Source of the DNA: an uncultured Lachnospiraceae bacterium
Lineage (GTDB): Bacteria; Bacillota; Clostridia; Lachnospirales; Lachnospiraceae
Length of the DNA: 48,554 bases
Direction: 5' to 3'
Assembly: GCA_947170415.1 (NCBI GenBank)
Contig: CAMVTN010000004.1
Coordinates: forward strand, 1-48,554
Below, piece after piece: positions 1-48,554 of the stretch. Numbering within the stretch: position 1 is the stretch's first letter; every line of letters starts with the position of its first letter. The translations under genes and the position numbers were made by a program. The notes under the pieces are model-generated. The model did no database searches, was not told the DNA's origin, and saw nothing but the letters and a program-made list of their open reading frames with translations.

Positions 1-2
1 GA

Positions 3-1082
3 AGACCGGCTAACGATATCAAGCCTGTCTTCTGGCTTATGGGAGAAGTGATCCATGGAGATTATTCCAGATGGTGCAATAATGATACGCTTCATGCCGT
101 AACCAATTACACTCTTCATAAGGCGCTTTATTCCGGTCATAATGATCATAATTATTTTGAGATCGCGCATACTGTTAAGCGTCTTTATGATATGGCAGGA
201 CAGAACCCGTTAGGTTTGAGACTGTATAATTTTGTGGATAATCATGATGTCGAGAGGATCGTTAATAAACTGAACAACAGGGCTCAGCTTACACCTGTGC
301 ATATTCTCACATATACTCTTCCGGGAGTACCGTCTGTTTATTATGGTTCAGAGTTCGGTATCGAAGGAAAGAAAGAAAAGTGGTCGGATGCATCACTTCG
401 TCCTGCCTTAAATATCAGTGATTATAAGAATGCTAAAAAGGATAATCCGCTGACTGCGCTTATCGCAGCACTTGGAAAGATCAGGCAGGAAGTAAAAGCA
501 TTATCCTATGGCGGATACAAGGAATTATTGCTTACAAACCGTCAGTACGCGTTTTCAAGGAGGCTGGATGATGAAAATGTGATCATCACTGTAAATAATG
601 ATGATAATCCGGCATGGATAAATGTTCCTGCGGAGGGAATCACCTCATATATAGGAGCATTGTCCGGAAAGACGGTTCAGACTGAAAATGATCGGCTTAA
701 TGTAGAAATCTCTGCGTGCAGCGGAGATATCTGGCTGCCTCTTAAAGATGGAGAGAAGAAGTATAAACCCGTCAAGGTGCTAAAGAAGATCGTTGAGAAA
801 AAAGCAGAAGTCGTTGATAATAAAACGAAGAAGGTAACTGGTAAGACTGATACAAAGGCAGCAGCCAGTAAAAAAACTGATAAGAAGGATACGGTGAAGC
901 AGGAAGAAACGGTCAAGATCAGAGAGGGTATCTCTTATGATGAAATGACCGTGGAGGAATTGCAGGCAGCTATCCTTCAGAAGATGGCAAATAATGGCCC
1001 GGTAACAGAAGAAATGAAGCGGACAGTGTATGAAAATACACATCATGGATCGCTATTAAACTGGGTCAGAAGTTTTAGATAA
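3..1082 (+). CDS. GH13 alpha-amylase family protein, 5'-truncated by window edge, with Lys-rich C-terminal extension
   Basis: Frame is open to the window edge (RPANDIKPVFWLMGEVIHGDY...). GH13-type motifs FVDNHDVERI and LPGVPSVYYGSEFGIEG. Lys/Ala-rich tail follows the beta domain. Confidence 0.88.
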   Translation, partial: RPANDIKPVFWLMGEVIHGDYSRWCNNDTLHAVTNYTLHKALYSGHNDHNYFEIAHTVKRLYDMAGQNPLGLRLYNFVDNHDVERIVNKLNNRAQLTPVHILTYTLPGVPSVYYGSEFGIEGKKEKWSDASLRPALNISDYKNAKKDNPLTALIAALGKIRQEVKALSYGGYKELLLTNRQYAFSRRLDDENVIITVNNDDNPAWINVPAEGITSYIGALSGKTVQTENDRLNVEISACSGDIWLPLKDGEKKYKPVKVLKKIVEKKAEVVDNKTKKVTGKTDTKAAASKKTDKKDTVKQEETVKIREGISYDEMTVEELQAAILQKMANNGPVTEEMKRTVYENTHHGSLLNWVRSFR

Positions 1083-1109
1083 GAAATTTAGTAAGGGAGC
1101 AGTAAAGTT

Positions 1110-1463
1110 ATGGGTTTTTTGGATAGTCTTAGCGGACAGATCAGCAATGCCGGAAAGGATATAAAGAAGAAGGCAGCGGATACAGCAGAAACTATGCGTC
1201 TTCAGAATGAGATCCGGGCAAATCAGTCAAAGATCGACAAGTTTTGTGAGGAACTTGGAAAGCGTGTATATGAAGAGATCAAGGATGATCCGGATGAAAA
1301 GTACGCGTATTATGTAGATAATATCAAAAAGCTTCAGGAGCGTATCACAGATGATCAGAACAGCCTTAGAGGACTCAAGGCAACGAAAGTCTGCCCTGAG
1401 TGCGGAGCAACTGTTGACGGAGATACTTCATTCTGCACATTTTGCGGGACCAAGCTTAATTAA
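1110..1463 (+). CDS. Small zinc-ribbon protein with helical N-terminus
   Basis: C-terminal CPECGATVDGDTSFCTFCGTKLN double CxxC; ORF preceded by a purine-rich RBS (gggagcag). Confidence 0.8.
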   Translation: MGFLDSLSGQISNAGKDIKKKAADTAETMRLQNEIRANQSKIDKFCEELGKRVYEEIKDDPDEKYAYYVDNIKKLQERITDDQNSLRGLKATKVCPECGATVDGDTSFCTFCGTKLN

Positions 1464-1474
1464 CGGGGGAACTT

Positions 1475-2626
1475 ATGGCAATTATTGATGTTGTAAAATT
1501 TGATGGCTTAAAATCACGTGACTGGATAGTATATAAGCACCCGTCAGATCAGCTTGTTCTCGGAACACAGCTTACAGTTAAAGAGGGTCAGGTTGCGATC
1601 TTTATGAAGGACGGTAAGATCGCGGATATTTTTGAACCCGGAAGATATACACTTACTACGGATAATCTTCCGATACTTCGTGGCCTTGTAAATATACCGT
1701 TCGGTGGAACTACACCATTTCCTGCTGAGGTTTATTTCTTAAATACCCTTACAAAGCTCGATATCCCGTGGGGTACAGCAGATCCTATGCAGATAATCGA
1801 CCCCAAGTTTAAGGTAAAGCTTCGTGTACGTGCTTTTGGTCAGATGGGAATGAAGCTTTCGAACTATAAGACATTCTATTCTGAACTTATCGGAGCAATG
1901 CCGCAGTCAGAGGCGGTTAATTACGAAAAGATCTATGACTTTTACAGAAGTCTTATAATCCAGAAGGTTAAGGTCATCATTTCCGGAATGATCATAAATG
2001 ATCAGATCTCTGCGCTTGAGATCCAGCCCAGACTCGAGGAGATTTCTGATAAGGTCAGGGAGAAGATCACAGAAGAGATCGCAAAGTATGGTCTTGATGT
2101 AACTACTTTCTATGTACAGTCTATCAGCTTCCCGGATGAAGATTTTGCAAAGGTCAATAAGATCCTTGAGGATCAGGCAGCATTTGATATCATGGGTGAC
2201 AAGAACTATGTCATGAAGAGAAGCTTTGACGTATATCAGGACGCTGCCCGTAATGAAAGCGGTGTTTCAGGTGCTATGGCAGCCGGTGGTATGGGAATCG
2301 GTCTGGGAGCAGGTATGATGCATTCCATGCAGTCTCAGATGCCTAATCCTATGATGGGTATGCAGGGACAGGCGCAGGTTTCTCAGACGGCAAAGTGTCC
2401 GAGCTGCGGAGCAGAAAATCCTATGAGCAGCAAGTTCTGCAGTACCTGCGGAAAGCCTATGGTAGTAAAGAAGATCACATGCCCGGGCTGCGGAGCGCAG
2501 GTTGATGAAGGCAGCAAATTCTGCAATGAGTGCGGAATGTCACTTGTACCAAAGGTATGTGAGTGCGGAGCGGAGCTTCCTCTCGGCAGTAAGTTCTGCA
2601 ATAATTGCGGTAAAAAAGTGGATTAA
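1475..2626 (+). CDS. SPFH/Band-7 family protein with C-terminal zinc ribbons (YdjI-like)
   Basis: SPFH-like N-terminus (VVKFDGLKSRDWIVYKHPSDQLVLGTQLTVKEGQVAIFMKDGKIADIFEPGRYTLTTDNLPIL) and three consecutive CxxC/CxC ribbon units at the C-terminus. Confidence 0.88.
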   Translation: MAIIDVVKFDGLKSRDWIVYKHPSDQLVLGTQLTVKEGQVAIFMKDGKIADIFEPGRYTLTTDNLPILRGLVNIPFGGTTPFPAEVYFLNTLTKLDIPWGTADPMQIIDPKFKVKLRVRAFGQMGMKLSNYKTFYSELIGAMPQSEAVNYEKIYDFYRSLIIQKVKVIISGMIINDQISALEIQPRLEEISDKVREKITEEIAKYGLDVTTFYVQSISFPDEDFAKVNKILEDQAAFDIMGDKNYVMKRSFDVYQDAARNESGVSGAMAAGGMGIGLGAGMMHSMQSQMPNPMMGMQGQAQVSQTAKCPSCGAENPMSSKFCSTCGKPMVVKKITCPGCGAQVDEGSKFCNECGMSLVPKVCECGAELPLGSKFCNNCGKKVD

Positions 2627-2654
2627 AGAGTTTTAGTAAGGAGAGTTATCAGAG

Positions 2655-3113
2655 ATGGCAGAAAGAATGTGTAAAAATTGCGGAGCACCGATCGAAGACG
2701 GAGCAACAGAGTGCAGATATTGCAGGACCCCTGTAGGTGCAACCCCGAATATGGTAAATAATTCCTATTCTCAGGGTAATGCTTTTAATAACAGACAGAC
2801 CAGAAGTGACGAAGAAGAGCATAAGATACATGCGGTAGTTGCATATCTCGGAATTCTTGTATTGATCCCGATCTTTGCAGCTCCGGGTTCGGAGTTTGCA
2901 AAATTCCATGCAAATCAGGGACTTGTGCTTTTCCTTACTTCGATCATAAGCACAGTTGTTTTCGGATTTCTTCCGAATTGGTTTATCTTTAAGGGGCTTC
3001 ACTCACTTATCGGTATAGGAGTATTCGCACTTATGATAGTGGGTATCATCAATGCCGTTAATGGTGAAAAGAAGGAATTGCCCGTTATCGGAAGCATAAA
3101 GATTCTGAAGTAA
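2655..3113 (+). CDS. Zinc-ribbon membrane protein (DUF4870/Tic20-like helices)
   Basis: N-terminal CKNCGAPIEDGATECRYC, then KFHANQGLVLFL and hydrophobic segments. Confidence 0.75.
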   Translation: MAERMCKNCGAPIEDGATECRYCRTPVGATPNMVNNSYSQGNAFNNRQTRSDEEEHKIHAVVAYLGILVLIPIFAAPGSEFAKFHANQGLVLFLTSIISTVVFGFLPNWFIFKGLHSLIGIGVFALMIVGIINAVNGEKKELPVIGSIKILK

Positions 3114-3126
3114 AGGTAAGGTTTTA

Positions 3127-3876
3127 ATGATATCAGCTATTTGTGTGCAGGGCAGAGGCGTGGATATGGATAGAGCAAGACGCCTCGCTGAGAAATTCGG
3201 AACAGAGGTCACAGACAAGATTCCGGATGATAAGCATGCCATGTATTTTCTGTTTGATAAAAATGGGCTCTCGTTTATAGCGGGAAAACAGGAACTTAAG
3301 GGTGATTTTTCAAGACTCTTAAAGAGAGTTACCGGAGGGCATCTGGCTCATGAGATCATATTGAAGGCAGCTAAGCCGGGATCAGATGATGCAGGTGTTA
3401 AAAAAGCTGTTGACTGTACGGCAGGTCTTGGAGAAGACTCTTTTTTGCTCGCTGCGGGCGGTTATCAGGTGGAACTTTTTGAACATAACCCGGTGACGGC
3501 AGCGCTTCTCCATGATGCACTGATACGGGCCCGTAAAAATCCGGACTTAAAGGAGATCGCATCTCGTATGACGCTTCGTGAGGGAGACAGTAAGGAACTG
3601 CTTTCATCTCTGTCATATGAACCGGATCTTATTTATCTGGATCCTATGTTTCCTGAGAAAAAGAAAAGTGCGGAAACAAAGAAGAAATTACAGGTATTGC
3701 ATCAGATAGAAACACCCTGTGCAGATGAGAATGCGCTGGTACAGGCTGCTATAGCGGCAAAACCAAAAAAGATCGTTATAAAGCGTCCGCCCGAAGGTCC
3801 GTTTCTGGCAGGTATAACTCCTACTTATTCGGTCACAAGAAAAGCGGTTCGTTTTGACTGTATCGCTTTTAACTGA
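3127..3876 (+). CDS. rsmJ: Class I SAM-dependent 16S rRNA methyltransferase, RsmJ family
   Basis: VDCTAGLGEDSFLLA SAM motif and DLIYLDPMFPEKKKSAETKKKLQVLH, characteristic of the RsmJ/YhiQ family. Confidence 0.85.
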   Translation: MISAICVQGRGVDMDRARRLAEKFGTEVTDKIPDDKHAMYFLFDKNGLSFIAGKQELKGDFSRLLKRVTGGHLAHEIILKAAKPGSDDAGVKKAVDCTAGLGEDSFLLAAGGYQVELFEHNPVTAALLHDALIRARKNPDLKEIASRMTLREGDSKELLSSLSYEPDLIYLDPMFPEKKKSAETKKKLQVLHQIETPCADENALVQAAIAAKPKKIVIKRPPEGPFLAGITPTYSVTRKAVRFDCIAFN

Positions 3877-3897
3877 GATTATATAAAGAGAGATGAA

Positions 3898-3940
3898 AAA
3901 TCCCGAAACTCCGGTGTATATTGGAGTTTCGGGATTTTTA
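3898..3940. terminator. Bidirectional intrinsic terminator between rsmJ and the amylosucrase-like gene
   Basis: Perfect stem aaatcccgaaactcc / ggagtttcgggattt between convergent genes, followed by a T-run. Confidence 0.9.
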
Positions 3941-3944
3941 TATT

Positions 3945-5936
3945 TTACTTTGTATTTGATTTTTTGGCTGTTTTTTTCTTTGCTGTTTTGGTTTTGGCAG
4001 CGGTCTTTTTAGGTGCTTTGACGTCGCTGCCTGTTGTTTTTACTTTGTAGATCTGAGTGAGCTTTTTAGGCTTGCTCTCGGTATCCTTAAAGGAAGATAT
4101 AAGCCATGCAAAACCGTAACTTGAAAGTGCTACTGCGGAAGCATTTCTCTCTTCTCCGGTCATCATGTCATAGTAACGCTCGGATTCATTGATCCATGCG
4201 GTTTCATCAGAGTCAGAGAAATTGAAAAGAGCGATCATTTTCTGACCCTTATAGAAACGTCCGATGCCGAGGATGTGGTCATTATAAGCTTCCACGAGCC
4301 AGGTATCAGCTTCGCTGTTAAATACATCAAAGGCTTTACGCAGCTTTACGAGCTTCTGTATGCCGGCATAGATACGGCCTTCGCGGGTCTCAGGCTTTTT
4401 ACGATTTACAGCAGCTTTCCAGTCAAAGGCACCTCTGTGCAGGAACCTGGAATCATCCCATTTAAGAGGATCTGTATGGTAACTGTAATCATTTAACTGA
4501 CCGATCTCATCACCGGAATAGATGATGGGGATACCGCTCTGGGTAAGAAGGAATGCGTGGAGCATGAGATCCAGACGGATACCACGGTCTACTTTCCAGT
4601 CTGTAAGCTCATATTCTCCGGCTTCGATTCCGCAGAGAGAAGCGGTAGTTCCGCAAAGACGGGCATCCTTTAAGCGAGGATCATCGTTGTAGAGCTCACC
4701 GCGGCCGTCAGTGCCGTAGATCTTTCCGCTAAGCGTATCGTTAAGGAACTTTTTATGTTCAGCTTCGACGATTCCGTACTGCTTTAAGAAGTCATAGTCC
4801 AGTCCCCATCCGATGTCATCGTGGCAGCGGAGATAGTTCAGGAAAGTGTACTGCTTTGGAAGTGCGAAAACTCCTGCAAGCTGGTGCTTCATGAGGCGTA
4901 CATCGCCGGTTGCAACTGTATGCCAGGTACTTGCCATTGTTGTAACGTTATAGAGCATCTGGCACTCTGGTCTGTCAACTGTACCGAAGTATGGAACGAC
5001 TTTTGACGGTTCCATTACGACTTCTCCAAGGAGGAGAGTTCCGGGGCAGACTACATCGCATGCCATGTGCATGATACGTACAAGAGTATGTACCTGAGGC
5101 AGATTACGGCAGTTGGTTCCGAGAGTTTTCCAGATGTAAGGTGTCGCATCCAGACGTATGATATCCACACCGTGATTGCAGAGATTCAGCATATTCGCGG
5201 TCATATCATTAAATACTGTCGGATTATGGTAGTTCAGATCCCACTGATACGGACAGCAAGTAGTCATGACTACCTTGTGGGCTTCTTCGCACCAGGAGAA
5301 GTTGCCGGGAGCTGTCTGAGGAAATACCTGAGGAACAGTCTTTTCAAGATCGTTCGGTATGTTCCAGTTATCAAAGAAGAGGTATCTGTCCTGATATTCC
5401 TTTTCTCCGGCTTTTGCCCTTCTCGCCCACTCGTGATCCTCACTGGTATGATTCATTACAAAATCAAGGCAGATGCTGATACCCATGGAATGACATCTGT
5501 CAGAAAGTGCGGACAGGTCCTCCATTGTTCCAAGTTTTGGATCGATCCTTCTGAAATCAGAGACAGCATATCCACCATCGCTTTTTCCTTCGGTAGTCTG
5601 TAAAAGAGGCATGAGGTGAAGATAGTTGGCGCCGCACTGCTTAATGTAATTTAAGTGCTTATTTACTCCGTTTAATGTCTCGCCAAAGCAGTTTACGTAC
5701 ATCTGCATGCCGAGCATATCGTTTCCGGAGTACCATCTTGGATCGGCCTCCCTCTTCCGGTCAAGTTCCTTCAGCGACTCTTTACGAGCAGCATAGTATT
5801 CGTGAAGCATGAAAACAAAGTACTCAAATGCCTGCTGATCGTTTCCGTACAGTTCGGCATAGAGCCATTTGATCTCGTCGTAGCACTGTTCAAGTCGTTT
5901 CCTGAATTCCGGTTCAAAGCTGTCAAAATTTACCAT
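3945..5936 (-). CDS. Amylosucrase-like GH13 glycoside hydrolase/transglycosidase with Lys/Ala-rich C-terminal tail
   Basis: GH13 motifs CLDFVMNHTSEDHEWA, GVDIIRLDATPYIWK, LLGEVVMEPSK and FLNYLRCHDDIGWG. Likely start at the ATG ending at 5936 (MVNFDSFEPEF) rather than the longer ORF start at 6125. Tail KKTAAKTKTAKKKTAKKSNTK. Confidence 0.87.
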   Translation of the reverse strand: MVNFDSFEPEFRKRLEQCYDEIKWLYAELYGNDQQAFEYFVFMLHEYYAARKESLKELDRKREADPRWYSGNDMLGMQMYVNCFGETLNGVNKHLNYIKQCGANYLHLMPLLQTTEGKSDGGYAVSDFRRIDPKLGTMEDLSALSDRCHSMGISICLDFVMNHTSEDHEWARRAKAGEKEYQDRYLFFDNWNIPNDLEKTVPQVFPQTAPGNFSWCEEAHKVVMTTCCPYQWDLNYHNPTVFNDMTANMLNLCNHGVDIIRLDATPYIWKTLGTNCRNLPQVHTLVRIMHMACDVVCPGTLLLGEVVMEPSKVVPYFGTVDRPECQMLYNVTTMASTWHTVATGDVRLMKHQLAGVFALPKQYTFLNYLRCHDDIGWGLDYDFLKQYGIVEAEHKKFLNDTLSGKIYGTDGRGELYNDDPRLKDARLCGTTASLCGIEAGEYELTDWKVDRGIRLDLMLHAFLLTQSGIPIIYSGDEIGQLNDYSYHTDPLKWDDSRFLHRGAFDWKAAVNRKKPETREGRIYAGIQKLVKLRKAFDVFNSEADTWLVEAYNDHILGIGRFYKGQKMIALFNFSDSDETAWINESERYYDMMTGEERNASAVALSSYGFAWLISSFKDTESKPKKLTQIYKVKTTGSDVKAPKKTAAKTKTAKKKTAKKSNTK

Positions 5937-5968
5937 TTGTTCAATCCCTTTATATAAACTTTTTACGT

Positions 5969-6010
5969 GCGTCAAAAGAAATACTACCCTCGAAAGCGTA
6001 CTTTTGACGC
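5969..6010. promoter_or_regulatory. Inverted repeat gcgtcaaaag ... cttttgacgc flanking a GAGGGTAGT box (minus strand) upstream of the amylosucrase gene
   Basis: 10-bp perfect arms at 5969-5978 and 6001-6010; GAGGGTAGT (minus) at 5983-5991 in the spacer. Confidence 0.5.
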
Positions 6011-6087
6011 TCATATGTATACTATACAACCTATTAAAACCAGTTGAAAGCGTTTTAAGACAAAATATTCCTATGTAAATATGAGTG

Positions 6088-8466
6088 TTATATAAGCCCA
6101 AGGTTCCGCGCGGCGAGCACAGCATCTGTTTTTCCGGCGACGTTCAGTTTTTTGTAGTTCATTTTGGCGTGATATCTTACGGTCTCGAGCTTCATATGTT
6201 CGTGATCTGCGATCTGCTGCATGGTGAGTCCTTCTGCCTGGAGACGGAGGACTGCGATGGCATGCTCTGAGAAATTAAGTAGACCGGTATTTTGCGGTTT
6301 CAGATAGAGCGGGTAGTGTATCGCCATTTCTTCTGTCTCGAGATAAACCTGTCGAAACCAGTCAGGGTCGATTCCTTCTGTACGGACAGCTTCCTCTCTG
6401 ATGGCTTTCAGCAAAGGGTAGATCGCTATTCCTTCACGGGATATCATCCGTGTGAAACGGTAGGAGCATATTTCTTTCAGACCGGAAAGGAGCTGTTCGG
6501 CATAGTTTTTGCTTCCGCTTCTGTACTGGACAATGGAGCGAAGGAGGCTTAGTTCCATAAGAATATAGTGACGTTCATATTTTTCGGCGTAGTAATAGAG
6601 TTTATCGATCAGGGAGCGCGCTGCCGTAAGCTCGTCTGACGCAAGATAGGCACGTATTTTTGTAAGGTATCGGTAGCGTTCCATTATGAAAAACTCTTTG
6701 TTTTCGTTCGGCGCTTTTTTGAGCCATCGGTTTATAGCAGTCTGATTACCGTCGTACATGGCGATACGTATCTTTAAGGATCGCACATTTGGTAAAAGAG
6801 ACGGTTCATTCTGATCTACGCAGCGAGTCTCAAAACCGTCGATAAGGTCTGATGCAGCTTTCAGATCTCCGTTTGACAGATGGATACGGCACATGATCCC
6901 AATGGCGGAGAAAACTGATTCCATTACCCCGCCGTGCTCTGCGTCCAGGAGTCCCTGATTTAAGAGAGGGAGTGTAAGCCTGCTTTCTTCACCTTTTTCA
7001 TAATAACTTTCGCCGAGAGATATAGAAGCTATCCCTTTACCGTACCGACCGAGAACCTCCTGCAGCAGATTACCGGATTTCTTAAATATCTCTGTGTCGG
7101 AACGGCTCCACTCGCAAAAGTCCTTTCCGGAGTTCATTACGGATGGCATGTTACTCGTAATGGAAAACTCAGGGAGATGGATACCGTAGTCCAGCATGTA
7201 GGATGGGATTTTTGCGAGGATCTTTGCTGTACTTGATGAACCGCGGTGCGGAAGCGATATATCGAGGTACAGGATCCGACCGTAGGCTTCTCTTTTCCTT
7301 ATACCGAGTGCTTTATCTGCATAGCTTTGCAGCTGACCGTACCAGTACTCACTGTTTTCAGGCTCCATGATCATGGAATACATCATACTCATGCCGGACA
7401 TCATTATGGGATCGCCCATGATCTCACTTTTCGGGAGCTTCAGATAATATTTCCTGAGATCGTAGTAATAGCTGTTACTTGGATTACGGCGGGAATTTCG
7501 CACCAATAGTTCATGTATACGTCCTATCTTTCCGCTTTTTTCATATAGCTTCAGTGCATGTGGGATATCGTCATGCAGTTCGTAATAGAGCCCGGCGTTA
7601 TAGGCGTAGTCGCTCATATTTATGGATCCAAAGGATTCTTCGGCCTTTTTTCTGAGAAATTTAAGTACCAGAGGACGTATCTTATAGCGGTCGCCCTTTT
7701 GAATGATAAAGTTTCCTGTTTCAAAGGCTTCGTTAAGGATCTGGGATACATAGGGGTTTCCTGTGACAAATTCCGCTGTTTCACGGTCAAATTCGTCAAC
7801 TACGCTTATCTGGAGCATGAAATCAAGGAGAGAACGCGGCCAGTCCGGCATGATGACAAATTCGAGATAGCGGTCATAGATTTTTCTGACAGACTGATAG
7901 ATCTTTTCTGTAAGGCGGCCTCCATCCGGAAGCTGGTGAGCTATCCCGTTTAGGAAATAGACATTGCCCTGTGTTACGACGGAGAGTTTATTCAGCATGT
8001 CATCTGATGCTGTGATGTCATACGTTGAAAGAAATTCACGGGTTTTGGCAGTATCAAATTGAAGAAGTTCTTCCTCTACTGTTTCAAATGAACGTTCCAT
8101 GTAAATATGGCTGAACCAGCTTAGTTCCCGGCTTCTGGAGATCAGTATGAGCCAGATATCGTCACGCATTGCAAGTTTTATGACTCGCTCTTTATTATCG
8201 GGAGTGTACATCATCTGCAAGTCATCTATCACAACGTTTATCCGGCGTTTTCCTGTTTGTTTTTCGGGGATCACTGACAGATCCGGATCGGAATTTTTGC
8301 AGGAAAAATAGAGATATTTCCTGCTTCCGAAAAACTGGCGTACCAGTTCTGTTTTTCCAAATCCAGCAAAGCCGTAAATGTATACCGGAGTTCCCATGGT
8401 CCCGGCGCGCTTCAATATCTGAAAGGCTTCGGTAGGACAGATGTAGTTTGATGCGGTTTTATTCAT
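6088..8466 (-). CDS. MalT-like LuxR-family STAND transcriptional regulator
   Basis: P-loop GFAGFGKTELV, Walker-B-like INVVIDDLQMM, TPR-like middle and C-terminal LuxR HTH (LNFSEHAIAVLRLQAEGLTMQQIADHEHMKLETVRYHAKMNYKKL). Start chosen at MNKTASNY (8466), preceded by aagggga RBS. Confidence 0.88.
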   Translation of the reverse strand: MNKTASNYICPTEAFQILKRAGTMGTPVYIYGFAGFGKTELVRQFFGSRKYLYFSCKNSDPDLSVIPEKQTGKRRINVVIDDLQMMYTPDNKERVIKLAMRDDIWLILISRSRELSWFSHIYMERSFETVEEELLQFDTAKTREFLSTYDITASDDMLNKLSVVTQGNVYFLNGIAHQLPDGGRLTEKIYQSVRKIYDRYLEFVIMPDWPRSLLDFMLQISVVDEFDRETAEFVTGNPYVSQILNEAFETGNFIIQKGDRYKIRPLVLKFLRKKAEESFGSINMSDYAYNAGLYYELHDDIPHALKLYEKSGKIGRIHELLVRNSRRNPSNSYYYDLRKYYLKLPKSEIMGDPIMMSGMSMMYSMIMEPENSEYWYGQLQSYADKALGIRKREAYGRILYLDISLPHRGSSSTAKILAKIPSYMLDYGIHLPEFSITSNMPSVMNSGKDFCEWSRSDTEIFKKSGNLLQEVLGRYGKGIASISLGESYYEKGEESRLTLPLLNQGLLDAEHGGVMESVFSAIGIMCRIHLSNGDLKAASDLIDGFETRCVDQNEPSLLPNVRSLKIRIAMYDGNQTAINRWLKKAPNENKEFFIMERYRYLTKIRAYLASDELTAARSLIDKLYYYAEKYERHYILMELSLLRSIVQYRSGSKNYAEQLLSGLKEICSYRFTRMISREGIAIYPLLKAIREEAVRTEGIDPDWFRQVYLETEEMAIHYPLYLKPQNTGLLNFSEHAIAVLRLQAEGLTMQQIADHEHMKLETVRYHAKMNYKKLNVAGKTDAVLAARNLGLI

Positions 8467-8587
8467 ATTTATCCCCTTGATGATCGGATTTGTATCTTTT
8501 TCCCTTGGGATCATCATACCATCCTGTTATCTGACAGGGTAGGATTTGTTAAAAAACTTTTGCATACAATCGAAAAAAGACTGAAAA

Positions 8588-8605
8588 ACTACCCGAGAGG
8601 GTAGT
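8588..8605. promoter_or_regulatory. Perfect inverted repeat ACTACCC-GAGA-GGGTAGT in the divergent intergenic region
   Basis: 7-bp perfect palindromic arms with 4-nt spacer, between the regulator gene and the ACP operon. The half-site GAGGGTAGT recurs upstream of the amylosucrase gene. Confidence 0.55.
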
Positions 8606-8699
8606 GTGATGAAAAATAAAAATATGATAAAACCTTAGGCAAACAAAAAACGTCGGTTTAAAGCGACACAGCATACGGGCAACCGGGGAGGAGTATAAA

Positions 8700-8951
8700 A
8701 TGGCTGACATTAAAATTTTTAACGAGATCCGTGACATTCTTCTTAACTACGCAGAGGTAGAGCCGGAAGAGATCAATCGTGAAACAGACCTTATCGAAGA
8801 CCTGGGGATGGATTCCTTTAGCTTTATATCCATGCTCGGAGATGTGGAGGAGACTTTTTCCATTTCAATCTCTGAAGAGGATATGGAAGAAGCTACACAC
8901 ATGATCACACCGGGTGACATCATCAGATTTGTAGAAAAGAAAGTTGCCTGA
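8700..8951 (+). CDS. Acyl carrier protein
   Basis: ACP signature with phosphopantetheine site DLIEDLGMDSFSFISML; strong RBS ggggaggag. Confidence 0.92.
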   Translation: MADIKIFNEIRDILLNYAEVEPEEINRETDLIEDLGMDSFSFISMLGDVEETFSISISEEDMEEATHMITPGDIIRFVEKKVA

Positions 8952-8989
8952 TCGCACGGGATGTGAATATTTTTGGAGGAGTTACTATT

Positions 8990-10579
8990 ATGAAGATTCA
9001 GGAAAAGATCGACAGGGGAATCAAGGATTTCCGGACATTTCTAAATGCGCTCGCAGATAAATATGCTGATACGCCTGCTGTAAGAGAAATGCACGGAAAA
9101 GATATCGTGGATCGGACTTATAACCAGTTAAAGCGGGACGCAGATGCTGTAAGCAGATTCTTTTTGGCACAGGGAAATACGGAGCCTATGCATGTGGCTG
9201 CTATAGGCGCAACAAGTTACCAGTACATCGCTGCTTATTACGGTACCGTAAATACAGCAAATGTGATCGTTCCTACGGAGGCTCAGCTTTCAACGGAGAG
9301 CCAGTGCGATCTTTTCCATATGGCAGATGTTAACGGGCTTTTCTTTGATAGGCACTTAGAGGACAGAATACCGGAAATACATGAGAAATGCCCGGATATA
9401 CGACTTTTTATCTGCCTGACGGAAGATGTCGAGGCGCATGACCTTGGAGACATCCATATCTACAGTCTGTCGGAGATAGAAAAGGAATATGCAGTGGGTG
9501 ATGATATCACTGTTCCGCTTGAGCATGACACTATGAGCACCATCCTTTTTACATCAGGAACGACCAGTGCTCAGCCAAAGGCAGTTATGCTGTCTCACGG
9601 CGGCATAATCGACAATATTTTTTCCGGTGAGCTTGCAGAACGTGACTCGACGAACTATGTAAAGCTTATTGCACTGCCGATCCACCATGCGCTGAGCTTT
9701 AACACAGATATCGGAATGGGCTTCAGAAATGGCGATACGGTATTTGTAAATGATTCTATGCTGCATATCGCCAGGAACTTTAAGATCGCAAAGCCATATA
9801 CGGCAATCCTTGTTCCGATGGTATTTGAAAACTTCTACCATAAGATCATGAAGGCTCATGAAATGCATCCGGAGATGGACTTAAAGACCATGGCCCGGGA
9901 GGCATTTGGCGGAGAAATAGAAGTATTTTACTGCGGCGGTGCTCACCTTAGAGCAGAGATCGCGGATGCTTTTGAGTCATGGGGTATGCCGGTATTTGAA
10001 GGATATGGCATGACTGAGTGCTCTCCGAGAGTGGCAGCAAATATGCCGGGACGTTTCCGCAGAGATTCTATCGGTAAAGTCGTGGATAATGCGGAAGTGC
10101 GTATAAAGGATTCTGAACTTCAGGTAAAGAGTCCTTCGGTAATGCTTGGATATTATAAAAATCCGGAGGCTACAAAGGCCGCTTTTACAGAAGACGGATG
10201 GCTTAGGAGCGGAGATATAGGCTACATTGATGAAGACGGATATATCTTTCTTCAGGGAAGGATAAAGAACCTCATCATCTTAAGTAACGGTGAAAATGTC
10301 AGTCCGGAGGAGATCGAAACAAAACTGTATGACTGCACATTCATAAAGGAGTGTCTTGTATATGAGGAAGATGGAAAGATCACAGCAGAAATATTCCCGG
10401 ACACTGAATACGCTGAAATGCATGAGGTTTCGGACGTTGAGAAAGAAATTTCTGCAGCAGTTAAAGCAGCAAACAAGACTATGCCCACAACAAAGTCAGT
10501 TAGAAATGTGAAGTTTAGATACGAACCTTTTGAGAGAACAGCTACAAACAAGATCAAGAGAGCACGTAAAGCAGCGTGA
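8990..10579 (+). CDS. AMP-dependent acyl-CoA synthetase/acyl-ACP ligase
   Basis: ANL motifs ILFTSGTTSAQPKAVMLSH, GYGMTECSP and RSGDIGYIDEDGYIFLQGRIKNLIILSNGENVSPEEIE. ATG at 8990 has a ggagga RBS. Confidence 0.9.
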   Translation: MKIQEKIDRGIKDFRTFLNALADKYADTPAVREMHGKDIVDRTYNQLKRDADAVSRFFLAQGNTEPMHVAAIGATSYQYIAAYYGTVNTANVIVPTEAQLSTESQCDLFHMADVNGLFFDRHLEDRIPEIHEKCPDIRLFICLTEDVEAHDLGDIHIYSLSEIEKEYAVGDDITVPLEHDTMSTILFTSGTTSAQPKAVMLSHGGIIDNIFSGELAERDSTNYVKLIALPIHHALSFNTDIGMGFRNGDTVFVNDSMLHIARNFKIAKPYTAILVPMVFENFYHKIMKAHEMHPEMDLKTMAREAFGGEIEVFYCGGAHLRAEIADAFESWGMPVFEGYGMTECSPRVAANMPGRFRRDSIGKVVDNAEVRIKDSELQVKSPSVMLGYYKNPEATKAAFTEDGWLRSGDIGYIDEDGYIFLQGRIKNLIILSNGENVSPEEIETKLYDCTFIKECLVYEEDGKITAEIFPDTEYAEMHEVSDVEKEISAAVKAANKTMPTTKSVRNVKFRYEPFERTATNKIKRARKAA

Positions 10580-10606
10580 GTGTCAGATAAAATATAGAGG
10601 AGTATT

Positions 10607-12058
10607 ATGAAAGAACGTGAAATAAACGGAGTTAAGGTAAAGACCTGGCCTTTGACAGATGTGCAGGGCGGCTTATATAAGGTATTTGCCCATTATGCAA
10701 GTATTCAGGAAATGAATCTGGGTGTGGGATTCTATTTCAAGATGGACATGGATGAGGAACTCATGCGCCAGTCTATGCGCGAAGCCATAGAGTATATGGA
10801 GGCTCTGAATGTTCGTTTTGGTCAGGATGAAAATGGAGAAATGTACCAGTATATAAATCCTGAGCCGTGGAATGAAGAGATGCCTCTTTTGGATCTTTCG
10901 GATATGTCGGAAGAAAGCGCGAAGAAGTATCTCACTGATGTAACATCCGAACCGATTGATTATCTGCACAAAAATATGACCATTGTAAGGCTTGTGCGCC
11001 TGTGTGATGGGTATAGCGGTGTTTATATCAATTTCAACCATATGCTGGCAGACGGCTATTCCATAAATATGTTTATGACATATCTCGCTGCTATCTATTT
11101 TTCACATGTTTCAGGGAAAACGCTTCTTCTTCCTAAAAAGAGCGATTATGTAAAAATGATCGAAAAGGAGCTTTTATATAATGGTTCTGACAGAGAGAAG
11201 GCAGATCAGGAGTTTTGGAACAGTACACTTAGAGAGGGTGAACCGCTCTATACACATCCGACTGTAAGACCCGGAAATGCGTGGGAAAAACAGCAGGAAG
11301 AGCAGGGTGAGAATAAGACAAGATATCTTATCAATAATATCAGTCCTAAGGCTTCTATTGATTCTGAAATCATCGGTGGAGAGAGAGCTGAGAGACTGGT
11401 GGACAGCATCGCAGAAAACAAGGTGTCTGAAAATGCGCTTGCAACACTGGCACTTCGGAGTACTCTTTCGCTCTTAAATCACAGACAGACTGATATCGCA
11501 GCTCGTGTAATAGTGAACCGCCGCGGTACTATCAATGAACGTTATTCCGGCGGAAACCGGATGACATTCCTTACCTGGAGAAGCGATATACAGGACAACA
11601 TGCCTGTACGTGAGGCACTACAGGAAATGCTCGACAGTCAGAAAAAGATATTCCGTCATGCGGATTATAACTCTATGAAACGTCTGGCAGAGAGAGGGCA
11701 GTTCTTTGGAAATCCGCCAAAGGCAACCTATGAATCGGTTACATTTACCTATCAGCCGAATACAGTTCAGATAGATCCGAGACTTCCGGAGATGAAGGCA
11801 GTATGGTATTCAAACAGCAGTACATCAAATATATGCTATCTGACACTCGAACACCTCCTTGGAAAGAAGGATTACGTGTTTATTTATGAGCGTCGTGTAG
11901 AGGAAATGAATGAGGAAGAAATGCATTTCTTTACTGAACTTATGATGGAATGTATGGAAAGTGCTATGGCTCATCTCGACGGAACAGTAGGAGAGGTGCT
12001 TGATGAAGTACAGGCGCGTCATCCGGAATTAAGTCCTGAACCTGCATTCAGTGTGTGA
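10607..12058 (+). CDS. Stand-alone condensation-domain/CoA-dependent acyltransferase-like protein
   Basis: HxxxDG catalytic motif in NFNHMLADGYSINMF and overall C-domain-like organisation. Confidence 0.78.
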   Translation: MKEREINGVKVKTWPLTDVQGGLYKVFAHYASIQEMNLGVGFYFKMDMDEELMRQSMREAIEYMEALNVRFGQDENGEMYQYINPEPWNEEMPLLDLSDMSEESAKKYLTDVTSEPIDYLHKNMTIVRLVRLCDGYSGVYINFNHMLADGYSINMFMTYLAAIYFSHVSGKTLLLPKKSDYVKMIEKELLYNGSDREKADQEFWNSTLREGEPLYTHPTVRPGNAWEKQQEEQGENKTRYLINNISPKASIDSEIIGGERAERLVDSIAENKVSENALATLALRSTLSLLNHRQTDIAARVIVNRRGTINERYSGGNRMTFLTWRSDIQDNMPVREALQEMLDSQKKIFRHADYNSMKRLAERGQFFGNPPKATYESVTFTYQPNTVQIDPRLPEMKAVWYSNSSTSNICYLTLEHLLGKKDYVFIYERRVEEMNEEEMHFFTELMMECMESAMAHLDGTVGEVLDEVQARHPELSPEPAFSV

Positions 12059-12089
12059 TATCCATTTGAGCTTCAATAAATGACGATAG

Positions 12090-12124
12090 AAGTCCCCGAG
12101 GAAAAATCCTTCGGGGACTTTTGT
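12090..12124 (+). terminator. Intrinsic terminator after the ACP/ligase/condensation operon
   Basis: aagtccccgagga aaaa tccttcggggactttt hairpin plus T-run. Confidence 0.88.
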
Positions 12125-12173
12125 GGTAAATTATATAATGGACTTTCAATGGATGCCACGTTGAGGGAAAATG

Positions 12174-12182
12174 TGTTATGAT
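12174..12182 (+). promoter_or_regulatory. Candidate extended -10 promoter (TGTTATGAT) for the structured leader
   Basis: TGnTATGAT; predicted start falls near 12189, immediately before the first direct repeat. No good -35 seen. Confidence 0.4.
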
Positions 12183-12189
12183 GATGTAA

Positions 12190-12362
12190 ATAGTCGGTTA
12201 CAGTTCAGACGCAAACGGAGCACTTTGCTGCGGAGTTTGTGACCAACAAATATGAATAGCCATATAGGTTTTGCCCATCGCCAAAGGCGATTTAATTGGC
12301 AAAACCTGTTACTGTCGCGAGCTGAAAGCGAGTGAACAGTAACAATAGTCAGTTACAGTTCA
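12190..12362 (+). ncRNA. Candidate structured RNA leader or repeat element with three hairpins between imperfect direct repeats
   Basis: Direct repeats atagtcggttacagttca (12190-12207) and atagtcagttacagttca (12345-12362). Hairpins at 12211-12240, 12266-12307 (aggttttgcc/ggcaaaacct with inner atcgcc-aaa-ggcgat) and 12308-12343 (gttactgt/acagtaac). Confidence 0.55.
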
Positions 12363-12396
12363 CGTCAAAAATCGCATAAAAGCGGAGGTTTTATAC

Positions 12397-12810
12397 ATGA
12401 GCGAGAGATCAACACAGGCAGTTCACAAGCACGAATCAGAGCAGGACTATCTGGAGACGATATTAAAAATAAAGAAAGAAAAGGGAAGCTGCTACGCCGT
12501 TGATGTATCGAGGGAACTCAATATATCAAAGCCGTCTGTTACTATCGCGGTTAATAAGCTTGTGGCAAAAGGATATCTTGTCCGTTCTGAAGGAAAGGAA
12601 CTCATCTTTACAGAAGAGGGCGCAAAGATCGCAAAGAAGATTCTTGACCGCCACCGTTTTCTTAAGACCTGGCTCATGACCATAGGTGTATCGGAGAAGA
12701 CTGCCGAGGAAGAAGCCTGTATGATAGAGCATGATATCAGTCAGGGAACTTTCCAAAAGATGAAAAAGGCATTTAAGGAAAACTATCCTGACGTGTCTAT
12801 AATGAAATGA
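12397..12810 (+). CDS. DtxR/MntR-family metal-dependent transcriptional regulator
   Basis: ESEQDYLETILKIKKEKG...VDVSRELNISKPSVTIAVNKLVAKGYLVR...LTEEGAKIAKKILDRHRFLKTWL-type DtxR layout, with EEACMIEHDIS metal-site-like segment. Confidence 0.85.
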   Translation: MSERSTQAVHKHESEQDYLETILKIKKEKGSCYAVDVSRELNISKPSVTIAVNKLVAKGYLVRSEGKELIFTEEGAKIAKKILDRHRFLKTWLMTIGVSEKTAEEEACMIEHDISQGTFQKMKKAFKENYPDVSIMK

Positions 12811-12828
12811 TCTTAAATATGTAAATGA

Positions 12829-12858
12829 TAAAGAATCCGGCAAAGCCGGATTCTTTAT
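12829..12858 (+). terminator. Intrinsic terminator after the DtxR-like gene
   Basis: aaagaatccggc-aaa-gccggattcttt perfect hairpin immediately followed by the next gene's RBS. Confidence 0.85.
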
Positions 12859-12878
12859 TTGGGAGAAAGAGTAGTAAA

Positions 12879-13532
12879 ATGCAGACATCAGAGAGCTTTC
12901 GTTTAAGTGCACTTTTATCATTTTCAGGCGGATTACAGGATGCGTATACCTATAATATAAGAGATAAGGTATTCGCAAATGCACAAACCGGAAATGTAGT
13001 TCTTATGAGTCAGAATCTGATGCAGGGTAACTGGGTGCAGGGGATGCATTATATGTGTCCACTGCTTTCCTTTGCCCTGGGAGTTCTCGCCTCAGAGAGA
13101 ATAGAGAGCAGGTTTAAGGATAGTAAAGCAGTTCACTGGAGACAGATCATACTTATGATCGAGATAGCAGCTCTTTTGAGTGTGGGCTTTATGCCGGACA
13201 GTCTAAACATGATCGCAAATATGATAGTATCTTTTTCATGCGCCATGCAGGTTCAGACCTTTAGAAAAGTGCATGGATACGGATATGCGAGCACGATGTG
13301 CATCGGAAATCTCAGGAGCGGGACAGAGAGTTTTTCAAAATATCTAAGGGACAAGGATAAAGCGGCACTGCGTAAGGCGCTTCATTTCTTTGGGATAATC
13401 CTGATATTTGCTCTCGGCGCCGGAACCGGCGGTGTGATCTCCGGCAATCTTGGCATACCGACTATATGGATATCGGTTGCGATCTTGTTTGTCGTATTTT
13501 TGATGATGAGTTTTGATAGATCAGAAGATTGA
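12879..13532 (+). CDS. YoaK/DUF1275-family membrane protein
   Basis: SFSGGLQDAYTY...FANAQTGNVVLMSQNLMQGNW signature. Start set at the ATG after gggagaaag; the longer ORF start lies inside the terminator. Confidence 0.87.
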   Translation: MQTSESFRLSALLSFSGGLQDAYTYNIRDKVFANAQTGNVVLMSQNLMQGNWVQGMHYMCPLLSFALGVLASERIESRFKDSKAVHWRQIILMIEIAALLSVGFMPDSLNMIANMIVSFSCAMQVQTFRKVHGYGYASTMCIGNLRSGTESFSKYLRDKDKAALRKALHFFGIILIFALGAGTGGVISGNLGIPTIWISVAILFVVFLMMSFDRSED

Positions 13533-13557
13533 AGTAGTTTTAAGGAAGTAATTGATA

Positions 13558-14052
13558 ATGAGTGATAGTAAAGACACAAGACAATTAAGAAATGTTGAGT
13601 TTTCGCAGATCGAGAATCTGCATGTGGTAAGAGGCGAGGATATAAACGGAACCGGAAGATTGTATGGCGGAAGACTCCTGTCCTGGATTGATGAAACAGC
13701 AGCGACCTGCGCGCAGCGTCACTCGGGACTTGAGATCACTACGGCATCTATTGACAATCTGACCTTTAAGAGAGGCGCATACAGCAATGATGTAGTGGTA
13801 CTGGTCGCAAAGGTTACCTATGTCGGAAGGACTTCAATGGAGGTTAGGGTAGATACCTATGTGGAGGATAAGGAAGGCTATCGTCATCCGATAAACAGAG
13901 CATATCTCACATATGTAGCGATAACCCGTGAAGGAGTACCGGTGCCGATACCGTATGGTCTTGAACTCACTAAAGAAAATGAAAAGATGGAATGGGAGGC
14001 AGCGATCCTTCGTAAAAATAACAGAAAACTTCGCTCAGAAGAGGGATTTTGA
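13558..14052 (+). CDS. Hotdog-fold acyl-CoA thioesterase
   Basis: DINGTGRLYGGRLLSWIDETAATCAQRHSG and DNLTFKRGAYSNDVVVLVAKVTYVGRTSMEV match the acyl-CoA thioesterase (YciA/BACH-like) pattern. Confidence 0.85.
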   Translation: MSDSKDTRQLRNVEFSQIENLHVVRGEDINGTGRLYGGRLLSWIDETAATCAQRHSGLEITTASIDNLTFKRGAYSNDVVVLVAKVTYVGRTSMEVRVDTYVEDKEGYRHPINRAYLTYVAITREGVPVPIPYGLELTKENEKMEWEAAILRKNNRKLRSEEGF

Positions 14053-14159
14053 TAAAAAATAACGACGATCATATGGAAGCTTTAACTGATTTGTGATATT
14101 CTTAACAAGTTGTGTCCGGTGCCTGTTATGGGCAAAATGACACGAAAAGGAGAGATAAA

Positions 14160-14786
14160 ATGAATTACGTTAAAGCTTTGGTATCGGCAATACTTGCCGG
14201 TATGTGCATAGGTATGGGTGGAGTTGTCTATCTGTCAGTGGACAGTAAACTCACAGGTGCATTTTTCTTTACAGTAGGCCTTTTTGTTATTTGTGCATTT
14301 GGATTAAATCTGTACACGGGAAAAGTTTGTTATGTATTTCAGAATGATCTGGAATATCTGCTCAGGATTCCTGTAATATGGTTTGGAAATCTGATCGGAA
14401 CATCAATAACAGCAGGTCTTATTCTTCTTACCAGATACGGAGCAGCTATTTCGGAAAAAGCGGCTGCACTTTGCGAAGCAAAGACAGCGGATAATTTCTT
14501 AAGCCTTTTTGTCCTTGGTATTTTCTGTGACATCTTTATCTATATCGGTGTTGAAGGTTACGGAAAGATTCCTCATGAGACAGGAAAATATCTGGCACTG
14601 TTTTTCGGCGTTATGGTATTTATCCTTAGCGGCTATGAGCACTGCATCGCAGATATGTTTTATGTGTCTGCGGCAGGTATGTGGAGCGGAGACATGCTCG
14701 TGAGAATACTGGTTATTACCCTTGGTAATGCAGTAGGAGGTATATTCTTCCCGGTAGTCAGAGGATGGCTTTCAAAAAACAATTAA
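14160..14786 (+). CDS. Formate/nitrite transporter (FocA/NirC) family protein
   Basis: GMCIGMGGVVYLS...GLFVICAFGLNLYTGKVCYV...SGYEHCIADMFYVSAAGMWSG. Confidence 0.9.
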   Translation: MNYVKALVSAILAGMCIGMGGVVYLSVDSKLTGAFFFTVGLFVICAFGLNLYTGKVCYVFQNDLEYLLRIPVIWFGNLIGTSITAGLILLTRYGAAISEKAAALCEAKTADNFLSLFVLGIFCDIFIYIGVEGYGKIPHETGKYLALFFGVMVFILSGYEHCIADMFYVSAAGMWSGDMLVRILVITLGNAVGGIFFPVVRGWLSKNN

Positions 14787-14787
14787 T

Positions 14788-14836
14788 AAAAAGGCAGGTC
14801 ATTACACCATAAAAGGTGAGCGACCTGCTTTTTTAC
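14788..14836. terminator. Intrinsic terminator between convergent genes
   Basis: aaaaaggcaggtc ... gacctgctttttt stem. Confidence 0.85.
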
Positions 14837-14850
14837 GCTTTTTATGTTGT

Positions 14851-16019
14851 TTATCTGCGTCTGGCTTTTTGTTTTCTTTTATTTTTGTTTTCGTATAACG
14901 CGTCATCTGCTGCAGAGATAAGATGCTGAATGGAATCCATATGATCCGGATCCCACAGTGCGAAACCTATGCTGACATCAAGCTTATAAGAGATTTTTCG
15001 GTTTCGCAGAGCTCGGAAAGCTTTGAACGTATGGAGTCAATGATGTTTTTGATATCATTTTCCGAATCAACTGACGCGACGATTATAAATTCATCTCCGC
15101 CGTAACGGGCAACGAAATGGCGCAAAGAGTCATTGCAGACGCTTCGGAGGACATTTGCGAGCTTGATAAGAGCGTTATCACCTGCCTGATGACCATACAT
15201 ATCATTAATGTCCTTAAAACGGTCAATATCCAGCATCAGAACATACAGTTTTTCGGATCTGGATATGTTTTTCAAGGAACGGTTCAGGTAATGGTTGAGA
15301 TTATTTCTGTTATTTATCTGTGTCAGAGGATCCATGTAGATCTTACTCTCGAGATAGGTTATATATACGTAGATCATCGCCACCATTACGCCGTAGCACA
15401 GGAAGTTTCTGCGCCAGGTAGTCAGCTGTATTCCTCCGGAAATGACGATGGGGATCGCATATGAACCGACGGAAATATAAAGAGAGCGGTCTACATAGCC
15501 TTCTTTGGAAAATGCAAGGAACATCGATCTAAGTGAAGCAATGATCAGATAGCCAAAAGGGATCATGATCATGATATAGAAAACCGGACCATTTACCACG
15601 CTTCCGGATTCTTCCAGGTAGTAGCCCTTTTTTATGAAAAAAGCAAGTGTTACGATAGCACATCCGATCAGACCGGGGATGGCGGCGAGAATCTGGCCGT
15701 TTGCTGTCTGTATGTATTTCCGCTTCAGCATATATTCCGTATAAATGAACCACAGGATTGCCATGCAGGAATAACCAAGATATATCATGAGATTGGTGAA
15801 TCTGAGCGCAAAGGCAGTTCGGGGCCACGCACCGCTGTCTACCAGCATCCATACATTGTCTATAACGCCAAAGAAGACGACCTGACTTAACAGAGCGCGG
15901 CTGTAGAGCACCTGACTTTGCTGTCTGTCGGCATCCCGGAGAACATGGATAAGTATGAGAAGCAGAATAACAGCGCAGGCAAGATTTGATTCGATGTAGA
16001 AAAATGCTGTTTCAGACAA
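14851..16019 (-). pseudogene. GGDEF diguanylate cyclase with N-terminal 7TM-like region; reading frame broken near 14994-14998
   Basis: ARYGGDEFIIVAS is present. The annotated ORF stops at 14967 after ...CETEKSLISLMSA, but the -1 frame continues YKLDVSIGFALWDPDHMDSIQHLISAADDALYENKNKRKQKARRR* to 14851, which is the missing GGDEF C-terminus. The switch point is an A5 tract on the coding strand. Confidence 0.85.
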
Positions 16020-16178
16020 ATGAAACCTCCATTAGACAAAATGATGTAATTTAAGTATATCAGATTTACAAAAATGAGGCCGATACATAGTGTAATACTA
16101 ATAAAAAAATAAGAAATACATAATCATTTATTTCCGTTTTGTATGGACGGATCAATTGGCAGGTTAAAAAAATAGAAC

Positions 16179-16766
16179 ATGGCTAATGAATTGATAAACA
16201 GCATAGCAGATATCACAAGTTATGAAAAGATAATGGGGGTACTTGGCAATAATCCGCTGGCGGCGGTATTATTTTCTGCGGTCGAGTCGTTTATCCCACC
16301 ACTTCCATTAATAGGTATCGTCACTTTTAATATAGCTCTTTATGGTCCGGTGTGGGGTTTTTTACTTAGTTGGATCGGAACATCGGTTGGATGCACATGC
16401 GTTTTTTTATTGATCCGGCATGTGATCAAAAGCCCGGTAGAGCGTATATTCAGGGATGATCCCAAAGTTAAAAAGGGAAAGCAGTGGATAAAAGATATAA
16501 ATGTATTAACGCTTTTTACTGTTACGATACTTCCTTTTACGCCATCAGCATTTCTTAATCTGATATTTGGATTGTCGGACTATGATGCCCGAAAATACCT
16601 TTTGACAATTTGCACTGCTAAATTTCTTATGATAGGATTTCTTGCGTTGTTTGGCGTGAGCTTTGTAGAAGCATTTAAGGATCCAAGAATGATAGTATTG
16701 TCATTGGTACTGGTGACGATTTTGTATGTATTATCGAAATGGATCACAAAAAAGCACCATCTTTAA
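16179..16766 (+). CDS. DedA/VTT-domain (TVP38-like) membrane protein
   Basis: VESFIPPLPLIGIVTFNIALYGPVWGFLLSWIGTSVG and FTVTILPFTPSAFLNLIFGLSD. Confidence 0.82.
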   Translation: MANELINSIADITSYEKIMGVLGNNPLAAVLFSAVESFIPPLPLIGIVTFNIALYGPVWGFLLSWIGTSVGCTCVFLLIRHVIKSPVERIFRDDPKVKKGKQWIKDINVLTLFTVTILPFTPSAFLNLIFGLSDYDARKYLLTICTAKFLMIGFLALFGVSFVEAFKDPRMIVLSLVLVTILYVLSKWITKKHHL

Positions 16767-16799
16767 GAATCGTGCGTTATCAGAATTGGAGTTATTTTA

Positions 16800-17747
16800 A
16801 TGAATTATTATTTTGCACCGCTTGAGGGGATAACAGGATTTGTATACAGAGGACTTCATCACAAGTACTTTGGCGGACCTGACAAATACTATATGCCTTT
16901 CGTATCCGCAATGGAAAAAGGAAAGATAAAGAAGAGGGAAAAAAAGGATATCCTACCTGAAAACAATGAGGGGATTAACGCAATACCGCAGATACTCACA
17001 AATTCCAGCCGTGATTTTATTGATACGGCAGAGATGATAGCGGATCTGGGATACACTGAGATCAATATAAACCTTGGCTGTCCGGCACTTTCAGTAGTTA
17101 AGCGCGGTAAGGGTTCCGGTTTTTTGTCTGACCTTGACAGGCTTGATAAGTTTTTGGAAGAAATATTTGAAGGTATGGAAAAGTGCAGGATACCTGCGAA
17201 GCTTTCCGTAAAAACCAGGATAGGGCGCAGAGATTCCGATTCGGTGCCGGAACTGATAGAATTATACAACCGTTATCCTATTTATGAGCTTACGGTCCAT
17301 CCGAGAGTAGGAAAGGATTTCTATAGAGGCGTGCCTGATATGGAGGCTTTTCGTGCCTTCTGTGAAAAAAGCATACACCCGTTAGTTTATAACGGAGATA
17401 TCAATAATGAAGGCGATATAGAGCACTTTGCCGAGCTGTTTCCAAAGGTAGGAAGCATAATGATCGGAAGAGGACTTCTTCAGGATCCTGCGTTTATAAG
17501 GAGAGTCCGTACCGGTAAAGAAATGCAGAAAGAGGAGCTTAAAGGATTTACAGAGGAGCTCTATCAACAGTATAGAAAAGAAATGGAAACTCCGGGAGCC
17601 GGTGGTATAAATGCTGTCAATCGTATGAAGGAGCTTTGGGGATTTCTTGGTGTGAATTTTAGTGACAGGGAACGTACACTGCGTAAAATTTTACGGGCTA
17701 AGAATCCTGTCGAGTATGAAAGTGCAGTAAGGGAGATCTGGCAATGA
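16800..17747 (+). CDS. tRNA-dihydrouridine synthase family protein
   Basis: FAPLEGITGFVYR, ININLGCPALSVVKRGKGSGFL, KLSVKTRIG, LVYNGDINN and IMIGRGLLQDP. Confidence 0.92.
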   Translation: MNYYFAPLEGITGFVYRGLHHKYFGGPDKYYMPFVSAMEKGKIKKREKKDILPENNEGINAIPQILTNSSRDFIDTAEMIADLGYTEININLGCPALSVVKRGKGSGFLSDLDRLDKFLEEIFEGMEKCRIPAKLSVKTRIGRRDSDSVPELIELYNRYPIYELTVHPRVGKDFYRGVPDMEAFRAFCEKSIHPLVYNGDINNEGDIEHFAELFPKVGSIMIGRGLLQDPAFIRRVRTGKEMQKEELKGFTEELYQQYRKEMETPGAGGINAVNRMKELWGFLGVNFSDRERTLRKILRAKNPVEYESAVREIWQ

Positions 17748-18601
17748 TTATTACGGTGAAAGATGATCTTGATCTGAAAAAGATAGCGGAAAGCGGTCAG
17801 TGTTTTCGTTGGACTGAAGAGACAGAGGGCACTTACAGGATAATCGCCGGTGGACATGTACTTAGGATACGGGAAATCGGACAGGCGGATAACAGGAAAC
17901 AGGATGCAGAAAGCATGTGTTATGGACAGGATTCTGAAACACATGTATTTGATCTTAATTGCAGTAAGGATGAGTTCCTTAACTTTTGGGAAGAATACCT
18001 GGATCTGAAGACAGACTACTCAAAGATCAGAAATATGGTAAAAAAGAGTGAAGATCCCTATCTTTATAATGCAGTTCAGCTTGGAAAAGGAATACGGATA
18101 CTAAGACAGGAGTTATTTGAGACCCTGATCACGTTTATAATTTCTCAGAGAAAAAATATACCGGCTATACGTGCATCGGTAGAAAAGCTGTGTAAAGCAG
18201 CGGGAACAAAAAAAGATGGGTGTTATCTGTTTCCTACTCCGGCACAGATGGCTGCTCTGTCGGAAGATGAGATAGCATCATGTGGAACTGGTTATCGTAC
18301 AAAATACTTAATGAAGGTCGCAAGAGAGATAGCAACCGGTGAAGTGTCGCTGGAGGCTATGAGTGATCTGTCCGATGAGGATCTCTTAGCTGAATTAAAG
18401 AAGCTTTACGGAGTTGGAGTAAAGGTTGCGAGCTGTACAGCGCTTTTTGCGTATCACAGGATGGATTTTTTTCCGGAAGACGTATGGATAAAAAGGGTGC
18501 TTGAAAATCATTATTCAGGAAGTTTTCCAAAAGAAAAGTATGCTCCGTGGAATGGCGTAATGCAGCAGTACCTTTTCTTTGGACAGATAAGTGAGAAATA
18601 G
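17744..18601 (+). CDS. 8-oxoguanine DNA glycosylase (OGG1-like HhH-GPD)
   Basis: SGQCFRW, FIISQRKNIPAIRASVEKLC and LKKLYGVGVKVASCTALFAYHRMDFFPEDVWIKRVL; ATGA overlap with the dihydrouridine synthase gene. Confidence 0.9.
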   Translation: MIITVKDDLDLKKIAESGQCFRWTEETEGTYRIIAGGHVLRIREIGQADNRKQDAESMCYGQDSETHVFDLNCSKDEFLNFWEEYLDLKTDYSKIRNMVKKSEDPYLYNAVQLGKGIRILRQELFETLITFIISQRKNIPAIRASVEKLCKAAGTKKDGCYLFPTPAQMAALSEDEIASCGTGYRTKYLMKVAREIATGEVSLEAMSDLSDEDLLAELKKLYGVGVKVASCTALFAYHRMDFFPEDVWIKRVLENHYSGSFPKEKYAPWNGVMQQYLFFGQISEK

Positions 18602-18618
18602 ATATAACTGTTCATACG

Positions 18619-18656
18619 TAAAAAGGACCGGACGCGATGGCGTCCGGTCCTTTTTG
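18619..18656. terminator. Intrinsic terminator
   Basis: aaaaaggaccggacgc-gatg-gcgtccggtccttttt. Confidence 0.92.
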
Positions 18657-18658
18657 TA

Positions 18659-19666
18659 CTACTGATATTCTCGCATTAGTGTGCCGTATTTGGCGGCTTT
18701 TTCGCGGTCTCCGAGTATAACGTATGTTACGTGAAGCCCCATGAAAGGAAAGAGTGTATTGTATTTCTGATTAAGAATAGGCATTGTCTCAAAGGCGGCA
18801 TTGTAATACCACATGACAGCTTCGTGATAGTTGTGTCGTCCTCTGTAAAACTCACCGAGTTCAAACACTACTTCGGATGGAGTATCATCAGCGGCAAGCG
18901 CGCGTCCCGCAGCGTAGAGCATGGCATCAGAATCATCTCTTAGGCGGGCACATTTTACCAGTACACAAACATCGTGCATGATAAGCTCGTCAGAGCTGTC
19001 TTTGTCGAGCCGTTTTTTGAAATAAGGTTCTGCGGTCAGGAAATCATTGTCGGAACCGGAAATGAAAAGCTCTCTCGCATACATTTTCTGCAGCTTTTCC
19101 GATAGTTTTCCGTTTGCTGCTATTTCTTTCTGGAAGATGGCAAAGTCTCTATTCTGATGTTCGGAAGTCGGACAGTGCTTGATCTTTATGTCACTGTCGA
19201 AGACCACAGGATCCAGGCGTACGGATTCGTGGAGAGGATCGACCCAGACCGGTGTGCGTATCCGCTTATAAAGTTTTGGACGCAGTTCTTCATCAAAGTT
19301 ATAAGTTGTATTAAATTCCAGCTGGTTTGTGTAATACATCTGCACGATCTCGATCTCCGGCAGAAGGGCCTCTTTCAGCATGCGGAATTTTTCATGATTT
19401 TCTTCGTCCAGAACTTCATCGGCATCCGCACTGTAAATATAGTCCATAGTTGCTTTTGAAAAAGCAAAGTTACGGGCTGCCGAAAAATCATCATCCCATT
19501 CAAAATCAAAGACTTTGTCAGTGTATTTTTTGGCGATTTCTTTTGTCTGATCGGTAGATCCCGTATCGACAATGATGATCTCATCCATCAGATCACTGAT
19601 GGAATCAAGACATCTCTCCAGGATTTCTGCTTCGTTCTTTACGATCATACATAAACTGAATGTCAT
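18659..19666 (-). CDS. Glycosyltransferase family 2 (SunS/WaaE-like) with TPR-like C-terminus
   Basis: FSLCMIVKNEAEILERCLDSISDLMDEIIIVDTGSTDQTKEIAKKYTDKVFDFEWDDDFSAARNFAFSKA. Confidence 0.88.
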   Translation of the reverse strand: MTFSLCMIVKNEAEILERCLDSISDLMDEIIIVDTGSTDQTKEIAKKYTDKVFDFEWDDDFSAARNFAFSKATMDYIYSADADEVLDEENHEKFRMLKEALLPEIEIVQMYYTNQLEFNTTYNFDEELRPKLYKRIRTPVWVDPLHESVRLDPVVFDSDIKIKHCPTSEHQNRDFAIFQKEIAANGKLSEKLQKMYARELFISGSDNDFLTAEPYFKKRLDKDSSDELIMHDVCVLVKCARLRDDSDAMLYAAGRALAADDTPSEVVFELGEFYRGRHNYHEAVMWYYNAAFETMPILNQKYNTLFPFMGLHVTYVILGDREKAAKYGTLMREYQ

Positions 19667-19857
19667 AACCCCTCCGATCTAAGTTTGTATACTATCCCCT
19701 ATTGAATATACGAGTTATAAACTAATAAAATGTTGCTGCTTCAAAATCCTTTTGTTCATTATACATTATGAATGATTTGTTTTTGTGATTTCTTTTGTAC
19801 ATAATTCTGTTCAAAGAATATAAAAATAGATGGCGTGATCGGAAATATGGTGTAGAA

Positions 19858-19886
19858 TTGTCACGGTGTACACTTTGTGCTATACT
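19858..19886 (+). promoter_or_regulatory. Sigma70-type promoter for the rml operon
   Basis: TTGTCA - 17 nt - TATACT (19858-19863 and 19881-19886), about 70 nt upstream of rmlB. Confidence 0.7.
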
Positions 19887-19957
19887 TTTAGCAATTATGG
19901 GTTCGTGTGCGTAGATCACGCGGCACGGGATTCAGCTTTTAATTTACGGAGGTCAAG

Positions 19958-21040
19958 ATGAAGACTTATCTTGTAACAGGAGGAGCAGGATTTATCGGCT
20001 CCAATTTTATTCATTATATGTTTCGTAAGCATGGAAACGATATCCGCATCATTAACGTGGATGCACTGACTTACGCCGGAAATCTGGGTAACCTCAAGGA
20101 TGTTGAGGGAATTGAAAACTATACATTCGTTAAGGCAGACATCCGCAATAAAGAGGAGATCGAAAAGGTCTTTAAGGATAATGACATAGATTACGTTGTT
20201 AACTTTGCTGCTGAGAGTCATGTAGACCGCAGTATTGTTAATCCTGAGATCTTTGTAGAGACAAATGTACTCGGTACTCTTATCATGCTCAACTGTGCAA
20301 AGGATGCATGGGAGCAGGAAGACGGTTCATTTAAGGAAGGAAAGAAATTCCTTCATGTTTCTACTGATGAGGTTTACGGATCTCTGGATAATCTCACAGA
20401 TTTCTTCTATGAGACAACACCGTATTCACCGCATAGCCCTTATTCAGCAAGTAAGGCATCTTCAGACTTCCTTGTAAAGGCTTATGTCGATACATACAAG
20501 TTCCCGGCAGTTATCACAAACTGCTCTAATAACTACGGACCTTATCAGTTCCCGGAGAAGCTGATACCGCTTATCATCAACAACGCGCTTCAGGGCAAAG
20601 AGCTTCCTGTTTACGGAGACGGAAAGAATATCCGTGACTGGTTATATGTGGATGATCACTGCAAGGGTATCGATATGGTACTTGAGGGCGGTCGTATTGG
20701 AGAGAAGTATAATATCGGCGGTCATAATGAAAAGCAGAATATCGAGATCATTCATATCATCCTTGATACTCTTAAGGAGATCCTTCCGGATTCCGATCCG
20801 AGAAAGGCAAATGTCAGTGAAGAACTGATCCGCTTTGTTGCAGACAGAAAGGGTCACGACAGAAGATATGCCATCGCGCCTGACAAGATCAAGGCTGAGC
20901 TTGGCTGGGAGCCGGAGACATTCTTTGCTGAAGGCATCAAAAAGACAGTTAAGTGGTATCTCGAGAATCAGGAATGGATGACAGAGGTAACAAGCGGAGA
21001 TTATCAGAAGTACTACGATAAGATGTATTCTGATCGCTAA
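19958..21040 (+). CDS. rmlB: dTDP-glucose 4,6-dehydratase
   Basis: TGGAGFIGSNFIHYM, FAAESHVDRSI, HVSTDEVYGSL and YSASKASSDFLVKAY. Confidence 0.96.
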   Translation: MKTYLVTGGAGFIGSNFIHYMFRKHGNDIRIINVDALTYAGNLGNLKDVEGIENYTFVKADIRNKEEIEKVFKDNDIDYVVNFAAESHVDRSIVNPEIFVETNVLGTLIMLNCAKDAWEQEDGSFKEGKKFLHVSTDEVYGSLDNLTDFFYETTPYSPHSPYSASKASSDFLVKAYVDTYKFPAVITNCSNNYGPYQFPEKLIPLIINNALQGKELPVYGDGKNIRDWLYVDDHCKGIDMVLEGGRIGEKYNIGGHNEKQNIEIIHIILDTLKEILPDSDPRKANVSEELIRFVADRKGHDRRYAIAPDKIKAELGWEPETFFAEGIKKTVKWYLENQEWMTEVTSGDYQKYYDKMYSDR

Positions 21041-21073
21041 TAATAAAACATCCGATATGGAGGAGATGTATTT

Positions 21074-21943
21074 ATGAAAGGTATTATTCTTGCGGGTGGT
21101 TCCGGTACAAGACTGTATCCCCTGACAAAGGCTGTTTCAAAACAGATGATGCCGGTATATGATAAGCCGATGATCTACTATCCGCTGTCAACACTTATGC
21201 TGGCTGGTATAAGGGATATCCTGATCATTTCAACACCGAGAGATCTTCCTATGTTTGAGGAACTTTTTGGAGATGGATCACAGCTCGGACTTAACATGAG
21301 CTATAAAGTTCAGGAGCATCCTAACGGACTTGCCGAGGCATTTATCATTGGTGCGGATTTCATCGGAAATGATAGTGTCGCAATGGTTCTTGGAGATAAT
21401 ATTTTCTACGGACATGATTTCTCATCTGTACTTACACGTGCGGCAGAGAGACAAAAGGGTGCGACTATCTTTGGATATTACGTAAAGGATCCCAGAGCTT
21501 ACGGTGTCGTTGAGTTTGATAAGGATGGCAAGGCTGTTTCCATCGAAGAAAAACCTGAAAATCCTAAGTCAAAGTATGCGGTTCCGGGTCTTTACTTCTA
21601 TGATAATGACGTTGTTGATATCGCAAGGAATGTAAAGCCTTCAGCCAGAGGTGAGCTTGAGATAACAACTGTTAATAATACTTATCTGGAGAGAGGAGAT
21701 CTCTATGTAGAGACTCTCGGACGCGGATTTGCATGGCTAGATACAGGAAGTCACGATTCGCTTCTCGATGCAGCGGATTTTGTATCAGCTTTCCAGAAGA
21801 GACAGGGGTTATATATTTCATGTATCGAAGAGATCGCTTACAAAAAGGGATTTATCGATAAAGAGGAGCTCCTGAAGCTTGCGGAGCCTCTCCTTAAGAC
21901 TGCATACGGCCAGTACCTGGTCGATGTAGCAAATGAAGACTAA
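21074..21943 (+). CDS. rmlA: Glucose-1-phosphate thymidylyltransferase
   Basis: [46 protein letters not shown]. Confidence 0.97.
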
Positions 21944-23207
21944 GCAGTTTATTTTAATAACCTTTATAATAGGGGTTCTTACGGTATTGGGAGCATTTGC
22001 AGTTCTTCTCAACATGAACGGTTTATTATCAGGATCCGTAACTCAGAGAAGAGTCGAAGCAGATACACTTGGTACAGCAGAAGAACCCTCTTCTCTCAGT
22101 GCGCCCGGGACAGAAAGTCTTGCGGCTCTAGCGGATGCGGGAATCGAACCTGTTGAAGAACCGGTAAGGGCTACTGAGAAGGCTGCAGCAAATCAGGAGG
22201 AGCGTACACAGCTTACGCTTCTCTTATCGTCTGTTAACCGGGATATTCGTATGCTGGTAGTTGACAGAGATGGAAGACCGGTTACAGGTGTCGGATTTAT
22301 CTGTAATATTCGGAGTGATTCATTTTCTGCTTCGTATGAGGATTCAGATAAGGATGGTATCCTGTATGCAGCTGATCTGCCGAGCGGAAGATATACTGCA
22401 GAATTAACACCAACCCCCGGATATATCGCTCCGGAATCTGAAAGTACGGTGACTGTCAGACAGGAAATTTCATATACTGCGGTTGCAGATATCAGTTCCA
22501 TGATCTATATGGAATCGGATATAGATGCGTCAGTGGAAGATACTGCGGATCTCGATGAAGATGATGATGGAGAGCTGCTTGAATCAGGTGAGATAGATCT
22601 GTCAAACGGTACGCTTGGAATTGATGTATCCAAATACAATAAAGATATAGATTGGGAAACTGTCCGAGACAGTGGAGTGCAGTTTGCGATAATCCGTTTG
22701 GGATATCGTGGATCATCGAGTGGATCGCTGGTTGAAGATCCATATTTTCAGAAAAATCTTAAAGGTGCGAAAGATGCAGGCGTAAAGATTGGTGTTTATT
22801 TCTTTACGCAGGCTCTAAATACCACGGAAGCTGTGGAAGAGGCAAGTATGGTTGCGTCTTTGGTGAAACCTGAAGAACTTGCCGCTCCTGTGTTTATAGA
22901 TGTTGAAGGATCGGGAGGACGTGGAGACGCTCTTGATCCTAAGACCAGAGCAGAAAACATAAATGCGTTTTGTGAAACTCTTACAGGTATGGGATACCGG
23001 GCAGGAGTTTATGCCAGCAAGAACTGGTTTAGGAAGTATATTGATACAGATTCTCTCGGTGACTGGAAGATCTGGCTTGCTCAGTACAAGGTACGTACGC
23101 CGGATTATGAAGGGCATTATGATGCATGGCAGTACTCGTCAAAGGGTCATGTTGATGGAATAGAGGGAAATGTAGATCTGAACCTGAATCTCTCTCTTGG
23201 AGATTAG
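21933..23207 (+). CDS. Membrane-anchored GH25 lysozyme-family protein with N-terminal linker/Ig-like region
   Basis: N-terminal TM; C-terminal [33 protein letters not shown]...FIDVEGSGG...WLAQY...[21 protein letters not shown]. Overlaps rmlA by 11 nt. Confidence 0.9.
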
Positions 23208-23224
23208 GACATGGAAAGGAAATT

Positions 23225-23794
23225 ATGGGACAGATTAAAGTAGAAACATGTGAGATCGAGGGCCTTAAGGTCATTACACCGGAAGTATTTGGAGATGAGC
23301 GCGGTTATTTCATGGAGACATATCGTGCAGACCAGTTCAAAGAGGCCGGTATCAATGATGTATTTGTTCAGGATAATCAGTCCTCTTCAACAAGAGGCGT
23401 TCTTCGTGGTATGCATTTCCAGAAGGAATTTCCGCAGTCAAAGCTTGTACGCGTACTTAGCGGAGAAGTCTATGACGTAGCAGTTGATCTTCGTCCGGGT
23501 TCAGCGACATTTGGAAAGTGGTTTGGAGTGCTTCTTTCTGCGGAGAACAAAAAAATGTTCTATATTCCAAGAAATTTTGCCCATGGATTCCTTGTCCTTT
23601 CAGAAAAAGCAGAATTTGCCTATAAGTGTGATGATTTCTTCCATCCCGGTGATGATGGCGGACTTCGTTTCGATGATCCTGAGATCGGAATCGTATGGCC
23701 GGATTCTGTTAAGCCGGAAGAGTTAAATATCAATGATCGTGACCGCAACTGGGCTGATTTCTCTGTATTTAAGGCAGAGCGTGGAATCCAGTAA
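23225..23794 (+). CDS. rmlC: dTDP-4-dehydrorhamnose 3,5-epimerase
   Basis: EVFGDERGYFMETYRADQFKEAGI, QDNQSSSTRGVLRGMHFQ and IPRNFAHGFLVLSEKAEFAYKCDDFF. Confidence 0.96.
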   Translation: MGQIKVETCEIEGLKVITPEVFGDERGYFMETYRADQFKEAGINDVFVQDNQSSSTRGVLRGMHFQKEFPQSKLVRVLSGEVYDVAVDLRPGSATFGKWFGVLLSAENKKMFYIPRNFAHGFLVLSEKAEFAYKCDDFFHPGDDGGLRFDDPEIGIVWPDSVKPEELNINDRDRNWADFSVFKAERGIQ

Positions 23795-23818
23795 GGTTTT
23801 ATCGAGGATTTTTGTTCT

Positions 23819-24793
23819 ATGACTAAAAAGAAAAAGGTTATCATCGGAGTATTGCTTTTAGTAATACTCTGGAATGCCTATATTATTCTTCATCATAATG
23901 TGTTGGCAGATCCTGTACAGGAGGTACTTAAGAAACTTATCTCCTGCTGCATGATCGATGCTGCTTTTATAGCGTTTGTCCTGGGTTACGAGAGGATAAT
24001 ATCGCTTCCAATGGAGCTGTGGCAAAACAGGCAGCTTATCTGGAAACTTGCCAAGAATGATTTCAAATCCAAATATGCAGGTTCTTACTTGGGTATTTTT
24101 TGGGCGTTTGTACAGCCGGTCGTTACGGTACTTGTATACTGGTTCGTATTTGCTGTGGGTGCCAGATCAGACATGACCGGTGAGACCACATATCCGTTTG
24201 TACTGTGGCTTATAGCAGGCATTACGCCATGGTTCTTTTTCTCTGATGCATGGGGTCAGGGAACAAGCGCACTTCTTTCGTATCAGTTTCTTGTAAAGAA
24301 AGTCGTGTTTAAGATAAGCATCCTTCCTATCATCAAGGTTATCAGTGCTTTATTTATACATATATTTCTTACGGGAATCGCATGCATACTGATGATACTT
24401 TGTGGATATTATCCTACATTGTATTGGCTTCAGTTGCCGTATTTCACCTTGTGCGCGTTTTTCCTTGTACTCGGAATGAGCTATATCACGTGTTCTATAG
24501 TGGTATTTTTCAGGGATCTTGGACAGATCATAGGTATCATGCTTCAGGTTGGAGTATGGATCACTCCGATCATGTGGCATCTGGATTCTCTTTCAAGACC
24601 TTTCCAGATCCTGTTCAAGCTGAATCCTGTTTACTATCTGGTCGATGGTTACAGAATGGCTCTGCTTGATAAGATGTGGTTTTGGGAGCATTTTTATTCA
24701 ACAGCTTATTTTTGGATCGTTTCAGCGGCTATGTTCCTTTTTGGAGCTATAGTGTTCAGACGCCTGAAGGTTCATTTTGCAGATATATTGTAA
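23819..24793 (+). CDS. Polysaccharide ABC transporter permease (Wzm/TagG-like)
   Basis: LAKNDFKSKYAGSYLGIFWAFVQPVVTVLVYWFVF and FRDLGQIIGIMLQVGVWITPIMW. Confidence 0.92.
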   Translation: MTKKKKVIIGVLLLVILWNAYIILHHNVLADPVQEVLKKLISCCMIDAAFIAFVLGYERIISLPMELWQNRQLIWKLAKNDFKSKYAGSYLGIFWAFVQPVVTVLVYWFVFAVGARSDMTGETTYPFVLWLIAGITPWFFFSDAWGQGTSALLSYQFLVKKVVFKISILPIIKVISALFIHIFLTGIACILMILCGYYPTLYWLQLPYFTLCAFFLVLGMSYITCSIVVFFRDLGQIIGIMLQVGVWITPIMWHLDSLSRPFQILFKLNPVYYLVDGYRMALLDKMWFWEHFYSTAYFWIVSAAMFLFGAIVFRRLKVHFADIL

Positions 24794-24815
24794 ATACCAG
24801 TTTTGAGGTTTTTTA

Positions 24816-26105
24816 ATGCAGTCAGCAATTAAGGTCGAGCATCTCGACAAAATGTATAAACTCTATGATCATCAGAGGGACCGGTTAAGGGATTCTCTCG
24901 GAATTACCAAAAAGAAGCTCTATCATGAGCATTATGCTCTTAGAGACGTTTCTATGACGGTAAATCAGGGAGAAACAGTCGGAATCATCGGAACAAACGG
25001 TTCCGGCAAGTCAACGATCCTTAAGATAATAACCGGAGTACTCAGTCCTACATCAGGTAATGTAGAGATAAACGGACGGATCTCTGCACTTCTGGAACTT
25101 GGCGCGGGCTTCAACATGGAATTTACGGGTATCGAGAATATCTATCTTAACGGTACGATGATCGGATTTTCCAAAGAAGAAATAGATGCGAAGCTTCAGG
25201 ATATACTTGATTTTGCAGACATAGGAGATTTTGTATATCAGAAGTGTAAGACCTACTCCAGCGGTATGTTTGTCCGTTTGGCATTTGCGGTTGCTATAAA
25301 TATCGATCCGGAGATCCTTATTGTTGATGAGGCACTTTCAGTAGGTGATATCTTCTTCCAGAACAAGTGTTATCATAAATTTGAGGAATTCAAAAAGGCC
25401 GGAAAGACCATCCTGTTTGTTAGTCACGATCTGTCCAGTATCAGTAAGTACTGTGATCGTGTAATTCTTCTCGACAGAGGAAAGAAGATCGGAGAGGGTG
25501 CGCCGAAAGAAATCATTGATATGTACAAGAAAGTCCTTGTGCATCAGCTGGATTCAAAACCCGGTGATCATGCAGGTTCTCTTAACCGCGGCGGAATGAA
25601 CGGAGAGAGTTCAGGCGAAGGTCTCTGGAGAGACAAGATGGTACTTAACCCGTCACAGGATACATATGGAAACGGACTCGGTGAGATCGTGGATTTCTGC
25701 TGTATAGATAACAGTGGACAGATCACAAATACGATCATAAAGGGTGATTCCTTTACGATACGTGTCAGAACAAGATTTCATGCTCATATCCACCAGCCGA
25801 TCATCGCGGTTTCATTCAAAAACAGGCTTGGAGTCGAGATCACCGGTACAAATACTATGTTTGAAAAGGTAGATACAGGTACCGTTGAAGATGGTGATGA
25901 GCTGACAGCTACTTTTACGCAGGATATGAATCTGCAGGGCGGAGAATATCTCATATCTCTCGGGCTCGTGGGATACAGAGAGGGAGAATTTACGGTATAT
26001 AACAGGATGTATGACATCTTTAATATTTCCGTGATCTCTACAAAAGACACAGTTGGTTATTACGATATGGGAATGGAAACTACAGTAGAGAAATCCCATC
26101 CATGA
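24816..26105 (+). CDS. Polysaccharide ABC transporter ATPase with C-terminal carbohydrate-binding-like domain (Wzt-like)
   Basis: GTNGSGKSTILKIITGVLSPTSG, YSSGMFVRLAFAVAINIDPEILIVDEALSVGD and a C-terminal Wzt_C-like beta domain (GDSFTIRVRTRFHAHIHQPIIAVSFKNRLGVEITGTNT...). Confidence 0.92.
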   Translation: MQSAIKVEHLDKMYKLYDHQRDRLRDSLGITKKKLYHEHYALRDVSMTVNQGETVGIIGTNGSGKSTILKIITGVLSPTSGNVEINGRISALLELGAGFNMEFTGIENIYLNGTMIGFSKEEIDAKLQDILDFADIGDFVYQKCKTYSSGMFVRLAFAVAINIDPEILIVDEALSVGDIFFQNKCYHKFEEFKKAGKTILFVSHDLSSISKYCDRVILLDRGKKIGEGAPKEIIDMYKKVLVHQLDSKPGDHAGSLNRGGMNGESSGEGLWRDKMVLNPSQDTYGNGLGEIVDFCCIDNSGQITNTIIKGDSFTIRVRTRFHAHIHQPIIAVSFKNRLGVEITGTNTMFEKVDTGTVEDGDELTATFTQDMNLQGGEYLISLGLVGYREGEFTVYNRMYDIFNISVISTKDTVGYYDMGMETTVEKSHP

Positions 26106-26121
26106 GGAAAGGAAATCGGTA

Positions 26122-28323
26122 ATGGAAATGAAATTCGAGGACATCGGCAACGTTCATCTGGACTATACCGATTATCCCGGAGAGGATCTGTATTCAGAGG
26201 GCGCCGAAGAGGACGCCCTTCTTCAGATTGTAAAGACACATACAAAGGATGAGTTCAATCACATCATCGCTGTGGAGAAGCGTTGGAGTGTTCTTTATCA
26301 TCTGTCACATCTGAGAGGAAATATCGTGGATTTCCTGCCTATCAGAAAGACACATAAGGTTCTTGAAATCGGAGCCGGATGTGGAGCCATTACAGGAACA
26401 TTGGCGGAGAAAGCAGCACATGTGACCTGTATCGAGCTCAGCCGCAAGAGAAGCCTTATTAATGCATGGAGAAATAAGGATGCCGACAATATCGATATTC
26501 TCGTTGGAAATTTTGAGGATATAGAGGAGCATCTTGATGAAAAGTACGACTATATCATGCTTATAGGTGTGCTTGAATATGCTGTTTCATATATCCATGA
26601 CAAGGCGCCTTATGAAAAGTTTCTGCAGATCTTAACGAGACATCTGGCTCCGGGCGGTCAGATCGTTATCGCTATTGAGAATAAGTACGGCATGAAATAT
26701 TTTGCCGGCTGCAGAGAGGATCATACAGGCAGATACTTTGATGGTATAGAGGGATATCATCATGGCGGAAGTGCGCATACTTTCTCAAAGGAAGGCTTGT
26801 CCAGACTTTTCAAAAAGACGGGCTACAAGGCAAAATTCTTCTATCCGTATCCTGACTACAAGCTTCCGATAACCATCTATTCAGATGATCGTCTGCCTTC
26901 AGTTGGTGATTTTACAGAAAACAGGAGAAACTTTGACGGAGAGAGGATCACTCTCTTTAATGAGAGCGAGGCTTTGGATGAAGCTCTTTCTGACGGATAT
27001 TTCCCGTTCTTCTCAAATTCTTATCTGGTAGTTTTGGAGAAGAGCATGCGCCTTGAGAGTACTTCGGCACGTCGTGCTATCTACTCTAAGCACAGTAATG
27101 AGAGAGATCCGCTGTATCAGATCAGAACTGATATAGAGGAAGATGACAATCATCGTAAGGTTGTCGTTAAATATCCGTTTACTGATGAGGCTATCCCACA
27201 TCTTGAAAAGATGGAAGCTGCTTCTGAAAAAATCCGTGAAGAATTTAAGGGAACTGCGTTTAAGCCCAATAAATGCAAGGCTGAGAGAGATAAAGATGGT
27301 AAGCTCAGATGCCTTGATTTTGAGTTCCTTACAGGCCGCAGCATGAATGACGAGCTTGACCTTATGCGTAAAAAAGGCCATGCACGTGAATGCATAACAG
27401 CTATCCTGAATTTTGCTGTAGCGCTCAGAAAGATCGCTACTGAGAAGTTTGTTATCACAGATGAGTTTAGAGAGATCTTTCAGGTGAAGTCCGTACCGGG
27501 TCAGCATATGAGCATGAAGTGTACGGATCTTGATATGATCTTTTCAAACCTGATCTTTAGTAACGGATGGAATATCATAGATTACGAATGGACCTTTGAT
27601 TTCCCGATACCTGTAGATTTCCTGATCTACAGGGCTATGCGATATTATATTGCAGAGGCAGGAAGTGAATGGATGGGAGACCTTGATATCTGGGAGAAGC
27701 TTTCTATAAGTGAAGTAGAGAAGCATATCTATGAACAGATGGAGGCAGGTTTCCAGAGACATATTGCGGGAAGAAATATTTCTCTTGTGGGAATGTATTC
27801 TATCTTTGGCGGAAACAATATTCTCTTTGAGAACTCCATGAAGCATTCAAGGCTTCTGTACAGACCTGAGCATGTAGTTATCTATTATGATACAGGAATG
27901 GGTTACAGTGAGGAAAATTCCTGCGTTATAAATGCTTTACGTGATGAAAACGATAATATTTCATTTGATACAGTACTTCCGGAGGGATGCAAAGCTGTCA
28001 GATTTGATCCGGCAACCTATCCCTGCATGGTAAAGATCGAAAATATCTCTCTTGATGGAAAAGCTGTAGATGAGTGTCTCGTTAACGGAACAGGTATTTC
28101 TGAGCATGTGATCCTTTTCGACACAGATGATTCACAGATCATTTTGGAAAAAGCCACAGAAGGATCAACTCTTCATATGGAGTATGCTATAGCAAGAGTG
28201 GATGATCGCTTCTGGAAGCCGCTTGCGTTTGAGTTTGCGGTGCCGCTTGATAATGAAGGTTCAAAGTGGTCACATCTCATTCATGGCACGAGACCGGAGT
28301 ATGTACCGGTGAGTCTGGTATGA
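26122..28323 (+). CDS. Methyltransferase-kinase-like fusion protein with C-terminal beta domain (WbdD-like organisation)
   Basis: SAM motif VLEIGAGCGAITGTLAEKAAHVTCIELS; kinase-like MKCTDLDMIFSNLIFSNGWNIIDYEWTFDFPIPVDFLIYRAM; C-terminal domain with no recognised family. Confidence 0.72.
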   Translation: MEMKFEDIGNVHLDYTDYPGEDLYSEGAEEDALLQIVKTHTKDEFNHIIAVEKRWSVLYHLSHLRGNIVDFLPIRKTHKVLEIGAGCGAITGTLAEKAAHVTCIELSRKRSLINAWRNKDADNIDILVGNFEDIEEHLDEKYDYIMLIGVLEYAVSYIHDKAPYEKFLQILTRHLAPGGQIVIAIENKYGMKYFAGCREDHTGRYFDGIEGYHHGGSAHTFSKEGLSRLFKKTGYKAKFFYPYPDYKLPITIYSDDRLPSVGDFTENRRNFDGERITLFNESEALDEALSDGYFPFFSNSYLVVLEKSMRLESTSARRAIYSKHSNERDPLYQIRTDIEEDDNHRKVVVKYPFTDEAIPHLEKMEAASEKIREEFKGTAFKPNKCKAERDKDGKLRCLDFEFLTGRSMNDELDLMRKKGHARECITAILNFAVALRKIATEKFVITDEFREIFQVKSVPGQHMSMKCTDLDMIFSNLIFSNGWNIIDYEWTFDFPIPVDFLIYRAMRYYIAEAGSEWMGDLDIWEKLSISEVEKHIYEQMEAGFQRHIAGRNISLVGMYSIFGGNNILFENSMKHSRLLYRPEHVVIYYDTGMGYSEENSCVINALRDENDNISFDTVLPEGCKAVRFDPATYPCMVKIENISLDGKAVDECLVNGTGISEHVILFDTDDSQIILEKATEGSTLHMEYAIARVDDRFWKPLAFEFAVPLDNEGSKWSHLIHGTRPEYVPVSLV

Positions 28324-30203
28324 GGCGCGCGGAATATGAAACACAACTGAATAATCTTCAGAATCCTTATCTCAGATGGATAAAGAAGCAGGAAGAAAAG
28401 CGTATTGAGACTGATCCGGAGACTCGGGAGGAGGCGGAGAAATCCGTATTTTCCGGGGCTTCGGATCAAATGGCGTGTTTTCGGGGAAAATATGAAGTTT
28501 TTTTGCTGCCGGGTGCGAAGATCGCAGATGATGCAGGCAAAAAAATTGAAAGAGCTCTGAAAAATTATCATGAAGGCTGTCTGCCGGATGTGATCTACGG
28601 AGACGAGGATGTGCTTGATCAGAATGGAAGGCATGACCCGTGGTTTAAGCCTGACTGGTCTCCGGATACGCTGGAGTCCCTGTATTATTTTGGAAGTCTG
28701 ACCCTCGTTAAACATGAAATTGTTGAGAAAGTTAAGGCTGAAAAAGGCCCGTTACCCTATGGAAGCACTGATTTTTTAAGAGAATGCATATTTTCTGCGA
28801 AAACACAGCTTCATATACCTGAGATCCTTTCACATGGTGATGGAACGGATCATACAGTATATGCAGAGAAGTCTGTCGGAGCAACGCAGGGAAGTGCTGA
28901 CAATAAAAATATCAGCGTGACTGCAGTGATCCTTTCAAAGGATCATCCGGAACTGCTTGAAACCTGTGTGAGCAGTTTGAGGCGGTCGGCAGAGCTTGAT
29001 GGAACAAACTTAAGTATTGTTGTAGTTGATAATGGAAGTAATGATGAAAACATGCAGCAATACAGACAGTTTTCAGAAAAGTATCGCTTTACTTACGACC
29101 GTTATGAATCGCCGTTTATCTATTCTGCGTTATGCAACAGAGGCGCGGAAAATGCAGGGAAAACAGATTTCCTGCTGTTCCTTAATGATGATGTGGAAGT
29201 TCCGGAAAATACGGTTTTCCTAAAGAAAATGGCGGAAAAATCCGGAGAAGAGCATGTCGGTGCTGTAGGATGCAAGCTTCTTTATCCCGGAGCCGAAAGG
29301 ATACAGCATTGCGGCATTACGCTACTTAGGACGGGGGCTTCCCATAAGCTTGCAGGTTATACTGACGATCAGGATTACTATCACGGTATCAATCTAGGTA
29401 TGCATAACTGCTTTGCTGTCACAGGCGCGTGTCTTATGGTATCCAGAGAAAAGTTTGAGCTTGTGCATGGTTTTGATGAGAAACTGGCAATAGCTTATAC
29501 AGATGTGGATCTGTGCGCGTCACTTTTAAGAAAAGGCTTATATAATGTCTGCATGTGCGATTTTTATCTGATCCATCATGAGAGCCTTAGCAGGAGAAGT
29601 GATGACATCAGTGAAGAGGCATTTGCAAGACTGGCATTAGAAAGAGCATATTTTGAAGAGAAAAATGCAGCTTTGATCCAAAACGGTGATCCGTGGTACA
29701 GTCCGAATCTTACAGACACTGGGCTGGATTATCGCGTGAATGTTCCTGACACAGAGGAAGAAGCTTCAGTGATCGGCAGAGAGGCTTTTTCATCAGTGAC
29801 ACCGGCAGAATTTAAAAAATTAAAGTCCGGACATAAAAAGATGCGGTATTCGCTTGAAAATATCCGCTACTGCAGAAGTGATGCCTGCGGAAGAGAGAAA
29901 TATTATGAGATCCGAGGCTGGGCATTTGTATCCGGAAGACCGGGTTATGAGTACGATCCTTTTATAGCAGTAAAGACAGCTGACGGGGAAAAGGTATTTC
30001 CGGCGGTGAGGTATGTGAGAAAGGATGTACCTGAGGTTTTTGCGTCAGAGACAGATCTGTTATTGTCTGGATTTTTCTTGATGATAGATGAGAAATTACT
30101 GCCTGACGGAGATAAGACAGAGATACAGATAGGACTTTTAAGAAGAGGTCTTTTTAGTAAATATAGAGGCTGCCGTACCGGATGGATCACGGCGCAGGCA
30201 TGA
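28320..30203 (+). CDS. GT2 glycosyltransferase; degenerate N-terminal GT half, full second GT2 domain, C-terminal beta domain
   Basis: ISVTAVILSKDHPELLETCVSSL...FLLFLNDDVEVPE...VTGACLMVSREKFELVHGFDE...YTDVDLC. Start at MRRAEYE (28320), ATGA overlap with the upstream gene. Confidence 0.85.
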   Translation: MRRAEYETQLNNLQNPYLRWIKKQEEKRIETDPETREEAEKSVFSGASDQMACFRGKYEVFLLPGAKIADDAGKKIERALKNYHEGCLPDVIYGDEDVLDQNGRHDPWFKPDWSPDTLESLYYFGSLTLVKHEIVEKVKAEKGPLPYGSTDFLRECIFSAKTQLHIPEILSHGDGTDHTVYAEKSVGATQGSADNKNISVTAVILSKDHPELLETCVSSLRRSAELDGTNLSIVVVDNGSNDENMQQYRQFSEKYRFTYDRYESPFIYSALCNRGAENAGKTDFLLFLNDDVEVPENTVFLKKMAEKSGEEHVGAVGCKLLYPGAERIQHCGITLLRTGASHKLAGYTDDQDYYHGINLGMHNCFAVTGACLMVSREKFELVHGFDEKLAIAYTDVDLCASLLRKGLYNVCMCDFYLIHHESLSRRSDDISEEAFARLALERAYFEEKNAALIQNGDPWYSPNLTDTGLDYRVNVPDTEEEASVIGREAFSSVTPAEFKKLKSGHKKMRYSLENIRYCRSDACGREKYYEIRGWAFVSGRPGYEYDPFIAVKTADGEKVFPAVRYVRKDVPEVFASETDLLLSGFFLMIDEKLLPDGDKTEIQIGLLRRGLFSKYRGCRTGWITAQA

Positions 30204-32278
30204 TAGACAGGATGCTGAAGGAAATGGAAAATAATAAAGACAAGACACAGAATAATGTCGGAGATCTGGCAGAATACTATAAGAAACTCTACGAAGACGA
30301 AAAAAAGAAAAATGAAAAGCTCACACGTGAGCTCGTTGAGTGCGAAGCAGATAATGCTGAGATGAAGGGGAAGATCGATACACTTAAGCGCAGTAAGCTT
30401 TTTAAGATCATAAAGCCCTTTCGTACGATCTATGCCAAGAGCCTCGCTGTGATCGTGCGTGTAAAGCGCCTTGGCAGCATAAGCGAAGTTATTAGAAAGC
30501 TTAAGAGCAAGAGGATAGAGAGAAATGCTTACCGTTACCATGGAACACTGAGCTTTCCTAATGAAGAGCAGAGAAAAAAAGAGGAGAATACTTCTTTCAA
30601 AGAAAAGCATGTTTTCAGTATTCTCGTTCCTCTTTACAATACTCCCGAGAAATTCCTTCGTGAGATGATCGAAAGTGTTACAAACCAGACCTATGGTGGA
30701 TGGGAACTTTGTCTTGCAGACGGTTCTGATGATGAGCATAAGTATGTAAAAGAGATCGTTGATGAATATATTGCAAAGGACAAGGCTGTAAGCCCTGACG
30801 GAAGACAGAGGATCCAGTATAAAAAGATAGAGGAAAATCTGGGTATTTCCGGAAACACCAATGTCTGCTTTGATATAGCTCACGGTGATTTTATCGGTTT
30901 ATTTGACCATGATGATCTGCTTCATCCTTCCGTTCTTTTCGAATATATGAAGGTCATTGAAAAAGAGCATCCGGATTTTATCTATTGCGATGAGGCGACC
31001 TTTACCGGAAACAGCATAGATAACATGGTGACACTTCACTTTAAGCCGGATTTTGCTATTGATAATCTCAGGGCAAATAACTATATCTGTCACTTCTCTG
31101 TGTTTAAGAAAGAATTATCTGACAAGGTAGGAAGATTTAGAAGTGAATTTGACGGAAGTCAGGATCATGACATGATCCTCCGCCTTACAGCTGCGGCAAA
31201 TAAGATTTATCATGTGCCGAGGATCCTTTACTATTGGAGAAGTCATGCCGGTTCTACAGCTTCTGACATCAATACAAAGACTTATGCCATAAATGCGGCA
31301 AAGGGAGCAGTTGCAGCTCACCTTACAGGCTGTGGTTTTAAGAATTTTGAGATTGAGAGCACAAAGGCATTTGCAACTATATTCCGTATCAGATATGAGC
31401 TTACTTCTCATCCAAAGATCAGTATCGTGATCCCTTCAAAGGATCATGCGGAAGACCTTAAGCGCTGCACAGAATCAATTATTTCAAGATCATCATATGA
31501 TAATTACGAGATCGTAATAGTTGAAAATGGCAGCACTGAGCCCGAAACACAGCGCTGTTATGAGGAACTCAGGAGCTGTCCTATGGTAAAGATCGTGACA
31601 GCACCTGAAATGGAAGGTTTTAATTTCTCAAAGCTTGTAAACTATGGTGTTTCAAAGGCTGATGGAGAATATATCCTGTTGCTTAACAATGATACCGAGG
31701 TCATTACCCGTGATTGGATGGAAAATCTCCTTATGTATGCGCAGAGATCAGATGTAGGTGCTGTTGGATGTAAATTGTACTATCCGGATTACCTCATACA
31801 GCATGCAGGAATCGTGATCGGTCTCGGTGCTCATAGAACTGCAGGTCATACGCACTACAGACTTTATAAGGAAAATCTGGGATACATGGGAAGACTTTGT
31901 TATGCACAGAATGTAACAGCTGTTACAGGCGCATGTATGCTTGTATCAAAGGCTGATTACGAAGCAGTAGGCGGTTTTGATGAGAGCTTTGCAGTTGCGC
32001 TTAATGACGTTGACTTCTGCTTAAAGCTTAGAGAAAAAGGGCTTCTGAACGTATTCACACCGTTCTCAGAGCTTTTCCATTATGAATCTGTTTCAAGAGG
32101 CGATGATACTGACGGAGCTGATAAAGAGAAGGCTGAACGTTACGAAGCAGAATCTAAGCATTTCCGTACCAAATGGAAGGCTGCACTTAAGAAGGGTGAT
32201 CCATACTACAATCCTAATTTCTCGCTGGATCACAGTAATTACACCTTAAAAGCCAGCCCTGCACCAATGGTTCAGTGA
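30200..32278 (+). CDS. Tandem-domain GT2 glycosyltransferase with N-terminal coiled coil
   Basis: Domain 1 FSILVPLYNTPEKFLREMIESV...GLFDHDDLLHP; domain 2 ISIVIPSKDHAEDLKRCTESI...YILLLNNDTEVI. N-terminal YYKKLYEDEKKKNEKLTRELVECEADNAEMKGKIDTLKRSK. Confidence 0.88.
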   Translation: MIDRMLKEMENNKDKTQNNVGDLAEYYKKLYEDEKKKNEKLTRELVECEADNAEMKGKIDTLKRSKLFKIIKPFRTIYAKSLAVIVRVKRLGSISEVIRKLKSKRIERNAYRYHGTLSFPNEEQRKKEENTSFKEKHVFSILVPLYNTPEKFLREMIESVTNQTYGGWELCLADGSDDEHKYVKEIVDEYIAKDKAVSPDGRQRIQYKKIEENLGISGNTNVCFDIAHGDFIGLFDHDDLLHPSVLFEYMKVIEKEHPDFIYCDEATFTGNSIDNMVTLHFKPDFAIDNLRANNYICHFSVFKKELSDKVGRFRSEFDGSQDHDMILRLTAAANKIYHVPRILYYWRSHAGSTASDINTKTYAINAAKGAVAAHLTGCGFKNFEIESTKAFATIFRIRYELTSHPKISIVIPSKDHAEDLKRCTESIISRSSYDNYEIVIVENGSTEPETQRCYEELRSCPMVKIVTAPEMEGFNFSKLVNYGVSKADGEYILLLNNDTEVITRDWMENLLMYAQRSDVGAVGCKLYYPDYLIQHAGIVIGLGAHRTAGHTHYRLYKENLGYMGRLCYAQNVTAVTGACMLVSKADYEAVGGFDESFAVALNDVDFCLKLREKGLLNVFTPFSELFHYESVSRGDDTDGADKEKAERYEAESKHFRTKWKAALKKGDPYYNPNFSLDHSNYTLKASPAPMVQ

Positions 32279-32282
32279 TATG

Positions 32283-32291
32283 TGTTATAAT
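32283..32291 (+). promoter_or_regulatory. Extended -10 promoter (TGTTATAAT) upstream of the phosphoglucomutase gene
   Basis: TGnTATAAT consensus just after the stop of the upstream GT gene; 110-120 nt leader before the start codon. Confidence 0.5.
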
Positions 32292-32405
32292 GTATCTGTT
32301 TAAATTCAATATCGTTGAATGAGGATGCAGTGCAACTATTCAGAATCCATAAGAACCTGAACAGTTATGACACCGTTAAAAACGAACATACGATAAGAGG
32401 AGTAT

Positions 32406-34145
32406 GTGTTAAAGATGGACAATTATAAAGAAAAGTACGAATACTGGATTAACGATCCGTATTTTGATGAAGAAACAAAAAAAGAACTGAAGTCTATTTC
32501 AGATAACGAAGCAGAAATGCAGGACAGATTTTATAAGGATCTGGCATTTGGAACAGGAGGACTCAGAGGAGTTATCGGAGCCGGTTCCAATCGAATGAAC
32601 ATCTACACCGTTCGTAAGGCAACACAGGGACTTGCAAATTACATCCTAAAAGAAGGAACACAGGATAAGGGTGTAGCGATCGCTTACGATTGCCGCCGTA
32701 TGTCACCGGAATTTGCAGAAGTAACAGCTCTGTGTCTTGCAGCAAACGGGATCAAGGCATATGTATTTGATTCACTTCGTCCTACACCTGAACTTTCATA
32801 TGCACTTCGTGAACTTCACTGTACTGCAGGAGTAGTTATCACAGCCAGCCACAATCCGCCGGAATACAACGGCTATAAGGTTTACTGGGAGGATGGCGCA
32901 CAGATAACTGCACCGCGTGATAAAGATATCATCAGCGAAGTAGATGCAGTTAAGTCCTACAGCGATGCAAAGACAATGGAGCTTGCTGATGCAAAGGCAA
33001 AGGGACTTTATGAAGTAATAGGCAGCGAGATCGATGATAAATATATCGCAGAGCTTAAAAAAATGATAATCCATCCGGATCTCTTAGAGAAAGCTGCAAA
33101 GGATATAAAGATCGTTTATTCTCCGTTCCACGGAACAGGTAATGTGCCTGTAAGACGAGTACTTAAGGAACTTGGATTTGAAAATGTATATGTAGTTCCT
33201 GAGCAGGAACTGCCGGATCCTGATTTTACAACACTTGAGTATCCTAATCCGGAGGATCCCAAGGCATTTACACTTGCACTGAAGCTCGCAAAGGAAAAAG
33301 ATGCTGACATAGTAATGGCTACAGATCCCGATGCAGACCGCCTCGGTATCTATGCAAAGGATGCTGCTACAGGCGAATATATGCCTTTCACAGGAAATAT
33401 GTCAGGTATCCTGATCGCAGAGTATCGTATCCGCGAACTTGCTGAGATGGGTAAGCTTCCTGAAAATGGAGCTCTCGTAAAGACTATTGTTTCCAGCAAC
33501 ATGGCAGATCCTATCGCAGAAGAATATAAGCTGAAACTCATCGAAGTGCTTACAGGCTTTAAGTACATCGGCGAGCAGATCAAGTGGTTTGAGGAGAATA
33601 ACTCTTACGAGTATGTCTTTGGATATGAAGAATCCTATGGATGCCTCGTTGGAACACATGCACGTGATAAAGATGCTATCGTTGCTGTAATGTGCCTTGC
33701 TGAAGTAGCTGCATGGTGTAAGACACGAAACATCACCGTATGGGATCAGATGTTAAACATCTACAAAAAGTACGGATATTACAGAGAAGGAATCCATACA
33801 GTAACACTTAAGGGTGTTGACGGTGCAAAAGAGATCCGCGATATAATGGAGAGAATCCGCAATAATCCGCCTAAGGAAATCGCTGGTCTTGCCGTTAAGG
33901 AATTCCGTGACTATCAGAAGGATGAAGTAACAAACATGTCAAACGGAGAGAAGAGCAGCACAGGTCTGCCGATCTCGAATGTATTGTACTTTGACCTTGA
34001 TAATAATTCCTGGTGCTGTGTACGTCCTTCAGGTACAGAGCCGAAGATCAAGTTCTACATGGGTGTAAAGGGAAACAGCCTTGAAGAATCTGAAAAGAAT
34101 CTTGAAGAACTGAAGCAGGAAGTTATCAAAAAGCTTGGTGCGTGA
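32406..34145 (+). CDS. pgcA: Phosphoglucomutase/phosphomannomutase
   Basis: AFGTGGLRGVIGAGSNRMN, VVITASHNPPEYNGYKVYWEDGAQI, MATDPDADRLGIY and RPSGTEPKIKFYM. The start may instead be the ATG at 32415. Confidence 0.93.
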   Translation: MLKMDNYKEKYEYWINDPYFDEETKKELKSISDNEAEMQDRFYKDLAFGTGGLRGVIGAGSNRMNIYTVRKATQGLANYILKEGTQDKGVAIAYDCRRMSPEFAEVTALCLAANGIKAYVFDSLRPTPELSYALRELHCTAGVVITASHNPPEYNGYKVYWEDGAQITAPRDKDIISEVDAVKSYSDAKTMELADAKAKGLYEVIGSEIDDKYIAELKKMIIHPDLLEKAAKDIKIVYSPFHGTGNVPVRRVLKELGFENVYVVPEQELPDPDFTTLEYPNPEDPKAFTLALKLAKEKDADIVMATDPDADRLGIYAKDAATGEYMPFTGNMSGILIAEYRIRELAEMGKLPENGALVKTIVSSNMADPIAEEYKLKLIEVLTGFKYIGEQIKWFEENNSYEYVFGYEESYGCLVGTHARDKDAIVAVMCLAEVAAWCKTRNITVWDQMLNIYKKYGYYREGIHTVTLKGVDGAKEIRDIMERIRNNPPKEIAGLAVKEFRDYQKDEVTNMSNGEKSSTGLPISNVLYFDLDNNSWCCVRPSGTEPKIKFYMGVKGNSLEESEKNLEELKQEVIKKLGA

Positions 34146-34167
34146 AAATCAGAATGAGGATAAAGCT

Positions 34168-35397
34168 TTGAATAAAAAGAAAGTGTTCTGCAGGGCAGTG
34201 TATGTGCTGCTGGCTCTGCTGACGGTGCTTTCAGTGGTGCAGGGCGTGAGGAACGCCCTGCATTTCAGTCAGGACTTTCAGTGGGATGCCGCGAAAGCGC
34301 TTGCTATGCGGATAGATCCCTATACAGAGAGCCTTAGCCCGACAGGAGCATTGGAACGGGATGGTATCAGAGAGTTTTATGAAGCCTTTAGAGCGATAGA
34401 TGCTCCGCAGAAAATGGAAGCAAATCAGTTTCCAAGTCTTCTTTATGAACTCCTTCCGTTAACTTTTCTGCCATACGGTACGGCAAAAGTACTGTGGCTT
34501 ATCTTAAATCTCATATTTACTGCTCTTATTATCTTTCTTTTGAGAAAGACTTTCTTAAAAGAGATGAAAAATGAGATGTTTTTATTATTAAGTCTCATTA
34601 TGGTTGCAGGAACACCGTGGCGAAATCAGATTGGTGTAGGACAGCATACGTTATTTTCGTTTATGTTTTTCCTCTTAGCGGTCTGGATCACCGAAAAGGG
34701 AGAGCAGGAGCAGAAAAACCCTTATTTCTATGCTGTTTTATCAGGACTCTGCTTGTCGGTGTCATACTTTAAGTATACACTTACAGCCCCGCTTGCACTG
34801 TATTTCATTTATAAGAAAAAGTGGAAAGAGTTTGTGATCTCTGTTGTTCCTCACGTGGTCGGTACATTTGTGGCAGCAAGAATGCTCAACGAATCCTTTA
34901 TGGATATGATCATAAAACCGTTAAAGGTATCGGCAGCTCTTACAGGAGAAGGCTCTATCGACGTGGGTGCTCTGACAGGCGGTGCATCATGGTCTGTACT
35001 TATTACAGTGGCACTGATGGCTGTATTTTTTGCAGCAGTGTTTGTTGTTCCGGCAAACATGGATAAAGAAGTTTTTTCACTTTTGCTTTTAGTTAGCCTT
35101 GTAATGACCTATCACAGGTCATATGATTACTTTGTGCTTATGGCGGCTGCATCAGGGGGTCTTGCAATAAGAGGTCTGGATCATGCAGGACCGCTTGAAG
35201 CTATAAAAGATAAGCTGATGCTTTTATACAGTGTTTTACTTATATGGGTAAGCTTTGGTATGAGAGTCTTTTCAGAAAACGAAAAGGCACTTATGATAGC
35301 AGCAGTACTTTATTACGGTTATATGATCGTTTATCTGGCAAGCTTTGTTCGCTGCGTGGTAGACAATCTGAGAGAAAGAAAGGTGACCCGGGGCTAA
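34168..35397 (+). CDS. Polytopic membrane glycosyltransferase (GT87/DUF2029-like, GT-C type)
   Basis: Multiple TM segments; GTPWRNQIGVGQHTLFSFMFFLLAVW and YHRSYDYFVLMAAASGG. TTG start at 34168 preceded by gagga; upstream ORF start overlaps pgcA. Confidence 0.7.
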   Translation: MNKKKVFCRAVYVLLALLTVLSVVQGVRNALHFSQDFQWDAAKALAMRIDPYTESLSPTGALERDGIREFYEAFRAIDAPQKMEANQFPSLLYELLPLTFLPYGTAKVLWLILNLIFTALIIFLLRKTFLKEMKNEMFLLLSLIMVAGTPWRNQIGVGQHTLFSFMFFLLAVWITEKGEQEQKNPYFYAVLSGLCLSVSYFKYTLTAPLALYFIYKKKWKEFVISVVPHVVGTFVAARMLNESFMDMIIKPLKVSAALTGEGSIDVGALTGGASWSVLITVALMAVFFAAVFVVPANMDKEVFSLLLLVSLVMTYHRSYDYFVLMAAASGGLAIRGLDHAGPLEAIKDKLMLLYSVLLIWVSFGMRVFSENEKALMIAAVLYYGYMIVYLASFVRCVVDNLRERKVTRG

Positions 35398-35415
35398 GGG
35401 TCTAAAGGGAATGTC

Positions 35416-36120
35416 ATGGATAAGCTTTATGCAGTAATCCCTGCTTACAATGAAGAAGCAACTATCAGGGAAGTAATCGAAGAATGGTATCCTATGGTGG
35501 TCATGACCGGAGAGGAAAGTCGTCTGGTAGTGATCGATGACGGAAGCCGTGACAGTACATGGAGCGTGCTTCAGGAAGAGGCAGCGAAGCGTCCGCAGCT
35601 TGTAGCTCTCCATAAGGAAAATTCCGGACATGGTCCTACGATCCTGTACGGTTATCATTATGCATTGGAGCAGGGGGCTGATTATGTATTTCAGACAGAT
35701 TCTGATGGTCAGACACGTCCTGAGGAATTTCCGGCATTTTGGAGATGCCGCCGTCATTATGACATGATAGTCGGTTACAGAAATCACAGACAGGACGGAG
35801 GATCCAGAGTATTTGTCACAAAGGTATTAAAGACCGTGATATTCCTGTGTTTCCACGTATGGGTAAAAGATGCAAATACCCCGTTCCGTCTCATGAAGGC
35901 AGACACATTAAAGCGTGAGATCAAATACGTTCCAAAGAACTATTTCTTAACGAACGTACTTCTCACTGTTGCATATACGAAGCACAATAAAAACCTGAGA
36001 TTCATCCCGATAACATTCCGTCCCCGTCAGGGTGGAGTAAATTCCATCAATATGAAGAGGATTTTCGGAATCGGAAAAAATGCACTGCGTGACTTTATTC
36101 GCCTGAATAAGGTATTGTGA
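35416..36120 (+). CDS. GT2 glycosyltransferase (GtrB/DPM1-like)
   Basis: YAVIPAYNEEATIREVIEEWYP, VIDDGSRDSTW, NSGHGPTILYGYHYAL and FQTDSDGQTRPEEF. Confidence 0.87.
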   Translation: MDKLYAVIPAYNEEATIREVIEEWYPMVVMTGEESRLVVIDDGSRDSTWSVLQEEAAKRPQLVALHKENSGHGPTILYGYHYALEQGADYVFQTDSDGQTRPEEFPAFWRCRRHYDMIVGYRNHRQDGGSRVFVTKVLKTVIFLCFHVWVKDANTPFRLMKADTLKREIKYVPKNYFLTNVLLTVAYTKHNKNLRFIPITFRPRQGGVNSINMKRIFGIGKNALRDFIRLNKVL

Positions 36121-36162
36121 TGACGGTACATATCTGTTTGTTTTAGTTAGAAAGAGGAATTT

Positions 36163-36630
36163 ATGGAAATGTCATTAAAATCAACAGAAACACAGAAACC
36201 TACACTTATGCAGCAGATACTTCGTTTTGGTGTAGTAGGCGGTCTTTCTTTTTTAATAGATTTGGCGGTTTACTCTGCAATTGTCTTTGTTTTTGGTGAT
36301 GAGAAGACTACTGTTGCTGTTGCAGCATTTTTTAGTTTTATGACCTCAGTTACGTTCAATTATATCGCCAGCATGAAATATGTATTTGAGCGTGACGAAA
36401 GCAAGGACAGAAAAGCTGAGTTTACTATTTTTGTTATCCTGTCTGCTATCGGACTGGTCCTTAATGAAGTAATAATCATGGGAGTTCTTGTAATCTATGA
36501 CATCACACCGTTCTTAAGAAGCGGGCTCCTTTGGGACTTTAAGTCAATTGTCGGAAAGATTTTTGCAACTGGCATAGTAATGGTTTATAACTTCATTTCA
36601 AGAAAGATCTTTATTGAAAAGAAGAACTAA
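36163..36630 (+). CDS. GtrA-family membrane protein
   Basis: QILRFGVVGGLSFLIDLAVYS...VTFNYIASMKYVF; four TM segments. Confidence 0.9.
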   Translation: MEMSLKSTETQKPTLMQQILRFGVVGGLSFLIDLAVYSAIVFVFGDEKTTVAVAAFFSFMTSVTFNYIASMKYVFERDESKDRKAEFTIFVILSAIGLVLNEVIIMGVLVIYDITPFLRSGLLWDFKSIVGKIFATGIVMVYNFISRKIFIEKKN

Positions 36631-36645
36631 GTAAGGTAAATATTT

Positions 36646-37758
36646 TTGGGTAAAGTCAGCAGAGTTAAAAACAGAATAAGACCTGTGATATATTTAGGTG
36701 CCGTTGTACTTTTACTTTGTGTTATTGTATTGGCGTTTTTTGCGGTCAAGAAATATCACAGGTCTGTTCAGGCACGTGCAAACGGAACAGTACCGGAGAG
36801 TATCCTGGCAACTGCGGCAGGAACTGTTGCGGTTTCAGATCCGGAGCTTGAGCCGGTATCAGCAAATAAGGCAAATATTTCTCCTGAGATCAAAAAGAAG
36901 CTCGAAGAAGCAGAGGAAACTGAGATCAGGACAGAGGACCGGAGCACAACGGTTTCCGTAGACCTGATAGTTTTTGCAGGACAGAGCAACATGGCAGGCT
37001 GGGGCGGAGATGCGTCCAAGGCACCGGCGCTCACTGAAGGCGCAGGAGGAGAATTTCGTTCGGTATCAGATCCGTCAAAGCTCTATACCATAACAGAGCC
37101 TTTTGGTTTTTATGAAAATACTCCCACAATGAACGATATGTTCATAAAAAGAGGAACTCTCGTAACGGCATTCGTAAACGCCTACTATGAAGAGACAGGA
37201 GTCCCTGTAGTAGCAGTATCCGCATCAAAGGGCGGAACACCTTCAACTTACTGGGCAACAGAAGCCGTAGGTGAAGACGTTAAGACGAGATTCTTAAATG
37301 CCAAAACCTGGCTCAAAGAAAACGGATATGACGTAAGAAACCAGTTTTTGGTATTTCTGCAGGGAGAAAATGACGTAATAGAAAACGTTTCCACAGAACA
37401 ATATCTCTCTGATATAAACGTATTCTCAAATAAAATGTTCTATTGCGGTATCGACAAATTCCTGATGATACGCATAGGGGCAACAAATACTGATCCTGAC
37501 GCATACAAAAGGATCCTCGATGTGCAGACAGAACTATGCAGGACGGATCCCAGATTTGTACTGGTATCCACTCTTTTCTCCAATTTTGGAGCAGACCATA
37601 TGACGGATACTTATCACTACGATCAGGATGCATTAAACGCAGTAGGCACAGACGCAGGCAAAAACGCAGCTTACTTCGCCATAAATCGCCAGGATCCTCA
37701 GATCATGGATTATCGTACCGGCGAAGTATTTGAACCAATAGTATACGAGGGATTGTAA
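36646..37758 (+). CDS. Membrane-anchored SGNH/sialate O-acetylesterase-like protein
   Basis: N-terminal TM; LIVFAGQSNMAGWGGDA, VSASKGGTPSTYW and FLVFLQGENDV; TTG start. Confidence 0.83.
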   Translation: MGKVSRVKNRIRPVIYLGAVVLLLCVIVLAFFAVKKYHRSVQARANGTVPESILATAAGTVAVSDPELEPVSANKANISPEIKKKLEEAEETEIRTEDRSTTVSVDLIVFAGQSNMAGWGGDASKAPALTEGAGGEFRSVSDPSKLYTITEPFGFYENTPTMNDMFIKRGTLVTAFVNAYYEETGVPVVAVSASKGGTPSTYWATEAVGEDVKTRFLNAKTWLKENGYDVRNQFLVFLQGENDVIENVSTEQYLSDINVFSNKMFYCGIDKFLMIRIGATNTDPDAYKRILDVQTELCRTDPRFVLVSTLFSNFGADHMTDTYHYDQDALNAVGTDAGKNAAYFAINRQDPQIMDYRTGEVFEPIVYEGL

Positions 37759-37774
37759 GGAAGGAGCAAAAGAG

Positions 37775-38569
37775 ATGAGCAAAGCAAAAGACAAAATACT
37801 GTTATTCATTCCTGCATATAACTGCGAAAATCAGATCAAAAGAGTTCTTTCGCAGCTTGATTCCGAAATCATGCAGTATATCACTGAGGTCATCGTAGTA
37901 AATAACCGCAGTACAGATAACACAGAACAGGCAGTTCTGGACTTTGCAGAAGCACATCCCGAAATACCGCTCCATCTCTTAAGAAACGCAGACAACTACG
38001 GTCTCGGAGGCTCCCATAAAGTTGCGTTCGGTTACGCGGTAAAAAATAAATTTGACGAAATTATCGTCCTCCACGGAGACGATCAGGGAAATATCCATGA
38101 TTTCCTGCCGGTATTGCAAAAAAAACTCTATAAAGCCTATGACTGTATACTCGGCGCAAGATTTATGCTGGGATCCAGACTGGAAGGCTACTCGCTTTTC
38201 CGTACATTCGGAAATGTAGTCTATGACTTCCTCTTTGCCGCAGCTATCCGTCAGAGAGTATTTGATCTCGGAAGCGGATTAAATATGTATCAGGTATCCA
38301 TGCTGAAAGATGGATTCTATGAGAGATTTCCAGACGATCTGACCTTCAATTACTGCATGGTGATGGCTCTCAGATTCTATAATCAGACCTGCAGATTTTT
38401 CCCCATATCCTGGAGAGAAACAGATCAGGTTTCAAACGTGAAAATGACATCACAGGCGATCAAAGTACTGAAAATGCTCTTTAGTTTTGTAGATTGTCCT
38501 ACGACTATACGCGGAGAATATAGAACAAAAGTTGTCGATTCATATCGCGCAGAGGAGATAACCAGATGA
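37775..38569 (+). CDS. GT2 glycosyltransferase
   Basis: ILLFIPAYNCENQIKRVLSQLD, VVNNRSTDNTEQAV and NYGLGGSHKVAFGYA. Confidence 0.88.
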   Translation: MSKAKDKILLFIPAYNCENQIKRVLSQLDSEIMQYITEVIVVNNRSTDNTEQAVLDFAEAHPEIPLHLLRNADNYGLGGSHKVAFGYAVKNKFDEIIVLHGDDQGNIHDFLPVLQKKLYKAYDCILGARFMLGSRLEGYSLFRTFGNVVYDFLFAAAIRQRVFDLGSGLNMYQVSMLKDGFYERFPDDLTFNYCMVMALRFYNQTCRFFPISWRETDQVSNVKMTSQAIKVLKMLFSFVDCPTTIRGEYRTKVVDSYRAEEITR

Positions 38570-39327
38570 TGATAACAGCAGAAGTGGTGCTGTTCCTTAT
38601 CTTTTTCGGAGCAGCCCATATTGCAAAGTTCATACGGTTTTATCTGGTGCTATTGGAAGAAAAAAAGCTCTCATTTGCAGACGTACTGTTTCTCTACTTT
38701 CGTACAACCTTTATAAATCTAATAATCCCATTTAAGCTTGGTGAGATATACAGGATAGGAGCGGTCTATCACATGACAGGATACGTCAAGACTGGCGTCC
38801 TGAGTGTGGTAATGGACCGCTTTTTTGACACAACAGCATTGCTTGTGATAATACTGCCTTTTGAGCTGTTTTTTACCGGTACTCTTAATGTGATACCGGC
38901 AGTACTGTTCCTGTGTCTGTTAATACTGCTTTTTATATACCTATCATTTGCACCGTCCTACAGTTTCCTGAACCGTTATCTCGTAACTACAAAAAAATCC
39001 GAAAGAGCAATGGCGGTACTTAAGGCACTCGATACGGCAAATGAATGGTATCTGTTTGCAAGAAGTCTGATAAGGGGCAGGAGTCCGATGATACTCCTTT
39101 CATCATTTATCGGATGGGGAGCAGAATTTCTGGCATTGAGAACCTGTGCGGCTTTCTTTGGCCGAAAGTTTGGAATACAGGAATTTAATACCTATATAAA
39201 TTCGATTTTCATGGCAGGAGAGAGCGCGCTTGGACATTTTTACCATATACTCGCTGTCGTACTGATCTTTGTAGCCATGGCGATCTCTGCAACTGTGGTT
39301 ATTGTAAGGGGTGAAAGGACAAGATGA
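38566..39327 (+). CDS. UPF0104/LPG-synthase-TM (AglD-like) membrane protein
   Basis: FRTTFINLIIPFKLGEIYRIGAVYHMTGYVKTGVLSVVMDRFFDTTALL signature; 4-nt overlap with the upstream gene. Confidence 0.8.
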   Translation: MMITAEVVLFLIFFGAAHIAKFIRFYLVLLEEKKLSFADVLFLYFRTTFINLIIPFKLGEIYRIGAVYHMTGYVKTGVLSVVMDRFFDTTALLVIILPFELFFTGTLNVIPAVLFLCLLILLFIYLSFAPSYSFLNRYLVTTKKSERAMAVLKALDTANEWYLFARSLIRGRSPMILLSSFIGWGAEFLALRTCAAFFGRKFGIQEFNTYINSIFMAGESALGHFYHILAVVLIFVAMAISATVVIVRGERTR

Positions 39328-40793
39328 AGAACGTCTTTGTAATATATGATGACAGAAAGAAACCGGGGTATGCGATAAGAGGCATAACCGGTGGAAACAG
39401 TTTCGGAAATACGATCTACAAAAGAAAAAGCCTTAGGGAGATAGTAGAGCATCATGTGGAAGCTCCGGAACTTGAAAAAAACGGGATCAAGACAAAATTT
39501 TGGCTTATGGATTCGGATCATATCCCTGAATTGTCAGCATTTTCTGTAAAAACTCCGGTAGTACATATCTTTTCCGATTGTGCAGTAAAAGATCCTGCGG
39601 AATTTCACCTTCTTATCAGAAAAGCAGTTCATATACGTGAGCGTTACATAGTAAAGGACCACGAAAAAACAGCAGTTGTTATGTTTCCGGATCTTGACAG
39701 CTGGGATGAAATGATGACGGATTCAGACACCCCTGATGCGATCAGACTTGCAGCAGAGGAATACCCGCAGATCGATGCAGATGCATTTGCGGATATTTCC
39801 GGAAGAGATGCTTTCTTAAGGTTTATTACCAGCGGTTTTGAAGCAAGATTTTTCAATTCTGTTCAGGGTGATGAATATAACGTAGTAAAGACCAGTACAA
39901 ATATACGTAAGATCCATGCTGAGTACAAATTCTATCATCTCTTGCCGGACCGGATGAAATACTGGTTTGTAGAACCTTATGATTACAAAGAAGAAAACGG
40001 TACTGCCTCTTATACGATGGAAAGGATGCATATGACGGATCTCGCTATCCGTTATGTTCATGGCGCGATCTCCATCGAGGAATTTGAACGTATACTTAAC
40101 GATCTGTTCCGCTTCATTTCTATGAGGACTGAAAGGGAAGTGGACTGGGATACATTCTATGCCAGGAGAAAAGCTCTGTACATTGATAAAGTTGAACAGA
40201 GAATGGCAGAATTAAAAGAAGATATTGAATACCCCATGTTGGATTCAATGATCCGTTCAGGCACGGGATACGATGGCATTGATGCTATAGTAAAAAAATA
40301 TGAAGAGCTCTATGACAGGATGATAGGAAAACACAAAGAAAAACTTGTGGAAGTCATTGGACACGGAGACCTTTGTTTTTCAAATATCCTTTATTCTGCT
40401 GAAACGGATCTGATGCGATTTATAGATCCAAAGGGGGCGGAAAAACAGGATGAACTTTTCACGGATCCATTGTATGACATAGCAAAATTATCGCATTCGA
40501 TCTGCGGTTCATATGATTTCATGAACAGCGGACTCTATGAGATAACAGTAGATGAAGGGCTGTTTCTAAATCTCCGTATTGATGGAGATAATCATGCGTA
40601 TATCGAGACATTCAAAAAGAAGATACAGGAAGTCGGTATGGACTATGAGCAGATAAGACTTTTTGAATGCTCATTGTTCCTGTCCATGCTTCCGCTGCAT
40701 ATGGACAGAGTGCATAAGGTGCTCGCGTTTGTACTGAATGCTATAGATATCATAGGAGAACTGGATAACAGCCGAAAGGGAATTTTATTTTGA
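39324..40793 (+). CDS. Protein with unknown N-terminal domain and aminoglycoside-phosphotransferase-like kinase C-terminus
   Basis: Kinase-like VEVIGHGDLCFSNILYSAETDLMRFIDPKGA and FTDPLYDIAKLSHSI; 4-nt overlaps on both sides. Confidence 0.75.
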   Translation: MKNVFVIYDDRKKPGYAIRGITGGNSFGNTIYKRKSLREIVEHHVEAPELEKNGIKTKFWLMDSDHIPELSAFSVKTPVVHIFSDCAVKDPAEFHLLIRKAVHIRERYIVKDHEKTAVVMFPDLDSWDEMMTDSDTPDAIRLAAEEYPQIDADAFADISGRDAFLRFITSGFEARFFNSVQGDEYNVVKTSTNIRKIHAEYKFYHLLPDRMKYWFVEPYDYKEENGTASYTMERMHMTDLAIRYVHGAISIEEFERILNDLFRFISMRTEREVDWDTFYARRKALYIDKVEQRMAELKEDIEYPMLDSMIRSGTGYDGIDAIVKKYEELYDRMIGKHKEKLVEVIGHGDLCFSNILYSAETDLMRFIDPKGAEKQDELFTDPLYDIAKLSHSICGSYDFMNSGLYEITVDEGLFLNLRIDGDNHAYIETFKKKIQEVGMDYEQIRLFECSLFLSMLPLHMDRVHKVLAFVLNAIDIIGELDNSRKGILF

Positions 40794-41188
40794 AGTACGA
40801 AGATTATACATTTGTTTTTGACGTAGACGGAACGCTTTGTCCTGTAAAAAAGCCGGATGAAAAATACGAGGATCTGATCCCGTATTCGGAGATCGTAAAA
40901 AAGATACAGGACATGAAAAAAGAAGGTGCCAGAATAATAATCTGTTCCAGCAGAAATATGAGGACGTATGAAAATAACATTGGTCTTATAAATGCAAATA
41001 CAGCACCTGTTATGATAGACTGGCTTAAAAAATGGGAAATTCCTTTCGATGAGATCATTTTCGGAAAGCCCTGGGCAGGCAAGAAGGGCTTTTACGTAGA
41101 TGATAGAACTGTCCGTCCGAGAGAATTTGCCGAGCTCACTACGGATGAGATGGATGAGCTTTGCAAGAGAGACCGTATGGGAGAATGA
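40790..41188 (+). CDS. HAD-superfamily capsule-biosynthesis-type phosphatase
   Basis: FVFDVDGTLCPVKKPDEKYEDLIPYSEIV, IIICSSRNMRTY and KPWAGKKGFYVDDRTV; TTG start. Confidence 0.85.
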   Translation: MKYEDYTFVFDVDGTLCPVKKPDEKYEDLIPYSEIVKKIQDMKKEGARIIICSSRNMRTYENNIGLINANTAPVMIDWLKKWEIPFDEIIFGKPWAGKKGFYVDDRTVRPREFAELTTDEMDELCKRDRMGE

Positions 41189-41189
41189 G

Positions 41190-42557
41190 ATGAATCTTGA
41201 CTCTGTTAGGAAAAAAATAAAAAAGCTTAAGTCCTATGCTGAGAGAAACGGTATCGAAAAGACCGTATTTCGCGCAGTAGAAGGTGTGAAAGAGACTCTT
41301 GAAGACCGCGAATATGCGGAGGAGATGAGAAACAACCGTGAATCGTTTACGATCCGGAACAATGAGATCATTGGCGGAAGCATAATGATAAGTATAATAG
41401 TTCCTGTATGTGATCCTGATCCGGATGACTTTGCTCATCTCCTTGATTCGGTTGCACTTCAGACATACGGAAACTATGAGCTGATCCTTGTAGATGCGGG
41501 AAAAACAGACAATGCGGAGGCTGTTGTTAATACATATATGTCTGATCCGGATACAGGGCTGCCGATCGTATATCACAGATTAGAGGAAAATCTCGGAATA
41601 TCAGGAAATACAAATGAAGCGCTGAAGCTTGCTAAGGGAGACTACATAGCCCTGCTGGATCATGATGATTTCATTGAGCCTACTGCCCTTAGCAGGATCG
41701 CAGAAAAGGCTTCAGACGGTGCAGAAGTTATTTATACGGATGAAGACAAGTATGACGCACGTACAGACCGTTTCTTCAGACCAAATCGTAAACCGGACTT
41801 TAATCCGGATCTTCTTTACAGCAATAACTATATTTGTCATTTTCTGGCTGTGAAACGTGAACTTGCGCTTAAAACCGGATTTAGAAGCGAGTATGACGGG
41901 GCACAGGATTTTGACTTTATCCTGAGACTTACCGATGGACTGCCTGAGGAAAAAATTGTACATATCCCGGAAGTTCTCTATCACTGGAGGGTATCGATTA
42001 ATTCAACTGCAGACAATCCGGAGAGCAAACTTTATGCCTATGAAAACGGCAGGAAAGCTGTGCAGGATTTCTTTTTGAGTAAGGGATACGATAAGGTAGA
42101 AGTAAAGGATACGGAGCACAGAGGTTTTTATTATCCTGATTACAGAAATACTGAAATAGAAAAGGACAAATACCTGCTTCTGCTGGATGATCGTCTTTAC
42201 CCGCTGGATCCTGATTTTGAAAGGGCGCTCCGCGGTTATTTCGTACGTCCCGAGGTAGGAATTGTCGGCGGAAGGATCATCGGAAAGACCGGAAGGACTA
42301 TCTGCAACGGGTATGAAAAGGATACAAGTGGCAGAAGAGTGTCTACTTATGGTAAAATGGATTTCAGATTTTCCGGAGATATGCACCGTGCGTCCATGGT
42401 CAGGGATACTGAAGCCGTGAGCCGTCATGCCTGTGTGGTGCGTGCCGAACTTGCAGACTGCATAACGGGCGATTCGATGGAAACATGTGAAAATATCCGT
42501 AAACGCGGATACAGGGTCGTTATAGATCCAAATATAAATTTTCAGCTTGCGCAGTAA
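41190..42557 (+). CDS. GT2 glycosyltransferase with a full first domain and degenerate second domain
   Basis: ISIIVPVCDPDPDDFAHLLDSVALQTYGNYELILVDAG...GISGNTNEAL...ALLDHDDFIEP. Start at MNLDSVRKK (41190) rather than the ORF start at 41100. Confidence 0.87.
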   Translation: MNLDSVRKKIKKLKSYAERNGIEKTVFRAVEGVKETLEDREYAEEMRNNRESFTIRNNEIIGGSIMISIIVPVCDPDPDDFAHLLDSVALQTYGNYELILVDAGKTDNAEAVVNTYMSDPDTGLPIVYHRLEENLGISGNTNEALKLAKGDYIALLDHDDFIEPTALSRIAEKASDGAEVIYTDEDKYDARTDRFFRPNRKPDFNPDLLYSNNYICHFLAVKRELALKTGFRSEYDGAQDFDFILRLTDGLPEEKIVHIPEVLYHWRVSINSTADNPESKLYAYENGRKAVQDFFLSKGYDKVEVKDTEHRGFYYPDYRNTEIEKDKYLLLLDDRLYPLDPDFERALRGYFVRPEVGIVGGRIIGKTGRTICNGYEKDTSGRRVSTYGKMDFRFSGDMHRASMVRDTEAVSRHACVVRAELADCITGDSMETCENIRKRGYRVVIDPNINFQLAQ

Positions 42558-42582
42558 AAGGCGAGGCATTTAAGGAATCAAT

Positions 42583-43545
42583 ATGAACCAGGTAACAGTG
42601 ATCATTCCAAATTTCAAAGGCGCAGACTGCATCCGCCCATGTCTTGATTCGTTAAAGGATCAGGACTATATGGATTATGACCTGATCGTTGTAGACAATC
42701 ATTCAGATGACGGAAGCGACGATATTGTGGAGAGGGAATATCCGGAAGCAAGGCTCATTCGTCTTTCTGATAATTTTGGATTTTCAAGGGCAGTAAATGA
42801 AGGAATAAAGGCATCGAAAACCCCGTATGTTCTGTTGTTAAATAATGATACGACAGCGGATAAAGCTTTTGTCCGAAAGATGGTGGAAGCGATTTCAGTA
42901 GATGACAGTATCTTTTCTGTTTCGGCAAAGATGCTTCAGATGGATGCGCCCGACAGGATAGATGGCGCCGGAGATCTGTACAGCGCATGGGGCTGGGCAT
43001 TTGCACGCGGCAAGGGGAAAAAGAGCAGCCGTTATACAAAAAAATGCGATGTCTTTGCATCCTGCGGAGGAGCAGCTATTTACAGGAGAAAGATCCTGGA
43101 TGAAATAGGCTGGTTTGACGAATTTCATTTTGCATATCTCGAAGACGTGGATATAGGCTACAGAGCCAGGATCATGGGCTACAGGAATGTATATGAGCCT
43201 GAAGCTGTCGTATGGCACAAGGGATCCGGAACGACAGGTTCCAGATATAATGACTTCAAGGTACGTATCTCTGCCAGAAATAATATGTATGTTGTAATGA
43301 AAAACATGCCTTCATTACAGATATTGCTGAATCTGCCTTTCCTCTTGGCAGGATTTGGTGTGAAAGCCCTTTTCTTTATCTGCAAGGGATACGGCAGGCC
43401 ATATCTCTCCGGTATAAAGAGAGGCTATCTTCTTTGCAGAAAGAGCCGTAAATATCCTTATTCCTCAAGGAATTTCAGAAATTATGTACGGATACAGCTT
43501 GAACTCTGGTACAACGCGATACGTCGTTTCACAGATATATTCTAA
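42583..43545 (+). CDS. GT2 glycosyltransferase (rhamnosyltransferase WbbL-like)
   Basis: VTVIIPNFKGADCIRPCLDSLKDQDYMDYDLIVVDNHSDDGS...VLLLNNDT...ASCGGAAIYRRKILDEIGWFDEFHFAYLEDVDIGYRARIMGY. Confidence 0.9.
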   Translation: MNQVTVIIPNFKGADCIRPCLDSLKDQDYMDYDLIVVDNHSDDGSDDIVEREYPEARLIRLSDNFGFSRAVNEGIKASKTPYVLLLNNDTTADKAFVRKMVEAISVDDSIFSVSAKMLQMDAPDRIDGAGDLYSAWGWAFARGKGKKSSRYTKKCDVFASCGGAAIYRRKILDEIGWFDEFHFAYLEDVDIGYRARIMGYRNVYEPEAVVWHKGSGTTGSRYNDFKVRISARNNMYVVMKNMPSLQILLNLPFLLAGFGVKALFFICKGYGRPYLSGIKRGYLLCRKSRKYPYSSRNFRNYVRIQLELWYNAIRRFTDIF

Positions 43546-43565
43546 GAAAAAACAGGTGAGAAACT

Positions 43566-44969
43566 TTGATAAAAGATAATCAGAGGCTTTTCAACCGGCT
43601 GCATGTGGTTTTGGATGCGCTGGTCATTGCCGGTGCTTATAATCTTGCATACGTAGCAAAATTCCTGTCTCCGTGGGAAAAGCGTGCTGTCTGGCATTTT
43701 TCATATCAGGTGTATATGACGGCACTCCCTTTTCTGGTTGTCGGGTATTTGATCTTATACAGTATTTTTAATCTGTATAATTCAAAACGCGCATCTGGAA
43801 GAAAACGGGAATTTTACAATATCATACGGGCAAATGTAGTTGGTGCGCTGATATTCATCGTTGTATTGTATATGAACCATCAGACGCATTTCTCACGTGA
43901 GATGATAGGTTACTTTGCCGGTATAAATATATTGCTGACCACGATTTTCAGAAATGTGATCAGGCTTTTTCTGCGTTACTTCAGGAGACGTGGTTTCAAT
44001 CGTAAATTTGTTCTGCTTGTTGGTTATTCCAGTGCTGCGGAAAGCTACATAAACAAATTGAGATTAAATCCCCAGTGGGGATATGTGATCAGGGGAATCC
44101 TGGATGACAGGGTAAAGGCAGGAACCGTATATAAGGGAATCAAAGTCCTCGGAACAATTGGAAATCTGGAATACATACTTCCGGAGAATCATCTGGACGA
44201 GATAGCTATCACCCTTCCTCTTAGTGAGTACGGAAAGCTCGAAAAGATCGTAGCACTCTGCGAAAAATCCGGTGTACATACACAGTTTGTTCCTGATTAC
44301 AGCCGTGTTATCCCGTCTAAACCGTATATGGAAGATCTGGACGGACTTCCTATCATCAATATACGTCATGTTCCGCTTACAAATACGGTTTATTCCTTTG
44401 CAAAAAGAATAGTGGATATCATAGGTTCACTGTTTATGATAGTGATCTTTTCGCCGGTCATGCTGTTTTCTGTGATCGCTATAAAGCTCACGTCCAAGGG
44501 ACCTATCATATTTAAGCAGGAGAGAGTAGGACTGCATAACAGGCCTTTCATGATGTACAAATTCCGAACTATGGAAGTTCAGAAGCCGTCTCAGGAAAAG
44601 AAAGGCTGGACTACACCAAACGATCCTCGAGTGACAACAATAGGAAAAGTACTCAGGCGGACAAGTATGGACGAACTTCCGCAGCTCTTCAATATCCTTC
44701 GCGGAGATATGTCTATCGTGGGACCAAGACCCGAGAGACCTCAGTTTGTTGAGAAATTTAAGGAAGAAATTCCACGCTATATGATAAAGCATCAGGTTCG
44801 TCCGGGTCTGACCGGATGGGCACAGGTCAATGGACTTAGAGGTAATACATCGATCCGTATGAGAGTTGAGTATGATCTGTACTATATAGAAAACTGGACT
44901 ATGAGCTTTGACATAAAGATCATGTTCCTGACCGTATTTAAGGGACTTATCAATAAAAACGCATACTAA
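43566..44969 (+). CDS. Polyprenyl-phosphate glycosyl-1-phosphotransferase (WcaJ/CpsE-like)
   Basis: KRIVDIIGSLFMIVIFSPVMLFSVIAIKLTSKGPIIFKQERVGLHNRPFMMYKFRTM and LPQLFNILRGDMSIVGPRPERPQFVEKF; TTG start. Confidence 0.95.
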   Translation: MIKDNQRLFNRLHVVLDALVIAGAYNLAYVAKFLSPWEKRAVWHFSYQVYMTALPFLVVGYLILYSIFNLYNSKRASGRKREFYNIIRANVVGALIFIVVLYMNHQTHFSREMIGYFAGINILLTTIFRNVIRLFLRYFRRRGFNRKFVLLVGYSSAAESYINKLRLNPQWGYVIRGILDDRVKAGTVYKGIKVLGTIGNLEYILPENHLDEIAITLPLSEYGKLEKIVALCEKSGVHTQFVPDYSRVIPSKPYMEDLDGLPIINIRHVPLTNTVYSFAKRIVDIIGSLFMIVIFSPVMLFSVIAIKLTSKGPIIFKQERVGLHNRPFMMYKFRTMEVQKPSQEKKGWTTPNDPRVTTIGKVLRRTSMDELPQLFNILRGDMSIVGPRPERPQFVEKFKEEIPRYMIKHQVRPGLTGWAQVNGLRGNTSIRMRVEYDLYYIENWTMSFDIKIMFLTVFKGLINKNAY

Positions 44970-45005
44970 GACTATTGGATTGTATACAAAGAGCAAGTCT
45001 TGTCC

Positions 45006-45034
45006 TTGACATCAAAGTCTCATTGCGGTATATT
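45006..45034 (+). promoter_or_regulatory. Near-consensus sigma70 promoter for the LCP gene
   Basis: TTGACA - 17 nt - TATATT. A small hairpin (agtgcctt-aat-aaggtact) lies just downstream in the predicted leader. Confidence 0.85.
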
Positions 45035-45103
45035 TTTTGGGTTAAGTGCCTTAATAAGGTACTGTTTTGTGTTTAAAAAAGTACATTACGAAGAGGATTA
45101 GTC

Positions 45104-46201
45104 ATGTCAGATGCTAATAGAAGGAAGTCTGGCCGAAAAAGAGCCAGGAGAAGAAAGAGAAGGATTCTTTTTGCGGTAGAGATCGCAGTGATCTTTTTTC
45201 TCGTGATCGCGCTTTTTGTCGTTTATAAGCTTGACCTTGCAGATACAGGAAACAAAAAAGATGTCGAGATGGCAACGGTCAATGACGAGGTTCAGGCGCA
45301 TACAGATGATAAGGGAGACGATTCCTGGAATATGAACGGGTACACCAATATCGCACTTTTCGGTGTTGACTCCCGTGATACAAATCTTGGAAAGGGCGCA
45401 CGTACAGATACGATCATGATCGCTTCACTTAATAATAAGACAGGTGAAGTAAAGCTCTGTTCCGTATTCCGTGATACATATCTCAATATCGGAAATGACA
45501 CCTATAACAAGGCGAATTCAGCTTATTCTGCAGGTGGAGCCGAGCAGGCTATCCAGATGCTCAATACAAACCTTGACCTTGATATCGATGCATATGTAAC
45601 GGTTGGATTTAAGGCACTGGTGGATACGATCGATGATCTTGGCGGAGTCGAAGTCAACATCACAGATGAGGAGATCCACTTCCTTAACGATTACCAGATC
45701 GGTACAGCAGAAGCTATCGGTATCAAGCAGAGCGATATTGTTGATATCAAGTCATCAGGTCTCCAGACACTTAACGGTCTTCAGGCAACATCCTATTGTC
45801 GTATCAGATATACAAAGGGTGATGACTTTAAGCGTGCCGAGAGACAGCGTACAGTTCTGACACAGATTGCTGAGAAGGCAATGGCATCGGATCCGTCCAC
45901 ACTTAATGATATTATTGATGATGTATTCCCGCTTTGCAGTACATCACTTTCAAAGGCCGAAATGGTCGAATATGCAGCAAAGGCTACTACATTCAAAATC
46001 GGTGAGCAGAGTGGCTTCCCGTTTGAGAGATCTACCGGAACCATGGGTAAGGCAGGTAGTTCAGTTGTAGCAGATAACTTTTCACAGAATGTTATAGAGC
46101 TGCATCAGTTCCTGTTTGGTGATTCGGAATATTCACCGAGTCAGACAGTTCAGGATATTAGTTCCAAAATTCAGTCAGACCGCACCAAGAATGGTGTCTG
46201 A
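45104..46201 (+). CDS. LytR-CpsA-Psr (LCP) family cell-wall polymer ligase
   Basis: N-terminal TM; NIALFGVDSRDTNLGKGARTDTIMIASLNNKTGEVKLCSVFRDTYLNI...RIRYTKGDDFKRAERQRTVL. Confidence 0.94.
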   Translation: MSDANRRKSGRKRARRRKRRILFAVEIAVIFFLVIALFVVYKLDLADTGNKKDVEMATVNDEVQAHTDDKGDDSWNMNGYTNIALFGVDSRDTNLGKGARTDTIMIASLNNKTGEVKLCSVFRDTYLNIGNDTYNKANSAYSAGGAEQAIQMLNTNLDLDIDAYVTVGFKALVDTIDDLGGVEVNITDEEIHFLNDYQIGTAEAIGIKQSDIVDIKSSGLQTLNGLQATSYCRIRYTKGDDFKRAERQRTVLTQIAEKAMASDPSTLNDIIDDVFPLCSTSLSKAEMVEYAAKATTFKIGEQSGFPFERSTGTMGKAGSSVVADNFSQNVIELHQFLFGDSEYSPSQTVQDISSKIQSDRTKNGV

Positions 46202-46220
46202 CCGGGTAAACAAGCGAAGA

Positions 46221-46257
46221 GGCGCCGATGTCTTTTGCAGGACATCGGCGTTTTTTG
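46221..46257 (+). terminator. Intrinsic terminator after the LCP gene
   Basis: cgccgatgtc-ttttgcag-gacatcggcg-tttttt; the T-run abuts the RBS ggagag of the next gene. Confidence 0.88.
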
Positions 46258-46269
46258 GAGAGAAGCTTT

Positions 46270-47271
46270 ATGAGTGAGAAAACAGTTGACGTCGTGGTAC
46301 TTACGTACCGTCCGGATCAGAAATTTCTTGATCTTATGAATATGCTTCAGAAGCAGACGGTACGGCCGAAACGTATCATCATAATGAATACAGAGGAAAA
46401 ATATCTGGAACGCCTTCTATATGGAACGCGGTTCGTGGATAAAAATCCAAATGTGGAAGTCCATCATCTTTCAAAGAAAGAGTTCGATCATGGGGCTACC
46501 AGAAGTCATGCTGCAGACTATTCTTCGGCAGATTATCTGATATATATGACGCAGGATGCGGTTCCTGCTGATGAATATCTGGTGCAGGAGCTTCTTCGTC
46601 CGATGGAAGATCCGGAGGTTCAGATAAGTTATGCAAGACAGTTGCCGTCAAAGGATGCCGGACCGATAGAAGTATATAACAGAAACTTTAATTATCCCGA
46701 TCATGACAGGGTGCAGGATCAGGAGACATTTCCGGAACTTGGCATAAAGACATATTTCTGTTCTGATGTATGCGCATGCTATAGGAGATCATACTTTGAA
46801 GAAGTCGGAAGATTTGTGAACAGAGCGATCTTTAATGAAGATATGGTCTTTGCGGCAGGCGTAGTTAATGCCGGCAAAAAAGTGTACTACGCTTCAAAGG
46901 CAAAAGTGGTGCATTCACATAACTATAGGGCGCTTCAGCAGTTTAGAAGGAATTTTGATCTGGGTGTATCTCAGGCAGACCATCCGGAAGTCTTTGCAGG
47001 TGTGAAAAGTGAAAAAGAGGGCATACGCCTTGTAAAAGGCTCGGTTGACGCTCTTTTGGAAGCCGGAAAGTTTTGGATGATACCCGGATTTTTTGTACAC
47101 TGTGGAGCCAGGTTTATAGGGTTTAAATTTGGTATTAATTATAAGTCGCTAAGTAAAAAGCTCATTTGGAAATTCACATCCAACCGTTCCTATTGGACAC
47201 GTTACTGGGATCTCACTCAGGTTCCGGATGATGTGTATGCGGGTTATGGAAAAAATAAAGAAGGTCTTTGA
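46270..47271 (+). CDS. GT2 rhamnosyltransferase-like glycosyltransferase
   Basis: VDVVVLTYRPDQKFLDLMNMLQKQTVRPKRIIIMNTEE...FDHGATRSHAADYSSADYLIYMTQDAVP. Start at 46270; the longer ORF start is inside the terminator. Confidence 0.9.
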   Translation: MSEKTVDVVVLTYRPDQKFLDLMNMLQKQTVRPKRIIIMNTEEKYLERLLYGTRFVDKNPNVEVHHLSKKEFDHGATRSHAADYSSADYLIYMTQDAVPADEYLVQELLRPMEDPEVQISYARQLPSKDAGPIEVYNRNFNYPDHDRVQDQETFPELGIKTYFCSDVCACYRRSYFEEVGRFVNRAIFNEDMVFAAGVVNAGKKVYYASKAKVVHSHNYRALQQFRRNFDLGVSQADHPEVFAGVKSEKEGIRLVKGSVDALLEAGKFWMIPGFFVHCGARFIGFKFGINYKSLSKKLIWKFTSNRSYWTRYWDLTQVPDDVYAGYGKNKEGL

Positions 47272-47319
47272 TTTAGCAGACGGGTATCCGATAGCATTAT
47301 TTATAGGAGGAATACCGTT

Positions 47320-48554
47320 ATGTGCGGAATAGTAGGATATATAGGTAAACAGCAGGCGGCAGAGATCATACTTGAAGGTCTTGAAAAACTGGAGTACAGA
47401 GGATATGACTCAGCGGGAATGGCTGTTTATGACGGAGAAAAGGTAAATATAGCAAAGGCTATGGGACGCCTGCAGGTGCTTAAAGAGGTAACTCACGGCG
47501 GAGCGACAGTTCCCGGGCATTCAGGAATCGGACATACGAGATGGGCTACACATGGAGAACCATCTGATGTAAATGCACATCCTCATACAAACAAAAGCGG
47601 AACTATAGCCGTTGTTCATAATGGAATCATCGAAAATTATATCAGTCTAAAGAAAAAGCTTAAGAATAAGGGATATACATTTAAGTCAGAGACAGATACA
47701 GAGGTTATTCCTCAGCTTCTTGACTATTACTACAATGGAAATCCTCTTGAGACGATCTCAAAGGTGATCCAGAGAATAGAAGGCTCATATTCACTCGGAA
47801 TTATATTTGCAGATCATCCGGATGAGATTTACGCTGCCAGAAAATCCAGCCCTCTGATCGTTGCAAAGAATGATGAGGGATGCTTCATTGCATCAGATGC
47901 AACAGCACTTCTTCGATACACCAGAAATGTTTACTACATCGGAGAAGAGGAAATAGCGGTATTAAAGGCTGATGATGTACATTTTTATGATTCTGATGCA
48001 GAAGAGATCGAGAAACCTGTAACAGAGATCAAGTGGGATGCCAATGCAGCAGAAAAGGGCGGTTATGAGTACTTCATGCTGAAGGAAATCTACGAGGAGC
48101 CGAAGACTGTACGTGATACTCTTAATCCCAGGATCCGTGATAATAAGGTCGTTATCGATGAGCTCAACATGACAGATGATGAGATCAAGGCCATTGGAAA
48201 GATCCATATTGTAGCATGCGGATCTGCGTATCATACAGGTGTTACGGCACGTTATGTTTTAGAGGGAATGGCAAGGATCCCGGTAGAAGTAGACATCGCA
48301 TCTGAGTTCAGATACCGCGATCCGCTTCTTGATCCGTCAGATCTGGTTATCGTTATCTCTCAGTCCGGAGAAACAGCTGATACAAAGGCAGCTGTCGAGG
48401 AAGCTCACAGAAAGGGATGTCAGGTACTCGCTATTGTAAATGTAGTAGGTTCCTCTATCGCTCGTGAAGCTGACAAGGTTATGTACACCTGGGCAGGACC
48501 GGAGATTTCAGTTGCGACAACAAAGGCATACAGCGCACAGCTTATAGCTCTTTA
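47320..48554 (+). CDS. glmS: Glutamine-fructose-6-phosphate aminotransferase, 3'-truncated by window edge
   Basis: MCGIVGYIGKQQAAEIILEGLEKLEYRGYDSAGMAV, GHTRWATHGEPSDVNAHPH and VISQSGETADTKAA. Absent from the ORF track because it runs off the window. Confidence 0.96.
   Translation, partial: MCGIVGYIGKQQAAEIILEGLEKLEYRGYDSAGMAVYDGEKVNIAKAMGRLQVLKEVTHGGATVPGHSGIGHTRWATHGEPSDVNAHPHTNKSGTIAVVHNGIIENYISLKKKLKNKGYTFKSETDTEVIPQLLDYYYNGNPLETISKVIQRIEGSYSLGIIFADHPDEIYAARKSSPLIVAKNDEGCFIASDATALLRYTRNVYYIGEEEIAVLKADDVHFYDSDAEEIEKPVTEIKWDANAAEKGGYEYFMLKEIYEEPKTVRDTLNPRIRDNKVVIDELNMTDDEIKAIGKIHIVACGSAYHTGVTARYVLEGMARIPVEVDIASEFRYRDPLLDPSDLVIVISQSGETADTKAAVEEAHRKGCQVLAIVNVVGSSIAREADKVMYTWAGPEISVATTKAYSAQLIAL

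Follow-up and report, generated by a model that had tools for sequence, protein, structure and literature searches.

A dispersed three-hairpin element upstream of a dtxR-like gene is very probably a MITE moved by an IS66-like transposase in Lachnospiraceae

Results

A structured, bounded segment upstream of dtxR

The window (the whole 48,554-nt stretch of DNA analysed here) comes from an uncultured Lachnospiraceae bacterium. At 12397..12810 (+) it encodes a DtxR/MntR-like repressor, with PF01325 and PF02742 both above cut-off, and a strongly structured segment lies upstream of this gene and outside it. An earlier note on this DNA had described the segment as a repeat-flanked RNA element, and its direct repeats, hairpins and complementary arms are all present. 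The direct repeats (12189-12207 and 12344-12362) are 19 nt long and 95% identical, and complementary arms join 12332-12343 to 12352-12363 and 12307-12315 to 12336-12344. The segment folds at -61.3 kcal/mol as compared to -39.5 +/- 4.0 in shuffles (z -5.4), and the reverse strand is likewise structured (z -4.6). The extended -10 that the note pointed out is also there (TGTTATGAT, its second hexamer at 12177-12182 after TG), with promoter-like matches near chance level (2 found vs 0.9 expected). The note had recognised no riboswitch or sRNA class, and Rfam agrees, giving no family at the gathering threshold or at E<=10. Although the structured segment is real, its limits had been drawn differently: the mobile unit is 12197-12343, and the second direct repeat lies outside it. 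The features are as follows.

12153..12182 (+), promoter-like site ATGCCA-18-TATGAT with TG before the -10, upstream of the insertion; the same extended -10 occurs in the relatives G013 and G030
12189..12196 (no strand), left target-site duplication AATAGTCG, its last base unlike the right copy; site unduplicated in G013
12197..12343 (+), MITE, 147 bp, non-coding; limits set by aligning 18 own copies and by 122 distinct insertions
12197..12207 (+), left terminal inverted repeat GTTACAGTTCA; own-copy alignment and end-motif scan
12210..12241 (+), hairpin A, CGCAAAC...GTTTGTG with an internal GGA/GGA loop; two-sided changes in 6 of 7 outer pairs
12266..12307 (+), hairpin B, the best conserved across genera; complementary arms, pairing test and matches in other genera
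12308..12343 (+), hairpin C, its 3' side formed by the right terminal repeat; complementary arms and pairing test
12333..12343 (+), right terminal inverted repeat TGAACAGTAAC; own-copy alignment and end-motif scan
12344..12351 (no strand), right target-site duplication AATAGTCA; own-copy alignment and the G013 empty site
12352..12363 (+), TIR-like 12-mer GTTACAGTTCAC, outside the element and already in the G013 empty site

Each direct repeat consists of a target-site duplication (TSD) and the sequence after it, which is the left end of the element in the first repeat and the TIR-like 12-mer in the second. The two TSDs of the window copy differ by one mismatch, as do its 11-bp terminal inverted repeats (TIRs). 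No ORF of at least 60 aa lies within 12197-12343, in keeping with a MITE, which is short and without a transposase gene. The window copy belongs to the W subfamily, together with copies C17 and C19 of its genome. That 12197-12343 is a MITE we regard as nearly certain.

A dispersed family with 8-bp target duplications

Searching the source genome (G000; 2.32 Mb in 183 contigs, 76% complete) with positions 12180-12375 returned 39 matches in unrelated contexts. This genome holds 18 near-full copies in addition to fragments, and relatives hold about 50-160 copies. When the near-full copies were aligned with their flanks, likeness started at the left TIR and stopped at the right TIR, and the flanks beyond were unrelated. 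The majority of these own-genome copies are edged by an 8-bp duplication of their own (CATAAATA, CACAATTT, CGTATTTA, GCGTTTTT, TGAGGTGG and others). Among 122 distinct insertions, gathered from all loci as elements of 140-152 bp, exact 8-bp TSDs flank 84, as compared to 0.84 expected when flanks are shuffled among copies; TSDs with one mismatch flank another 14 (0.24 expected from shuffled flanks). The end motif has 65 matches in the source genome vs 4 for a reversed control. Own copies are intergenic and stand in both orientations relative to genes. Of the options raised in the earlier note, that of a dispersed intergenic repeat is borne out by the scattered matches, the exact TSDs and an empty site described below, and nothing needs an sRNA as explanation.

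Family matches were found in 15 of 61 genomes (the source genome and 60 relatives), all 15 from the same genus. Among the matches listed in a pattern scan are Lachnospiraceae NK4A144, MC2017, KH1P17, KH1T2 and MAG RUI249. Other genera of Lachnospiraceae gave weak or partial matches in 7 genomes; one of these, G176, has a complete 144-bp element (L275), whose ends are GTTACTATTCA and whose TSD contains a single mismatch. The MITE had no match in the plasmid and phage collections.

One copy (L009, ~2890-3036; C19 of G000) sits within another MITE's terminal repeat, with TSD AACTGTAA. A TSD-plus-end arrangement like that of the window recurs in C21 (L011), and L162 is a MITE-TSD-MITE dimer. Systematic insertion beside existing ends was considered and rejected, the arrangement being exact in only two copies of the 140-152-bp set (those of the window and C21), with any existing end within 30 nt in five. 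Insertion beside existing ends is occasional.

It is highly probable that these copies are a non-autonomous MITE, spread genus-wide in rumen Lachnospiraceae, with ends recognised and inserted by an IS66-like transposase that leaves an 8-bp duplication. Such an enzyme would recognise the ends GTTACNGTTCA, duplicate 8 bp of target upon insertion and move the MITE in trans. The conserved three-hairpin fold is a property of the element.

Two-sided changes in the internal hairpins

Covariation was assessed on the three-hairpin structure with 16 copies less than 93% identical and 500 shuffles. The structure is paired in 93.7% of cells, as compared to 87.1% in shuffles. Two-sided changes occur in 10 pairs and 32 cells, against 5.7 and 8.7 in shuffles, and none of the 500 shuffles reached the observed values. 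Hairpin A supplies the bulk of these changes (CGTAAAC/GTTTACG, CGCAACC/GGTTGCG and others), and the RNAalifold covariation term is small. The fold is genuine, its two-sided changes going beyond every shuffle. The earlier note had proposed covariation as a check on its RNA element; two-sided changes were indeed found, but they are seen across insertions in many contexts and are therefore a feature of the mobile element rather than of dtxR.

Selection on structure, acting on RNA or a DNA strand alike, is a plausible source of this pattern. Selection on RNA and on DNA look the same in these data because G-U is not in excess over A-C: mismatches in the three hairpins comprise 16 G-T and 16 A-C, and the strand test is neutral. 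A strand bias of the fold was rejected on this equality, with an excess of G-A confined to a few shared columns and probably reflecting few events. Template switching within palindromes, in which one arm is copied onto the other and compensatory change is mimicked, is a real alternative to selection.

In longer variants of the family (197-265 bp), the tip of hairpin A or B is extended by additional palindromic segments, and matches in other genera fall most often on hairpin B. In G032, long palindromic inserts at hairpin tips were seen at L165:351-615, L160, L168 and L162, one of them a nearly perfect palindrome of ~110 nt.

Together with the base pairs changed on both sides, the tip segments and the recurrence of hairpin B favour selection on the transcript or single strand of the mobile element (as a mobile regulatory RNA, an mRNA stabiliser or a transposition structure), with the fold kept beyond terminal pairing. 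We hold this reading, which is compatible with an IS66-mobilised MITE, to be unlikely: neither strand is favoured, template switching can imitate the signal, and copies stand in both orientations relative to genes. Rather doubtful is its fuller form, in which the whole three-hairpin fold of an IS66-mobilised MITE is selected (as RNA or as single-stranded/cruciform DNA) and grows by palindromic modules at its tips, so that a structured regulatory part is carried about and comes to rest in leaders.

A candidate partner transposon

The end motif, sought beyond the MITE itself, pointed to a G027 element whose ORF1 has 114 aa and which also encodes a protein of 539 aa; the latter contains an IS66 transposase domain (PF03050, DDE_Tnp_IS66; 1.4e-20, 74.3 bits, cut-off 23.1). 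G030 has three identical IS66-like transposase copies (2237 bp) with ends GTTACAGTTCAGAC, which match GTTACAGTTCAGACG of the window copy over 14 bp in the best case. G015, G018 and G012 contain further relatives of the IS66-like element, and G034 contains part of one. Exact 8-bp TSDs lie on both sides of the elements in G027:C5 (GTTCATTT) and G012 (AGAGGATT). Autonomous elements with the ends of the MITE are thus present in G030, G027, G012 and others; the terminal 11-14 bp are in common and the interiors unlike.

Canonical IS66 ends start GTAA. The genus's IS66-like elements instead start GTTAC, and GTAAC appears only in some MITE left ends. We use the label "IS66-like" because the NCBIfam IS66 equivalog scores (168.6, 125.7 and 173.2 bits) lie below the cut-off of 180. 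The 8-bp duplication and the DDE_Tnp_IS66 transposase of the candidate partner are shared with the IS66 family, in which ISPpa5a and ISPpa7 also make 8-bp repeats (PMC3281130). The family differs in three respects: the genus's elements have ends GTTACNRTTCA, the partner has a single small ORF1 with no family match before the transposase, and its NCBIfam scores range from 125.7 to 173.2.

G000 (assembly 76% complete), G063 and G036 yielded no IS66-like transposase, and our first guess for the partner, a complete IS66 in G000, was dropped. G013 and G032 have broken IS66-like transposase remnants only, and several MITE-rich genomes may have lost the helper. Genomes of this kind, together with the sharing of termini only, would also suit another transposase family as the mover, the IS66-like ends being alike by convergence. 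We consider this improbable. The genus has several independent IS66-like elements whose ends and TSD length fit, and the only other transposase seen at these ends, one of the IS4 family, belongs to an element that has entered the MITE and has ends and a 10-bp duplication of its own. Judged from sequence, an IS66-like helper for the MITE is likely.

In G032, two 1.9-kb TIR-to-TIR elements resembled autonomous partners but proved to be MITEs into which an IS4-family element had inserted. Another element there, 752 bp long and with similar ends, is what is left of an IS66-like element and retains ORF1 only. In the 1.9-kb pair (L157:1889-3779 and L158:1830-3770), the IS4-family element (443-aa transposase, NF033592 161.9 bits; ends CAATGTCAGTAAG) lies at the same MITE right-end point with a 10-bp duplication, GCGTGTGAAC; a third copy of 1944 bp (L244:634-2577, G032) is outwardly similar. 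This points to the MITE end as a specific target site of the IS4-family element. At L245:1136-5090 (G027 C14), an IS66-like element with adjacent passenger ORFs and a further end with a matching 8-bp duplication, GCAACCCG, looks like a larger composite unit.

Relation to known elements

Prokaryotic MITEs (PMC10969869), among them MITEPsy1, for which mobilisation has been shown (PMC3189936), and QMITE2 of Coxiella, resemble the present family in being short and non-coding with TIRs and a target duplication (7-9 bp in QMITE2), in their AT-rich intergenic sites and in stable stem-loops in the transcript. They differ in sequence and hosts, and the present family has two-sided base-pair changes in internal hairpins and modular inserts at the tips. 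The text of the review on prokaryotic MITEs (PMC10969869) mentions neither IS66 nor Clostridia. The family is apparently undescribed in the literature searched; it has clear limits, has been active recently and comes with a candidate for its partner transposase. As base pairs changed on both sides are seen here in a transposon, covariation alone is no proof of a regulatory RNA, and the family could serve to ask whether hairpins inside a MITE are of importance to its transposition or to host mRNAs.

ERIC, RUP and Correia/NEMIS are also structured and mobile, and can reach leaders and affect expression, as the present element may. Their ends and target duplications differ from those of the present MITE (RUP and Correia duplicate TA), and by sequence they were compared with it only through Rfam.

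Insertions at the dtxR locus

Four orthologous dtxR loci were compared (G000, G013, G063 and G030). In G000, the element follows the promoter-like site and precedes the dtxR RBS. G013 (NK4A144), whose neighbouring genes are 94-96% identical to those of G000, reads GATGATGTAAATAGTCAGTTACAGTTCACGTC at the window site, with no insertion and no duplication. It has a 98%-identical copy ~60 bp further upstream with TSD GTAAATTA, where G000 is unduplicated, and the two genomes have reciprocal empty sites as in a MITE insertion polymorphism. A copy in G063 (KH1P17) occupies a third place in the opposite orientation, adjoining the stop of the upstream gene, with TSD AGTGTAAG. The dtxR leader of G030 is without a MITE and has an IS66-like element upstream. 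At the window position, the element is absent from the dtxR orthologues in G013, G030 and G063. The insertions at this locus are best read as independent events.

These loci decide the proposal of the earlier note that the segment is a dtxR-specific, metal-responsive leader, that is, a riboswitch-like cis-regulatory RNA. Its place between the promoter-like site and the RBS, its strong fold and its alternative pairings with the downstream repeat would suit such a role. The pairings behind the proposed mutually exclusive folds do exist, but their source is the inverted ends of the element meeting a TIR-like 12-mer already in the target. By the note's own rule, many copies in unrelated contexts count against a specific leader; the site is moreover empty in G013, no copy separates promoter from gene in G030, and Rfam has no match. 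A leader of this kind is extremely improbable, and a dedicated dtxR leader is already refuted, which removes a false riboswitch lead. A palindromic, intergenic, multi-copy repeat of the REP/BIME type, moved by a RAYT or IS200/IS605-like enzyme, has a negligible chance, as that single-strand mechanism makes no target duplications or terminal inverted repeats and the exact 8-bp TSDs and TIRs of the element contradict it.

Taken as a MITE, the window copy probably lengthens the dtxR leader because it lies between the promoter-like site and the RBS. It would be transcribed as part of that leader, where the added structure may alter dtxR expression, an effect that the arrangement of the locus makes possible. 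The 12-mer GTTACAGTTCAC is present in the G013 empty site and therefore predates the insertion, in which the adjoining AATAGTC(A/G) was duplicated. The 12-mer may itself be left over from an earlier end. G013 has about six copies of the window's subfamily above 95% identity, some partial, and a same-region copy there is unlikely by chance because the subfamily has so few copies in that genome. The window copy (12197-12343) and L254:604-750 (G013), near-identical members of a rare subfamily ~60 bp apart in two species, may thus reflect a short-range hop or a hotspot.

Further upstream of the dtxR-like gene, positions 8700-12058 of the window hold consecutive genes for a small acyl-carrier protein and for AMP-ligase-like and condensation-like proteins, which from their translations are reminiscent of a small biosynthetic cluster.
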